The position numbers and the translations under genes were made by a program. From SAR116 cluster bacterium (lineage in GTDB: Bacteria > Pseudomonadota > Alphaproteobacteria > Puniceispirillales > Puniceispirillaceae), in NCBI GenBank assembly GCA_004212735.1, contig SHBD01000001.1, forward strand, positions 62,001 to 126,000: 64,000 bases of DNA. Reading direction: 5' to 3'. Shown here piece after piece: positions 1-64,000 of the stretch. The notes beneath the pieces are model-generated. The model did not search any database. It saw only the letters and a list, made by a program, of their open reading frames with translations, and was not told where the DNA came from. How positions within the stretch are numbered: position 1 is the first letter of the stretch; every line of letters begins with the position of its first letter.

Positions 1-113
1 AGATTGCCACCTGTGCCGCCGCGTTGATCAAAGTTGATGATCCCGGTGAGGCGATGACTCCGCTCTATCTGGCGCCAGCCTTTTTGGGGCCCGCCAAACA
101 GGCAGGGCAATAA
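1..113 (+). CDS. tsaB: TsaB C-terminal end (partial)
   Basis: Only the last 36 codons are inside the window, read from position 3 to the TAA at 111-113. The tail contains PLYLAPAF, which resembles the conserved P-x-YLR-x-P end of TsaB, the inactive paralogue that partners TsaD in making tRNA threonylcarbamoyladenosine (t6A37). The stop codon shares its last base with the ATG of the next gene, a RimI-type acetyltransferase, and tsaB-rimI coupling is common in alphaproteobacteria. The assignment rests on a short tail plus gene order, so it is probable rather than certain. Confidence 0.6.
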   Translation, partial: IATCAAALIKVDDPGEAMTPLYLAPAFLGPAKQAGQ

Positions 114-565
114 TGGTAGTGGACGTCATTTCTCGGTCTGTACTTCCCGCGATTGCGGATATTGAGGCGGATTTGTTTGAAACTCCGCTGTCATTGTCAG
201 CACTTGAACGGCTGTTTGATGGCCCCGCATTTATCAGCTTTGCTTCATTTGAAAACGGTGTTCTGTGTGGGTATGTGCTGGCGCATTTGACGCAGGATCA
301 GGTTGAGATTCTGTCGCTTGGCACGGCGCGAGGGTATCAGCGCCGTGGTCATGCCAATCTGTTGTTGGCCGCAGTGATCAGTGCGACACGTGACGCCACC
401 TGTTTTCTGGAAGTGGCAGCTGACAATGAAGCCGCACTTGGTCTTTACCGAAAAAACGGCTTTGCCGAGGCTGGGAGGCGCCCCCGATATTATCGGCGAG
501 GACAAGGAGGAGACCACGGAGGAGACCGGGGGGTTTGTGATGCATTAGTGATGCGCCGCGGCTAG
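113..565 (+). CDS. rimI: RimI-type GNAT N-acetyltransferase
   Basis: A 150-residue single GNAT domain. The acetyl-CoA pyrophosphate loop is the Q/R-x-x-G-x-A segment YQRRGHANLLL (about residues 71-81). Near the C-terminus EVAADNEAALGLYRKNGF is the typical RimI motif in which Asn and Tyr help catalysis. RimI acetylates the N-terminal alanine of ribosomal protein S18. The ATG overlaps the tsaB stop by one base, indicating translational coupling. The end is unusual for RimI, with a Gly/Asp-rich tract (GGDHGGDRG) before the stop. The family is clear; S18 as substrate is inferred from family and context. Confidence 0.82.
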   Translation: MVVDVISRSVLPAIADIEADLFETPLSLSALERLFDGPAFISFASFENGVLCGYVLAHLTQDQVEILSLGTARGYQRRGHANLLLAAVISATRDATCFLEVAADNEAALGLYRKNGFAEAGRRPRYYRRGQGGDHGGDRGVCDALVMRRG

Positions 566-636
566 AGCGTCGCCTTTTTCTTGACCCCGCTTTGGCCAAA
601 TGGTTAGAACGGGACGATTAGTTCACTTTAAATGGC

Positions 637-2004
637 GTGACCAGATCCTTGAGCAAAAAACTTTTCGTCAAAACCTATGGCTGTCAGATGAATGTCTATG
701 ACTCTGACCGCATCACAGATGCACTTGCACCACTTGGGTATCAGACAACTGATGGCCCTGAGGGTGCGGATATGGTGATTCTCAACACCTGTCACATCCG
801 CGAGAAGGCTTCGGAGAAGGTGTTTTCCGAGCTTGGCCGTTTGCGGATGATGAAGGAAAAGGCACGTGATCAGCAGGGCCGCAATGTGATGATTGCCGTT
901 GCCGGATGTGTCGCCCAGGCAGAAGGTGAGGAAATCACCCGCCGTGCGCCGTGGGTTGATATTGTTGTCGGTCCGCAGACTTATCATCGGCTGCCCGAGC
1001 TGGTTGCCAAAATTGACCCAGGCACACGCTCTCGCATCGTCGATACTGAATTTCCCGAAGAGGTGAAGTTCGACCTTCTGCCCGGCGAGCATGCGCCGCG
1101 AGGACCGGCGGCATTTCTGAGTGTGCAAGAGGGGTGTGACAAATTCTGTGCTTTCTGTGTCGTTCCCTACACAAGAGGGGCGGAATTCTCCCGGCCGGTT
1201 TCCGCCGTTGTTGCCGAGGCACGCCGTCTAGTCGCGACAGGCACGCGAGAGTTGACGCTGCTGGGGCAGAATGTGAACGCCTATCATGGCGAGGCATCTG
1301 ACGGAAAAACATGGAACCTTGCCAGATTGCTGGCTGAATTGGCCGAGATCGAGGGACTTGATCGCTTGCGCTACACCACCTCACATCCGCTTGACATGGA
1401 TGATGATCTGATCAATGCGCACCGTAATTTGCCGCAATTGATGCCGTATCTCCATCTGCCAATCCAATCAGGTTCAAACCATATATTGGCCGCTATGAAT
1501 CGCCGGCATGAGACCTCTGCCTATCTCGCGATTATCGACAGGTTGCGTAGCGCCAGACCCGATATTGCGATGTCGGGTGATTTCATTGTTGGTTTTCCGG
1601 GTGAGAGCGACCGGGATTTTGCCGACACATTGGCACTTGTCGACAAGGTGGGATATGCGTCCGCCTATTCATTCAAATATAGCCCGCGGCCCGGCACGCC
1701 CGCCGCCAGTGATGACAGACAGGTTCCTGAGGACGTCAAGGCTGACCGGCTGGAAGCGTTGCAGCAGCTGCTTAACGCGCAGCAATTTGCCTTTAATAAG
1801 GCCACCGAGGGTCACCGGATGGATATCTTGGTTGAGAGGCCTGGCCGCCGGGAAGGACAGATGGCTGGACGAAGCCCCTACATGCAGGCTGTGAATTTTC
1901 AAGGCAATGAGGACCAGATTGGAGACATTGTTTCCTGTGTGATCACGCAGGCAAAACAAAAAAGCGTGTCTGGAGAGCTTGATAACCTGAAGGGGGCAGC
2001 GTGA
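637..2004 (+). CDS. miaB: tRNA-2-methylthio-N6-dimethylallyladenosine synthase MiaB
   Basis: A 455-residue radical-SAM methylthiotransferase that converts i6A37 to ms2i6A37 in tRNAs reading UNN codons. The N-terminal UPF0004 domain carries the three cysteines that bind the auxiliary 4Fe-4S cluster (C16, C52, C91). The radical-SAM triad C-x3-C-x2-C is C167/C171/C174 in [10 protein letters not shown]. The C-terminal 65 or so residues fit a TRAM RNA-binding domain. Length and domain order are typical. The start is GTG at 637; no better in-frame ATG lies upstream. The stop overlaps the phoH start (GTGA), so the two genes are coupled. Confidence 0.96.
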
Positions 2005-2972
2005 CCGTCAAAAAAGACAATTGTTCTGTGCGCATGGATTTTGAGGATAACGGGGTTCTCGCCCTACTGATCGGAGAGCATAACCAGAATCTGGCGCATC
2101 TCGAGCAACGGTTGGACGTCTCGCTGAATTCGTTCGGCAACAGCATCAAAATCAAGGGCAAAGCAGATGCCGTGAAGCGGACGCAGAGTGCACTTGAGGA
2201 TATGTACCGCACCATCAATGAAACCGGTGTGTCAGCGCTTGAAGCTTCCTTAATCGATGATGTTGTGCGCTGGGCCGAGAATGGTGTCGATGCCCCGGTG
2301 GCCCATCGTGGCGGTGTAGCGCTTGATACCTGGAAGAAAAAGATCGTTGCCAAAACCAAGGGACAGAAAGCCTATGTCGATCTGCTGCAGGCGAATGAGG
2401 TTGTTTTTGGCCTTGGGCCTGCGGGTACGGGAAAAACCTATGTCGCGGTTGCCAAGGCGGTTGAGTCACTGAAGAAGCGCGAGGTCGAACGTATTATCCT
2501 CTCGCGGCCGGCAGTTGAGGCTGGCGAGCGTCTGGGGTTTTTGCCCGGCGATATGAAAGAAAAGGTCGACCCGTATCTGCGCCCGCTCTATGACGCACTC
2601 TATGACATGATGCCAGCCGACAAGGTTGACAGGATGTTGACCAGCGGCGAGATCGAGATTGCGCCTCTGGCATTCATGCGTGGCCGCACCTTGAGCGAGT
2701 CTTATGTCATCATTGACGAGGCGCAGAACACCACCCCGGTGCAGATGAAAATGGTGCTGACACGGCTTGGGCAGAATTCGAGGATGGTGATCACGGGTGA
2801 TCTGAGCCAAATTGATCTGCCGCATGGGCAGCCTTCAGGGCTTGCGGATGCTGTCGGCCTTTTGGAAAATGTTGCTGGGGTTGGTATTATCCATCTGTCC
2901 GGTGATGATGTCGTCCGGCATCCGGTTGTTGCCCGCATTTTGAGGGCTTATGAGGCTGGACAGACACCGTAA
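2001..2972 (+). CDS. PhoH-like ATPase (YbeZ/PhoL type)
   Basis: A 323-residue P-loop protein. An N-terminal KH-like region (about residues 15-75) precedes the PhoH ATPase core. The Walker A motif is GPAGTGKT at 139-146 and the Walker B segment is VIIDEAQN further down. It sits between miaB and ybeY, the standard position of ybeZ/phoL, whose product is thought to act with YbeY in ribosome and rRNA quality control. The exact biochemical role of this family is not settled. It starts with GTG inside the miaB stop codon. Confidence 0.93.
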
Positions 2973-3051
2973 AATGGGTCCAAATGTAATCACAGGTGGC
3001 GTTGAGATAATCGAAAGCCACACCGTTTGGCATTTGCAGCCAGCATCTTGA

Positions 3052-3663
3052 GTGACAATGAACGACACGCAATTGGAACCTGACAGTCCGGCTGACCCTG
3101 AAACAGCAGCCACATTATGGAAAACTGATTCCGGCAACGGCATTGAGGTCAGCTATGACCCTGATCACTGGCCTGAGGAATCGCTCGGCCATTTTGCGCA
3201 GATATCGTTAAAGCTGCTCGATCATATCGATGCGGAATTTGCCCTGAATGGTATAATTGTTGGTCTTTTACTGTGTGGTGATGACCGCATCCGGCGGTTA
3301 AACAATCAGTTTCGTGGTCAAGACAGGGCGACAAATGTGCTTTCATTTCCGCAACTGGATGATGATTTGTTTGGTGATGATACGATGGCGGCTCCTGACC
3401 GGTTGGCTCCACATTTTGTTGGTGAAATTGCTATTGCGCATGAAACGGTAATGACGCAGGCAGATGAATTAGGAATCGAAATTGATGACCATCTCGCCCA
3501 CTTGTTTGTGCATGGTGTGATGCATCTGCTTGGTTATGACCATGAGAATGATCGGGACGCCACCGAGATGGAAGCTCTTGAAATTGCCTTTTTGGGCACC
3601 GTTTCGATTGCCAACCCTTATGGGATCGCTGACCGAGTGGCGCGTCACGGTGTGATGTCATGA
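3052..3663 (+). CDS. ybeY: Endoribonuclease YbeY (16S rRNA maturation)
   Basis: A 203-residue zinc-dependent single-strand endoribonuclease acting in 16S rRNA 3-prime maturation and 70S quality control. The signature H-G-x-x-H-L-x-G-Y-D-H is visible, with zinc ligands H154, H158 and H164. About 30 residues precede the conserved core, longer than in E. coli. Two starts are possible, GTG at 3052 or ATG at 3058. The gene lies 79 bases after phoH and its end overlaps the next gene by four bases (ATGA). Confidence 0.94.
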   Translation: MTMNDTQLEPDSPADPETAATLWKTDSGNGIEVSYDPDHWPEESLGHFAQISLKLLDHIDAEFALNGIIVGLLLCGDDRIRRLNNQFRGQDRATNVLSFPQLDDDLFGDDTMAAPDRLAPHFVGEIAIAHETVMTQADELGIEIDDHLAHLFVHGVMHLLGYDHENDRDATEMEALEIAFLGTVSIANPYGIADRVARHGVMS

Positions 3664-4505
3664 TCAAGAATATTTTCGGTAAAATCTTTCCCCAGTTTGT
3701 CAGCGCGCCGTCGCTTCGCCAGGAATTGACTGATCTGCTGGAGGAGTCAACGAATCACCAAGCTGGCTTCGACAGCCATGAAGGAACATTGCTTCGCAAT
3801 TTTCTGGGGCTGCGCGACCTGACGGCGGCCGATGTGATGATCCCACGCGCCGACATTGTTTCGGTTGGTATGGCGGAGAGCTTTGCCGATATTATCCGCC
3901 AGATGAGCGAGGCAAATCATAGCCGTGTCCCGGTTCGTCGCCAGACTCTCGATGAGATTGCGGGCTTCATTCACATCAAGGATGTCTTTGCGCATATGAG
4001 TGCGGGAGATGCCCCTGAGGTTGAGAGTCTGCTGCGGCCGGCACTGTTTGTTGCGCCAACCATCCGCTTGCTTGATTTGCTTCACGAAATGCGTCTGCGC
4101 CGTCGGCATCTGGCGCTTGTTGTCGATGAATTTGGCGGTGTCGATGGCCTGATCACAATCGAGGATCTTGTCGAGGAAATTGTCGGTGAAATTGAGGATG
4201 AGCATGACGAAACCATTATGCCGCGTTTCGAGGTCAATGAGGATGGCACGACAGTTGCCGAGGCAAGGCTGGAGATCGAGGAGCTTGAGAGGCTTACAGG
4301 GCCACTGCTTGAGGATGATGATCGTGACGAGATTGACACACTTGGCGGACTCGTCTGCGCCGTTGCTGGCCGTGTTCCTGGACGCGGTGAAGTGGTCCGT
4401 CACCCTTCGGGCCTGCAATTCGAGGTTCTGGAGGGTGATCCACGCCGCGTCACCCTGCTGAAAATCCGGGGTATGGCACGCTTGACGCCAGCACAAAGCG
4501 ATTGA
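3660..4505 (+). CDS. CorC/HlyC-family CBS-domain protein
   Basis: A 281-residue soluble protein with paired CBS domains (about residues 60-120 and 125-180) and a C-terminal CorC_HlyC domain (about 195-275). It has no transmembrane DUF21 domain, matching the short CorC/YbeX form rather than the long membrane-bound hemolysin-like form. YbeX/CorC has been linked to Mg2+/Co2+ homeostasis and to ribosome metabolism through its conserved place between ybeY and lnt, which is kept here. Start codon ATG at 3660 overlaps the ybeY stop. Confidence 0.9.
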   Translation: MIKNIFGKIFPQFVSAPSLRQELTDLLEESTNHQAGFDSHEGTLLRNFLGLRDLTAADVMIPRADIVSVGMAESFADIIRQMSEANHSRVPVRRQTLDEIAGFIHIKDVFAHMSAGDAPEVESLLRPALFVAPTIRLLDLLHEMRLRRRHLALVVDEFGGVDGLITIEDLVEEIVGEIEDEHDETIMPRFEVNEDGTTVAEARLEIEELERLTGPLLEDDDRDEIDTLGGLVCAVAGRVPGRGEVVRHPSGLQFEVLEGDPRRVTLLKIRGMARLTPAQSD

Positions 4506-4509
4506 GGAG

Positions 4510-5994
4510 ATGCTGTCTCGTAAGGTCCTCCTGTCGCTTTTGGCTGGGGCGATTGCATCGCTTTCCCTGCCGCCCTTTGGCATTTTCCCCGCGATCTTGT
4601 GTCTGGCCTATCCGGCAATGCAATTTGCACGGCAGGAACAGCGGCCACAGGCATTACGGGTTATTGCCGCCATGGGCATGGGTTGGTTTACCGCCTCAAC
4701 TCATTGGGTCGCGCATTCATTGTTGGTTGGTGAGGCCGAGTTCTGGTATCTGCTGCCCCTTGCGGCACTTGGTCTGCCTGCACTGCTGACCTTGTTTTGG
4801 GTCGGTGCTGGTGCTGTTGCATGGCGGTATCAGCGGTCTGCCGCGGCGCGGGTTGGCTGGTTGCTGTTTGGCCTTGCCATCGCCGAATTTGCCCGTGGGC
4901 ATGTTGCCACGGGTTTTCCATGGAACAGCCCCGGCTATTCATTCTCGGCGCATCTCTGGCTGCTGCAGTCCGCTAGCTGGTTCGGGCTTTATGGATTGAC
5001 CTTTCTGGCACTTGGCTTCGCATTTGCCCCGTCCTTGTGGTGGGTAGGCCACAAAAGATTGGCGATGCTGTTTATCGCCATCCCGTTGGCACTGGCGTTA
5101 ATGGGTGGGTTCAGGCTTGGCGGCGAGCCGGTAAATTCAACCGCTGTGAAGCAGGTCCGTCTTGTTCAACCGGTGATTGCGCAGGCTGAGAAATGGGACC
5201 GCGCTAAACGCGGGCAGCATCTCTCTCACATCGTTCGGACAGCATCGGCAAAGACACCAATTCCTCAATTGATGATCTGGCCAGAGACAGCATTTTCGGC
5301 GTTTGCCAGCAAGGATGGCAGCTTGCTGACCGCGATGGCACAGCAGGCGTTGCCCTTTGATGGGCATTTAATCACCGGCATGCCGCGTCTGGATAACGAG
5401 GGACGGCTGTTTAATTCTGCCGCGTTGGTTGATGCCGAAGGACAGATTAAGGCCGTCTATGACAAGAGGCGGCTTGTTCCCTTTGGAGAATTTGCACCTT
5501 TTCGCCAGTTTCTTCCCTTTGTCGATGTAATTGCTGGTCCCAAAGATTTTTCAGTGGGAACGAGTGATCGTCTGTTCACAGTTCCTGGCTATGGCAAAAT
5601 TGCGCTGCTGATCTGCTATGAATCGATTTTCCCGGATCACATTGGCAGGGGTGAAAAGCGGCCGGAACTGATTGTCAACATCACCAACGATGCTTGGTTT
5701 GGTCGGACCTTGGGCCCGTGGCAGCATCTTGCACAGTCGCGCATGCGGGCCGTGGAAGAGGGCGTCCCAATGATGCGGGTGGCTAATAACGGTATTTCTG
5801 CTGGTTTTGACGCTCATGGACGCATCCTTGGCCAGATCGCCCTTGATTCTGTTGGCACGATTGATCTGATCGTTCCACCTGCTATCGCGCCGACAATATT
5901 CACCCGTTATGGTAATGTGGGTTTTCTGGGCCTGTTGGTGCTAGCCGGCCTTCTCTTTCTGAGGCTTGACCAAAAACTCTTAATCGGGCAGTAA
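4510..5994 (+). CDS. lnt: Apolipoprotein N-acyltransferase Lnt
   Basis: A 494-residue inner-membrane enzyme that adds the third acyl chain to the N-terminal cysteine of lipoproteins. About six hydrophobic segments in the first 200 residues precede a nitrilase-like periplasmic domain. The catalytic triad is visible as E259 (WPETAF), K319 ([11 protein letters not shown]) and C369 (LLICYESIF). A last membrane helix ([15 protein letters not shown]) closes the protein. It begins four bases after the CorC-like gene, so it is probably co-transcribed with it. Confidence 0.96.
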
Positions 5995-6023
5995 CATTCC
6001 CCGACGTTATCAAGGAGTTGCCA

Positions 6024-7202
6024 ATGTCATACCTCTTTACCTCCGAATCCGTGTCTGAAGGACATCCTGACAAGGTTTGCGACCGGGTTTCCGACACAGT
6101 CCTCGATCTTTTTCTTAGAGCTGAGCCGGAGGCGCGCGTTGCCTGTGAGACCTTTGCCACAACCGATCGTGTGATTATCGGAGGGGAGGTCCGTGCATCA
6201 GCGGACAATTTGCCATCAATTCTGGGCAAGCTTGAAGGTGCTGTTCGAGGCGCCATCAAGGATATCGGTTATGAGCAAAAAAAATTCCACCACGCCCATC
6301 TGAAATTTCAGAGCTTCCTGCATGAGCAATCTGCTGACATCGCCATGGGCGTTGATGGTGGTTCCGACAAGGATGAAGGTGCCGGTGACCAGGGCCTGAT
6401 GTTTGGCTATGCGTGCCGTGAGACTGATGTTCTGATGCCGGCGGCCATTCATTATTCGCATAAAATTCTGCAGAAACTGGCGGCCGTGCGCAAAGCCGAT
6501 GCGGACTCCATTTTAGGCCCGGATTCAAAAAGTCAGATTACACTTGTCTATGATGATCAGGGTCGCCCGACATCTGCGCACAAGGTTGTTCTATCCACAC
6601 AGCATGCGGATGGAGCGTCAATCAATGATATACGGACTTTGGTAAAGCCGATCATTGCCGATGTGTTGCCGCAGGGGTGGATGGTTGGGGAAGAGGATCT
6701 GCTGGTCAACCCAACCGGTAATTTTGTCATAGGTGGTCCAGATGGTGACGCCGGTCTGACTGGACGAAAAATCATTGTTGATACCTATGGCGGTGCGGCT
6801 CCGCACGGCGGTGGTGCCTTTTCCGGCAAGGATCCGACCAAGGTTGACCGGTCGGCAGCCTATGCGGCGCGCTATCTGGCAAAAAATGTGGTGGCGGCAG
6901 GGCTGGCGGATCGGTGCACGATTCAGCTTGCCTATGCCATTGGCGTGGCTGAGCCGGTTTCCGTCTACGCCGATACACATGGCACGGGCACGATCAGCGA
7001 CAAGCGGCTCGAGGACGCATTGATCGAGTCGATGAATCTGACACCACGCGGCATTCGTGAACATCTGGGTTTGAACAAGGCGATTTATGCGCCGACGGCT
7101 GCCTATGGTCATTTTGGACGTCTTGCCGGTGAGGCTGGTCCGGGATCTTTCAGCTGGGAAGCGACCGATCTTGTTGACAAGCTGGCGTCTGCCGCCAAAT
7201 AG
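6024..7202 (+). CDS. metK: S-adenosylmethionine synthase MetK
   Basis: Makes S-adenosylmethionine from methionine and ATP. The chosen ATG gives 392 residues beginning [17 protein letters not shown], the usual start. A TTG two codons upstream is less likely, because the ribosome-binding site AAGGAG at 6012-6017 is correctly spaced for the ATG. Conserved loops include [30 protein letters not shown] and [12 protein letters not shown]. Only about 29 bases separate it from lnt, leaving no room for a SAM riboswitch directly upstream. It abuts trmB, which uses SAM. Confidence 0.97.
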
Positions 7203-7913
7203 ATGGCTGAGCCACGCGGTGGGATTGGCGGTGCTGGTCAGGTTCCCGTGGAGCAGCGTTTCTATGGCCGGCGCAAGGGCCGCCCACTGGGCAAGACTCT
7301 ACAGCGTCTGCTCGTCGAGACACTGCCATTGTTTCACCTCGACCCGGATGTTTCACTGGCTGATCAGTTTGAACATGATCCGGGTGATGTCTTTCTGGAA
7401 ATTGGCTTTGGCGGTGGTGAGCATCTGGCTGGTCTTGCGTTGGCAAAACCGGATGCTGGCTTCATCGGCGCCGAGCCGTTCATCAACGGCGTTGCAACGA
7501 TGCTGCGCCACATAAATGAGCAGGATTTGAAAAACGTTCTCCTGTGGGACGATGATGTCAGACAGGTCTTGCCGAAACTGCCGGATTGCTGCCTTGCCGG
7601 CGCGTATATCATGTTTCCTGATCCCTGGCCAAAGCGCCGGCATGCGGCGCGGCGCATCCTCAACCCGGCAATGATGGAGACGCTTGCACGGTTGATTAGA
7701 CCGAAGGGAATGTTGATGCTTGCCAGCGATGACCCGACTGCCAAGGGCTGGCTGCTGCAAGCAGCAACCGCGCATCCGGCATTCTCCTGGACGGCACGGT
7801 GCCCGGATGACTGGCGAAATCGACCGACCGACATACCCGAGACACGTTATATGCGCAAAGCTCACAGCGAGGCACGCACGCCGTCATGGTTCCGCTTTGA
7901 GAGGATGTGCTGA
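7203..7913 (+). CDS. trmB: tRNA (guanine-N7-)-methyltransferase TrmB
   Basis: A 236-residue class I methyltransferase that forms m7G46 in tRNA. The SAM-binding loop is EIGFGGGEHL. The family-specific segments IMFPDPWPKRRH and the C-terminal TRYMRKA region are present. Its ATG follows the metK stop directly, so the SAM supplier and a SAM user are translated from one message. Confidence 0.95.
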   Translation: MAEPRGGIGGAGQVPVEQRFYGRRKGRPLGKTLQRLLVETLPLFHLDPDVSLADQFEHDPGDVFLEIGFGGGEHLAGLALAKPDAGFIGAEPFINGVATMLRHINEQDLKNVLLWDDDVRQVLPKLPDCCLAGAYIMFPDPWPKRRHAARRILNPAMMETLARLIRPKGMLMLASDDPTAKGWLLQAATAHPAFSWTARCPDDWRNRPTDIPETRYMRKAHSEARTPSWFRFERMC

Positions 7914-7918
7914 AAGGC

Positions 7919-7947
7919 TTGTTTTCTGGTTACAAAACCTCTATACA
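7919..7947 (+). promoter_or_regulatory. Candidate sigma-70 promoter for rimP-nusA operon
   Basis: TTGTTT at 7919-7924 and TATACA at 7942-7947 are separated by exactly 17 bases, just after the trmB stop. The predicted start point is near 7954. This lies upstream of the hairpin at 7979-8001, so transcripts from here would cross that hairpin before reaching rimP. Assigned by eye, with no transcript data. Confidence 0.5.
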
Positions 7948-7978
7948 TCTTCGCATAACAAACTGTCAGCGTAAGACG

Positions 7979-8002
7979 GTGGGCCAGCGGCCCACTTTTT
8001 TA
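7979..8002 (+). terminator. Intrinsic terminator or attenuator upstream of rimP
   Basis: A perfect seven-base-pair stem GTGGGCC/GGCCCAC with loop AGC is followed directly by six T residues. It could end metK-trmB transcripts, attenuate the rimP-nusA-infB operon, or do both. The promoter-like element at 7919-7947 upstream of it favours attenuation. Confidence 0.75.
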
Positions 8003-8058
8003 TTGGGCAAAATCGAAGTAAAGGTCGCGCCGGAGTAATCCGGACAAAAGGATGGAAT

Positions 8059-8544
8059 TTGGTCGAATCGACGATAAACAGGACCATTGAGCCAGCGCTG
8101 CAGGATCTTGGCTTTCGTTTGGTCAGAACATTGTTTTCCGGTGGAAAGAAGACAGGACGCAACCAATTGCAGATCATGGCTGAGCCGATTGAGGACAGAG
8201 ACATGACGGTCGAGGATTGCGAGAAAATCAGTCGGCATGTCGCCACGCTTCTTGATGTTGATGATCCCATAAGTTCGTCCTATGTGCTTGAGGTAAGCTC
8301 CCCGGGTATAGACCGGCCTTTGACGCGAATTGAGGATTTTGAGAGATTTTCAGGTGAGCTTGCGAAGATTACACTACGTCAGATGCTTGATGGCAGGCGC
8401 CGTTTTGCTGGCAGGCTGGCGGGACTTGACGAGAGCAAAGGTGTGATCATTGAAACGTCTTTTGGGCGGTTTGTTTTTGCTTTTGAAGACATTGAGTCAG
8501 CGCGTATTGACCCAAGTGAGATTTTACAAAGTCAGTCCCGCTGA
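8059..8544 (+). CDS. rimP: Ribosome maturation factor RimP
   Basis: A 161-residue protein needed for 30S subunit assembly. The N-terminal RimP domain shows VLEVSSPGIDRPL and the C-terminal SH3-like domain covers about residues 95-155. The start is a TTG at 8059 giving MVESTINRTIEPALQDLGF, with an AAGGA-like ribosome-binding site seven or so bases upstream. An ATG at 8052 is in another frame. It is the first gene of the rimP-nusA-ylxR-infB operon. Confidence 0.94.
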   Translation: MVESTINRTIEPALQDLGFRLVRTLFSGGKKTGRNQLQIMAEPIEDRDMTVEDCEKISRHVATLLDVDDPISSSYVLEVSSPGIDRPLTRIEDFERFSGELAKITLRQMLDGRRRFAGRLAGLDESKGVIIETSFGRFVFAFEDIESARIDPSEILQSQSR

Positions 8545-8579
8545 CGCCCGGATACCAAACAGAAACCACAGGTATAGAT

Positions 8580-10151
8580 ATGGACACTTCCTTAATCCCA
8601 GGTCTCGAACTTATTCAAGTCGCCGATGTTGTGGCGCGCGAGAAATCAATCGAACGTGAAGAAGTTATGCTCGCGATGGAAGAGGCCATCCAAAAGGCCG
8701 GGCGTGCCAAATATGGCCTGGATCGTGACATCCGGGCGATGATTGACCGGAAATCTGGTGCGATTACGCTGGAGAGGTGGATCGAGATTGTTGAGGAGGT
8801 CGAGGACGACGCAACGCAGATGAGCGTTGCTGAGGGGGCCAAGCAATCGCCACCACTTGGCGTTGGTGAATTTTGGCGTCAGTCTTTGCCACCGATCGAA
8901 TTTGGCCGCATCGCCGCACAGACCGCGAAGCAGGTGATCTCGCAGAAAGTGCGGGATGCCGAGCGCGCCCGGCAGTACGAGGAATACAAGGACCGTGTTG
9001 GCGAGATTGTTGTGGGTACGGTCAAACGTGCTGAGAGCTATTCGATCACTGTCGATCTCGGCCGCGCTGAGGCGGTGATTCGCCGTGAGGAGATGATCCC
9101 CCGCGAAAATCTGCGTCAAGGTGACCGTGTACGGGCCTATGTTCTCGATGTCCGTGAGGAGCCGCGTGGGCCACAGATTTTTCTGTCGCGTGCCTGCAAT
9201 GAATTTATGGCGAAGCTGTTCACCCAGGAGGTGCCGGAGATCTATGATGGCATTATCGAGATCAAAGGCGTCGCTCGTGAAGCGGGCAGCCGGGCCAAGA
9301 TCACCGTTCTATCCAATGATCCGGGCATCGATCCCGTGGGTGCCTGTGTTGGCATGCGCGGCAGCCGTGTACAGGCGGTCGTGGGAGAGTTGCAAGGGGA
9401 AAAGGTTGAGATCATTCCCTACACCGAGGAACCTGCAGCCTTTGTGGTCAACGCATTGGCTCCGGCCGAGGTTGCCAAGGTTGTCATGGATGAGGTGGCA
9501 GGCCGAATGGAGGTTGTCGTTCCCGACGATCAACTCAGCCTCGCCATTGGCCGCCGGGGACAGAATGTCCGCCTCGCCTCGCAATTGTCGGGCTGGTATA
9601 TTGATATTCTGACCGAGGCTGAGGAGTCAGAGCGTCGTCAAGAAGAGTTTAGGACACGGTCTGCCCGCTTTATCGAAGCCCTCAATATTGATGATGTCAT
9701 CGCGCATCTTCTTGTTGCCGAAGGTTTTGTGCTGCCAGAGGAAATTGCGGAAACACCGGTCGAGGAGCTGGCAAACATTCAAGGGTTTGATGAGGGTATT
9801 GCCGGCGAGTTGCAGAACCGAGCTGTGGAATATGTCGATCAGGAAGCGCAGCGCATCAACAAGGCACTTGATGACATGAAAGTTGCGGATGATCTGCGCA
9901 GCTTTGAATATATCAGCCTTAGCATGTTGCTGACGTTGGCAGAGGCCAATGTAAGGTCACTGGATGATCTTGCTGATCTCGACAATGAGGAGCTCATCGA
10001 GATTCTTTCCGAGCATGAGCTGACTGACGATGCTGAGGCAGGCGATATCATCATGGCAGCGCGCGCGCACTGGTTTGACGATGAGGATGACAAGGCAGAG
10101 CCCGCCGCAGAGCAGGGTGACTCGGCGGACGCCGATGTTGCCGACAGCTAG
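8580..10151 (+). CDS. nusA: Transcription termination/antitermination factor NusA
   Basis: A 523-residue NusA binding RNA polymerase and nascent RNA. The order is the N-terminal RNAP-binding domain (1-135), an S1 domain (about 140-205), tandem KH domains (about 215-355, including GACVGMRGSRVQAVV and AIGRRGQNVRLASQLSG), and two C-terminal helix-hairpin repeats. The two C-terminal repeats match proteobacterial NusA rather than the shorter Gram-positive form. The tail is very acidic. In E. coli NusA represses its own operon, which may relate to the hairpin upstream of rimP. Confidence 0.97.
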   Translation: MDTSLIPGLELIQVADVVAREKSIEREEVMLAMEEAIQKAGRAKYGLDRDIRAMIDRKSGAITLERWIEIVEEVEDDATQMSVAEGAKQSPPLGVGEFWRQSLPPIEFGRIAAQTAKQVISQKVRDAERARQYEEYKDRVGEIVVGTVKRAESYSITVDLGRAEAVIRREEMIPRENLRQGDRVRAYVLDVREEPRGPQIFLSRACNEFMAKLFTQEVPEIYDGIIEIKGVAREAGSRAKITVLSNDPGIDPVGACVGMRGSRVQAVVGELQGEKVEIIPYTEEPAAFVVNALAPAEVAKVVMDEVAGRMEVVVPDDQLSLAIGRRGQNVRLASQLSGWYIDILTEAEESERRQEEFRTRSARFIEALNIDDVIAHLLVAEGFVLPEEIAETPVEELANIQGFDEGIAGELQNRAVEYVDQEAQRINKALDDMKVADDLRSFEYISLSMLLTLAEANVRSLDDLADLDNEELIEILSEHELTDDAEAGDIIMAARAHWFDDEDDKAEPAAEQGDSADADVADS

Positions 10152-10170
10152 GTCATGAGAGCCAGACCGC

Positions 10171-10776
10171 ATGTCAGAGCGCACCTGTATCGCAACTGGA
10201 AAAACCCTACCCCGTCACAATCTTCTTAGATTTGTGGCCGGGCCGGATGGCGCGGCGATTCTCGATCTTGCGGAAAAGCTGCCGGGACGCGGCGCGTGGA
10301 TCGCCGCGGATAAGGCGGCGCTGCAAAAAGCCGTGAAGAAGGGTCATTTCACCCGTACGATTGGCGCCGGTTTCGGCGAGATTGACGCTGAAATAGATCG
10401 TATCAAGCACCTCATGCGAGATCGTGTGATCGCCTGTGCCAGTATGGCCCGGCGCGCTGGGCTATTGATTGGTGGTGCTGGAAAGCTGCTTGCTGGTGGA
10501 CAATGCGCCGGGCTGCTCATCTCACCGGACGCCTCCGAGCGGGAAGCACGACGCCTGCAAAGCAGACTTGGTACGAGTTGGGTAACAAACTGCCTGTCAG
10601 CATCCGAAATAGGCCAGATTTGTGGCCGCGAATCGCTGGCTTTTGCCGGCCTTCTTAGGCCGGAGCATAAGGCTCAAGAGAATTTATGCAGGAATCTGCA
10701 TCTAGAGATAGCACGAATGGAAGGGTTTTACGCCTCTGCGGGTTGTAATCAGCAGCCTGACGGGTGTATCACCTAG
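10171..10776 (+). CDS. YlxR (DUF448) RNA-binding protein with L7Ae-like domain
   Basis: A 201-residue two-domain protein. The N-terminal YlxR/DUF448 part (1-70) has [20 protein letters not shown] and the LPGRGAWI loop. The C-terminal part (about 88-185, starting [15 protein letters not shown]) resembles the L7Ae-like RNA-binding fold that is often a separate small protein in Bacillus. Its place between nusA and infB is standard. The fused form is common in alphaproteobacteria. YlxR proteins bind RNA and have been linked to RNase P and transcription control; the role here is not known. Confidence 0.85.
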
Positions 10777-10847
10777 CCAGAGTTAATGGCAGCGATATGC
10801 GGTATCGGCTTTGTGTCGGACGTGATCATGTCATGAAAGGGTCAGAA

Positions 10848-13436
10848 ATGAGTGACGAGAGCAGCAAAACAAAAAAACTGAGCTTATCGAGCGGTAAGCT
10901 GACGCTCGGCAATATTGATGCCGGTCAGCTTCGTGGTGCCCCATCGCTTGGTGCTGGCCGCAGAACTGTTCAGGTTGAGGTCAGGCGTAAGCGTGCACCT
11001 GCTGCCCCGCAGCGTGGCGGCACGCCGCGTCCCGAGGCCGAGGCACCAGTTGTAGAGCCGGTGGAAACCGCTGCACCCGCAACGCCGGCCGCGAGCCCGG
11101 CAGATGATAAGCTCACGGCGCAGGAGCGCGCGGCCCGCGCTCGAGCACTTGAAAGTCTGAAAAAGCCCGTTGCTGAACCGATGGCCCCGGCTGAGGAACC
11201 GTTCGCAACCGAGGAGCCAACGGCTGATCTGGAAGCGCCTGTCGTTGCTGAGGCAGTTCCGGCCGAACCGAAGGTGCCGCTTGATCCGATTGAGGCCCGC
11301 CGTGCGGCGGAACTGGCCGAGCTTCGTGAGATTGAGGCTGAGGAAGCAAAACGTCGCGAGGATGCCTCGCGTAAGCTGGCAGAGGAAAATGTCCGTCGCC
11401 AGACACCTGAGTCGGCAGCACCGAACACCGGACGAACACCGCCTTCCGGCCCTGAGGGTGCTGGTGAAACATTCAATCGCCGCCGCAAAGCAGCCGAGGA
11501 AATGGCACCCCGGCGCACCCCGGCGGTTCGCCGTGATGGTCCTGGCCGCCGGCAGTCTGGCAAGATGACGATTACCCAAGCGTTGTCAGGTGATGATCGT
11601 CGGCAACGTTCGCTGGCGTCCGTCAAACGGCAACGTGAAAAGGCACGGATGCGCGAGGATCAGCCGCAGGTCAAGCAGGTTCGTGAGGTCATCGTCCCCG
11701 ACTCTATCACCGTTGGTGAACTTGCCAACAGAATGGCAGAGCGCACCGCTGACGTGGTCAAAGAGCTGATGAAGCTGGGGATCATGGCAACTGCAACCCA
11801 ATCTATTGATGGTGAAACAGCGGAACTGATCACCAACGAGCTTGGACACAAGGTTCAACGTGTTTCTGAATCCGACATCGAGATTGGCCTTTCCGGTGAC
11901 GAGGATGGCAACGAAGTGATGCAGCCACGGCCACCTGTTGTGACCGTGATGGGCCATGTCGACCATGGCAAGACAAGCCTGCTTGATGCCATTCGGGCAA
12001 CTGATGTTGCCACAGGTGAGGCCGGGGGCATCACCCAGCATATCGGCGCTTATCAGATCAAGACCAATAGCGGCAACACAATCACCTTCATCGATACGCC
12101 GGGCCATGAAGCCTTCACCGAAATGCGCTCTCGGGGTGCCAACATCACCGACATTGTTGTGCTCGTCGTTGCGGCTGATGATTCGGTGATGGCGCAAACC
12201 ATCGAGGCAATCAATCACGCCAAGGCATCGGGTTGTCCAGTCATCGTGGCAGTGAACAAATGTGACAAACCCGAGGCCGATCCAAAGCGGGTTCGCAATG
12301 ATCTGCTGCAGCATGAAATCATCACAGAGGATTTTGGTGGAGATGTTTTGTGTGTTGATGTCTCAGCGCATACGGGGCTGGGGTTGGACAAGCTTGAGGA
12401 AGCGATCATGCTGCAGGCCGAGCTGCTGGAGTTGAAAGCCAATCCGGACCGCAATGCCGAGGGTGTTGTCATCGAGGCGAAGGTGGAGCGGGGTCGTGGT
12501 TCTGTTGCAACCTTGCTTGTTCAGCGTGGCACACTCAAGCGGGGCGACATCTTCGTCATCGGCGCTGAAAGTGGGCGTGTTCGCGCGCTGCTTGATGACC
12601 GTGGTCAGAATCTGGAAACAGCGGGGCCGGGTCAGCCGGTGGAGATCCTGGGTCTTAATGGTACGCCCATGGCCGGTGATGCCTGTGTCGTTGTCGAGAC
12701 TGAGGCGCGGGCGCGTGAAATTGCGGAATACCGTACCCGGCGCAACAGGGATCGTGATGCGGCACAGGGCGCGCGCGGATCTGTTGAGCAGATGCTGTCT
12801 GCCATTGCCGCTGGTGAGGCTGAGGAATTGCCCGTGGTGATCAAGACCGATGTGCATGGCTCGCTTGAGGCAATCCGGGTCGCACTGGAAAAGCTGGGAA
12901 CTGAGCAAGTCAAGGTGAGGCTGCTCTCTGCAGGCGTTGGTGCGTTGAGCGAGTCAGATATCTCGCTTGCGGCAGCGTCAAACGCCATCGTCGTCGGCTT
13001 CAATGTCCGGGCGATTCCGCAGGCCCGCGATTTGGCCAAGCGGGATGGGGTCGAGATTCGGTATCATTCAATCATCTATGAGCTGATTGATGAAGTGAAA
13101 GCCGCCATGGGCGGTTTGCTCAGCCCGGATACGCAGGAGGATTTCATCGGTTATGCCGAAATCCGTCAGGTTTTTGGCGTGTCGAAAGTTGGCAAGGTGG
13201 CTGGTTGTATGGTGACCGAGGGCGTCATCAAACGCGGCTGCAAGGTACGTTTGCTGCGTGATAATGTTGTGGTCCATGAGGGATCTTTGAAAACGCTGAA
13301 ACGCTTCAAGGACGAGGTCAAGGAAGTGCGTGAGGGTTTTGAGTGCGGTATGGCGTTTGAAAATTATTCAGACATCCAGGAAAAGGATGTGATTGAATGT
13401 TTCGAGCTGCGCGAGGTTGCCAGAACTCTCGATTAG
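10848..13436 (+). CDS. infB: Translation initiation factor IF-2
   Basis: An 862-residue GTPase that places fMet-tRNA on the 30S subunit. The chosen ATG at 10848 follows an AAAGGG site and gives [20 protein letters not shown], the usual alphaproteobacterial start; reading could open earlier at 10764, which seems less likely. A charged Ala/Glu/Pro-rich N-terminal region (to about 250) precedes the G domain with [10 protein letters not shown] near residue 369, DTPGHEAF and NKCD, then domains II, III and IV. The unusual composition of the N-terminal region creates long open frames on the opposite strand, which I reject. Confidence 0.97.
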
Positions 13437-13511
13437 AGTCGGCAAACCCATGGATAAGCCTGATCGGGACCACATTGTTGGTTGCGGTCAACATTTAGAA
13501 AGCTGTTAGCG

Positions 13512-13889
13512 ATGGCCAGTAAATCGAACCGATCCGCCAAAGCCCCGAGTCAGCGGCAATTGCGTGTTGGTGAGTCGTTGCGCCATGCGCTATCGGAGAT
13601 ACTGGCGCGTGAAGATTTCTTCGAGTCCGATCTGGAAAATGTGTCAATCACTATTTCAGAGATTTCCGTCAGCCCCGATCTTGGAAATGCGCGGGTCTAT
13701 ACCATGCCGCTTGGCGGAGTGAATGCGGATGTCGTCCTGCCAGCGTTGAACCGGATTGCACCATTGTTGCAAAAGCTTGTGGCCTCAAAAGTGCATCTGC
13801 GCCGTGCGCCGCGGTTGAAATTTCTGCTTGATGAGAGTTTTGAGACGGCCCAGAGGATCAACACCGTTTTCAACAATCTGCGGCAATAG
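13512..13889 (+). CDS. rbfA: Ribosome-binding factor A
   Basis: A 125-residue KH-fold protein required for 30S maturation and cold adaptation. It shows the expected segments RVGESLRHALSEIL and the VSISPDLGNARVY-like stretch (VSPDLGNARVYTMPL here). The start ATG at 13512 gives a normal length; an earlier in-frame opening at 13482 would add ten residues of no clear family match. It lies between infB and truB, the usual order. Confidence 0.93.
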   Translation: MASKSNRSAKAPSQRQLRVGESLRHALSEILAREDFFESDLENVSITISEISVSPDLGNARVYTMPLGGVNADVVLPALNRIAPLLQKLVASKVHLRRAPRLKFLLDESFETAQRINTVFNNLRQ

Positions 13890-13916
13890 CGCGGGTTTTC
13901 CGCAAATGGAGACTGG

Positions 13917-14885
13917 ATGGCGAAGAGGCGTGGCCAGCCCGTTCATGGCTGGGTCAATCTTGATAAGCCCGTTGGCATGAGTTCTGCCAAGGCCGTTGCC
14001 ATCGTTCGCCGGGTGTTTAACGCGGCCAAGGCTGGGCATGGCGGCACACTTGACCCTTTGGCAAGCGGTGTTCTGCCGATCGCGCTGGGCGAGGCAACGA
14101 AGACTGTCTCCTATGCGATGGACGGAGCGAAATCATACGCTTTTACTGTCACCTGGGGCACGCAAACAACGACCGAAGATCTGGAGGGTGATGTTGTTGA
14201 GACATCGCCACTACGCCCCACGCAGGCAGCGATCGCGACCGTTATTCCCGAGTTTACTGGCAACATCCTGCAGGCACCGCCGGCATTTTCGGCAATCAAG
14301 ATTGACGGCAAACGCGCCTATGAACTGGCGCGCAAGGCAGTGCGGTCAGCCGATTCTGACGGTTTGGAACAATCGTCAGAGCTCGCGGCAATGCCGGAAA
14401 TGGAACCGCGTTCGGTCTATGTAGACACGCTTTCACTCGAGGCGCTGTCTGCGGAGGCCGCAACCTTCCATGTAACCTGCGGCAAGGGAACTTATATTCG
14501 GTCGCTGGCGCGCGATATGGCCCTACGGCTGGGCACGGTGGGGCATGTGACGATGCTGCGTCGGCTTGCTGTTGGCCCCTTCACCGAAACGTCGTCGATT
14601 TCACTGGATTTTCTTGAAACTTTGGAGCATAGTCCGGCCGCTTTCGAGCATATGCACCCTGTTGTGAGTGCGCTGGACGACATCCCGGCGTTACCCATTT
14701 CAGAGGACGAGGCTGCCAAGTTCCACCACGGACAGCCGCTTTCCATGGCCAGCGCTACAGCACAGGCCCGGTTTGCGTCGCTCCAGCCAGATGCGGTTGC
14801 AATTGCCCTTTGTGGTGAGCAGCCTATCGCGCTGGTGACGGTCAAGGCTGGTGAATTACGCCCCGTCCGCGTGTTTAACTTTTGA
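13917..14885 (+). CDS. truB: tRNA pseudouridine(55) synthase TruB
   Basis: A 322-residue enzyme that isomerises U55 in the T-loop of tRNAs. The catalytic aspartate lies in [16 protein letters not shown] (near residue 46). [12 protein letters not shown] is a conserved later motif. A C-terminal extension of about 80 residues follows the catalytic core. The rpsO ribosome-binding site begins 26 bases after its stop. Confidence 0.96.
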
Positions 14886-14923
14886 TCCACCCTTTCACGG
14901 TGGAAAACCCAAAGGAGGTTTTG

Positions 14924-15193
14924 ATGTCGATAACAAATGAACGCAAAGCTAAACTCATCAAGGAATTTGGCAAGACTGAACAGGATTCAGGATCAGCCGC
15001 AGTGCAGGTCGCCATTCTTTCAGAGCGCATCCACAATCTGACTGAACATTTGAAAACCCATAAGAAAGATTTTGGATCGCGCCGCGGACTTCTATCAATG
15101 GTTGGCCAGCGCCGTAATCTACTTGATTACATCAAAGCCGGTGACGTTGCAGCCTATAAGGCATTGATTGAGAAGCTCGGACTGCGCCGGTAA
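14924..15193 (+). CDS. rpsO: 30S ribosomal protein S15
   Basis: An 89-residue protein, the exact usual length of S15, which binds the central domain of 16S rRNA. The start ATG at 14924 has a strong AAAGGAGG site at 14911-14918. Conserved residues include the [19 protein letters not shown] segment (about 39-57) and the C-terminal [12 protein letters not shown]. In other bacteria S15 represses its own translation; I could not resolve a leader structure here. Confidence 0.98.
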
Positions 15194-15511
15194 ACGGGCA
15201 TCACAGAATCCCCACTTAAAAGCTACCCTGCGAGGCAGACCGGGTTTCCAGTGTCCGGTGAGATCATACAGGGTGGCTTGATAACATTTCTTTGTTTGCA
15301 TTTTTGCCTCTGTCGTGCCAAAAAGGCGCGAGATTCAAGGGAAGTCAAAAAAGACGCAGGGCCCATTTGACGTGTGCGGGTGCCCAGAGGTTCGAATCAG
15401 ACAGAGATTTGACCACATCACCCCAAAACACCCCTTTCCTGCCGGTGGATCAATGATGTTCCTCTGGCTATTGCTATGCCCTGAACAGAACGTACGAGAG
15501 AGATAGAATTT
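15194..15511 (+). other. rpsO-pnp intergenic region
   Basis: 318 bases with no convincing gene. A short stem ACCGG/CCGGT around 15240-15265 has no T-tract, so I do not call a terminator. In other bacteria this interval carries RNase III and PNPase autoregulatory sites, and it could here. An 18-codon reading frame (15452-15506, [17 protein letters not shown]) ends five bases before the pnp ATG and might be a leader peptide, with weak support. Confidence 0.4.
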
Positions 15512-17638
15512 ATGTTCAAAATTTTCCGCAAAGAACTTGATTGGGGCGGCACACCGCTTGTTATGGAAACAGGCAAGGTGGCCCGTCAGGCCGACGGCGC
15601 CGTCATGGTGAGCCTCGGAGGCACCTCGGTGCTTTGTACCGCCGTTGCCGCGCATAGCCCCAAGCCCGGGCAAGATTTCTTCCCGCTGACAGTAAATTAT
15701 CAGGAAAAGGCATTTGCTGCCGGTAAAATTCCAGGTGGCTTCTTTAAGCGTGAAGGCCGCCCTTCAGAAAATGAAACGCTTGTCTGCCGCCTGATTGACC
15801 GGCCCATCCGCCCGCTTTTTCCAAGTAATTTCAAATGTGAAACACAGGTCATCTGTACGGTGTTGGCGCATGACATGGAAAACAACCCAGACATTGCGGC
15901 GATGATTGGTGCCTCCGCGGCGCTGACATTGTCAGGTGTGCCGTTCTTTGGTCCAATCGCCGCTGCGCGCATCGGCTGGATTGATGGCGAATATGTGCTG
16001 AACCCGACTGTTGATCAGATGGACAGCTCTGAACTTGATCTCGTTATGGCTGGCACGCATGAAGGTGTGTTGATGGTCGAATCAGAGGCCAAGGAGTTGT
16101 CCGAGGAAGTCATGCTCGGTGCCGTGAATTTCGGTCATAAATCAATTAAGCCAGTCATTGACGCGATCATTGATCTGGCCGAGTCATGCGCTAAGGAGCC
16201 ACGTGCTCTTCCAGAGGAGCCAGACGAAAAATCTGAAATTCAGGCGGTGCTGGCTGGTTTTACGGATCAGTTTGAGGCAGCTTACAAGATTGCTGACAAG
16301 ACTGAACGGCAGGCAGCACTTGCCGAGGTTCGTTCCGTTGCCAAGGAAAAACTTGGTGACCAGCATGACTCCGTGCTGGTTGGTGGGCTTGTCAAATCAC
16401 TTGAGGCAGATGTTGTTCGGGGCGCCATCCTGAAAACGGGCACCCGTATCGATGGGCGCGACACAAAAACCGTCCGGCAGATTGTTGCCGAAGCTGGTTT
16501 TCTGCCACGGGCGCATGGCTCTGCTCTGTTCACACGTGGTGAGACACAGGCAATGGTCGTAGCAACGCTTGGCACGGGCCAGGATGAGCAGATCATTGAT
16601 GCGCTGGTTGGTGAAAGCCGTTCTAATTTCATGCTTCATTACAATTTTCCACCATACTCAGTTGGTGAGGCGGGGCGTGTCGGCTCTCCGGGACGTCGTG
16701 AGATTGGCCATGGTAAGCTGGCGTGGCGCGCCATTCGGCCACTGCTGCCGGTCAAGGATGAATTTCCCTACACTATTCGTCTGGTCTCAGAAATCACCGA
16801 GTCAAACGGTTCGTCCTCTATGGCAACGGTTTGTGGTGGGTCACTCGCACTGATGGACGCTGGTGTGCCGATGGCACGGCCTGTCGCCGGCATTGCCATG
16901 GGCCTTATCAAGGAAGGCAAAGATTTTGCGGTCCTGTCGGATATTCTGGGTGACGAGGATCATCTTGGTGACATGGATTTCAAGGTGGCTGGTTCTGATG
17001 CGGGTATTACTTCGCTGCAGATGGATATCAAGATCACCTCGATCACTGCGGAAATCATGGAGATTGCGCTGGAGCAGGCGCGGGAAGGCCGCATCCATAT
17101 TCTTGATGAAATGGCCAAGGCTCTCAACTCTGCAAGAGACGGCCTTGCTGACAGCGCGCCAAAGATCACCACGATGAAGATTCCTGTTGATAAGATTCGT
17201 GATATTATCGGTCCTGGCGGCAAGATCATCCGTGAAATCTGCGAGACAACAGGTGCTAAAATTGACATCGATGATGATGGCACAGTCAAGGTCGCCGCCG
17301 TAACAGGAACGTCTGGTGAAGCAGCGGTCGCCCGCATTCGTGACATTGTTGCGGAGCCTGAGCTTGGCGTCATATATAATGGCAAGGTTGTCAAAACGGT
17401 TGATTTCGGTGCCTTTGTGAATTTCCTTGGGGCAAAGGATGGCCTTGTTCATATCTCTGAACTGCAGGATGGCAGAACGGAAAAGACGACGGACATCTGC
17501 AAGGAAGGTGACGAGGTCAAGGTCAAGGTCATCGGCTTTGATGATCGCGGCAAAGTGAAACTGTCGATGAAACGTGTCGACCAGGAGACAGGCGCCGATC
17601 TTGAAGCGGCCAAGCCAGAGGAAGGCGACGCTGCCTAG
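15512..17638 (+). CDS. pnp: Polyribonucleotide nucleotidyltransferase (PNPase)
   Basis: A 708-residue phosphorolytic 3-prime to 5-prime exoribonuclease of the degradosome. Two RNase PH domains (about 1-145 and 300-500, with [12 protein letters not shown] and [15 protein letters not shown]) flank an all-alpha segment. A KH domain ([20 protein letters not shown]) and an S1 domain ([20 protein letters not shown]) follow. Length and order are standard. It follows rpsO, as in most proteobacteria. Confidence 0.98.
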
Positions 17639-17717
17639 ACGGGTCCGTTGTTGATGAGTATTGCTGGGGCGGGTTATAAACGCGTCCCCGCCTCGATTGG
17701 GGCACAAGGTTGTTGGG

Positions 17718-18713
17718 ATGACTGACAGAGTGAATGTATTGGTGACAGGTGGTGCCGGCTATATTGGCAGCCACATGGTGCTAGCGCTTCTGGATGCTGG
17801 GCATTCCCCCTTAATTCTTGACGATTTTTCCACTGGCCATGAACAGCTTGTCCCTGTTGGCGTGCCTGTAATCCGCGGCAATGTGGGTGATAGAGAGGTT
17901 ACTGACAGATTGTTTGCAGACCATAAAATTGACGCGGTGGCTCATTTTGCTGCCTCAATCGTGGTTCCAGAATCTGTTGCTGATCCCTTGAAATATTACC
18001 TCAACAACACGGTCAGTACGGCGCGGCTGATCAAGGCATGCGTAAATGCCGGTGTTGGGCGCTTCATTTTTTCTTCAACAGCCGCTGTTTATGGCAATCA
18101 GGATGAGAGCCTGATTGGTGAGGAGGCTGGCTGCTGGCCGGAAAATCCCTACGGCACATCAAAGCTGATGTCCGAACAGATTCTTGGTGACGCGTCAAAG
18201 GCACACGATCTGTCCTATGTGGCGCTACGCTATTTCAATGTCGCTGGCGCGGATCCTGCTGGTCGTGCAGGACAGTTATCAAAGCCAGCAACCCATCTGA
18301 TCAAGGTGGCGCTTGAGGTGGCCACTGGCCAACGCGACGTGATGCAGGTGTTTGGAACAGATTATCCAACCGATGATGGTAGCTGTATCAGAGATTATAT
18401 TCACGTCACCGATCTGATTGCCGCGCATATGGCAGCTCTAGAGCATCTCTTGGGCGGAGGCGGATCGCTTACGCTGAATTGTGGTTATGGTAAAGGGAGC
18501 TCGGTACATCAGGTGCTAGAGTCGGTGGCTCGCCTCTCAGGCACCAATTTGAATGTCGAGATGGCAGCGAGGCGGGCTGGCGATGCGGCGGCACTGGTTG
18601 CTGATTCGACGCGCCTACGCAACCGGCTTGGCTGGCAACCGCAGCTTGATGATCTTGATGGCATCGTGCGCTCGGCGTTGGCATGGGAACGCAACCAGCT
18701 CGGCAACGGCTAA
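17718..18713 (+). CDS. galE: UDP-glucose 4-epimerase GalE
   Basis: A 331-residue extended short-chain dehydrogenase interconverting UDP-glucose and UDP-galactose. The NAD-binding motif is TGGAGYIGSH near the N-terminus, the catalytic Ser region is SSTAAVYG, and the Tyr-x3-Lys pair is in YGTSK. The start is ATG 17718; an upstream reading opening is possible but adds unrelated residues. The 3-prime end overlaps the fabI stop on the other strand by four bases. Related epimerases of other substrate specificity cannot be excluded. Confidence 0.88.
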   Translation: MTDRVNVLVTGGAGYIGSHMVLALLDAGHSPLILDDFSTGHEQLVPVGVPVIRGNVGDREVTDRLFADHKIDAVAHFAASIVVPESVADPLKYYLNNTVSTARLIKACVNAGVGRFIFSSTAAVYGNQDESLIGEEAGCWPENPYGTSKLMSEQILGDASKAHDLSYVALRYFNVAGADPAGRAGQLSKPATHLIKVALEVATGQRDVMQVFGTDYPTDDGSCIRDYIHVTDLIAAHMAALEHLLGGGGSLTLNCGYGKGSSVHQVLESVARLSGTNLNVEMAARRAGDAAALVADSTRLRNRLGWQPQLDDLDGIVRSALAWERNQLGNG

Positions 18714-19504
18714 AGTTCGCGCGGTACACCGACGGTATTGAAGCCGCCATCGACAAAATGGGTTTCGCCAGTCACACCAGATGAGAGGTCTGAAATCAGA
18801 TACAGACCGGATTTACCAACCTCGTGAATGTCTGGATTGCGGCCGAGGGGGGCTGCCTCCTCGGAGTGGCGATAGATGTGCCGCGCGCCGGTGATTGCCG
18901 CACCAGCAAGGGTTTTCATCGGTCCAGCAGACAGCCCATTGACCCGGATATTCTCACCGCCAAGATCGACAGCAAGATAGCGCACTGAACTCTCCAGCGC
19001 CGCTTTGGCCACACCCATAACATTGTAATTTGGTGCGATTCGTTGCGCACCGATATAGCTCAGGGTTAGCAGGGCGCCGCCATCTGGCATCATCTTGCGC
19101 GCACACTGCGCCGTTTCGGTGAAGGAAAAGGCAGAAATCATCATGGTGTTGGTGAAATTCTCGCGGCTGGTGTCCAGATACGGGCCTTTCAGCTCATTTT
19201 TGTCTGAAAAACCAAGCGCGTGGACGACAAAATCAATTGTCTCCCAGCGCTCCGCCAGTGTCTCGAAACAGCGTTGAACCGCACCGTCATGCGCAACATC
19301 GCATTCGATCAGAGTGTCTGAATTGATCGAGGCTGCCAGCGGTTGGAGGCGTTTACCAAAGCCCTCCATCTGGTAGGAAAAGGCAAGCTCGGCACCTTGT
19401 GCCGCCGCCGCCGCCGCAATACCCCAGGCAATTGAGCGTTCGTTGGCAACGCCCATAATCAGGCCGCGCTTTCCGGCGAGAAGATTTCCGGTTACGTCAG
19501 ACAT
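18710..19504 (-). CDS. fabI: Enoyl-[acyl-carrier-protein] reductase FabI
   Basis: A 264-residue NADH-dependent enoyl-ACP reductase, the last step of each fatty acid elongation cycle and the triclosan target. The cofactor motif is GVANERSIAWGIA. The catalytic Tyr-x6-Lys is in YNVMGVAKAAL, preceded by SYIGAQRIAPN. It is the last gene of a minus-strand fabA-fabB-fabI unit; the fabB stop is two bases upstream of its start. Confidence 0.96.
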   Translation of the reverse strand: MSDVTGNLLAGKRGLIMGVANERSIAWGIAAAAAAQGAELAFSYQMEGFGKRLQPLAASINSDTLIECDVAHDGAVQRCFETLAERWETIDFVVHALGFSDKNELKGPYLDTSRENFTNTMMISAFSFTETAQCARKMMPDGGALLTLSYIGAQRIAPNYNVMGVAKAALESSVRYLAVDLGGENIRVNGLSAGPMKTLAGAAITGARHIYRHSEEAAPLGRNPDIHEVGKSGLYLISDLSSGVTGETHFVDGGFNTVGVPREL

Positions 19505-19506
19505 AC

Positions 19507-20739
19507 TCAGATCTTCCGCAACGCCAAAGTGGCATTGGTGCCACCAAAACCGAACGAGTTTGACAGCGCCAGCGTAATCTCGGCATCGTCGATCCGGTTT
19601 GTGGGAACCGGGATGTCACCAATGGCCGCATCGGGGGTGTCGATATTGGCTGAGGCAGCGATGAAACCCTCTTGCATCATGATCATCGTGTAAATGGCTT
19701 CCTGGACACCAGTCGCACCAAGTGAATGCCCGGTTAGAGACTTTGTCGAAGTGACGACTGGCAGATAACCACGGGGGCCGAACACTTCGCGGACGGCGTC
19801 TAACTCCTTGACGTCGCCAACCGGTGTCGAAGTGCCATGCGCGTTGATATAATCTACCTGATCGATGAGCGCGTTACCGTCAAAACCAGCGAGAGCAAGC
19901 TCCATACAGCGCACCGCTCCCTCGCCGGATGGGGCAACCATGTCATGCCCATCCGAATTCGCACCATAGCCAACCAGCTCTGCATAGATTTTGGCGCCTC
20001 TGGCGATGGCACGATCCATATCCTCAAGCACGACCATGCCGCCGCCGCCAGCGATCACGAAACCATCTCTGTCAGCATCATAGGCGCGTGACGCCTTTTC
20101 TGGCGTGTCATTATATTTGGATGACATGGCGCCCATGGCGTCAAACAGCACCGAAAGAGTCCAGTGAAGCTCCTCGCCACCACCGGCAAAAACAATATCC
20201 TGACTGCCGCTACGAATGGCGTCGGCACCCGAGGTAATGCAATGCGCTGATGTGGAGCAGGCTGAGGTTATCGAATAATTCAGTCCCTTGATCTTGAAGA
20301 AAGTCGCGATACAGGCAGACACGGTCGATGACATGCAACGCGGCACCATATAGGGGCCAACGCGCTTTGGTCCCTTTTCCCGCGTCGTATCAAATGCCGT
20401 TAGCATGTTTGCTGTTGATGGCCCGCCGGAGCCGGCGATTAGCCCCGTGCGTGGGTTCGATACCTCGTCTTCTTCAAGCCCGGCATCAGCGATGGCCTGT
20501 TCCATGGCCAGTACTGCATAGGCCGCGCCCTCGCCCATGAAGCGCATCTGCTTACGGTCGATATGTTCGGTGACATCCATTTTGACAGATCCGTGGACCT
20601 GGCTTCGGAAACCGAGTTCAGCATAGTCGGCTGCGGCAACAATGCCTGATTTTCCATGGCGCAGCGACTCGGTCACTTCAGCAACATTATTGCCGATTGA
20701 CGAGACGATGCCGATACCTGTTATCGCAACGCGGCGCAT
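19507..20739 (-). CDS. fabB: 3-oxoacyl-[acyl-carrier-protein] synthase I FabB
   Basis: A 410-residue ketosynthase needed for elongation of unsaturated acyl chains. The Cys-His-His triad is seen in [18 protein letters not shown] and TGHSLGATG. The start at 20739 gives [18 protein letters not shown] with a GGAGAAT site upstream; a longer reading to 20841 would run into fabA. Pairing with fabA identifies it as FabB rather than FabF. Confidence 0.95.
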
Positions 20740-20740
20740 T

Positions 20741-21259
20741 TTATTCTCCTTCGGGTTTGAAGAGTCCAACACGGATGTCATTGGCCTCGAACACGACCTC
20801 GCCATCACACAGAACCTTACCGTCAGCGATTCCCATGACAAGCCGGCGCATGATAACGCGCTTCATATCCAGACGAAATGTAACGAGCTTGTTGGTCGGC
20901 AGAATCTGGCCCGTAAACTTAACTTCTCCCACAGACAGGGCACGGCCGCGTCCCTCGCCGCCAGCCCAACCTAGAAAGAAGCCGACCAACTGCCACAGCG
21001 CATCCATGCCAAGACAACCCGGCATGACTGGATCACCGTCAAAATGGCAGGGGAAAAACCAGAGATCGGGATTGAGATCGAATTCGGCATCTATCTCACC
21101 CTTGTCGAACAGGCCGCCCGCTTCCTGAATGTTGGTGATCCGGTCACACATCAACATTGGCGGCAGTGGTAACTGGGGGTTGCCGGGTCCGAACATCTCA
21201 CCTTTCGCACAGCTTATTAACTCGTCATAGGTAAATTTGTTCTGGTCTCGTGGTGCCAT
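20741..21259 (-). CDS. fabA: 3-hydroxydecanoyl-ACP dehydratase/isomerase FabA
   Basis: A 172-residue hot-dog-fold enzyme that dehydrates 3-hydroxydecanoyl-ACP and isomerises trans-2 to cis-3-decenoyl-ACP, the branch point of anaerobic unsaturated fatty acid synthesis. The active-site His is in [16 protein letters not shown] and the catalytic Asp in MDALWQ. It is transcribed divergently from irr and is the first gene of fabA-fabB-fabI. Confidence 0.97.
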
Positions 21260-21292
21260 GATCGGTCCCTTTAATCAAACGCAATTGATGAG

Positions 21293-21321
21293 CCTATAAA
21301 AAGCATGAAAAGCGGCATCAA
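21293..21321 (-). promoter_or_regulatory. Candidate fabA promoter
   Basis: On the minus strand TTGATG (21321-21316) and TATAGG (21298-21293) are separated by 17 bases, about 35 bases before the fabA ATG. A FadR or FabR operator was not recognised. Confidence 0.5.
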
Positions 21322-21333
21322 GCCAAGCCAATA

Positions 21334-21362
21334 TTGACAATCCTGCCCATGCGCATCACTTT
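21334..21362 (+). promoter_or_regulatory. Candidate irr promoter
   Basis: A perfect -35 element TTGACA at 21334-21339 is followed after 17 bases by a poor -10 (CACTTT). A regulated promoter needing an activator, or a weak one, would fit. It is only 13 bases from the divergent fabA -35 element, so the two promoters are back to back. Confidence 0.35.
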
Positions 21363-21396
21363 CTACCAAGGGCAAGAGTCCAAAGAGGGTAAAAAG

Positions 21397-21432
21397 ATGG
21401 CAACCGATCAACTGGATGGGCGTAAGAGATGA
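21397..21432 (+). CDS. Possible 11-residue leader peptide upstream of irr
   Basis: A short frame MATDQLDGRKR begins at ATG 21397 with a GAGGG ribosome-binding site six bases upstream. Its TGA overlaps the irr start codon as ATGA. The spacing suggests translational coupling, since irr has only a poor site of its own. It could equally be chance, and nothing else supports expression. Confidence 0.35.
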   Translation: MATDQLDGRKR

Positions 21433-21842
21433 CCGACTGCGATCAGATGACTTTGGAAGACATGTTGCGGTGTGCCGGGCTACGCCCCACTCGCCAGCGC
21501 GTTGCCATTGCCCGATTGCTCCTTGATGGACGCCATCGCCATGTGTCAGCTGAGAGTTTGAGTGCGGAAATCCGGGACTCCGGCGTACAGATGGCAGATG
21601 GTACCGTCTACAATACCCTGAACCAATTTACCGATGCCGGCTTGTTACGGCGGGTGACAGTGCATAATGAATACAGCCTGTTTGACACAAATGTGGATCA
21701 TCATCATCACTTCTATGATGCAGATGCTGATCGTCTAATCGATATCCCGGCAGACCATGTTGTCCTAAACAGTTTGCCCAAAGCACCTGACGGACATGAA
21801 ATTCAGTCTGTTGATGTAACCATTAACATCCGATTACGTTAA
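21429..21842 (+). CDS. irr: Iron response regulator Irr (Fur family)
   Basis: A 137-residue Fur-superfamily repressor. The winged-helix part has LRPTRQRVAIARLLLDG and TVYNTLNQFTDAGLLRRV. The metal/heme region VDHHHHFYDADADRLIDI carries the run of histidines typical of Irr rather than Fur. In alphaproteobacteria Irr controls iron and heme genes under iron limitation, and irr beside fabA is a known arrangement. It precedes katG, which fits links among heme, iron and peroxide, though no operator was identified. Confidence 0.88.
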   Translation: MTDCDQMTLEDMLRCAGLRPTRQRVAIARLLLDGRHRHVSAESLSAEIRDSGVQMADGTVYNTLNQFTDAGLLRRVTVHNEYSLFDTNVDHHHHFYDADADRLIDIPADHVVLNSLPKAPDGHEIQSVDVTINIRLR

Positions 21843-21955
21843 AAAATTCGACACTGTTCCTGGCATTGCCCTTGCTTGCGCGATGCCGAGCGGTTTTTTT
21901 AGTTTAAACTGATTCCAAACTGCTTGACGCGCGCCCCAAATTTGTGCTGTTTTGA

Positions 21956-24142
<2,187 letters not shown>

Positions 24143-24206
24143 GCTGTTCGTCAGTGGCTGTTCGCCAGTGATTGGTTGCCAGTGATTGATTAGTTGTGAC
24201 ACATGA

Positions 24207-24241
24207 AGGGCGTTCCGGCTTTATCGGAGCGCCCTTTCTTT
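24207..24241 (+). terminator. katG intrinsic terminator
   Basis: An 11-base-pair stem (24207-24217 with 24225-24235, one G-T pair) closes a seven-base loop and is followed by TTCTTTT. It lies 65 bases after the katG stop and just before the converging SH3-domain gene ends. Confidence 0.85.
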
Positions 24242-24279
24242 TATGATAAGTGGTGGTTGGGGGCTTTTCATGACGAGGG

Positions 24280-24825
24280 TCAATCAAGCACCTCGGTCGC
24301 AAGTACACCCCAGAGCGCGTCACGCTTCATCCATCCCCGCACATCGTCTTTTGCCACCTTACACATACTGGATGGGCAGGCTTGCAGTTCCAGCAGAGCA
24401 TCTCTCTCGGCAATGGCGATCACATTGCTGTTCTCACTCGCACTGTTATGTATTTTTGCTGATCCATCAGTGACCAGCGCCATACGGCGCAATGAGAGCA
24501 CTGAGCCGCGCATCCAGCCGGTTGTTCCCTCATGATCAACCACCTTGCGCCACACACCAAATTCCGCCTCGACCAATAAAGGCAGGCCGGTCTTGCTGTA
24601 ACTCCAGAGGACCGGATATTCACGGCCCGGTCCAGCGCGCATGTTAACCTCGTTGAATTTCAACGTCACATAACGCGGCACCGGCAGTCCGCTGCCCCTC
24701 ACTGTCAGCTTTGCTTCCTGCGCCAGAGATGGCCCGGCAGCCACCAAGAAACATCCCATGGCGATAAGACAGGCACCAAGTGCGAGTGACAAAAGAAGTA
24801 GGGAGAACTGAAAATGTTTTTTCAT
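24280..24825 (-). CDS. Exported SH3-domain protein
   Basis: A 181-residue protein. A basic start and hydrophobic helix with GPSLAQEA (to about residue 37) look like a signal peptide. Two bacterial SH3-like repeats follow, the first with VNMRAGPGREYPVLW (SH3b signature) and the second starting near DGSAKIHNSASENSNVIA. It probably acts in the periplasm, where SH3b domains often bind cell-wall peptides. Its partner is unknown. Similar genes beside a 2-hydroxyacid dehydrogenase occur in alphaproteobacteria. Confidence 0.82.
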   Translation of the reverse strand: MKKHFQFSLLLLSLALGACLIAMGCFLVAAGPSLAQEAKLTVRGSGLPVPRYVTLKFNEVNMRAGPGREYPVLWSYSKTGLPLLVEAEFGVWRKVVDHEGTTGWMRGSVLSLRRMALVTDGSAKIHNSASENSNVIAIAERDALLELQACPSSMCKVAKDDVRGWMKRDALWGVLATEVLD

Positions 24826-24982
24826 GATAAGCCGGTTCTGGTAGTCTTTTCGGTAAAATTATTGCAGATTCAAATCGTAGTGTGACCAGAGGTCAACATG
24901 ACCGGTCTGAGTGTAGACAAGGTAGTATTTTTTTTCTACGGACGCCAGTGACGTTCGTTCCAATCTGACGAGAGACACGGAT

Positions 24983-25969
24983 ATGAGTCAAAAGAAGCCA
25001 TATGTGATTCTGACCCGTACGCTGCCCGATTCTATCGAAACGCGCATGCGCGAGTTGTTTGATGCCAGGCTGAACGAGATAGATGAGGCCCTTTCGCAAG
25101 AGGCGCTTATCGAGGCCGTGAAGTTGGCAGATGTGCTTGTGCCAACCGTCACCGATCGGATTGATGCGGAGCTGATTTCCAAAGCAGGTGATCAGTTAAA
25201 GCTGATTGCGTCCTTTGGCACAGGGGTTGACCATATCGACCTTGCTGCAGCCCGCCAGCGGGGAATTACCGTCACCAATACCCCGGGGGTTCTGACCGAA
25301 GACACAGCTGATGTCGCAATGGCGTTGATGCTTGCTGTGCCAAGGCGGATTGCAGAGGGCGACAAGCGCGCTCGATCCGGCAGCTGGCAGGGATGGTCAC
25401 CGACAGGGATGCTCGGGCATCGGATCAATGGCAAGCGCCTCGGAATCATCGGCATGGGCAGGATAGGTGAGGCGATTGCCCGCCGGGCCCGTGGGTTTGG
25501 TCTCTCCATTCATTATCACAACCGCAAGGCAGTGCACCCGGAAACAGAGGCCGAACTTGAGGCAACCTATTGGGAATCGCTTGACCAAATGCTTTCGCGT
25601 GTTGATATTGTCTGTGTCAACTGCCCCCACACACCGGCAACACACCAACTCTTGTCCCGCGAGCGTTTGGCACTGATGCGACCATCGGCCTATCTGGTCA
25701 ACACCTCGCGCGGCGAGGTTGTTGATGAGGAAGCATTGGCGGACCTTCTGGCAGAAAAGCAAATCGCTGGTGCGGGCCTTGATGTCTACTCGGATGAGCC
25801 CAACATTCCGCAGGGCTTGATTGATCTGCCCAATGTTGTTTTATTGCCGCACATCGGTTCTGCCACAATCGAAGGCCGACTGGAGATGGGTGACAAGGTT
25901 ATTATCAATATCCAGACATTCTGGGATGGCCACACCCCACCTGATCGTGTCATAGAGGCGATGCTCTAG
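24983..25969 (+). CDS. D-2-hydroxyacid dehydrogenase (glyoxylate/hydroxypyruvate reductase type)
   Basis: A 328-residue NAD(P)-dependent dehydrogenase. The dinucleotide motif is GIIGMGRIGEAIARR. Catalytic Arg, Glu and His lie in VNTSRGEVV, DVYSDEPN and LPHIGSAT. The whole length matches the D-isomer-specific family, nearest in look to glyoxylate reductase GyaR. Substrate cannot be read from sequence alone. ATG 24983 follows a GAGAGACACGG stretch. Confidence 0.88.
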   Translation: MSQKKPYVILTRTLPDSIETRMRELFDARLNEIDEALSQEALIEAVKLADVLVPTVTDRIDAELISKAGDQLKLIASFGTGVDHIDLAAARQRGITVTNTPGVLTEDTADVAMALMLAVPRRIAEGDKRARSGSWQGWSPTGMLGHRINGKRLGIIGMGRIGEAIARRARGFGLSIHYHNRKAVHPETEAELEATYWESLDQMLSRVDIVCVNCPHTPATHQLLSRERLALMRPSAYLVNTSRGEVVDEEALADLLAEKQIAGAGLDVYSDEPNIPQGLIDLPNVVLLPHIGSATIEGRLEMGDKVIINIQTFWDGHTPPDRVIEAML

Positions 25970-25985
25970 CTTGTCTCCACGCTGA

Positions 25986-26753
25986 TCATTTTGCGCTGCA
26001 GCACAGGCATTTGGGTTGCTTTTTTGTGGCTATTTCCATGATGCTACCATTATAGCCGTCAAACAGCATGAGCCGACCTATCAACACGCTGCCGATCCCG
26101 GTGATGAGCTTCACCACCTCAAGGGCCTGCATTGAACCGATGACACCTGTTACGGGCCCTAGTATGCCAGCTTCTGAACACCCGGGCGCCTGACTGGAAT
26201 CAGGCATTGCCGGAAACACGCAGCGAAAACAGGGGCTGTCTTCAAAGCCGACGACACCACTCTGGAAAACGGCAACTTGGCCTTCGGTGCGCACGGCGCC
26301 ACCAAAGACCAGAGGGGTCTTTTCCCAGTGCGCGGTGTCACCAAGCAGGTAGCGTGTTTCCACATTGTCCGAGCAGTCCACGATGATATCATGGGCGGCA
26401 ACAAGTTTGCGGATATTGCCGATGGTGGCCCTGTCAGGAAGCGTTGAGACAGTGATATCCGGGTTCAGCTTTGTGGCTGCCGCGGCTGCCTGCTTGACCT
26501 TCTGGCTGCTGATATCCTCTGTTTGATAGATGATCTGGCGATTCAGGTCACTGCGCGAGACTATGTCATCATCGATGATGGTGATGCTGCCGATACCTGC
26601 TGAGGCCAGATACAGCAAGACCGGCGCACCAAGGCCGCCGACTCCGACAATAAGCACCCTCGCCGCCAGAAGCGCCTCCTGGCCGGCCTCACCCATATCC
26701 GGCATGATTACCTGCCGGGCATAACGTTCTAAATCCGCGTCACTCAACATCAC
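25986..26753 (-). CDS. moeB: MoeB/ThiF-family adenylyltransferase
   Basis: A 255-residue E1-like enzyme that adenylates the C-terminal glycine of MoaD or ThiS. The nucleotide loop is GVGGLGAPVLLYLASAGIG and the Arg-finger segment is DLNRQIIYQTEDI. Zinc-binding Cys pairs are CFRC and the C-terminal CLCC. MoeB and ThiF cannot be told apart from this alone. There is no C-terminal rhodanese domain. The next gene upstream, dut, ends immediately before its ATG, so the two are in one unit. Confidence 0.88.
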   Translation of the reverse strand: MMLSDADLERYARQVIMPDMGEAGQEALLAARVLIVGVGGLGAPVLLYLASAGIGSITIIDDDIVSRSDLNRQIIYQTEDISSQKVKQAAAAATKLNPDITVSTLPDRATIGNIRKLVAAHDIIVDCSDNVETRYLLGDTAHWEKTPLVFGGAVRTEGQVAVFQSGVVGFEDSPCFRCVFPAMPDSSQAPGCSEAGILGPVTGVIGSMQALEVVKLITGIGSVLIGRLMLFDGYNGSIMEIATKKQPKCLCCSAK

Positions 26754-27224
26754 TCAGACACCTGTTGATCCAAACCCATCAGCTCCCCTTGTCGTAACAT
26801 CAAGGTCGCCAACTTCCACCGGATGACACTGCGTCACCGTGGCAATCACCATCTGGGCAATGCGCATGCCACGGGTGATGATAAAATTCTCGCTGCCAAG
26901 GTTGATCATAATCGCTGCAATTTCGCCGCGATAGTCACTATCGATCGTGCCGGGGGCATTGGCGATAGTGATACCATGTTTTAGTGCCAGCCCGGAGCGC
27001 GGCCTGATCTGCGCCTCAAACCCCGGCGGTATGGCCATTGCAAAACCGCAGGGAACCGCCCGGCGCTCACCGGGCCCAAGGGTAAGGTTGGCGGTGATCG
27101 CCGCGCAGATATCCATGCCCGCTGCGCCGCCGGTGGCATAGGAGGGCAGATCGATATCAACGCCATGCGGCAATCGTTTCATTGCAATGGAAATCAGATT
27201 TGATGGTGTTTCAGGATTTGGCAT
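26754..27224 (-). CDS. dut: Deoxyuridine 5-prime-triphosphate nucleotidohydrolase
   Basis: A 156-residue trimeric dUTPase, hydrolysing dUTP to dUMP. Motifs are visible: GAAGMDICA (I), [12 protein letters not shown] (II), [11 protein letters not shown] (III), RIAQMVI (IV) and the flexible C-terminal [11 protein letters not shown] (V). The ATG at 27224 has a well-spaced GGAG site and overlaps the end of coaBC by 14 bases. The dut-coaBC pair is widespread. Confidence 0.96.
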
Positions 27225-28698
27225 GCGCGGCTCCAATGGTGTCGATGATCCGCTGGACAAGCCTGTCTGCAAGCTCGGTTTTCGGCATCATTGGCCACTC
27301 TTCCTGTCCATCGCCTGTCATCAGCGACACTTTATTCTGCATACTGCCAAAAACTGTCTCGCCTGTTTCATCTGGCAAAACCTGATTGGCAACGATCCAG
27401 TCACACCCCTTGCGCCGCAGCTTTTCGCTGGCATTTGCCTGCAGATCATTCGTCTCGGCGGCGAATCCAATGACCAGCTCGGGTCGCTGTGGATGGGATG
27501 ACAGCTGCGCCAGAATGTCTGGGTTTTCGGTCAGCGAAAGGGATGGTGCTATGGTGGTGCCTGGGCGTTTTTTGATTTTGCCACTGACCTGATCCCGCGC
27601 CCGCCAATCGGCAACGGCGGCTGTGCAGACGGCAATATCAGCAGGAAGCGCCGCCTGGCAGGCGGCAAGCATCTGTTCGGCTGTTTCGACATGGACTGTC
27701 TCTACCCCCGGTGGGTCGGGGATGTTTACGGGTCCACTGACCAGCGTTACGTCAGCCCCGCGTTTGGCCAGCGCTGTGGCAATGGCATGTCCCTGACGCC
27801 CCGAGGAATGATTTGAGATGAATCGGACGGCATCAAGTGGTTCAACAGTGGGGCCAGAAGTGACCAAAGCATGCCTTCCTACAAAATCACCGGTGCTGTC
27901 CGCCCGCGCAAGCCTCGCCAATGTTGCGGTGACGATGGCCTCAGGCTCGCTCATCCGGCCCTCACCCTCCTCGCCGCAGGCGGTATCACCTGCCACGGGG
28001 CCAATCATCTCAACGCCCCGATTGCGAAGTGTTGTCAGATTGGCCTGTGTAGCTGCATGAGCCCACATCGCCGGATTCATCGCTGGTACCATGATAACAG
28101 GTGCTGTGGTGGCCAATAACAGAGTGGTGGCCAGATCATCTGCCAGCCCTTGCGCCGTGCGCGCCATCAGATTTGCCGTTGCTGGCACAACTAGAACCAG
28201 ATCGGTCTCCCGCGCCAGCCGAATATGCCCCATTTCCGCTTCATCAGTCAGCGAGAAAAGATCCGTGTAGGTCTTTTGCGCGGTTAGCGCCGAGAGGCTG
28301 AGGGGGGTAATGAATTGTTGTGCCGCCTTTGTCATCACACCGGTCACCGTGATGCCGTGATCCTGCAACCTCCGGCTCACCTCCAGGGCCTTGTAAGCGG
28401 CGATTCCACCGCCAATAATCAGCAATAATGAGGCGCCCCGCATCCTGCGTAACTGCACCTGTCTGGATTTGACCGCCGGCAGGGCGGTGATGCGCAGGCT
28501 CTGGGGATCAATCTGGTAGCCGCGTTCCTGTAACGCCTGACAGATTAGTGGCCGCGCCCTGTTCGGCAACGCACCCCTCGCCAGATAATTGCTAATCGCG
28601 CTTGGCCCAACGCCCAGTAGCGTTTGCAGCGACACACGCCCACCAAGGGCTGTAATCAGCGCTGCAACATCAGTCTGTGACACGAGACGCCCCTTCAC
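27211..28698 (-). CDS. coaBC: CoaBC with N-terminal helix-turn-helix extension
   Basis: A 495-residue protein. Residues about 86-495 are a normal CoaBC: the CoaC flavin decarboxylase ([16 protein letters not shown], then [13 protein letters not shown]) and the CoaB ligase (about 280 on, [24 protein letters not shown]). Together they turn phosphopantothenate plus cysteine into 4-phosphopantetheine. Residues 1-85 are extra and read like a Cro/YdaS-type helix-turn-helix ([20 protein letters not shown], then YLARGALPN). The canonical start would be the inner ATG at 28443, but it has no well-spaced ribosome-binding site and the frame stays open, so a real fusion is plausible. Confidence 0.9.
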
Positions 28699-28718
28699 AA
28701 TATTTCAAAAAAATGAAT

Positions 28719-30230
28719 TTATGTGAAAAAACTGACAATTGCAATGATGAGAGCCAGCGTAGACAGCAAAATAGGCAGGTTTTTATTTGAATTCTGGTGG
28801 GTTTGGTGCGGGCGTTCTTCAAGTTCTTTCAGGATACGTGGCAGACGTGACGCAACCAGCATGGCGTCCTCCAGAAAGGTCTCGGCCCGTTTTGTCAGGC
28901 CTGCTTGATCGCCCATCCATTGCATCGCCAGTGGCCGCGACAATGACCACATGTCGGCATGAGGGTTGAGTTGACGGGCGACACCCTCGGCCATCATCAT
29001 TGTTTTCTGTAACAAATTAAACTGGGGCTGAACCTCGATCTCGAACCGTGTCGAAAGCTGGAAAATCTGGCCAAGCACCGTTCCCAGCGACACATCACCG
29101 ATGGTTTTGCCCATCACCGGGTCGGCAACAGCGCGCACCGATTGGGCAAACCGGTGTAGCGAGACATCTTCACCGAGCATGCCAGCATTCATATGCAACT
29201 TTGCCACCATATCATAATCGCGGTCCAGCATGGCCATCAGCAAGCGTGCCAGAAATAGCCTGTCGGTGAAATCAAGGTGGCCCATAATGCCAAAATCGAT
29301 CGGCACAAGTTGCCCGTCAGGGGCAATGAAGATATTGCCCGGATGCATGTCGGCATGAAAAAAACCGTCACGGAACACCTGATTGAAAAAGCTGTTTGCC
29401 GCCGCCTCAGTCAGGTGGTGGATATCATGACCGGCTGCCTTTAGGGCTGGCACATCATCGATTCGAATCCCGTCAATCCATTCGATGATCAGCATCCGCG
29501 AGGTGCTTCGGTCCAAATCGACCCAAGGGACATGAATGCCCTCATCATCGCGTAAGTTATCGGCCAATCGGCCAGCGGCGGCGGCCTCCATCCGCAGATC
29601 AAGCTCGATGTCGGATATCTCGACAAATTGTTCTACGGCTGTCACCAGCTTCAGACGGCGCAGACCCGGGGCCACCCACTCCATGATATTGGCAAGCGCA
29701 AAAAACAGAAGTGTGTCTGCGCGCATCCGCCGTTCAATGTTTGGACGCAGCAGCTTGACCGCCACCTCTCTGCCATCGCATAGCCTAGCCCTGTGCACCT
29801 GCGCAATCGAAGCAGCCGCAACTGGCTCGCTGGCAAATTCGTCGAAGGTCTCAGCCATTGGCGCATCGGTCTCGCTCTCGACAAGCCGATGGGCGACGGA
29901 GGAATGAAAGGCTGGCAGACGATCCTGCAATTGGCTCAGTGACAGGCTCATCTCTGGGCCGATGAGATCAGCGCGTGTTGACAGTGCCTGACCAAATTTC
30001 ACAAAACCCGGTCCAAGTCGGAGCAACGCATCGGCGAGCGCACTGCCCGCATCTTTTGTTGCGGTGCGGGATCGCACCAGCTTGTCGAGGAACAGACAGC
30101 AACGCTGCATCCAGTTCGGAAGCAGGGTGATTCTCCCAACATGTCCCAGCACACCAGCTCTGCCGAGATGCCAGGCTATTGCCGGCAATCTGAAAAGAGC
30201 TAAAACAGTATGCCAGAGCGATGGCCGCAT
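28719..30230 (-). CDS. ubiB: UbiB-family atypical kinase/ATPase (ubiquinone biosynthesis)
   Basis: A 503-residue ABC1/ADCK-family protein needed for ubiquinone synthesis. It shows the family KxGQ motif (FVKFGQALSTRADL), the Ala-rich loop VAAASIAQVHRA, VAVKLLRPN, HADMHPGNIF and the PIDFGIMGHL metal-binding motif. The C-terminal helix LPILLSTLALIIAIVSFF anchors it to the membrane. The start at 30230 overlaps the ubiE stop as TGATG; an earlier in-frame ATG at 30245 would lie inside ubiE. Confidence 0.95.
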   Translation of the reverse strand: MRPSLWHTVLALFRLPAIAWHLGRAGVLGHVGRITLLPNWMQRCCLFLDKLVRSRTATKDAGSALADALLRLGPGFVKFGQALSTRADLIGPEMSLSLSQLQDRLPAFHSSVAHRLVESETDAPMAETFDEFASEPVAAASIAQVHRARLCDGREVAVKLLRPNIERRMRADTLLFFALANIMEWVAPGLRRLKLVTAVEQFVEISDIELDLRMEAAAAGRLADNLRDDEGIHVPWVDLDRSTSRMLIIEWIDGIRIDDVPALKAAGHDIHHLTEAAANSFFNQVFRDGFFHADMHPGNIFIAPDGQLVPIDFGIMGHLDFTDRLFLARLLMAMLDRDYDMVAKLHMNAGMLGEDVSLHRFAQSVRAVADPVMGKTIGDVSLGTVLGQIFQLSTRFEIEVQPQFNLLQKTMMMAEGVARQLNPHADMWSLSRPLAMQWMGDQAGLTKRAETFLEDAMLVASRLPRILKELEERPHQTHQNSNKNLPILLSTLALIIAIVSFFT

Positions 30231-31003
30231 CAGTCCAGCTTCCAACCAGAATGGATGCAGGCAACGCCCGCAGAAAGGCTGCGCACTCTAATCTGGGCAA
30301 AGCCGGCGCTGGCGAACATATCGGCCAGAACTTCCGGCGTGGGGAAAGTGCGGATTGACTCGGCGAGATAGCGATAGCTGTCCGCATCACCGGCGACAAG
30401 CCGCCCCATCAGTGGCAGAGCATTGAAGGACCAGGCGTCATAGACGCGCTGCAACGTGCTGCTCTTGACCTGTGAGAATTCGAGGCACAGGAAACGGCCG
30501 CCCGGCTTCAGGACACGATGTGCCTCGGCGATTGCGGCCTCCCGGTCGGTGACATTTCTAAGGCCAAAGGCGATTGTGACAAAATCTGCGACTCCATTAT
30601 CGAAAGGCAGGCTTTCAGCATTGCCAACGCACCAGCTCAACCTGTCATGATATTTGATGATGTCGCGCCGCCGCCGTCCGGCGTTCAGCATGGCGTGATT
30701 GATATCGCTGATTGCCGCGCTGCCACCACCAGCGCGCAGAAAGCGTAGGCTGATGTCGCCTGTTCCCCCGGCAAGATCAACCAGATGCTGATGCGGCTGT
30801 GGGGCCATCCAGTCGATCAGGGCAGATTTCCAAAGCCGGTGGATGCCGCCACTCATCAGATCATTCATCACATCATAACGGTCGGCGACCGAGTCAAAGA
30901 CGCCGCGGACAAGCCCTTGTTTGTCCTCACGGTTAACAGTGCGGAATCCGAAATCAATGGTCGATGTCTCGCCTGATTTGTCCTGCCGGAATGCGTCGTT
31001 CAT
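30230..31003 (-). CDS. ubiE: Ubiquinone/menaquinone C-methyltransferase UbiE
   Basis: A 257-residue class I SAM methyltransferase catalysing a C-methylation of the quinone ring. The SAM loop is [16 protein letters not shown]. Family motifs [20 protein letters not shown]-like (here [19 protein letters not shown]) and [16 protein letters not shown] are present. It is first of the ubiE-ubiB-coaBC-dut-moeB minus-strand run and diverges from mutM across 131 bases. Confidence 0.96.
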   Translation of the reverse strand: [257 protein letters not shown]

Positions 31004-31134
31004 CTTTGCTGTCCTATGTTAATGCCACCTTGCGGGCATTTACCGTTTTCTCTGCCTATATAGTATCAAAGGTGGAAAAGTGTGAATCTTCTTTCTCACC
31101 TAGAAATTCTGAAATCTGATGATGAGGCGCCCAT

Positions 31135-31965
31135 ATGCCTGAGTTACCCGAGGTAGAGACTGTCCGACTGGCGCTGCTGCCGGCACTTGAAAACCATCGC
31201 ATCATAACGGCCCATGTTGGCCGACCAGACCTGCGCTGGCCGCTGCCCGAAAAGCTCGCTGACAGGCTTACAGGGCGAATTTTTGGCGCACCGCAACGGC
31301 GTGGCAAGTTTTTGCTGGTGCCGCTGGATGGGCGGGAAACATTGCTCTTGCATCTTGGCATGTCAGGGTCAATTCGACTCCATGACAGCCCGCCCAAATT
31401 GGGCGCGCATGACCATTTTATGCTGGCGATGGCGCCAGTGGACGGTGAGGTGGCGACAAATTTTATGGTATTCAATGATCCGCGCCGCTTTGGCTGGATT
31501 GATCTGTTTAGTGACGAAATTCATCCCATGCTGGCGCAGATGGGGCCGGAACCGCTTGGCAATATGTTTTCCGAGGCCTATCTGGCTGCCGCATTTGCGA
31601 ATCGGTCAGGTCCGGTGAAGACGGCGCTGCTCAATCAACAGCTTGTTGCAGGAATTGGCAATATTTATGCGTGTGAGGCGCTGTTCTATGCTGGCATATC
31701 TCCCCGCCGCAAAGCAGGTTCGATCAAGGCGCGGCGGGCGCAACGTCTGACTGCGGCAATCCGCGATGTGTTGCAACGGGCGATTGCCGAAGGGGGAACT
31801 AGCTTGCGTGACCACGTCCAACCGGGCGGTGAAATTGGCTATTTTGTGCAACAGTTGGCTGTTTATGGCCGTGAGGGTCAGGCCTGCCAGCGGTGTGACA
31901 GCCGCATCAGGGCGATCGTGCAATCAGGCCGCAGCACCTTTTACTGTCCCACCTGCCAGCGGTGA
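31135..31965 (+). CDS. mutM: Formamidopyrimidine-DNA glycosylase MutM
   Basis: A 276-residue base-excision repair enzyme removing 8-oxoguanine and formamidopyrimidines, with AP lyase activity. The N-terminus [11 protein letters not shown] supplies catalytic Pro1 and Glu2. The conserved Lys region is RRGKFLLV, and the helix-two-turn-helix contains [12 protein letters not shown]. The C-terminal zinc finger has four cysteines (CQRC and CPTC). Divergence from ubiE is the usual alphaproteobacterial order. Confidence 0.97.
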
Positions 31966-32089
31966 GCCATCAGTTAGGGTTTGGGCTAGAAGTGGTGAGC
32001 AACCGAGATCGCTCGGCTCTGGTCTTTGCCTGATTTTGAGGTATGGCGATACTTGGTGTTGTGCGGCCAGGAAATTTGGTTGAAATGGC

Positions 32090-32118
32090 TTGACGTGGCT
32101 GGCTTTTCGTCCTAAAAG
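32090..32118 (+). promoter_or_regulatory. Candidate rpsT promoter
   Basis: TTGACG at 32090-32095 and TAAAAG at 32113-32118 are separated by 17 bases, 39 bases before the rpsT ATG. A good match for a ribosomal-protein promoter. Confidence 0.6.
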
Positions 32119-32157
32119 CCGCATCTTGCTTGAATTTTACAGGAATTCGGACGCCCC

Positions 32158-32424
32158 ATGGCCAACCACAAGTCTGCCAAAAAGCGCATTCGTCGCAACG
32201 CCAACAGAGCCGTTATCAACGGTGCCCGCATGAGCCGTATTCGTACGTTCGTGAAGAAGGTCGAGACCGCCATCGCGTCGGGCGACGCAGCGGCGGCCCG
32301 CGAGGCGCTTCGCACAGCACAACCTGAGCTTCAGCGCGGTGTGACGCGCGGAGTTCTGCACCGCAATACGGCATCTCGCAAAATTTCGCGTTTGGCTGCG
32401 CGGGTGAAGGCGCTCGCCGCCTAG
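32158..32424 (+). CDS. rpsT: 30S ribosomal protein S20
   Basis: An 88-residue basic protein ([19 protein letters not shown] at the start), the usual length and N-terminus of S20, which binds 16S rRNA early in assembly. It lies between mutM and dnaA, and upstream of dnaA is a common place for rpsT in alphaproteobacteria. It has its own candidate promoter and terminator, so it is probably monocistronic. Confidence 0.97.
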
Positions 32425-32494
32425 CGTCCATTGTGGATAGGGCATCGTCTGACGGTGCTCCTGATGGCATGAGATGACATGACAGTTGTTCAGA

Positions 32495-32524
32495 GGCTTT
32501 GATCATACAGATCAGGGCCTTTTT
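32495..32524 (+). terminator. rpsT intrinsic terminator
   Basis: The ten-base arms GGCTTTGATC (from 32495) and GATCAGGGCC (to 32519) pair with G-T wobbles, loop of five bases, followed by TTTTTCTTT. Confidence 0.75.
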
Positions 32525-32756
32525 CTTTGCCAAGGGCTCACCCGGTCGGGTAGTGGCGCAAACTCATGTCGCCGCAGCCCGTTCGAAAGAGGCGCACTTG
32601 CATCCAGCTTTTCAAGCGCTTTGTAACAAGCTGCCGATTCGGCTGTTGAAAAATAGTGATTTGTTCTACTGGAGACGGTTTTCGTGACAAAATTGTGTCA
32701 ACAAAAATAACTGCATTTCAGCCCACTTTATTTTCCGATTCTGCTGGTTCTGCATC

Positions 32757-32786
32757 TTGCGTGGCGTCCCCCAGAGTCGGTATTGT
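32757..32786 (+). promoter_or_regulatory. Possible dnaA promoter
   Basis: TTGCGT at 32757-32762 and TATTGT at 32781-32786 with an 18-base spacer, 68 bases before the dnaA start. One GANTC site (32774-32778) falls inside the spacer. Weak match. Confidence 0.3.
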
Positions 32787-32854
32787 CTATTCATAGATAC
32801 TGATCGCCCGATCACGTACCGAAAAACAAATCATAACAGAATCCGGGGGGATCA

Positions 32855-34333
32855 ATGTCGGCTGACCATGAAAATGATATGACTCCTCATGGTGTGGCTG
32901 ATTTTGGTGGCGCGGAGCCACGAATGCAGGGCCCCGCAAATTCTGGCACCGAGACATCCTCATCTGACCTTGAAAAAGCCTGGGGCCGCGTAACTGAACG
33001 GTTGCGCCGCGATATCGGTGATGCAGCCTGGCGAAATTGGATCAAGCCGTTGCGCGTCAGTCGTCTGCAGGATGGCACGCTTACCCTTGAAGCAGGATCA
33101 TCTCTTGCCAGGGACCGTGTCAGTAGCCAATATGCGGACCGGTTGCGGGTCATTTCTGCTGCGGAATATGGCGCAAAACATGGCAGTGTAAAACAGATTG
33201 AGGTGAAACTGGCTGCGTCTGCCATCACCGAAAACAGACGCAAGGACAATGTGCAGCAGGCTACCGAAACCGGTGGCCGTAAAGCGCCGAGTGAAACAGC
33301 GGGCGACGATCTGACCGCCGGTCTGGATCCACGCTACACATTTGCCAATTTTGTTGTTGGCAAGCCAAATGAGTTGGCATTCGCTGTTGCCCGACGTACG
33401 GCGGAGAGCGAGCGGGTCTCGTTTAATCCCCTGTTCCTTTATGGAGGTGTCGGCCTTGGCAAGACGCATCTGATGCATGCCATTGCCTGGCAGATTCGCG
33501 AGCAATCGCCTGGGCGCAAGGTGATGTATTTATCTGCCGAAAAATTCATGTACAGGTTTGTCCGCGCACTGCGGTTTCGCGACACCATGTCATTTAAGGA
33601 ACAATTCAGGTCTGTTGATGTTTTGATGATTGATGATGTGCAGTTCATCAGCGGTAAAGAATCAACGCAGGATGAGTTTTTCCACACCTTCAACGCTCTG
33701 GTCGAAGGTGGGCGTCAGGTTATTGTTTCGGCCGACAAATCGCCAACTGATCTTGAGGGGATGGAAGAGCGGCTGCGGTCGCGGCTTGGCTGGGGCATGG
33801 TGGCGGATATCCATCCGGCCGACTATGAATTGCGTCTCGGGATTCTGCAGGCAAAGGCTGAACAGATGCAAGTGAGGATTCCAGACAAGGTTCTGGAGTT
33901 TCTGGCGCATCGCATCGCCAGCAATGTTCGTGAGCTCGAGGGTGCGTTGAACCGTATTGCCGCACACGCCATGTTGATCGGGCGTGAAATCACTATCGAA
34001 AGCGCGGCTGACCTGCTCAGTGACCTGTTGCGCGCCAGCAGCCGACAGATTAGCGTCGAAGCAATCCAGAATCGGGTGGCTTCGCATTATGGCGTTCGTG
34101 TTGCCGAGATGTTTTCACCGCGACGCGCGCGCAACATTGCGCGCCCACGGCAGGTGGCGATGTTTCTGGCGAAAAACCTGACGTCGCTCTCATATCCTGA
34201 AATCGGCCGCCAATTCGGGGGGCGGGACCATACGACGGTGATGCATGCGGTGCGTACCATCGAAGGCCTTCTCAACAGTGATCAGGTAGTGGCCGAGGAT
34301 GTTCAGCTTCTAAAATCCCTGCTATCTGCTTGA
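32855..34333 (+). CDS. dnaA: Chromosomal replication initiator DnaA
   Basis: A 492-residue initiator that binds DnaA boxes and opens the origin. A Gly/Ser-rich N-terminal stretch of about 38 residues comes before domain I (KAWGRVTERLRRDIGDAAW). The AAA+ domain has Walker A GGVGLGKT at 197-204 and Walker B VDVLMIDDVQF. Domain IV ends with the DNA-binding signature GRDHTTVMHAVRTIE. The ATG at 32855 follows a G-rich stretch (CCGGGGGG). dnaA-dnaN-recF-gyrB is the classical order. Confidence 0.98.
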   Translation: MSADHENDMTPHGVADFGGAEPRMQGPANSGTETSSSDLEKAWGRVTERLRRDIGDAAWRNWIKPLRVSRLQDGTLTLEAGSSLARDRVSSQYADRLRVISAAEYGAKHGSVKQIEVKLAASAITENRRKDNVQQATETGGRKAPSETAGDDLTAGLDPRYTFANFVVGKPNELAFAVARRTAESERVSFNPLFLYGGVGLGKTHLMHAIAWQIREQSPGRKVMYLSAEKFMYRFVRALRFRDTMSFKEQFRSVDVLMIDDVQFISGKESTQDEFFHTFNALVEGGRQVIVSADKSPTDLEGMEERLRSRLGWGMVADIHPADYELRLGILQAKAEQMQVRIPDKVLEFLAHRIASNVRELEGALNRIAAHAMLIGREITIESAADLLSDLLRASSRQISVEAIQNRVASHYGVRVAEMFSPRRARNIARPRQVAMFLAKNLTSLSYPEIGRQFGGRDHTTVMHAVRTIEGLLNSDQVVAEDVQLLKSLLSA

Positions 34334-34402
34334 CAGGCATAAAATGGGTTTGAAAACTGGCCACCCATCCGCTTGATGGGGCTTGGGGAGTCGGTATTTC
34401 AC

Positions 34403-34443
34403 CGCCTGTTTCATTGCCTGCCACATCGCCTGTTTCATTGCCT
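34403..34443. repeat. 24-bp direct repeat between dnaA and dnaN
   Basis: The 17-base unit CGCCTGTTTCATTGCCT occurs at 34403-34419 and again at 34427-34443, a period of 24 bases. It lies in a 292-base gap without a gene. A hairpin CCCATC/GATGGG sits just upstream at 34364-34380. Function unknown. Confidence 0.7.
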
Positions 34444-34453
34444 ATGTAACCCC

Positions 34454-34477
34454 CATCAAAAACTCAATATTTTGATG
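34454..34477. repeat. Inverted repeat between dnaA and dnaN
   Basis: Perfect eight-base arms CATCAAAA (34454-34461) and TTTTGATG (34470-34477) are followed by a T-rich stretch. It could be a weak AT-rich terminator for dnaA or a protein-binding site. The following 60 bases are AT-rich and probably include the dnaN promoter. Confidence 0.5.
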
Positions 34478-34625
34478 TTTGTTTGTTAATTTCATGCTAT
34501 ATTTTGTGGGATTATGTCTGATTGGGTTGCGTCTCAAATTGCCCGATGTGCCCTTGGACCGGTGGGTGCTGTGTGTGAATGTAAAAACCGCCCTGTAGCC
34601 GTCACGAGAAGCAAAGAGAAAGCTG

Positions 34626-35729
34626 ATGAAACTAACCATAGATCGTATGAGTCTTTTGCGCCCACTTGGTCATGTGCAGTCTGTTGTTGAGCGTCGCAAT
34701 ACCATCCCCATCCTTGCCAATGTTGTGCTCGAAGCGCGCAATGGCACACTTGCAATGACCGCGACCGACATGGATATGGATATTGCTACAGAGGTTGGCT
34801 GCTCGGTTGCCACTGATGGGACGACTACGGTATCAGCCCATATGCTGTATGACATTGCCCGCAAGCTGCCTGATGGTGCCGAGGTCGAGCTTTTGGTCGC
34901 TGATGGCCATGTAACTATCAGCGCGGGCCGGTCAAATTTTCGCCTGCCAACCCTGCCAGTCGAGGATTTTCCCGCAATCAGCGCTACCGAGATGCCGGTT
35001 AGTTTCATCGTCACGGCGGCTGACATTCGTGATCTCATTGACGCTACCCGGTTTGCGATCTCTACCGAAGAGACCCGCTATTACTTGAATGGCATCTATC
35101 TGCATAAAGCGGAGTCTGGCGATCTGTGTGCGGTGGCTACCGATGGACATCGGCTGGCGATGACACGCCAGGCGCTGCCATCTGGTGCCGCTGCAATGCC
35201 ATCGATCATTCTGCCACGCAAGGCGGTCACCGAATTGCGCAAGCTGCTTGATGATTTTGAGGGTGATGTCACCATTTCGCTATCGGACACGCGGGCGGAA
35301 TTTGGGTTTGGAACGGTGCGCCTGAAGAGCAAGCTGATTGACGGCACATTCCCTGATTACACACGCGTCATCCCGCAGGGAAATGACCGGATCATGCAGG
35401 TTGATGTGGCGGCGTTCTCGGCGGCAGTTGACCGTGTGTCGACAATTTCCTCGGAAAAGTCGCGTTCGGTGAAGCTGAAGTTGCAGGCAGGCATCCTTAA
35501 CCTGTCGGCAAGCAGCACTGATGCGTCCAGCGCGGTTGAGGAACTGGAAGTTAGTTATGATGGTCCGGAAATGGAAATCGGTTTCAACGCGCGCTACCTG
35601 ATGGACATTGCTGGTCAGGTGATGGGCGATACGATTGAGTTTGCGCTGGCTGATCAGGGATCGCCGAGCCTCGTTCGCTCTCCGGGCGATGAGGCAACCC
35701 TGTTTGTTCTGATGCCAATGCGGGTGTGA
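34626..35729 (+). CDS. dnaN: DNA polymerase III subunit beta (sliding clamp)
   Basis: A 367-residue ring-forming clamp with three similar domains of about 120 residues each. Recognisable segments are the N-terminal VVERRNTIPILANVVLE and the C-terminal LFVLMPMRV. It starts with ATG 34626 after an AGAGAAAG purine stretch. The stop is followed seven bases later by recF. Confidence 0.97.
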   Translation: MKLTIDRMSLLRPLGHVQSVVERRNTIPILANVVLEARNGTLAMTATDMDMDIATEVGCSVATDGTTTVSAHMLYDIARKLPDGAEVELLVADGHVTISAGRSNFRLPTLPVEDFPAISATEMPVSFIVTAADIRDLIDATRFAISTEETRYYLNGIYLHKAESGDLCAVATDGHRLAMTRQALPSGAAAMPSIILPRKAVTELRKLLDDFEGDVTISLSDTRAEFGFGTVRLKSKLIDGTFPDYTRVIPQGNDRIMQVDVAAFSAAVDRVSTISSEKSRSVKLKLQAGILNLSASSTDASSAVEELEVSYDGPEMEIGFNARYLMDIAGQVMGDTIEFALADQGSPSLVRSPGDEATLFVLMPMRV

Positions 35730-35736
35730 GTGTTCT

Positions 35737-39350
<3,614 letters not shown>

Positions 39351-39431
39351 TAGATGCCGCCGAGGGGCCGGCACTGGCAGAGGGAGATGAAGACGCCTAT
39401 CTAATGGATGAAACCAATGTAGGAACAACTC

Positions 39432-40739
39432 GTGTTGTCAGAGATCAATAACCGCTCACAAGGTCGTGCCTACTCTCCCATTGATGCAAGGTTAATCCTT
39501 AACATTCGCTGGTTGGCGATCTTCGGCCAGCTTGCGGCGTTGCTCTACACCTTTTTCATCGTCAAGCTGGAAATCCCTATTGGGCCGGCATTGTTCGTCA
39601 TCGGCCTCTCGGTGGCGATGAATGTCTGGCAGACGCGCCGCACCACCGTTACCCGCCGTAAGGATGATCAGAATTTTGCCGCTTTATCCTATGATGTGGT
39701 GCAGCTGGCAGTGCTGTTGTATTTTACCGGTGGCCTGTTGAACCCCTTCTGTATCCTGTTTCTGGCGCCGGTTTTTGTCTCGGCGGCGATTTTGCGGCGG
39801 CGCGAGGCGGCGATATTGGTCGGACTTGTTGTTGTCTGTGTCAGTCTGCTTGCCGTCTATAACTATCCCCTACCGTGGGGTAATGAACCGATTTTGCAGC
39901 AAAAGCTGTATCTTGCGGGGCTTTGGTTGTCGCTACTTCTCTCAGCGGTTTTCATCGGTGTCTATGCATGGTGGGTGGCGTCGGGAGCGCGCCAGTTGAG
40001 CGAGGAATTGTCCGAGGCGCGCCTCAATTTTGCCGAAGAGCAGCAGGCGGTTGCCCTTGGTGCCCTCGCCACATCGGCGGCACATAAGCTGGGCACGCCG
40101 TTGAACACCATTACGGTGATTACACATGAGCTTGAGCGCGAGATTCATCCAGATGATCCGATCTATGAGGACGTTCAGCTTTTGCGCTCAGAGGCCGAGC
40201 GGTGCCGTATCATTTTGCGTGAACTGGATGAGTATAAACTTGTTGAAAGTCCGGATGCTGATACGGATATCAGCATCGCAGCGTTCCTGCGTGAAATTCT
40301 TGATGAACGGATAGAGAAAAGCGAGATCGCCTTTTTTATCCAAATCAACCCCCAAGACAGTGGTGCTTTACCGCAAATTCGCCGCCGCCCGGAGATCGTA
40401 CAGGCGCTTGATGACGTCTTTCGCAATGCGGAAACTTTTGCCAACTCACGTGTAACTGTCTCTGCAAATCACAGCCAGCAAAATCTGCAAATCGTTGTTG
40501 CGGATGATGGCGAAGGCTTTCCCAATGATGTTTTGGCCCGCGCCGGTCAACCCTGGAATTCGACACGACAGGGTGATGAAGGACATCGTGGATTGGGTAT
40601 TTTTATCGCCCAGACCTTGATTGAGGCGGTTGGCGGCTCAATATTATTCGGAAATAGCGTTGCCGGCGGCGGTGAAGTAAAAATTATTTTACCTATGTCC
40701 GCTTTAATCGGGCGCGCTGGGAACCAGTTAACGCCGTAA
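39432..40739 (+). CDS. regB: RegB/PrrB/ActS-type redox sensor histidine kinase
   Basis: A 435-residue membrane kinase. Six or so hydrophobic helices occupy residues 25-180. The quinone-binding redox box GGLLNPF is at 100-106. The phospho-accepting His is H218 in SAAHKLGTPLNTI. The redox-active cysteine of RegB corresponds to C258 in AERCRIIL. The C-terminal ATPase has DDGEGFPNDV and GLGIF. In Rhodobacter and relatives this kinase controls respiration, carbon and nitrogen fixation genes in response to oxygen. The partner regulator follows in the same direction 30 bases on. Confidence 0.93.
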   Translation: MLSEINNRSQGRAYSPIDARLILNIRWLAIFGQLAALLYTFFIVKLEIPIGPALFVIGLSVAMNVWQTRRTTVTRRKDDQNFAALSYDVVQLAVLLYFTGGLLNPFCILFLAPVFVSAAILRRREAAILVGLVVVCVSLLAVYNYPLPWGNEPILQQKLYLAGLWLSLLLSAVFIGVYAWWVASGARQLSEELSEARLNFAEEQQAVALGALATSAAHKLGTPLNTITVITHELEREIHPDDPIYEDVQLLRSEAERCRIILRELDEYKLVESPDADTDISIAAFLREILDERIEKSEIAFFIQINPQDSGALPQIRRRPEIVQALDDVFRNAETFANSRVTVSANHSQQNLQIVVADDGEGFPNDVLARAGQPWNSTRQGDEGHRGLGIFIAQTLIEAVGGSILFGNSVAGGGEVKIILPMSALIGRAGNQLTP

Positions 40740-40769
40740 TGTTGTGATCGGGTACAGGGTAAACACACC

Positions 40770-41300
40770 ATGTCAGATAAAACCTTGATGATTCTTGATG
40801 ATGATGGCCCCCTGCGCAATCGGCTTCGCCGTGCCATGGAAAGTCGTGGCTTTGATGTGCTAGATGCGGGAACCGTCTCTGAAGGCGCCGAAATTGTCCG
40901 GAAGGAGGCGCCGGCCTACGCGATCCTTGACATGAAGCTCGAGGATGGTAGCGGCCTGAACCTTGTTCAGGATCTGAACAAAAAACGCCCGGATTGCAAG
41001 ATTGTGATGTTGACAGGTTTTGGCAATATCGCGACAGCGGTTGCGGCTGTAAAGGCAGGGGCATTGGATTACCTGCCCAAACCGGCGGATCCTGATGCGA
41101 TTGCCGCTGCGCTCCTGCAATCGGGTGACGGTATGCCGCCGCCACCTCAAGACCCGATGAGTGCAGACCGCGTCAGATGGGAGCATATCCAACGCGTTTA
41201 TGAGCAGTGTGGCCGAAATGTCTCGGAAACGGCTCGCCGGTTGCGTATGCATCGGCGTACCCTCCAGCGGATCCTCAGCAAACACGCTCCGCGCAGCTGA
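40770..41300 (+). CDS. regA: RegA/PrrA/ActR-type response regulator
   Basis: A 176-residue regulator, the normal short length for RegA. The receiver domain has acidic residues D10-D12, phospho-acceptor D54 and K104 (YLPKP). A four-proline linker (MPPPP, about 122-126) leads to a Fis-type helix-turn-helix NVSETARRLRMHRRTLQRIL. It is directly downstream of the RegB-like kinase, its evident partner. Confidence 0.94.
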   Translation: MSDKTLMILDDDGPLRNRLRRAMESRGFDVLDAGTVSEGAEIVRKEAPAYAILDMKLEDGSGLNLVQDLNKKRPDCKIVMLTGFGNIATAVAAVKAGALDYLPKPADPDAIAAALLQSGDGMPPPPQDPMSADRVRWEHIQRVYEQCGRNVSETARRLRMHRRTLQRILSKHAPRS

Positions 41301-41372
41301 TTCGTTTTACGGAGCAGGTGTTTTGCAATACCCTGCCCGCATTGTCTTTATCTTCGTTAGACTGGAATTGTA

Positions 41373-42263
41373 GTGGATGTTTCCGCCCTGTTTGCGCTTG
41401 GCGCTGCACTGTGCTGGACAATGGCCGCGCTGTTTGGCCACCGGCCAGCCCGTGAACTTGGCTCGCTGCATTTCAACAGGCTCCGAATGCTGGCGGCAAT
41501 TGTCATTCTGTGTGTTTTGATGATCCTCAGCGGACGTTCTTTCAGCCTTGAAGCATCACATTTCTGGCCGCTTGTTTTATCCAGTCTGTTTGGCATCGTG
41601 ATGGGTGATTTTTTCCTTTTTGCTGCAATGCGTCGGCTCGGTCCCCGGCGAACGAACATTCTGTTTGCAACAAATGCGCCGATCGCAGCATGTTTGGGGT
41701 GGTTTATCCTCGGAGAGGGGATCAGTTTTGAAGTCCTGCTTTCTGTGCTTTTGGGCTTTCTCGGTGTGGTTCTTGCGATCATCTATGGCAAACGCCGTGA
41801 TCTTGCGCATATCTGGGAAGCAGTCACGCCGCCACTGTGGGTCGGTGTGATGCTTGGCATAATGGCGGCAGTGGGGCAGTCGCTTGGTGTTCTGCTGGTC
41901 CGTCCGGCGATGGCGGATGGGGTCGATCCGGTTTTGGCCGGGCTGGTGCGTGTGCTTGTTGCCGCGCTCGTTTTCTGGGCGAGCTACGGCGTTGACCGGC
42001 AGCAATGGCAGCGCCCGCTTTGGCCTGGCAAGAAAACCCTTCTCTTTGTTGCGATTAATGGTTTGTTTGGCCTTGGTGTCGGCGCTGCTTTCTTCCTTGA
42101 GGCGCTGGAATTTGGCTCGATTGCCAAGGTGACAATTCTGTCGGCAACGACGCCAGTTCTGATCTTGCCATTTGTCTGGATGCGTACGGGGGTTGTTCCG
42201 GCGGCAGGCGCGTGGGTTGGCGCCCTGCTCGTTGTTGCCTGCTCGGCGGTGCTGGTCTTCTAG
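41373..42263 (+). CDS. EamA-family (DMT) transporter
   Basis: A 296-residue protein with ten predicted helices in two EamA repeats (about 1-135 and 150-295). Members export or import small metabolites and substrate cannot be inferred. GTG at 41373 gives MDVSALFALGAALCWTMAALF. It is the first of three EamA genes within 5 kb; the next one is broken. Confidence 0.85.
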   Translation: MDVSALFALGAALCWTMAALFGHRPARELGSLHFNRLRMLAAIVILCVLMILSGRSFSLEASHFWPLVLSSLFGIVMGDFFLFAAMRRLGPRRTNILFATNAPIAACLGWFILGEGISFEVLLSVLLGFLGVVLAIIYGKRRDLAHIWEAVTPPLWVGVMLGIMAAVGQSLGVLLVRPAMADGVDPVLAGLVRVLVAALVFWASYGVDRQQWQRPLWPGKKTLLFVAINGLFGLGVGAAFFLEALEFGSIAKVTILSATTPVLILPFVWMRTGVVPAAGAWVGALLVVACSAVLVF

Positions 42264-42282
42264 CACGCGACAAATGCAGGGG

Positions 42283-43006
42283 ATGGTGCCACGGATTAAT
42301 TTGACCAAACCTGACGCGATGCGGCTACCACCCTCCCTTCACAATCTGCTGACCCTGCTATTTCTCTCGTTACTCTGGTCCTCATCGCTACCTACGATCA
42401 AGATAGCTGTTGCGGAGACGGGATTGGTCACATTGGCTGCATCACGCGCGGTCATCGGGTTTTTCACCATCGCCTGTTTGTTGCCTTTTCTTGGCCGGTT
42501 TGTGTGGCGGGAGCATCTTCGCCATCTACCTTATACTTTTGTGATGTGTCTGGTTGGCATGTGCCTGCCCTTCTATTTGATTTCCCGCGCAGAACTGGTT
42601 CTTGAGGCCTCCATGACTGGTTTGCTGCTGTCGGTTGGTCCACTTTTTACGGTCTTGCTGGCGCATTCTCTACTTCGACAAGAGAACTTGAGTTGGGGCC
42701 GTTTTGGCGGTGTTTTTGTCAGTTTTATGGTATTTTAATACTGCTTGGACCAGATGCCTCATGCACGCCGCATGCGACGATTGCGGCACAGGCAATGGTA
42801 ATTCTTGCGAACATGGGATATGTTTCGTCCAATCTCATGCCATGGTACCTGCCGAAGGTGCCAGCGAAGATCATTGCGGCATTTTTCATTCTACTTGGTC
42901 TTGGCCTCACGCAGAAAGCCTAGGCACACTCACTGGTGCAGCGGTGATAATCCCTGCAGTCATAATTGCAGCCACAGGAACGTTTTGGCTGCAACATAAA
43001 TGTTAA
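42283..43006 (+). pseudogene. Broken EamA-family transporter
   Basis: The first frame (from ATG 42283) encodes an intact first EamA repeat, ending prematurely in GGVFVSFMVF at 42738. Homology carries on in the next frame (YGILILLGPDAS to GLGLTQKA, stop 42923) and then in a third (LGTLTGAAVIIPAVIIAATG, stop 43006). Loss of one base near 42727 explains the first shift. Near 42920 much of the second repeat is missing. At about 240 residues in three pieces against the usual 290, the gene is very likely dead. Confidence 0.8.
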
Positions 43007-43046
43007 TCTCTGTAGAATTTGGTGTGAAATGCCGCGTGAGGAAGAC

Positions 43047-43442
43047 ATGGCAAAGCATCTCATCACAACGGTTACGGTGCCATTTCTGGCGCTAATCCTG
43101 TCTGCCTGCGCTGTGCCACGCAATGCTGACTCTCTGCCTGCCACCGATAACGGCCAGGACACGACGGCATCGTTGCCTGAGGTTGTTGGTTCGGATGTGG
43201 ACACCGCATCACAGACGGATGATATGGTAGATGATGAATCCAGCCCAACCGTGGCATTGCCGCCACTTAGTTTCACCTGGAATACTGATTACGCCAACTT
43301 CTTGACAGCGCCGCAGCAGGTCAGAGCAGCTGCCAAGGAAGCCTGTGAGGCGCGCGGTTACGAGACTGCCATCATGGCCAGCATCTCACTGGATGCTGAC
43401 AGTGCCTCGGCTGATTTCACCTGCCATGGTGCTGTTGACTAA
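43047..43442 (+). CDS. Small putative lipoprotein
   Basis: 131 residues from ATG 43047, with a GAGGAAG site just upstream. The N-terminus MAKHLITTVTVPFLALILSAC is a signal peptide with a lipobox, acylated at C21. An acidic, Thr/Asp-rich linker (about 25-75) leads to a C-terminal region with two cysteines (KEACEARGYETA and ADFTCHGAVD). I do not recognise the family. It is probably a membrane-anchored periplasmic protein. Confidence 0.7.
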   Translation: MAKHLITTVTVPFLALILSACAVPRNADSLPATDNGQDTTASLPEVVGSDVDTASQTDDMVDDESSPTVALPPLSFTWNTDYANFLTAPQQVRAAAKEACEARGYETAIMASISLDADSASADFTCHGAVD

Positions 43443-43538
43443 GGTTAGTATTTGTTGGCTGGCTGGCCAAAGCTGTGGCAATTTACCCATTCGCTTTCTA
43501 TGGTTGTAGCGCAGAGTGAATTTTATGGGGTTCGGGTC

Positions 43539-44543
43539 ATGGATAAAAGGCGGTTGGGTGCGCAGGGGCCGGAAATTTCGGCTATCGGCATTGGTGCGAT
43601 GTCATTCAGTAATTTCTATGGGGCAACCGATGAAACGCAGTCTCATGCAATTCTAAGCGCGGCGCTTGATGAGGGCGTTACCCACATCGATACCGCCAAT
43701 GTCTATGGAATGGGAACCTCCGAGACCGTTATCGGCACGTTTCTCGCAAAACAGGGAAAACGACGCAATGAGTTGTTTTCCATTGCCTCAAAGGCAGGCA
43801 TTGCGCGCAGGAAGGAACTGGGTGAACGCTATTTCGACAACAGCCCTTCCTATCTTGCGGCAGAACTTGACAAGACACTTGCCCGCCTTGGTGTCGATAC
43901 CATCGATCTCTATTACATTCACCGCCGTGATGCCACCACCCCCATCGAGGAGGTGAGCGAGACACTTGCCGGTTTCATCAGGGCTGGAAAGATAAAGTCC
44001 TTTGGGTTTTCAGAAATCGCCCCAACCTCTCTTTCACGGGCAAGTGTGATCCACCCTGTCGCCGCTGTCCAGTCTGAATACTCGCTCTCGGTTAGGAGCC
44101 CGGAAATGGGGCTTGTTCAGGAAACACGTAAATTAGGGGCGGCGCTTGTCGCCTTTTCGCCTGTTGGCAGGTCGTTGCTGACCGACAGGCCACACAGTGA
44201 AGAGCGTATTGCGGACATGGCGTGGATGCGCACCAACCCACGCTTTATCGAACCCAATCTGAGTGCCAATGTTGACTCTACGGCTGGTTTCAGGGCGCTG
44301 GCGGCGAATATGGGAACCTCGGCTGCGGCCCTAGCCATCGCGTGGCTGTTGCATCGTGATGATCACATCATCCCTATTCCAGGCACAAGATCTGTTGCCC
44401 ACTTTCAAGAACTTTGCACGGGGGCGAGATTACGCTTATCCTCTGAAGATATGACGCGCATTGAGACGGTTCTGCCAATCGGCTGGGCGCATGGCGACAG
44501 GTACTCCGATGATCAATGGGTTGGCCCTGAGCGCTATTGCTAG
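43539..44543 (+). CDS. Aldo/keto reductase
   Basis: A 334-residue TIM-barrel NADPH-dependent oxidoreductase. The catalytic Asp and Tyr lie in HIDTANVYGMG, the Lys in IASKAG and the His in YYIHRRD. It starts at ATG 43539 (MDKRRLGAQGPEISAIGIGAM), the typical AKR start. The substrate is not predictable. An alpha/beta hydrolase gene follows in the same direction. Confidence 0.9.
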   Translation: MDKRRLGAQGPEISAIGIGAMSFSNFYGATDETQSHAILSAALDEGVTHIDTANVYGMGTSETVIGTFLAKQGKRRNELFSIASKAGIARRKELGERYFDNSPSYLAAELDKTLARLGVDTIDLYYIHRRDATTPIEEVSETLAGFIRAGKIKSFGFSEIAPTSLSRASVIHPVAAVQSEYSLSVRSPEMGLVQETRKLGAALVAFSPVGRSLLTDRPHSEERIADMAWMRTNPRFIEPNLSANVDSTAGFRALAANMGTSAAALAIAWLLHRDDHIIPIPGTRSVAHFQELCTGARLRLSSEDMTRIETVLPIGWAHGDRYSDDQWVGPERYC

Positions 44544-44585
44544 CCATTTCTAACACTTCGCCGGTGATACGGAAGAGGGCACCTA

Positions 44586-45416
44586 ATGGATTTTGACGAT
44601 GCCTATGCCAATATGGCACATATTCCCAATGCCAAATCCTTTATCACAAAATGGCCCGAAAGAGCGGCGGCTTTCCGCGCGAACTGGCCACAGAAGCAAC
44701 TTGATATCGCTTACGGTGATGACCCGCGCCAGCGTTTTGATCTATTCCTGCCAGATGGAGTGACAAAAGGCCTTGCCGTTTTCATTCACGGGGGATATTG
44801 GCGCGCCTTTGCCAAGGATGACTGGTCACATTTGGCCGCAGGAATACTTGCCCATGGCTTTGCAGTGGCCTTGCCCAGCTATCGGCTGGCACCACAGGTG
44901 CTATTGGATGAAATCTGCCGGGACGCGGCGGCGGCTGTCACACTAGCGGCCGCTCATGTTGATGGACCGATTCACCTCGCCGGTCATTCGGCAGGAGGCC
45001 ATCTGGCCACGCGCCTAATCAGCGGTGAGCCTTTGTTGGCGGCACCACTAATCAAGCGAATTGTTGCAGTCACGTCAATCAGCGGCGTGCATGATCTGCG
45101 GCCACTTCTCCACACTGAACTGAATGATCTTCTCGCCATCACGGATGATATTGCCGCAAAAGAAAGTCCAGCGCTGTTGACGCCCACGGCATCGGTTATG
45201 GCTGGTGAGATTGGAGTCAATGTCTGGGTTGGTGCAGAAGAACGCCCCGAATTTCGTCGGCAGACAGATTTGCTGGCTCTGTCCTGGGGTGGGCTTGGCA
45301 TACAGGTGAAGGTAATGCATGAAGAAGGTCGCCATCACTTTGATGTGATTGACGGATTAATCGCTTCCAATGATGACCTTGTTAGTGCTGTTCTGGGACA
45401 GGGTACCAATACTTGA
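44586..45416 (+). CDS. Alpha/beta hydrolase, kynurenine-formamidase-like
   Basis: A 276-residue hydrolase. The oxyanion motif HGGYW is at 68-72 and the nucleophile elbow GHSAG at 133-137 with Ser135. The catalytic His is probably in GRHHFDVIDGL near the end. HGGYW is typical of the eukaryotic-type kynurenine formamidase and related esterases, which open N-formylkynurenine. No other kynurenine-pathway gene is nearby, so the substrate remains open. Confidence 0.82.
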   Translation: MDFDDAYANMAHIPNAKSFITKWPERAAAFRANWPQKQLDIAYGDDPRQRFDLFLPDGVTKGLAVFIHGGYWRAFAKDDWSHLAAGILAHGFAVALPSYRLAPQVLLDEICRDAAAAVTLAAAHVDGPIHLAGHSAGGHLATRLISGEPLLAAPLIKRIVAVTSISGVHDLRPLLHTELNDLLAITDDIAAKESPALLTPTASVMAGEIGVNVWVGAEERPEFRRQTDLLALSWGGLGIQVKVMHEEGRHHFDVIDGLIASNDDLVSAVLGQGTNT

Positions 45417-45465
45417 TTTTCGAGGAAGTGCTGGGCCTGCTGGAAACTGCAGGGATTGCCGCGGA

Positions 45466-46386
45466 ATGATCAGACAGCAAATGAAATTTGGCGAATGGCT
45501 GATGCTGGTCACGCTGTCACTTTTATGGGGTGGCTCCTTCTTTTTCAACGGCGTCGCAGTTGCTGAACTGCCGACTTTGACAATTGTGCTTTGCCGCGTC
45601 GGTTTTGCCGCGATGGCGCTGTTCATATTCATGAAATGGGCTGGTCTTGCAATGCCGATGGACCGCCAGATCTGGCGCGCCTTTCTCTGGATGGGATTTT
45701 TGAACAATGTTATCCCCTTCGGCCTGATCGTCTGGGCGCAGGGTTATGTTACGTCTGGCTATGCGTCGATTATCAACGCAACGACGCCCCTCTTTGCGGT
45801 TCTTGTGGCGCATTTTGCCACTGAAGACGAAGCGCTGACTTTGCTGAAGGTAGCTGGTATTATGCTGGGCTTTGCAGGTGTTGCGCTTTTGGTTGGCCCA
45901 GATGCCTTTGCTGGAATGAGCTTTTATCTGGGCGCACAGCTCGCATTGCTGATGGCGGCGCTGTCTTATGGTGTGGCCGCAAGCTATGGCCGCCGCTTCA
46001 GGCAACTTGGTGTATCGCCTATTGCGACGGCAACTGGCCAAGTCACCGCCTCGACAATATTGTTGATCCCATTGGTGGTGGTGATTGACCGTCCGTGGCT
46101 GTTGCCGATGCCGGGCAGCGGTGTCGTGCTGTCGTTGATTGGGTTGGCCTTGTTGTCAACGGCCTTTGCATATTTTCTGTACTTCCGCATTCTGGAAACC
46201 GCTGGGGCCACCAATTTATCATTGGTGACTCTGCTTGTGCCTGTCAGCGCTATTGCGTTTGGCGTTTTTTTCCTCAACGAGATTTTGCTGACCCGTCATC
46301 TCATTGGCATGATGGTGATCGGGCTTGGCCTGCTGGCCATCGATGGGCGAATACTGCAGTTGCTGGCCCGGTTGCGCCGCGGCTAG
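45466..46386 (+). CDS. EamA-family (DMT) transporter
   Basis: A 306-residue ten-helix transporter with two EamA repeats, beginning near EWLMLVTLSLLWGGSFF. ATG 45466 is chosen; an open frame reaches back to 45370 but overlaps the hydrolase gene. It converges with the GlcG/HbpS-like gene, their ends overlapping by four bases. Substrate unknown. Confidence 0.85.
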   Translation: MIRQQMKFGEWLMLVTLSLLWGGSFFFNGVAVAELPTLTIVLCRVGFAAMALFIFMKWAGLAMPMDRQIWRAFLWMGFLNNVIPFGLIVWAQGYVTSGYASIINATTPLFAVLVAHFATEDEALTLLKVAGIMLGFAGVALLVGPDAFAGMSFYLGAQLALLMAALSYGVAASYGRRFRQLGVSPIATATGQVTASTILLIPLVVVIDRPWLLPMPGSGVVLSLIGLALLSTAFAYFLYFRILETAGATNLSLVTLLVPVSAIAFGVFFLNEILLTRHLIGMMVIGLGLLAIDGRILQLLARLRRG

Positions 46387-46811
46387 CCGGTCTCAGCACT
46401 CAGATCTGCCGCCGCAATGCCAGCCAGCGCTGCCGCCTCATCATTGTCTGACGTATCTCCCGAAATGCCAACCGAACCCATTAGCACGCCTGCCGCATCA
46501 CGAATCAAAACACCGCCAGGCACGGGAACCATGTCGCCGCCGGCAAGGCCATTCATGGCTTGAATGAAATAGGCCTGCTGTTCGGCCCTGTTCATCAGGG
46601 CGCGTGTTCCCATGCCAAGCGCGATGGCAGCATTTGCCTTGCCATGTGCGATTTTAGCCCGCATCTGGCTGACCCCGTCTTCTGACATGCAGGCAACGAG
46701 TGAGGCCCGTTCGTCGAGAACAACGACGCTGAGTGGTTTCATGCCAAGGTCACGGCCTTTGGCAATGCTTGCCTCAATGATGGTCTTTGCCTGCGCAAGT
46801 AAAATCGACAT
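46383..46811 (-). CDS. GlcG/HbpS-family (DUF336) protein
   Basis: A 142-residue compact protein beginning MSILLAQAKTIIEASIAKGR. SVVVLDERASLVACMSEDG and VPVPGGVLIRDAAGVLMGSVGISG are hallmarks of the GlcG/HbpS/PduO-C fold. Members bind heme or corrinoids or sit in glycolate and diol operons; none of those partners are here. No signal peptide is seen, so it is probably cytosolic. The start at 46811 has a GAGG site. Confidence 0.85.
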   Translation of the reverse strand: MSILLAQAKTIIEASIAKGRDLGMKPLSVVVLDERASLVACMSEDGVSQMRAKIAHGKANAAIALGMGTRALMNRAEQQAYFIQAMNGLAGGDMVPVPGGVLIRDAAGVLMGSVGISGDTSDNDEAAALAGIAAADLSAETG

Positions 46812-47022
46812 ATCCAATCCTCTTCGGTCATTTGCGTCTTCGGAAGAATAATCCTTGGGTGTCATGGCTAGCACAAAGGTGATGATGCAAACAATTGGCA
46901 AATCTGTGGACCAAGGTTCATATGTCGATTAATGTCGTGGCCATGGGTTTGATTGCTGGGCATAAAGCGCTCCCAGCCCACATATGCCGGCTGCTGATGG
47001 ATCACGAATACGAGTCTTTTGG

Positions 47023-48162
47023 ATGAATGATAGTTGGATTATCACTGGCGCAAACACCCATATGCATGGCGTTTATGGAGGCCATGACATTGCCATTGCC
47101 GATGGTCTGATCAGTGAGGTGGCAACACCGGAAATGCGCCCTTTTGATGCATCTGGCCTGATTGCCATGCCGGGACTCATTGACCTCCATGGCGATGGAT
47201 TTGAACGGCATATCGCTCCGCGCAATGGTGTCGAGTTTGATCTTGAGACAGCACTTTTGGCAACCGACCGTGAATTGATCAGCAACGGTATAACGACAGC
47301 CTATTTGGCGATGACCATCTCCTGGGAGCCGGGCTTGCGTAGCATTGAGAGAGCCGGTGAGATTGTTTCGGCTTTCAAGAAAGTGCAGTCGCGCTGTGCT
47401 TGTGAATTGCGACTGCAGCTCCGGTGGGAAATCTTCGCGCTTGAGGCAATAGCCGACATCGAGAGATGGCTTGATATGGATCCAGCACCAACGCTCGCTT
47501 TCAATGATCATCTCAGCGCCATTCTGAATGGCATGAAGCCGCATATCATCTCCAAAAACGCAGATCGGTCTGGGCTGTCAGTCGAGGAATATATCGCTCG
47601 TCTCAATGCCCTCAAGGCAAGGTCGGATGAAATACCGGCAGCCATCAGGCATCTGTCAAATCTGGCACGGAAAAAGGGCGTTACCTGTTTTGCTCACGAT
47701 GAGGCGAGCCCTGATGAACGCGCGGCAAACAGGGCGACTGGCGTGACTGTCTGCGAATTTCCGATTACCGATGCAACCGCGCATGCGGCGATTGATGTTG
47801 GTGAGGCGACCGTGTTGGGTGCGCCAAATGTTTTGCGCGGCAAAAGCCATACTGGCGCTGTTGATGCCACCAACGCAATCGCCAAGAACATCTGTTCGGT
47901 CCTTGCATCCGATTATTACTATAGCTCCCAACTGGCGGCCGTGGCAAAGCTGGGTGGCAATGATCCGGCGACCATGGCGACGTATTGGCCTCTGATTTCT
48001 GGAAATGCGGCGCAGGCTGTGGCGCTTTGTGACCGTGGCCAGATTGCGCCTGAGCAACTGGCTGACCTTGTCCTCTACCGGATTGTGGACAGTCATCCAC
48101 AAATTGTTGCTGTCTTACGCAAGGGGCAGTGCCGCCACCTTCTCGACCCGGCTCGGATTTAA
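47023..48162 (+). CDS. phnM: PhnM: alpha-D-ribose 1-methylphosphonate 5-triphosphate diphosphatase
   Basis: A 379-residue amidohydrolase, the normal PhnM length. The metal-binding LIDLHGDGFERHIAPR segment replaces the usual HxH and is diagnostic for PhnM. CFAHDEASPDERAANRATG and VLGAPNVLRGKSHTGAV are further family motifs. PhnM removes pyrophosphate from the triphosphate intermediate of the C-P lyase pathway. No other phn gene lies in this window, which is unusual. ATG 47023 is chosen over an earlier in-frame opening. Confidence 0.92.
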   Translation: MNDSWIITGANTHMHGVYGGHDIAIADGLISEVATPEMRPFDASGLIAMPGLIDLHGDGFERHIAPRNGVEFDLETALLATDRELISNGITTAYLAMTISWEPGLRSIERAGEIVSAFKKVQSRCACELRLQLRWEIFALEAIADIERWLDMDPAPTLAFNDHLSAILNGMKPHIISKNADRSGLSVEEYIARLNALKARSDEIPAAIRHLSNLARKKGVTCFAHDEASPDERAANRATGVTVCEFPITDATAHAAIDVGEATVLGAPNVLRGKSHTGAVDATNAIAKNICSVLASDYYYSSQLAAVAKLGGNDPATMATYWPLISGNAAQAVALCDRGQIAPEQLADLVLYRIVDSHPQIVAVLRKGQCRHLLDPARI

Positions 48163-48171
48163 CCGCCACCT

Positions 48172-48216
48172 GCGGCTCACGGTAACGTGAAAGCGGTGAG
48201 CCGCCCGCCTCTTTTT
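48172..48216 (+). terminator. Probable phnM terminator
   Basis: Nine-base perfect arms GCGGCTCAC (48172-48180) and GTGAGCCGC (48196-48204), 15-base loop, with CTTTTTA seven bases after the stem. The T-tract offset makes it slightly atypical. Confidence 0.65.
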
Positions 48217-48271
48217 ATGTCTGGTTAATGCATGCACAGTTCTGTTGTTCGCAGACGGAGGAGGCAGAAAT

Positions 48272-48550
48272 ATGGAACAGCTAAAGAGCGTCAATGCTGG
48301 GGGTAGCACCATTTTCAGTGGTCAAACCGCCTTCCAAGGATATGCTGGCCCGGTCCTGCATACTGAACGGTTAAAACTTGTTCCTATCCGCCCCTGTGAT
48401 TACGAGCCTTATCGGGCTTTCATCATGTCTGACCGTGCACGTTACATTGGTGGCCCCTTTGAGGATGAGGGAAAAGCCTGGCGGACATTTGCCTCAATGA
48501 TCGGGCATTGGCATATGCGCGGATTCGGGCTTGGCACCCTAAATCTGTGA
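48272..48550 (+). pseudogene. Truncated RimJ/RimL-type GNAT acetyltransferase
   Basis: Only 92 residues. LHTERLKLVPIRPCDYEPYRAF and the helix to MIGHWHMRGFGL match the N-terminal third of Acetyltransf_3 proteins. The frame then runs out (GTLNL, stop) before any acetyl-CoA loop. The next gene begins 25 bases later, so the catalytic part has probably been deleted. The start is ATG 48272 with a GGAGGAG site upstream, so the stub might still be translated. Confidence 0.75.
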
Positions 48551-48574
48551 TGCGTTGGATTTTGGGAGGTCTCA

Positions 48575-49429
48575 ATGACTTACAACACGCCATATCGGCC
48601 TGAGGATTTGATCAATCTGGTGGATTTTCCAATCCATCAGAACGGACCAGAGCGCGATGCGCTTATAAGGGAGGTCCATGCCCAGCTTGCTGCTGATGGC
48701 TGCGCGGTTCTCAAACGGTTTTTGACCGAGCGGGCCATCACCCTGCTGACAGAAGAGGCTGATTCGGTGGCATCCTGTGCGCACCGGTCCTTCAATCGCA
48801 CAAACCCTTATTTCACGGTGGATGACCCGTTGCTTGACGCTGCGGATCCGCGCCGCCGCTTTTATGACCGTTCAAACGCTTTCATCCCGGCAGATAATTT
48901 TATACCAACGGGTCCACTGCGTGTGATTCAGGATTTTTCCGCCTTTGATCCCTTTATCCAAACCTGCCTGCAACAGAAAAATTTCTATCGTTATGCTGAT
49001 CCGCTGGCAGATGTGATCGTCAATATGGCAGAAGAAGGCGAGGGCTTTCCGTGGCACTTTGACACAAATAATTTCACCATTACGCTTGCCATTCAATCGG
49101 CTGAGGAGGGTGGCCTGTTCGAATATGCCCCCAATATACGGGCTGAGGGTGAGAACTTTCCGGCAGTACGCGCGGTGCTTGACGGCACTTCTGATCTGGT
49201 GTGCTCACTGGTCCTGGAGCCAGGTGATCTGCAAATTTTCAAGGGGCGTTACTCTCTGCATCGGGTCACTGCATTGCGGGGCGCCACGCCGCGTTATGTG
49301 GCGATTTTTTCCTATGTTGAACAGCCTGATATGGTTGGTGCGCCAGAGCGAACGAAGCAGCTTTATGGCCGGGTGTTGCCTATCCATCTGAAACGCGCCG
49401 GGCTTCGTGACGACAGTTTTATTGACTGA
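48575..49429 (+). CDS. Fe(II)/2-oxoglutarate oxygenase related to ArpA/HalD/BesD
   Basis: A 284-residue non-heme iron oxygenase. The facial triad is H161 and D163 in GFPWHFDTNNF and H229 in RYSLHR. Arg near 235-240 would bind 2-oxoglutarate. EGGLFEYAPNIR matches the family that contains the free amino-acid halogenase BesD. Halogenases replace the Asp with Gly to seat chloride; here Asp is kept, so hydroxylation is expected. The substrate is unknown. ATG 48575 has a GGGAGG site. Confidence 0.82.
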   Translation: MTYNTPYRPEDLINLVDFPIHQNGPERDALIREVHAQLAADGCAVLKRFLTERAITLLTEEADSVASCAHRSFNRTNPYFTVDDPLLDAADPRRRFYDRSNAFIPADNFIPTGPLRVIQDFSAFDPFIQTCLQQKNFYRYADPLADVIVNMAEEGEGFPWHFDTNNFTITLAIQSAEEGGLFEYAPNIRAEGENFPAVRAVLDGTSDLVCSLVLEPGDLQIFKGRYSLHRVTALRGATPRYVAIFSYVEQPDMVGAPERTKQLYGRVLPIHLKRAGLRDDSFID

Positions 49430-49639
49430 TCATTTATCTTGATCTGTTTCACCAAGCATTTTTGACAACGCCATGTTGAAGCGGGCCTGATCGGTATGGA
49501 CCAGTGTTTTGAAAATAGCGAGTTTGTCCTCAAGATTGCTGGCACCTCTGTCGATCAGATTGCGCAACTGTGCCTCCCGTGCTGTCCGGGCACGTTGCTC
49601 AGCTTTCAATCGGGCAAGTTTCTTCTGATTTTCATCCAA
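49430..49639 (-). CDS. Small charged coiled-coil protein
   Basis: 69 residues, starting with TTG and with a strong AGGAGG site seven bases upstream. Highly charged, Ala/Lys/Arg-rich N-terminal helix (QKKLARLKAEQRARTAREAQ) followed by a second helix. No family recognised. It converges with the oxygenase gene and its stop is adjacent to that of the oxygenase. It shares a strand with the next small gene upstream. Confidence 0.6.
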   Translation of the reverse strand: MDENQKKLARLKAEQRARTAREAQLRNLIDRGASNLEDKLAIFKTLVHTDQARFNMALSKMLGETDQDK

Positions 49640-49655
49640 ATCAACGCCTCCTGTC

Positions 49656-49943
49656 TCAGAGATCCTTCATCAAATCCAGCAGACGGTTGCGAAGCAAACC
49701 CAGCTTCGCCTGCAACTGTCTGTTCTCCGCCTCAAGCAGGATCAATCTCTGGCTGGTGTCGTCAGCAGCGCTGGGTGCGCTGGTGGCTGATTTATCGTGT
49801 CCGTCCATCCCCATGACAAGATCATTCTTGCAGGCATTATAGATGGTGATATCGGATGCATCCGTGCCGGACAGCACACATTGATGGCCATACAGGGGAG
49901 CTGCCAACAGGCTGAACAATGTGGCAAAAAACATACTTCGCAT
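49656..49943 (-). CDS. Small exported protein with C-terminal coiled coil
   Basis: 95 residues from ATG 49943 (GGAG site upstream). A signal peptide MRSMFFATLFSLLAAPLYG precedes a short region with two Cys (C22 and C37, probably a disulfide). A Leu-rich helix (LILLEAENRQLQAKLGLLRN) ends the protein. I do not recognise it. It is 16 bases upstream of the 69-residue gene and probably in the same transcript. Confidence 0.6.
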   Translation of the reverse strand: MRSMFFATLFSLLAAPLYGHQCVLSGTDASDITIYNACKNDLVMGMDGHDKSATSAPSAADDTSQRLILLEAENRQLQAKLGLLRNRLLDLMKDL

Positions 49944-50012
49944 CTCAACTCTCCAAAATACACTCATTGCTGAGGATAGGGTGTTAACCCACTATCTGTC
50001 AAAATATGCAGA

Positions 50013-50450
50013 TCAGATTAAATTCAGCGTGATTACGGCGACAAGGATGTAACGGATTGCCTTTGCAAAACCGACAATCAACACAAAGGACAGGAAGGGC
50101 TCGCGCAGCACGCCAGCGGCAATGGTGATGGGATCGCCAATGAAGGGCAGCCAGCTCAACAACAGGCTCCAGCGTCCATATTTGCGGTACCAGAGCGTTG
50201 CCCGGCTCAATTGCAAGGGCTTGATTGGAAACCACCTACGGTCACTGAACCTGTTGACCCAGCGTCCCAGATACCAGTTCACGACGGCTCCCAGAACGTT
50301 GCCGAATGTAGCGACGACGACAAGCAGTATGACATTGTTCTCGGTTGTCATAATCAGGGCAGACAGCCCAGCCTCTGATTGCGCCGGGATGATTGTGGCT
50401 GCCAGAAAGGCAGCGAGAAAGAGGCTGAGATAGGCAGTGGAACCGGACAC
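50013..50450 (-). CDS. YqaA-family (DedA/SNARE-associated) membrane protein
   Basis: A 145-residue inner-membrane protein. YLSLFLAAFLAATIIPAQSE at the start, GNVLGAVVNWYLGRW and SWLPFIGDPITIAAGVLREP are YqaA hallmarks within the DedA superfamily. The function is not established. GTG 50450 has an AAAGGGG site and gives the usual length; an ATG at 50519 would add an atypical basic leader. Confidence 0.85.
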   Translation of the reverse strand: MSGSTAYLSLFLAAFLAATIIPAQSEAGLSALIMTTENNVILLVVVATFGNVLGAVVNWYLGRWVNRFSDRRWFPIKPLQLSRATLWYRKYGRWSLLLSWLPFIGDPITIAAGVLREPFLSFVLIVGFAKAIRYILVAVITLNLI

Positions 50451-50690
50451 AAATCGCCCCTTTGCTGGGCGTGAAACTGGCCGCCTGAAAAAAACCGCCC
50501 TACCCCGATTGAACAACACCCCAAAAGAATAGACCGTGTCAGGTCATGAAAACCAGTCCAGTTTTGGTGGAGCGTGCTTGCGGCTCCCTCCCGGCCATGT
50601 GCATACTCAACCATACATAATTGGGGGTGATGGGCTGACATCGGGCCTGAAATGCCAAATGCCCGATTGTGTGTTGTGGGAGTATGAGGT

Positions 50691-51437
50691 GTGACTCTAT
50701 CAAGCTGGTACAGGATCAGGACTCTTGATGATGGTGTGTCGCGTATTCTGGAGGCACATGTTGCCGCTGATTGGCGATGCAATATTTGGCATGTGCGGGG
50801 CAGGGATCGTGACCTGATAATTGACACGGGCCTCGGTCTTCGCCCAATCGCCAAAGACATCATGATGCTGGCTGAACGGCCAGTCATTGCGCTTTGTACG
50901 CACAGCCACCACGATCATGCGGGCGGCCTGTGCCAGTTCAAGACGCGGCTGGGACATGCTGCCGAGGCTGACATTTTTGCCAATCCAACACGCGAGGCAA
51001 CAGTGGCTCATCTGCTTGAACCACGGACAGTAAAAAAGTTGCCCTATGACGGATTTGACGTCGCGGATTGGTGTTATCAACCCGCGCCCTTGACCGAAAC
51101 AGTTGATGATGGTGACGTCATCGACCTTGGCGACCGGGTTTTTCAGGTGCTCCATTTTCCGGGACATTCCCCAGGCTCCATCGCCCTGTGGGAGGCCGCG
51201 ACTGGGGTGATCTTTACTGGTGATACACTTTATGATGGCACGCTATATGACCACCTCTACCACTCTGTACCAGAGCAGCTTTGTGAGAGTCTGCGTCGGC
51301 TCAGACAGATGCCTGTCAGCAGAGTCCATGCCGGCCATTTTTCCAGCTTTGGCAGAGACCGGATGCAGACGGTTATTGACGAATATCTGGATGGTAAACG
51401 CAGCATGCTTTGTCCCGGTCAGATGGGCGGCGACTAA
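50691..51437 (+). CDS. MBL-fold metallo-hydrolase
   Basis: A 248-residue metallo-beta-lactamase-fold hydrolase. The metal motif THSHHDHAGG gives H71, H73, D75 and H76; further ligands are in HFPGHSPGS and FTGDTL. Family members hydrolyse thioesters, phosphoesters or lactones, and nothing narrows it here. It begins with GTG 50691. The 240 bases before it are divergent to YqaA and hold no gene. Confidence 0.85.
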   Translation: MTLSSWYRIRTLDDGVSRILEAHVAADWRCNIWHVRGRDRDLIIDTGLGLRPIAKDIMMLAERPVIALCTHSHHDHAGGLCQFKTRLGHAAEADIFANPTREATVAHLLEPRTVKKLPYDGFDVADWCYQPAPLTETVDDGDVIDLGDRVFQVLHFPGHSPGSIALWEAATGVIFTGDTLYDGTLYDHLYHSVPEQLCESLRRLRQMPVSRVHAGHFSSFGRDRMQTVIDEYLDGKRSMLCPGQMGGD

Positions 51438-51444
51438 TCTTCGT

Positions 51445-52695
51445 CTAAGTGTCGTTGGCGTGTTGGTCCTGTGCCATGGCTAGGGCCAGACCAACTGCAA
51501 ACCACAGGAACAGATTGTTCCATTGGCCGAAAAAATCAGCTGAGGGCTGGGGAAAAAACAGCAAAGCTGGCGGAATCCATGCAAGGCTTGAATAAAGCGT
51601 CCTGTTACTGCGGCCATTGGCGGCCGTGATGATGATCGACACAATCATGATCACGCCTGTCAGCAGCCCAAAAATTCCTGTTTCCTCGGCCAGCTGTACA
51701 TAAAACTGATGCGGATGTGGGTGGCAGTCATTCTGTCCAACCAGCCATTGTGGACCTTGCGGTATCTCCGGGCACTGAAGTCGGTGCATCCCAACACCAA
51801 TTCCTGTCAACGGCGACTCCATTGCTGCCACAATTCCGGGCCGCACTGAAAACCAGTAGGCGCTGTTGAAATAATTGGTTATTTCACTTTTATTTCCCGC
51901 CGAAAAGCGATCTGCGATGCCCGGGAATACGGCAAACAGAAGCAAAAAGCCAGTTGCGGCAAGGGTGCCAAAAAGAACAAGTCGCCGGGGCCTCACCACC
52001 CAGGCACATGAGGCAAGAAAAACTGCCACTCCTATGAGGGCGGCATTTACCCGTTCGCCGGTGATCGTTGTGAAAATCACCATTGATCCACCAGCCACTG
52101 CCAGAACAAGACCATGTTTCAATGGTTTGCTCATTGCTATTGCGGCAAGTATGATCGCCAGTGGCATCATGGCCTTACCAAGAAAACTGCCGGGGATAAG
52201 ATCGCCATAGGGCCCAGATAATCGCGCCGAATGATCCGAGGAAAGCATAATCACACTGCCAAATTCGACAGCGAGAGCAACCGCCATGATGGCTGTGGCC
52301 AGCCCCATTGTGGCAAACATCATATTCAACCGGGCTCTGTTGGTTCCCAGCCAGAACATGCAGGCGGCGGCATAAAGTGGAAATCTGACCCAGGCGATCG
52401 CCTCGCCAAGCGAATAAAGCGGCCTGTCGGAAAGGCCTGAGACTATCAAAGCAACAACCCAGAAAAGGCCTGTGGAACGAACCCAGAATGCGGATAGCCA
52501 CTGCCATTGGTTGGTATGGAAAGATCGCAGAAGAAAGACGATGCCAAACACCGAAAGCCAGATGTCAGCAGGTGTGCGCTCGATCAGATAAAGAAAAGGA
52601 CCGGCAAGCCAAAGCCAGACAAAGCCATTATCCCATTTTGAGGATCCGCGCAGATTGTATCTAAGCTCTGTGAGTTTGATGCGGATATCTGACAT
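51445..52695 (-). CDS. O-antigen ligase/polymerase family protein (Wzy_C)
   Basis: About 416 residues with ten or more membrane helices. The large periplasmic loop has the family pattern GIGVGMHRLQCP and HPHPHQFYVQLAEETGIFG. Such proteins either polymerise surface polysaccharide or ligate it to lipid A core, and the two cannot be told apart here. No other polysaccharide genes are adjacent. The start is uncertain: ATG 52695 is used, but an ATG at 52752 is also in frame. Confidence 0.8.
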   Translation of the reverse strand: MSDIRIKLTELRYNLRGSSKWDNGFVWLWLAGPFLYLIERTPADIWLSVFGIVFLLRSFHTNQWQWLSAFWVRSTGLFWVVALIVSGLSDRPLYSLGEAIAWVRFPLYAAACMFWLGTNRARLNMMFATMGLATAIMAVALAVEFGSVIMLSSDHSARLSGPYGDLIPGSFLGKAMMPLAIILAAIAMSKPLKHGLVLAVAGGSMVIFTTITGERVNAALIGVAVFLASCAWVVRPRRLVLFGTLAATGFLLLFAVFPGIADRFSAGNKSEITNYFNSAYWFSVRPGIVAAMESPLTGIGVGMHRLQCPEIPQGPQWLVGQNDCHPHPHQFYVQLAEETGIFGLLTGVIMIVSIIITAANGRSNRTLYSSLAWIPPALLFFPQPSADFFGQWNNLFLWFAVGLALAMAQDQHANDT

Positions 52696-52872
52696 TTCAA
52701 TAAAACAGTCCAGACGGAAAAACGGCTGTGGTGATCCGACACACATCCCCACCGATTATCGGAGAAGACATCATGCAACCTAATTTGGCGGCCACCATTG
52801 TCAATCCCCGTGATGGCACGGATCTGGTTTGGCAGTCCATGCTGCTACTTAGTCAGTCTTGCAGGATTGTTT

Positions 52873-53793
52873 TCAGATAACGGCAATGAGAGGTATGAGC
52901 AGGACTGAAAGACAGAAACTCCAGAGTATTGACTGGGCGATTGCGTCCGTCTTGCCATCATAGCGACTGGCAAAGGTCAGTGCCATTACGCCAACCGGGG
53001 CAACTGTCACCATCAGGGTTGTGCGCGCCGCCTCGATTGCGTAGCCACCAGCAATGACAATGATCAAGAAGCCCAATATTGGATGCACGAACATCTTCAG
53101 ACCGGTGATGACGACGGCAAGTTTCAGACTGTTTCTGGAAATCGGTCGGGCCAGCAGAATGCCGGATGCAAAAAGGCCGCATGGTGCAGCGGCATCGGCG
53201 ATAAAGCTGGCGCATCTGATGAATGCGAGCGGCGGCCTGCCAAACGGGTTCAGAACCACCAGCACACCCAGCAGTAGCGCCAACAGAAGCGGGTTTCGCA
53301 ATTGGCCCGAAATTGCCCTCAATGGACCCGCGGATGGGGCCTGATGGATATCGAGGATAATGACGGTTAGGGTAAAAATGATGACATCGATCGCAATGAT
53401 GCTACGAACGGGGATGGTCATCATCGGTTCAAAGGCGAACTGAGTTATTGGATAGACGAACAACACATGGTTAGCAAAAGATGCCGCAAAGCCGCATAGC
53501 AGCGCATCCTTGAAACCAAGCCTGAACCAAAAACGGGTGACGAAGAAACCGGCCGCATAAACCAGCAACTCGCTGATGAGGTAGAGACCGGCGAGCGTCG
53601 GGTCCAGACTGGCAACATCGGTGGTGATGATAATATTGATGGTGATCGCCGGTGCAGCAATCTGCGCAATGAATTTGAAGATGGAGGCGGCATCAGGCTG
53701 GCTGAAACCACCACGCCAGCTTACAAAATAGCCCACGGCAAAAATCAAGGCGACAGGAAGAACTGAGCTCACCAATGTGTCAATAATGGTCAT
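52873..53793 (-). CDS. AEC-family transporter (auxin efflux carrier type)
   Basis: A 306-residue protein with about ten hydrophobic helices in two repeats, starting MTIIDTLVSSVLPVALIFAVGYF. CGFAASFANHVLFVYPI and the ending VTVAPVGVMALTFASRY match the Mem_trans/AEC family. Substrate unknown (members move malate, malonate or aromatic acids). ATG 53793 was chosen over an earlier one in frame. Confidence 0.83.
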   Translation of the reverse strand: MTIIDTLVSSVLPVALIFAVGYFVSWRGGFSQPDAASIFKFIAQIAAPAITINIIITTDVASLDPTLAGLYLISELLVYAAGFFVTRFWFRLGFKDALLCGFAASFANHVLFVYPITQFAFEPMMTIPVRSIIAIDVIIFTLTVIILDIHQAPSAGPLRAISGQLRNPLLLALLLGVLVVLNPFGRPPLAFIRCASFIADAAAPCGLFASGILLARPISRNSLKLAVVITGLKMFVHPILGFLIIVIAGGYAIEAARTTLMVTVAPVGVMALTFASRYDGKTDAIAQSILWSFCLSVLLIPLIAVI

Positions 53794-53857
53794 AACCTGA
53801 TGTTTCCCTGCCGAATTATTGCAAGTCTGATGTGCCAAAAGCGATTAGCGGCCACCA

Positions 53858-54931
53858 TCATTGCCAAGGCATTGTTTGATGATCTTTGATCTGCGGGGAA
53901 ATTGAAATCTGGACAACTTCATTTTGCGTGCCAAGTCTCATTCTCGGGCCCCATGTGCCGCTGCCAGATGAGACATACAAATGGGAGTTCAGACGTCTGT
54001 ACATACCGTAAACCGTTCTGAACTGCATCCGTACCAGAAGATTGAAGGGGAATATCTGTCCGTTATGTGTGTGCCCAGAGAGCATTAAATCCGTCTTTTC
54101 TGGCGCACGATGCCACAAGGAAGGCTGATGGACCATCAGTAAATTGAAACTGTCATCACTGATCAGGTTTCTGGCAATATCGGATTGTGTCTTGGGTGCC
54201 TGATTGTCGCTGATGCCAATGATGTTAAGCTCATCAAACTGGGTTGATTGGTTATCCAGAACGGTGAAGCCGAATTTAGTCAGATTAGCGATTCTTTCGT
54301 TATGGTTCTTGACGTAATATTCGTGATTTCCAGTGACAAAGAAGATCGGTGTTTCCAGGGCTTTGAGGAGGTTCAAATCGTCATCGTTAAAGGCGCTCGA
54401 GTCAAAAAGATCACCGCCGATGAGCAGGTGATCGTATTTCAGCCGATGAATCTGATCGCAAATTCTCTCCAGATGCCGCTTCGGGTTGGAGCCCAGATGA
54501 ATGTCGCTGATGAAAATGAGATTGTATTTTCGCTCTATTTTTGGAGACGTCAGGTGAATTGTCTTTAGGGCAATACTATTCCCACTCAAAATGGCTTTGA
54601 CACACACAACCATGGAAATGACAAGGCCAATCAAGCCAATCTCGATGGAAAAACCCGGTAACAGCACCGAGACTAGCAGTCCGATATTGAGCACCCAGAA
54701 TGCAATGAAGCCGATGCCCATTCCGTAGTAGATCACCCCGCTCAAAAGGCGGGATGTTAAGTGTGTCCTGAAATACACAAAGACGGCGAATCCAATTACT
54801 ACCGTCGGAAAAATAGTGACAGGCTCGATGATCTCGGCGGCGAAGAGCAAATGAGCGAGCACATTCAGTGGATATACATAGATCAGGAAACTGAGCACTG
54901 TTGTGATCGTGGCAAAAACAAGGTCACGCAA
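53858..54931 (-). CDS. Membrane-anchored metallophosphoesterase
   Basis: A 357-residue protein. Three or four membrane helices (about 5-115) precede a calcineurin-like domain with metal motifs SDIHLG (D143, H145), GGDLFD (D174), GNHEYY (N202, H203), HQPS and GHTHNGQ. This is the YkuE-like layout; members hydrolyse phosphate esters or lipid pyrophosphates. The start looks like TTG 54931 and is uncertain. A 60-base row I counted inside it is 43% GC against 53% in a row of the AEC gene, so it may be acquired. Confidence 0.82.
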   Translation of the reverse strand: MRDLVFATITTVLSFLIYVYPLNVLAHLLFAAEIIEPVTIFPTVVIGFAVFVYFRTHLTSRLLSGVIYYGMGIGFIAFWVLNIGLLVSVLLPGFSIEIGLIGLVISMVVCVKAILSGNSIALKTIHLTSPKIERKYNLIFISDIHLGSNPKRHLERICDQIHRLKYDHLLIGGDLFDSSAFNDDDLNLLKALETPIFFVTGNHEYYVKNHNERIANLTKFGFTVLDNQSTQFDELNIIGISDNQAPKTQSDIARNLISDDSFNLLMVHQPSLWHRAPEKTDLMLSGHTHNGQIFPFNLLVRMQFRTVYGMYRRLNSHLYVSSGSGTWGPRMRLGTQNEVVQISISPQIKDHQTMPWQ

Positions 54932-55150
54932 AAAAATAATCCCAACTCAATGACGAAACAGCACGCACGCGCCAAACGATACCAAAAAATGATATTTTAA
55001 AAAGAAAAATGGTGCGAGCATGCTGTCTCCTAACTTTTAAAATCTGCGGAACGTGGTTTAGGTGACTGGTTGCGCGGATCCCGGTTCTCGATAGCATGCC
55101 CATTCAAGCCTGAGCCTTTTAATTTTTTGTATGATGTTGGTTTTTCGCAA

Positions 55151-55885
55151 ATGACCCCAGACATTTTTCGTTCCCTTCCCGCTGTGATACACGCACTGAA
55201 GACCCCCCGTTCGCCGCGCAGTGTCTTGAATTACATGTGCGCCTCCGACACCGCAGACCCGCAGGTTAGAGAGGCTCTCAACACAGAAGACAAAGTTACA
55301 CCTCTTCTGGGAATTTGGTTCGCCGGTGGAAGTGCATTGGATGGTCTATGTCAGCCGTTTGCCCCAGTGATTCGTGAGTTAAAAGCTAACCCTCCAACAT
55401 TGGTTGGTGCAGAGTGGGAGAATGTTGAAGGCAGAGTGGCCAGAGTCTTGTTGGCTGACCAGCTTTCGAGATCATGTTTTCGCGGCACTCCAGAGGCGTT
55501 TTCATTTGACCCAATTGGACGAGAACTGGTTCGTGAACTCGTAAGCGATGGCACAGTGGATGAAACATTGAAACTTCCCGCCGCGCTTTTGTATCTGTTG
55601 CCCTGGGCATTGGCGCATTCAGAAGATGTGAGTGATTTGGAGCGCGCGTGTGAAGTGATCGATTTAGCCGCCGCCGCCAACCCTGACTTCAAGCTGTTCC
55701 AGGGTAGAAATAGGCAAGCTGTCGATCAGCATCGTCAGGTATTGGAAAAGTTTAGCAGATATCCCCAGAGGAATGGGCAATTTGGCCGAACAAATACGCC
55801 GGAGGAAACCGCCTGGTTGAACGACAAAGAAAACCTGCCTACCTGGGCCGGTGGCAAACTCTCATTTGATAGATCCATCAGATGA
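55151..55885 (+). CDS. DUF924 family protein
   Basis: About 244 residues. LLADQLSRSCFRGTPEAFSFDP, PWALAHSEDVSDLERACEV and FSRYPQRNGQFGRTNTPEE match the DUF924 pattern. The conserved His is Gln in the PQRN position. The fold is TPR-like and all-helical; function is unknown. The start is not clear: ATG 55151 is used, but the frame is open from 55070. Confidence 0.7.
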   Translation: MTPDIFRSLPAVIHALKTPRSPRSVLNYMCASDTADPQVREALNTEDKVTPLLGIWFAGGSALDGLCQPFAPVIRELKANPPTLVGAEWENVEGRVARVLLADQLSRSCFRGTPEAFSFDPIGRELVRELVSDGTVDETLKLPAALLYLLPWALAHSEDVSDLERACEVIDLAAAANPDFKLFQGRNRQAVDQHRQVLEKFSRYPQRNGQFGRTNTPEETAWLNDKENLPTWAGGKLSFDRSIR

Positions 55886-55939
55886 ATTTGAGGCTTATAG
55901 TCGTTTGACCCATTGGTCCTTTGGAAGTGGGAGTCACCT

Positions 55940-56008
55940 GTGTCTAAGACTCACAGAGGTGGGTGCTTGTGTGGCAACTTGCGTTATGAGGTGGTTGGAA
56001 GTTTCTGA
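55940..56008 (+). pseudogene. N-terminal remnant of a GFA-family enzyme
   Basis: A 22-codon frame from GTG 55940 (GGGAG site upstream) reads MSKTHRGGCLCGNLRYEVVG then SF and TGA. GGCLCGxxRYEV is the zinc-binding signature that opens glutathione-dependent formaldehyde-activating (GFA) proteins. The following CHC motif and the rest of the domain are absent. It is best read as a gene fragment left by a deletion next to the tRNA-Arg gene. Confidence 0.6.
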
Positions 56009-56122
56009 TGAGGGTCCATATGGCGGGCCGATGAAGAAAGTGAACACCGCCAATACTCCGCCAAGCACCCCGGTCAGGGCCTCAGGAAAAACGTAGGCAT
56101 TTGCGGGTTCTAGAATGGGGAA

Positions 56123-56199
56123 TGGCGCGCTCGGGAAGATTCGAACTCCCGACCCCCAGATTCGTAGTCTGGTGCTCTATCCAGCTGAGCTACGAGCGC
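56123..56199 (-). tRNA. tRNA-Arg (anticodon ACG)
   Basis: On the minus strand the 5-prime acceptor GCGCTCG pairs with CGAGCGC near the 3-prime end, discriminator G, and CCA is encoded (56125-56123). The D arm is AGCTCAGCTGGATAGAGC, the anticodon stem CCAGA/TCTGG encloses CTACGAA with anticodon ACG, and the T-arm carries GTTCGAATC. All stems pair. ACG is normally edited to ICG by TadA to read CGU, CGC and CGA. Confidence 0.97.
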
Positions 56200-56244
56200 A
56201 TCTCGCAGACCCCGCATGTTGACGCAGCCTCTGAGAGTTGGCGC

Positions 56245-56273
56245 AACATAGGCCAACATATCAGTGCATGCAA
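56245..56273 (-). promoter_or_regulatory. Candidate tRNA-Arg promoter
   Basis: Minus-strand TTGCAT (56273-56268) and TATGTT (56250-56245) with a 17-base spacer, about 45 bases upstream of the tRNA 5-prime end. Confidence 0.5.
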
Positions 56274-56396
56274 CCCCTTTATCCGGCTATCTGATCTGGG
56301 GTTTTGTATTGCTGTGCGGCGACCGGGAGCATTGAATTTTTCTCTGGTGAACAGCTCTTTGACAGCTTCAGGCACGCATTATTTTCAAAAATCATC

Positions 56397-56424
56397 TTGT
56401 CATTGATCGCCATCACATTAAAGT
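56397..56424 (+). promoter_or_regulatory. Candidate gpt promoter
   Basis: TTGTCA at 56397-56402 and TAAAGT at 56419-56424 with a 16-base spacer, 37 bases before the gpt ATG. A second TTGACA at 56359 has a poorly spaced -10. Confidence 0.35.
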
Positions 56425-56461
56425 CTGCGGCCTTACTTGATCAGTTCATTGGGCCGTTGAC

Positions 56462-56944
56462 ATGTCGGATTCCTATCAAAAGTCGTTTCCTGTTTCATGG
56501 GAAGAGCTTCACCGGACGTCAAAGGCACTGGCCTGGCGCTTGCTTGAATTGGGCCCATTTACAGGCGTCGTGGCGGTGACACGTGGCGGCCTTGTGCCAG
56601 CGGCAATTGTCGCGCGTGAACTTGAGATAAGGGTGATCGAAACAGCCTGCATATCCTCCTATCACGGAAAGGATAGGGGCGGACTTGAAGTGCTAAAGTC
56701 TGCTGACGTGGCCGAACAGGGCAAGGGCTGGCTAATCGTCGATGATCTGGTGGATACCGGCGAGACCGCAAAGGCGTTGCGCCAGATGCTACCAGATGCA
56801 CATTTTGCGACGGTCTATGCAAAGCCTGCTGGCCGGCCTCTTGTTGACACCTTCGTCACCGAGGTATCGCAGGACACATGGATTTTCTTCCCCTGGGACA
56901 TGGAACCGCAGCCATCGACGCCAATCATCGGGCTGCGCGGCTAG
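56462..56944 (+). CDS. gpt: Xanthine-guanine phosphoribosyltransferase
   Basis: A 160-residue type I phosphoribosyltransferase that salvages xanthine and guanine. The PRPP loop is [14 protein letters not shown], the pyrophosphate loop VTRGGLVPA, and the C-terminal base pocket [11 protein letters not shown] matches Gpt. Its 3-prime end overlaps the converging sensor-kinase gene by four bases. Confidence 0.94.
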
Positions 56945-58327
56945 TTCAGGAAAATCTGTTTGGGCAGGTGCAGCCTGAATTCGCTGCCGTCTTGGTTTGA
57001 GCGGGTCAATTTCAGATTACCACCAAGCGCCACAGCAAGGTCGCGGGCGATGGCAAGACCAAGGCCTGTGCCGCCAGCCTTTGTTGTTTTGAATGCCTGA
57101 AATAATGTTCGTCGTGCGTCTTCACTGATGCCGGGGCCATTGTCAAGAATGTCGATGACGCCAAGGTGGCCGGCCCTCCAGATATCAATTTTCAATTCGG
57201 TGGCGCCGACAATGCCCGCATTGCGGGCCAAGTTCAGCAGGATGTGAAACATGATCTTCCTATCGGCGAAGATCTGCGACGGTCCTTCATAGATAACCTC
57301 CATCCCGGTGGCGATTTCCAATTCGTCCGCTACCTCATTCATCGGGATGATGTCGGGCTTGGGTGGTGGCACCTCAACAAGATAATCGAGCATCGACTGG
57401 CAGAGATCTACAGCTTGTTCAAGCGACCGGACGACATGGGGTGCTGACCGGCGAACTTTCGGGTCGTCTGAGCTCATCAACGCATCGGTCACCAACGTTG
57501 CAGAGCTGAGAACATTACGGATGTCATGGTTGATTTTGGTAACCGCTTCACCGATGTCGGCAAGCCTTTCGCGCTGGCGAAGGGCGATCAGGGTGTTGCG
57601 CTGCATTTGCTCGACGGCCTTTGCCGCCTTGTTGAATTCACGAGACTGGGTGACGTAGGTTGGTAGCGGCCTGGCAATCGTCGGATCAGTGCTGAAGCTA
57701 TTGATCGTCTCGACCAGCGCATGAAGCGGCTGTGATAGAAAGCGCCACAACAACCATTGGCCAAAGGAGTACAAACCGAGTGAAACGAGAAAAGTGATCA
57801 CAAAACTTTTAAAGAAAAAAATCTGCAAGTCTCGTTGCAACTCCGCCATTGATATGCCGATAACCAGATCTTTCCGAAAGGGCAGGTCGTTTACATAAGT
57901 GATCTGATTTTGTCGCCCAGTGACAATTTCCAAAGCAGACTTGACAGCGTGGAAGTCAAGTCGAGGTCTGGATAATTCAGAGTGTGATATCGTGGAGAAG
58001 GCTTTGTCTGGTCTTTTGCCATAAAGGGATGTTTAACCCCTCATCACCGTCAATTGCCAGAAAGTGAATGATGTTGCCCAGCGGGGGGAGTTTGACGTCA
58101 TTGGGAACCTCATCCAAAGCTTTGACGGCCATGGTGATTTCCGGCAGATGCGTATTAAGCAGGGTCATCGCGAGGCGGCTCTGATGAAATGAAATGCTGA
58201 CCATTGCCATCACAAATGCCAGAACGATAATGATTGGCATACCTGATCTGAACCAGGGGGCAAAATACAGGGCACGGCTTTCACCGCCAGTGTCACTGGT
58301 TTGCGGTCTTTGGCTTGTTTTTTTCAT
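56941..58327 (-). pseudogene. Sensor histidine kinase split by a one-base frameshift
   Basis: From ATG 58327 a frame encodes a first membrane helix (MPIIIVLAFVMAMVSISF) and part of a periplasmic domain and stops at 57977. A second frame is open from 58032 to 56941 and holds the rest of that domain (through HAVKSALEIVTG), a second helix (FVITFLVSLGLYSFGQWLL), a linker, the H-box INHDIRN and the ATPase (NAG, DNGPGISEDA, GTGLGLAIARD). The frames join if one T is removed from the TTTT run at 58014-58017, giving about 461 residues. Without the repair, two proteins or only a truncated kinase would be made. Its response regulator is not nearby. Confidence 0.75.
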
Positions 58328-58532
58328 GCACATTCCACAGTTACGGCGAGCTGAGTACCCCTGAGTATTAGTGTGATTAGCAATTGAGCCAAAACTGTCA
58401 GAGTCAACGCATGCACCACCAGAACATGGCTAAGGCGGATAGAGAGCCTTTTCACTGGCGCTTTGCGCCAAATATCTGTTTCATGTGCCGAATGTCAGCC
58501 AGATGAGATGATCGATATCTGGGCAAAAGACA

Positions 58533-58561
58533 TTGACAGCAAGCCGCTTGCGGCATACAAC
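58533..58561 (+). promoter_or_regulatory. rpmH promoter
   Basis: A perfect TTGACA at 58533-58538, a 17-base spacer and TACAAC at 58556-58561, 47 bases before the rpmH start. The spacer contains the inverted repeat GCAAG/CTTGC. Confidence 0.7.
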
Positions 58562-58608
58562 GCGGGCTCAGATTTCAGATAACCAGATTTTTCGTAAGGA
58601 GCGTCATC

Positions 58609-58743
58609 ATGAAACGCACCTATCAGCCAAGCGTATTGGTTCGCAAGCGTCGCCACGGATTCCGGTCTCGGATGGCCACTGTCGGCGGTCGTCGTGTGCT
58701 GCGGGCACGTCGCGCCAAGGGCCGTGCGCGCCTGTCAGCTTAA
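58609..58743 (+). CDS. rpmH: 50S ribosomal protein L34
   Basis: 44 residues, [20 protein letters not shown] at the start and KGRARLSA at the end, the standard L34 length and motif. A TAAGGAG site lies eight bases upstream. It is followed 15 bases later by rnpA, the universal order. Confidence 0.98.
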
Positions 58744-58758
58744 TCGGCGGGATCAAGA

Positions 58759-59181
58759 TTGTTGCCCGGGGTAACGAGCATTCCGTCGAGAGCCGGTTTT
58801 CTGCGTGCCCGCAATTACGGTCTCAAAGCGGTTTCGCGTGGCCTTGTCATGCAGGCAGCGCCGAATCATCTCGCTGATTGGCGGGTTGGGTTCACAGCAT
58901 CCAAGAAAATCGGAAATGCAGTTACCCGCAATCGGGCGCGCCGGCGGTTGCGTGCTGTCATGCGCGAAAGCCTGCAGCCCGTGGCGCGTTTGGGCCTCGA
59001 TTATGTGATGATTGCCCGATATGACACGGCCAGACGCGAGTGGCAGCATCTCGTTGACGACGTCGAAAAGATGGTCGGCTACCTTCATCGCCAGATTGAT
59101 CACAGGATAGACCATCAGTTAGACAGCCCGCATGGTGAGAGTCAGAGTGCCCGTTCTGCACGCAAGGGTGGACAGGCCTGA
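58759..59181 (+). CDS. rnpA: Ribonuclease P protein component
   Basis: A 140-residue basic protein that assists the RNase P RNA in maturing tRNA 5-prime ends. FTASKKIGNAVTRNRARRRL is the RNR motif region. It starts with TTG (58759 or the next codon). Its stop overlaps the yidD start. The tail is Ser/Arg-rich. Confidence 0.95.
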   Translation: MLPGVTSIPSRAGFLRARNYGLKAVSRGLVMQAAPNHLADWRVGFTASKKIGNAVTRNRARRRLRAVMRESLQPVARLGLDYVMIARYDTARREWQHLVDDVEKMVGYLHRQIDHRIDHQLDSPHGESQSARSARKGGQA

Positions 59182-59519
59182 TGCCGAAACGAGTTTATTT
59201 TCCAGTCACACTATTGTACCGCTGTGTTGGCATGGTTCTGCAAGGGCTGTTGTGGCTTTATCAGGCTGTTATCTCGCCATTTATGGGTGCGCAATGCCGC
59301 CATTTGCCAACCTGCTCACAATATGCGAAAGACGCGTTAAGACTGCATGGCCCCTTGCGCGGATCGTGGTATGCGCTAAAACGTATCCTGCGATGCCATC
59401 CATGGGCAACGCCTGTTTTTGACCCAGTCCCGCCAGTCTGTTCTGGTGATGATCAAACCAACGCCGATAGGCACACCTCTGCCGATGGGCACAGCAGCGA
59501 AAGCAGTTGCGCCCGATGA
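59181..59519 (+). CDS. yidD: Membrane protein insertion efficiency factor YidD
   Basis: A 112-residue protein. An amphipathic N-terminal helix precedes CRHLPTCSQYAKDALRLHG and RILRCHPWATPVFDPVP, the conserved YidD cysteine motifs. It assists YidC-dependent insertion. The C-terminal 25 residues are poorly conserved and run to within 14 bases of yidC. Confidence 0.95.
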   Translation: MPKRVYFPVTLLYRCVGMVLQGLLWLYQAVISPFMGAQCRHLPTCSQYAKDALRLHGPLRGSWYALKRILRCHPWATPVFDPVPPVCSGDDQTNADRHTSADGHSSESSCAR

Positions 59520-59532
59520 AAAGGTCTTTGTA

Positions 59533-61290
59533 ATGAGTTCCGATAATCGCAATTTGCTCCTTGCTGTCGCTCTGTCGATGGCTGTTCTGTTTGGCTGGCA
59601 GATTCTTGTCGTTGGCCCCGAGATGGAAAAGGAAGCCGCGCAACAACAAGTGCTGGCCGAACAACAGGAAGAACGGGCAGCGGCAGATAGTGGGACCCCG
59701 CAGGCAATGGCAGCCGTAGATAGTCCCGGAACAGGCGCCATGCCAACCACAACGGGCGAAACGGCAACAGCCATCACCGATACGGCAAAGCGGATTATCA
59801 TCGACGCGCCGCTGGTCAGCGGTTCTTTCTCGCTACAAGGTGCCCGCATTGATGATGTGGTGCTGACCGATTACCGCGAAACGCAGGAAGTCGGATCGGA
59901 AAACATCCATTTCCTCAAAAAGATCAACGGTAACAATCCGTTTTTTGCCGAATTTGGATGGGCGGTGTCTGACACACTGCAGCCGATGCCCGCGGCTGAT
60001 ACGCTGTGGGCCGCCAGCGGTGACGTGCTGTCACCGGCAACACCTGTCACGTTGACATGGGACAATGGCAACGGCCTTGTGTTCACCCGCACTATCGCCA
60101 TCAACGATGATTACATTCTGACTTTTGATGACACGATCGCCAGTAGTTTGGACACGGCGCTCACGGTCTTTCCCTATGGTCTGGTTCGCCGTCATGGAAC
60201 GCCCCCGACAAGCGGCATCTACATTCTTCATGAAGGCGCGCTTGGCGTCTTTGATGAAACGCTGAGTGAGGAAGATTATGACGACATCAAGGATGCCGAT
60301 GGTGGTGTTTCGAAAATAGACCCGGAACAGCCCGGCGGTTGGATTGGTTTTACCGACAAATACTGGCTGGCGGCGGTTCTGCCAGATCAGGATCGCAATT
60401 ATTCTTTTGCCTTCAAATCGCTGAACGGCCCAACCGACCGGTATCAGGTTGATTTTATCGACACCGCTGGCATGGTACTCGCCGCGGGGGGCAGCGTCAC
60501 CTCGAAAAGCCGTCTTTTTGCCGGCGCCAAAAAAGTTACACTCCTGGATCATTACGCTGACGAGTTTGGCATTCCAAATTTCGACCTCGCCATTGATTTT
60601 GGCTGGTTCTATTTCCTGACCAAGCCCTTCTTCTATGCAATCAACTGGCTCAATGGCATCCTTGGCAATTTTGGTTTGGCGACGATGGCATTCACTGTCC
60701 TTGTCAAACTTGTGTTCTTCCCGCTTGCCAACAAATCCTATCGGTCAATGGGCAAGATGCGTCTGCTGGCACCAAAGATTCAAAGTCTGCGCGAACGCCA
60801 TGGCGATGACCGCATGGCGTTGAACAAGGAGATGATGGCGCTCTACAAGGCAGAACAGGTCAACCCGGCGGCGGGCTGTTTGCCTGTATTATTGCAGATC
60901 CCGGTTTTCTTTGCCCTTTACAAGGTGCTGTTTGTCACGATTGAAATGCGGCATGCACCTTTCTTTGGTTGGATCACCGATCTGTCAGCACCCGACCCAA
61001 CATCGATTTTCAATCTCTTTGGCATTCTGCCCTATTCGACGGAGTTCCTGCCGCCTTTCCTGCAACTGGGTGTGTGGCCAATTCTTATGGGAATCTCGAT
61101 GTTTCTTCAGATGCGCCTCAACCCGGCACCACCTGACCCCATTCAGGCCAAGGTGTTTCAATTCATGCCGCTTTTCTTCACCTTTCTCCTGGCCACCTTC
61201 CCGGCGGGTCTGGTGATCTATTGGACATGGAACAACCTTCTTTCCATGGCACAGCAATGGTTCATTATGAAGCGCGTGGAACAGAGTTGA
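59533..61290 (+). CDS. yidC: Membrane protein insertase YidC
   Basis: A 585-residue inner-membrane insertase. An N-terminal helix (NLLLAVALSMAVLFGWQ) leads to a large periplasmic beta domain (about 70-340) and the conserved five-helix C-terminal domain, with MGKMRLLAPKIQSLRERHGDD, NPAAGCLPVLLQIPVFFALY and the last helix LATFPAGLVIYWTWNNLLSM. ATG 59533 gives MSSDNRNLLLAV, a typical start; the frame is open further upstream inside yidD. Confidence 0.97.
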   Translation: MSSDNRNLLLAVALSMAVLFGWQILVVGPEMEKEAAQQQVLAEQQEERAAADSGTPQAMAAVDSPGTGAMPTTTGETATAITDTAKRIIIDAPLVSGSFSLQGARIDDVVLTDYRETQEVGSENIHFLKKINGNNPFFAEFGWAVSDTLQPMPAADTLWAASGDVLSPATPVTLTWDNGNGLVFTRTIAINDDYILTFDDTIASSLDTALTVFPYGLVRRHGTPPTSGIYILHEGALGVFDETLSEEDYDDIKDADGGVSKIDPEQPGGWIGFTDKYWLAAVLPDQDRNYSFAFKSLNGPTDRYQVDFIDTAGMVLAAGGSVTSKSRLFAGAKKVTLLDHYADEFGIPNFDLAIDFGWFYFLTKPFFYAINWLNGILGNFGLATMAFTVLVKLVFFPLANKSYRSMGKMRLLAPKIQSLRERHGDDRMALNKEMMALYKAEQVNPAAGCLPVLLQIPVFFALYKVLFVTIEMRHAPFFGWITDLSAPDPTSIFNLFGILPYSTEFLPPFLQLGVWPILMGISMFLQMRLNPAPPDPIQAKVFQFMPLFFTFLLATFPAGLVIYWTWNNLLSMAQQWFIMKRVEQS

Positions 61291-61913
61291 CGCCGGACCA
61301 GCTAGAAGCAGGCCGCCTGCTTTTTGCTGGTCAGTGTGATTTTATCGCCGCTGCCAACAACATGCCTGCCCTGCCGCCAATCACGCTGCCAGAGGTGTGT
61401 TTTGCAGGACGGTCGAATGTTGGCAAATCGTCACTTGTAAACGCATTGACAGGGCGCAAAACCCTGGCGAGAACCTCACAAACGCCGGGGCGCACACGGC
61501 AACTGATCTTTTTCGACCTTGCGCACCGGCTGCAGCTGGTTGATCTGCCCGGCTATGGCTATGCTTCGGCGCCAAAGACCGACGTCATGGCCTGGACAAA
61601 TTTGACCCGGAAATTTCTGGCAGGGCGCGCATCATTGCAGCGTGTGTTTCTGTTGATTGATTCGCGGCGCGGAATCGGCAAGGCCGATCAAGAGATCATG
61701 CGTCTGCTTGATGATACGGCGGTGTCCTGGGCCGCTGTCATGACCAAGGCTGACAAATTAAAGCCGGCTGAGCTTGCGAAAGTATGCAAAGCAACCGAGA
61801 CTGCGATCGCCACGCATGTTGCGGCCTTCCCCGAGTTGTTTGTCACCTCGTCCGAACGGGGTGATGGCCTTGCACATTTGCGGGGGCATCTTGCGATGTT
61901 TGCCGAAAACTAG
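61287..61913 (+). CDS. engB: Ribosome biogenesis GTPase EngB/YsxC
   Basis: About 208 residues from a TTG that overlaps the yidC stop (TTGA). The G domain has AGRSNVGKSSLVNAL (G1), TSQTPGRTRQ (G2 region), DLPGYGYA (G3) and TKADK (G4). It functions in 50S assembly. The TTG gives MTPDQLEAGRLLFAG, matching alphaproteobacterial EngB starts; ATG 61257 is an alternative. Confidence 0.94.
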   Translation: MTPDQLEAGRLLFAGQCDFIAAANNMPALPPITLPEVCFAGRSNVGKSSLVNALTGRKTLARTSQTPGRTRQLIFFDLAHRLQLVDLPGYGYASAPKTDVMAWTNLTRKFLAGRASLQRVFLLIDSRRGIGKADQEIMRLLDDTAVSWAAVMTKADKLKPAELAKVCKATETAIATHVAAFPELFVTSSERGDGLAHLRGHLAMFAEN

Positions 61914-62060
61914 GCATTTTTCGCTGTTTATCGCGTCATGTGGGGCTTGCTTATCTCACCACAATACAGATATTTTGGCAGGCGCAGTTGGTGCGCATAC
62001 GGGGCGGCCTGATACCACCTTGTCCCGTCTGAGACTGATCGCTGGTTGAAGGGCGGCACT

Positions 62061-62969
62061 ATGGATGATTCGCAAAACACATCGGCAGACCAGTTCCTCG
62101 AAAAAGCAGGTATGCTGATCGAAGCTCTGCCGTTCATGCGCCGCTACTCTGATAAGACCATCGTTGTCAAATTTGGTGGCCATGCCATGGGCGAGCCTGA
62201 ATATGTGAGCGCCTTTGCATCTGATATTGCGCTTCTCGATCAGGTGGGAGCACGGCCTGTCGTGGTGCATGGCGGCGGCCCACAGATTGGCGAGATGCTG
62301 AAGAAGCTGCAGATTGAGTCGAATTTTGTCGACGGTTTGCGGGTGACAGATGAAGCAACCATATCTGTTGTTGAAATGGTTTTGGCTGGAGGGATTAACA
62401 AAGCGCTTGTTGCCGCCATCACCATGGCTGGTGGTCGTGCTGTCGGTATTTCCGGCAAGGATGGTAGCTTGATCATGGCACGCAAGCTGAAGGCTCAGGC
62501 GAAATCAGCTGAGAGCGCGATAGAGAAAGTTGTTGACCTTGGCTTTGTTGGTGAACCCTCGAAGATCAACACTGAAGTTCTGGACGCACTCGGTGAAAAA
62601 AATCTGATCCCCGTTGTGGCTCCGGTTGGTGGTGGTGAGGACGGGATGACTTACAACATCAATGCTGACACGGCAGCCGGTGCTATCTCTGCTGCGCTTG
62701 GTGCCACGCGGATGTTGATGCTGACAGATGTTTCAGGGGTGCTCGACAACGCTGGCAATCTGATGTCCGAACTCACGGTGAGCGAGGCAGAAAGCCTGAT
62801 CCATGACGGTACGGTCTCTGGCGGGATGATCCCAAAGGTTGAGACCTGTATTCAGGCTGTCCTTGGCGGGGCCGAAGCTGCGGTTATCATGGACGGACGC
62901 GCGCCGCATGCCTTGCTTGTCGAATTGTTTACCGAACATGGGATGGGCACCTTTATCAAGCCTGACTAG
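62061..62969 (+). CDS. argB: Acetylglutamate kinase
   Basis: A 302-residue amino-acid kinase phosphorylating N-acetyl-L-glutamate, step two of arginine synthesis. [24 protein letters not shown] and the [12 protein letters not shown] and [10 protein letters not shown] loops are visible. The length and extra N-terminal helix ([18 protein letters not shown]) indicate the arginine-inhibited hexameric type. ATG 62061 follows an AAGGGCGG site. Confidence 0.96.
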
Positions 62970-63013
62970 ACTTCTAGTCGACCTCACAGAGTAAAAAGAT
63001 GGAGTTAATAATC

Positions 63014-63703
63014 ATGCCGCAGACTTTTCCTGTGGAGGAAATCAAGGACTGGATCTTTGACCTCGACAATACAATCTATCCGGCACGTTCAAATCTGTTT
63101 GTGCGCGTTGCCGTGCGAATCACCGAATTTGTAGCCACCCATTTTGACGTACCGCAGGATGAAGCGCGCGTGATTCAAAAGGATTTGTTCCAGCGCTATG
63201 GAACGACGATGCGCGGCCTTATGGTTGAAGAGGGACTTGAGCCATCTGACTATTTGCATTTTGTGCATGACATTGATGTCAGTGACTTGCCGCGTGAGGC
63301 CGAGTTGGAGGCGATGCTTGCCAAGTTGCCTGGCCGCAAACATATCTTCACGAACGGCACCGTGCCGCATGCCGAGAACATCCTAAATGCCTATGGTATA
63401 CGCCATCATTTTGAGCATATCTTTGATATTGTGGGAGCTGACTATGTGCCCAAGCCAGAAGCCCATGCTTTTGCGAAATTCATAGAAAAGACTGGCATTG
63501 ATCCACATGGCGCGGTGATGATCGAAGATATGGCGCGTAATCTTGAACCAGCCGCGGCCATGGGCATGCGGACTGTCTGGCTGACAAGTGACTATGAATG
63601 GGCCACCAAGGGTGCCAACGAGCCTTATGTGCATTACATTGGTGAGGATTTGAAGAGCTTTCTTGCGCCGCTGACTGGCCAGACCCTTGCCAATCAGGCG
63701 TGA
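63014..63703 (+). CDS. HAD-superfamily pyrimidine 5-prime-nucleotidase-like protein
   Basis: A 229-residue HAD phosphatase. Motif I is DLDNTIYP, motif [11 protein letters not shown], the Lys is in VPKPEAHAF and motif III is [16 protein letters not shown]. It resembles the SDT1-type pyrimidine nucleotidase found beside argB in many alphaproteobacteria. GGAG at 63001 supports the ATG at 63014 over the one at 62999. Confidence 0.85.
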
Positions 63704-63773
63704 AACGCCGATATCAAAGACAAATAAAAGAGGTGGCCGCGTGGTCAACCTGCTTAGCGACCAGGAGGCCAAA

Positions 63774-64000
63774 ATGGACAAGGCGCAACTTGAAACTGAA
63801 ATCAACGCTGCTTGGGATGACCGTGATAATGTCAGCACCCAGACAGGTGGCGCTGTGCGCGAGGCTGTAATGGTAGCGCTGGACATGCTCGACAGCGGGG
63901 CTGCCCGGGTTGCCGAACCACTTGGCGATCATCAATGGCAGGTCAATCAGTGGCTGAAAAAAGCTGTGCTGTTGTCGTTCCGCCTGAATGACATGGCCTG
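63774..64000 (+). CDS. dapD: DapD N-terminus (partial)
   Basis: Runs off the window end after 75 codons. Begins [20 protein letters not shown] with a strong AGGAGG site at 63763. [19 protein letters not shown] is the conserved DapD segment. DapD succinylates tetrahydrodipicolinate in lysine and peptidoglycan synthesis. The order argB-nucleotidase-dapD is common in this class. Confidence 0.92.

Follow-up and report, generated by a model that had tools for sequence, protein, structure and literature searches.

An HxD oxygenase of the HalD family in SAR116 bacteria and roseobacters, with a putative small carboxylate substrate

Among the closest described relatives of the enzyme studied here are the halogenases BesD, HalA, HalB and HalD (6NIE, 9OER, 7U6J and 7U6H). 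According to the accessible part of PMC12871659, the motif HxG/A marks a halogenase; the accessible part of PMC13244439 describes Hydrox (7JSD, 9OET) as a lysine hydroxylase of the BesD family. Both the superfamily and its HxD state are therefore already known, the latter from Hydrox (7JSD), a BesD homologue that has HxD and hydroxylates lysine. As far as our searches show, what is new within the literature searched is the delimitation of a further orthologous group, the finding that it lacks the lysine pocket, and the association of this group with DMSP catabolism. These searches, whose coverage largely left out subscription papers and preprint servers, returned nothing on this orthologous group and no Fe/2OG enzyme in DMSP catabolism.

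The gene and its place in the HalD family

The gene lies in the window, by which we mean the whole 64,000-nucleotide stretch of SAR116 DNA that was analysed, and is an uninterrupted open reading frame of 284 codons running from ATG to TGA. Its features are as follows.

48575..49429, + strand: window-type HalD-family Fe(II)/2-oxoglutarate oxygenase gene, 284 aa (ORF, Pfam, model and tree)
48564..48569, + strand: GGGAGG, likely ribosome-binding site, 5 nt 5' of the ATG (read from sequence)
48854..48871, + strand: codons of R94-R99; one of two invariant Arg is the aligned counterpart of BesD R77, which binds the carboxylate
49004..49066, + strand: codons of L144-T164, including the putative substrate-pocket positions L144, F158 and T164
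49055..49063, + strand: codons of H161-F162-D163, proximal Fe ligands (H161 and D163 in 22/22 group rows)
49259..49261, + strand: codon of H229, distal Fe ligand (His in 21/22 group rows, Gln in 1/22)
49292..49294, + strand: codon of R240, the 2-oxoglutarate arginine (22/22 group rows; aligned with BesD R218)
49331..49426, + strand: conserved C-terminal tail, residues 253-284 (invariant residues in alignment A3)

The window protein scores 49.4 bits against Pfam HalD (PF23169, cut-off 26), covering positions 108-214 of the 228 in the profile; down to E 1, NCBIfam gives no match and no PhyH model is among its Pfam matches. Given this score, the hundreds of relatives, and the 91 residues that are invariant across the 48-row alignment A3 (orthologues only; 47 of 71 usable loci entered, and the broken L112 copy was left out), we conclude that the reading frame is not a chance one. 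The invariant positions of A3 include M253, V254, R259, Q262, L263, Y264, G265, L268, P269, H271, R274, G276, R278, D280 and D284 in the C-terminal tail, which in the alignment is lacking from the BesD clade.

A profile of 48 HalD-like proteins (A1) retrieved HalB, HalD and BesD from the PDB, together with two lysine hydroxylases and three lysine halogenases, all between E 4e-28 and 1.5e-21, after which the matches fell to 1e-4. The orthologue-only profile A3 matched the family weakly (HalB best, E 2.9e-4). Because A3 alone makes this weak link, the family assignment draws on the wider profile, on the structure, and on hhalign, which aligned the window group with BesD-clade sequences at 97.8% probability (E 7e-13). 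An AlphaFold2 model of the window protein (48 rows; pLDDT 92, pTM 0.89) has the fold of BesD, HalA, HalB and HalD (Z 20-21) and of Hydrox (Z 21.1): the ten best PDB entries in VIA-align are HalB, Hydrox, HalA, BesD and HalD (Z 20.1-21.2), rank eleven is Hydrox 9oet (Z 17.8), and the first entry from outside the family has Z 17.2. The Foldseek ranking is consistent with this.

We placed the protein in a 72-row tree whose bootstrap was not fully settled, in which some rows are long-branched, and from which HalC, HalE and Hydrox itself are absent. There it forms one clade with 21 orthologues (support 98/99), and BesD, HalB, HalD, the 9oer halogenase (HalA) and HxD relatives, among them sequences from Peribacillus, Phyllobacterium and Tistrella, form a separate one on a long stem (95/100). 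A third clade (100/99) contains a Pantoea protein labelled arpA, and three rows judged by eye to be PhyH-like lie at a great distance as outgroups. The Pantoea 2OG-Fe(II) oxygenases bearing this label, which is one depositor's, and the SAR116 paralogues, which match Pfam HalD, have HxD like the window protein but differ from it in clade, in identity (about 31-36%) and in the pocket, where Ser stands for the conserved Arg and Leu and Asn occupy other sites. Two such paralogues, 32% and 36% identical to the window protein, are encoded elsewhere in the window genome (2.49 Mb). About 40% identity is found in a sister clade (Pseudomonas sp. MPC6, Caballeronia and two alphaproteobacteria; L192, L195, L101 and L102), of which rows L192, L195 and L102 have a C-terminal tail resembling that of the window group. 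Many HalD-family copies occur in two alphaproteobacterial genomes, one with nine matches (G146) and one with six (G222).

A preliminary description of the gene had assigned the protein to the BesD/HalD-like superfamily, and the Pfam match, the PDB profile matches and the best structural matches, all from the BesD/HalA/HalB/HalD/Hydrox family, bear this out. The alternative that it had named, a position among PhyH-like proteins, finds no counterpart in the Pfam result or in the distance of the PhyH rows. In the kind of phylogeny that it suggested, the protein falls outside the BesD/HalA-E/Hydrox clade as sampled here (98/99 versus 95/100).

Active site and substrate pocket

In its motifs, an HxD...H triad followed by a C-terminal Arg, the window protein is a Fe(II)/2-oxoglutarate oxygenase. 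H161 and D163 are present as first described, and together with H229 and R240 they make up the full set of residues for Fe and 2-oxoglutarate. Both Fe histidines and the 2-oxoglutarate arginine are shared with BesD, HalA, HalB and HalD, and the position of the halogenase glycine is taken by D163, an aspartate shared by every one of the 48 HalD-like rows in the alignment. Since the aspartate is so constant, the Pfam name "Halogenase D" appears to fit few of the proteins that PF23169 matches. One otherwise typical orthologue (L117/L038, in G007) has Gln in place of H229 (SLQRV), through either sequencing error or real variation.

The pocket is another matter. Lysine is held in BesD by E123, H137 and D143, in the numbering and on the account of the accessible part of PMC13244439. 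In all 22 rows of the window group these residues are replaced by L144, F158 and T164 (MAFFT, with L070 left out; the hhalign register agrees), whereas the HxD members of the BesD clade, as represented in the tree, keep E123 and D143. With less certainty, K261 is matched to BesD D239 and L263 to BesD W241. BesD R77 aligns with R99 by MAFFT and with R94/R95 by hhalign, and both R94 and R99 are invariant in A3. On this alignment a carboxylate anchor is plausible in the window enzyme and a pocket for a side-chain ammonium is not. Because the Glu, Asp and His of BesD are Leu, Thr and Phe throughout the group, lysine and ornithine are poor candidates, and either free amino acid would be an unlikely substrate. 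The preliminary reading thus stands as regards the superfamily, the retained aspartate and the distinction from PhyH; nearness to BesD in function is not supported, given the separate branch (95/100) and the absent side-chain-ammonium residues.

Neighbourhood and co-occurrence with DMSP genes

A contig scan found 334 relatives in named genomes. The best 80 of these 334 are 64-90% identical and belong chiefly to roseobacters, alongside bins of SAR116, of Rhizobiales type and, in a few cases, of gammaproteobacteria. The bacteria that carry the group are predominantly marine; viral relatives were not found in one scan. The window-type gene has no constant neighbour among the best 80 of the 334 loci, 8 of which were dropped as rows because the target ORF was not called. 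In 25 of the 80 it has housekeeping genes nearby that by eye resemble RNase J or a DEAD-box helicase, and in the others the neighbours vary. In three Rhizobiales-type bins (L151, L172 and L181) it adjoins pyrE/dihydroorotase-like genes and a neighbour that is amidinotransferase-like by eye; the one such neighbour that was scanned had no family match.

Upstream of the gene in the window are EamA, HbpS-like and PhnM-like amidohydrolase genes and a GNAT-like fragment, so that the first impression of no obvious pathway neighbours was right. The PhnM-like gene (46984-48162) matches a diphosphatase model (NF011987, 345 bits, cut-off 253) and has no phosphonate genes nearby. We set aside a phosphonate link through it, as the window-type gene keeps no fixed neighbour elsewhere. 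A pantothenate link was also rejected, since only an L003-type paralogue, not the window-type gene, follows panB/panC-like genes (by eye). This second HalD paralogue lies directly behind such genes in three SAR116-type genomes (L050, L054 and L056); one of them is the window's own, where it lies a few bp after panC (L050 9086-9871, G000:C13).

The five tree rows nearest the window clade are L101, L102, L192, L195 and L197. In all but L197, which has no M24 neighbour, the oxygenase gene stands between a divergent LysR gene and a gene for an M24 protein directly downstream (Pfam, all four), a unit that the window-type gene lacks. Three of the four M24 proteins scored 316-347 bits against NCBIfam DddP (cut-off 600), and betaine-type ABC components occur within a few kb in L101 and L195. 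Asp377, favoured as the DddP base in the accessible part of PMC4108388, is kept in one of the four and absent from three, so that these proteins need not be DMSP lyases.

This context prompted a test of co-occurrence with DMSP genes in 199 genomes from 198 genera of one family (f26), each at least 95% complete; 35 of them carry the window-type gene and 164 do not. DddP is present in 33/35 genomes with the gene, over the curated cut-off in all 33, versus 79/164 without it (p 1.1e-7). The cupin DMSP lyase PF16867 (27/35 versus 59/164, p 9.8e-6) and DmdA over cut-off (28/35 versus 59/164, p 2.8e-6) behave likewise, and two controls do not: the reaction-centre protein PuhA (11/35 versus 62/164, p 0.56) and ectoine synthase EctC (11/35 versus 54/164, p 1). 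A tree-based test used a GyrB tree of 120 genomes (30 of the 35 gene-bearing ones and the best 90 others by GyrB score), which yielded 16 independent pairs. For DddP, 6.1 pairs changed the same way and 0.3 the opposite way (median p 0.039, range over pairings 0.002-0.63), and for the cupin lyase 7.6 and 1.1 (median p 0.039, range over pairings 0.004-0.45). DmdA does not pass (6.7 versus 1.3, median p 0.125), and the controls gave 3.0 versus 2.5 (PuhA, p 1) and 1.9 versus 4.2 (EctC, p 0.69).

Among 61 SAR116-type genomes, sorted by hand with no statistic, a DddP-family match was found in 16 of the 17 with the gene, broken and partial copies included, and in 27 of the 44 without. The window genome has its own DddP-family gene 77 kb from the oxygenase gene, at 598 bits against the cut-off of 600. 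No operon of the window-type gene with DMSP genes was seen among the loci viewed, where the context varies. DMSP genes are markers of life with phytoplankton, and such a lifestyle, if shared, could by itself explain the co-occurrence; PuhA and EctC control for it incompletely. In G040 (L052, 6451-7566 and 8644-9471), a further HalD paralogue and a DmdA gene (NF009133, 568 bits, cut-off 410) are about 1.1 kb apart.

Predicted reaction and competing explanations

From the directly supported features, namely the orthologous group, the fold, the conserved ligands, a lysine pocket absent by alignment and the co-occurrence, we infer an activity and a substrate class for the window enzyme. We suggest that it is a soluble HxD enzyme that uses Fe(II) and 2-oxoglutarate to hydroxylate a small osmolyte-like substrate with a carboxylate group, a statement to which, taken whole, we give a probability of roughly 0.4; that it is a hydroxylase is, as a claim by itself, very probable. 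H161, D163 and H229 would hold Fe(II) and R240 would hold 2-oxoglutarate; with both in place, O2 would be activated to give a ferryl intermediate, and this would take hydrogen from a small substrate. Because the retained Asp would fill the site where halogenases bind chloride, hydroxyl rebound and C-H hydroxylation are expected, by the chemistry of the family; oxidative demethylation or cleavage may result instead where a leaving group sits on the carbon that is hydroxylated. The substrate carboxylate is probably bound by an invariant Arg (R99 or R94).

A basic amino acid is an improbable substrate, as the acids that hold a side-chain ammonium are missing. The substrate may rather be an osmolyte-like small carboxylate of phytoplankton origin, met by DMSP-degrading bacteria, and this is the weakest step of the explanation. 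It would be a long shot to propose a new O2-dependent enzyme of the DMSP cycle, one that hydroxylates DMSP, DMSOP or a close sulfonium or betaine analogue on a carbon adjoining the onium centre and so gives a product that breaks up. Such cleavage would be akin to that by TauD, which releases sulfite from taurine; if C3 of DMSP were hydroxylated, the products would be dimethyl sulfide and malonate semialdehyde.

The very high conservation of the orthologue group (mean column identity 68%), its single-gene insertions among housekeeping genes, and the protein hydroxylases PHD2, EF-Tu P4H and Tpa1 that come next in the structural list would also suit a hydroxylase of a macromolecule, such as a ribosomal or translation protein, tRNA or lipid. 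However, small-molecule enzymes are the best structural matches by 3-4 Z units, and patchy occurrence (35/199) and decay in sister species are unlike a core modification, so that we consider a macromolecular substrate unlikely.

The decay itself raises the question of whether the gene has any present role, for it is decaying in the window's genus. Same-genus copies at the same site carry an in-frame TAA in G003 (L033) or are fragments in G004 (L047) and G001 (L048); no copy was seen in G002, of the same genus. The dN/dS of the window copy against G003 is 0.37, above that of five neighbour genes (0.05-0.32), and immediately upstream there is just a fragment of a GNAT-like gene. Yet the window copy is of full length and keeps all its catalytic residues, its dN/dS against G010 is 0.07 (although dS is saturated), the G003 assembly is 57% complete, and the broken G003 copy itself raises dN/dS. 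A relic with no present role thus has similarly low odds. The GNAT-like N-terminal fragment (48245-48550; PF13302, E 0.1) has a dN/dS of 0.76 against G003 and is probably decaying.

Somewhat less likely again is a hydroxylase of free lysine, ornithine or arginine, with which the superfamily and the fold shared with Hydrox 7JSD would agree. In three SAR116 genomes (L037, L040 and L041) the window-type gene is close to an AstE-type deacylase and a PRK07550-type aminotransferase, with a SAM methyltransferase directly upstream in two of the three and an amino-acid ABC transporter in L040 and L041. The best NCBIfam match of the L040 binding protein is Lys/Arg/Orn (161 bits, below the cut-off of 256), and the L040 aminotransferase, PRK07550, has the gamma-hydroxyarginine cyclodehydratase GntC as its second match (256 bits, below the cut-off of 415). 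PRK07550 is over its cut-off in 12/17 genomes with the gene and 13/44 without (p 0.004, phylogeny uncontrolled). Against this, the PRK07550/ChrA/GMC arrangement recurs in L223 with no HalD-like gene in the 9 kb examined, where the contig ends near the gene, and the other 11 PRK07550 loci viewed have no HalD-like gene in the stretch examined (in L216 the contig ends near the gene). We rejected an arginine or lysine pathway because most scores fall short of their cut-offs, L223 has this neighbourhood with no such gene in the stretch examined, and the pocket is unfavourable. That the protein is a halogenase, as the Pfam family name would have it, is scarcely credible for HxD (D163) in place of HxG.

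Whatever the substrate of the predicted hydroxylase, this HalD-family group, conserved and widespread among roseobacters and SAR116 bacteria, has no assigned function in the literature and databases searched, and the Pfam name could mislead annotators. The pocket as read here narrows the choice of substrates, and the co-occurrence with DMSP genes points to an inexpensive set of compounds to assay first. Should DMSP or a related osmolyte prove to be its substrate, the enzyme would bring an O2-dependent step into a sulfur cycle of global importance.
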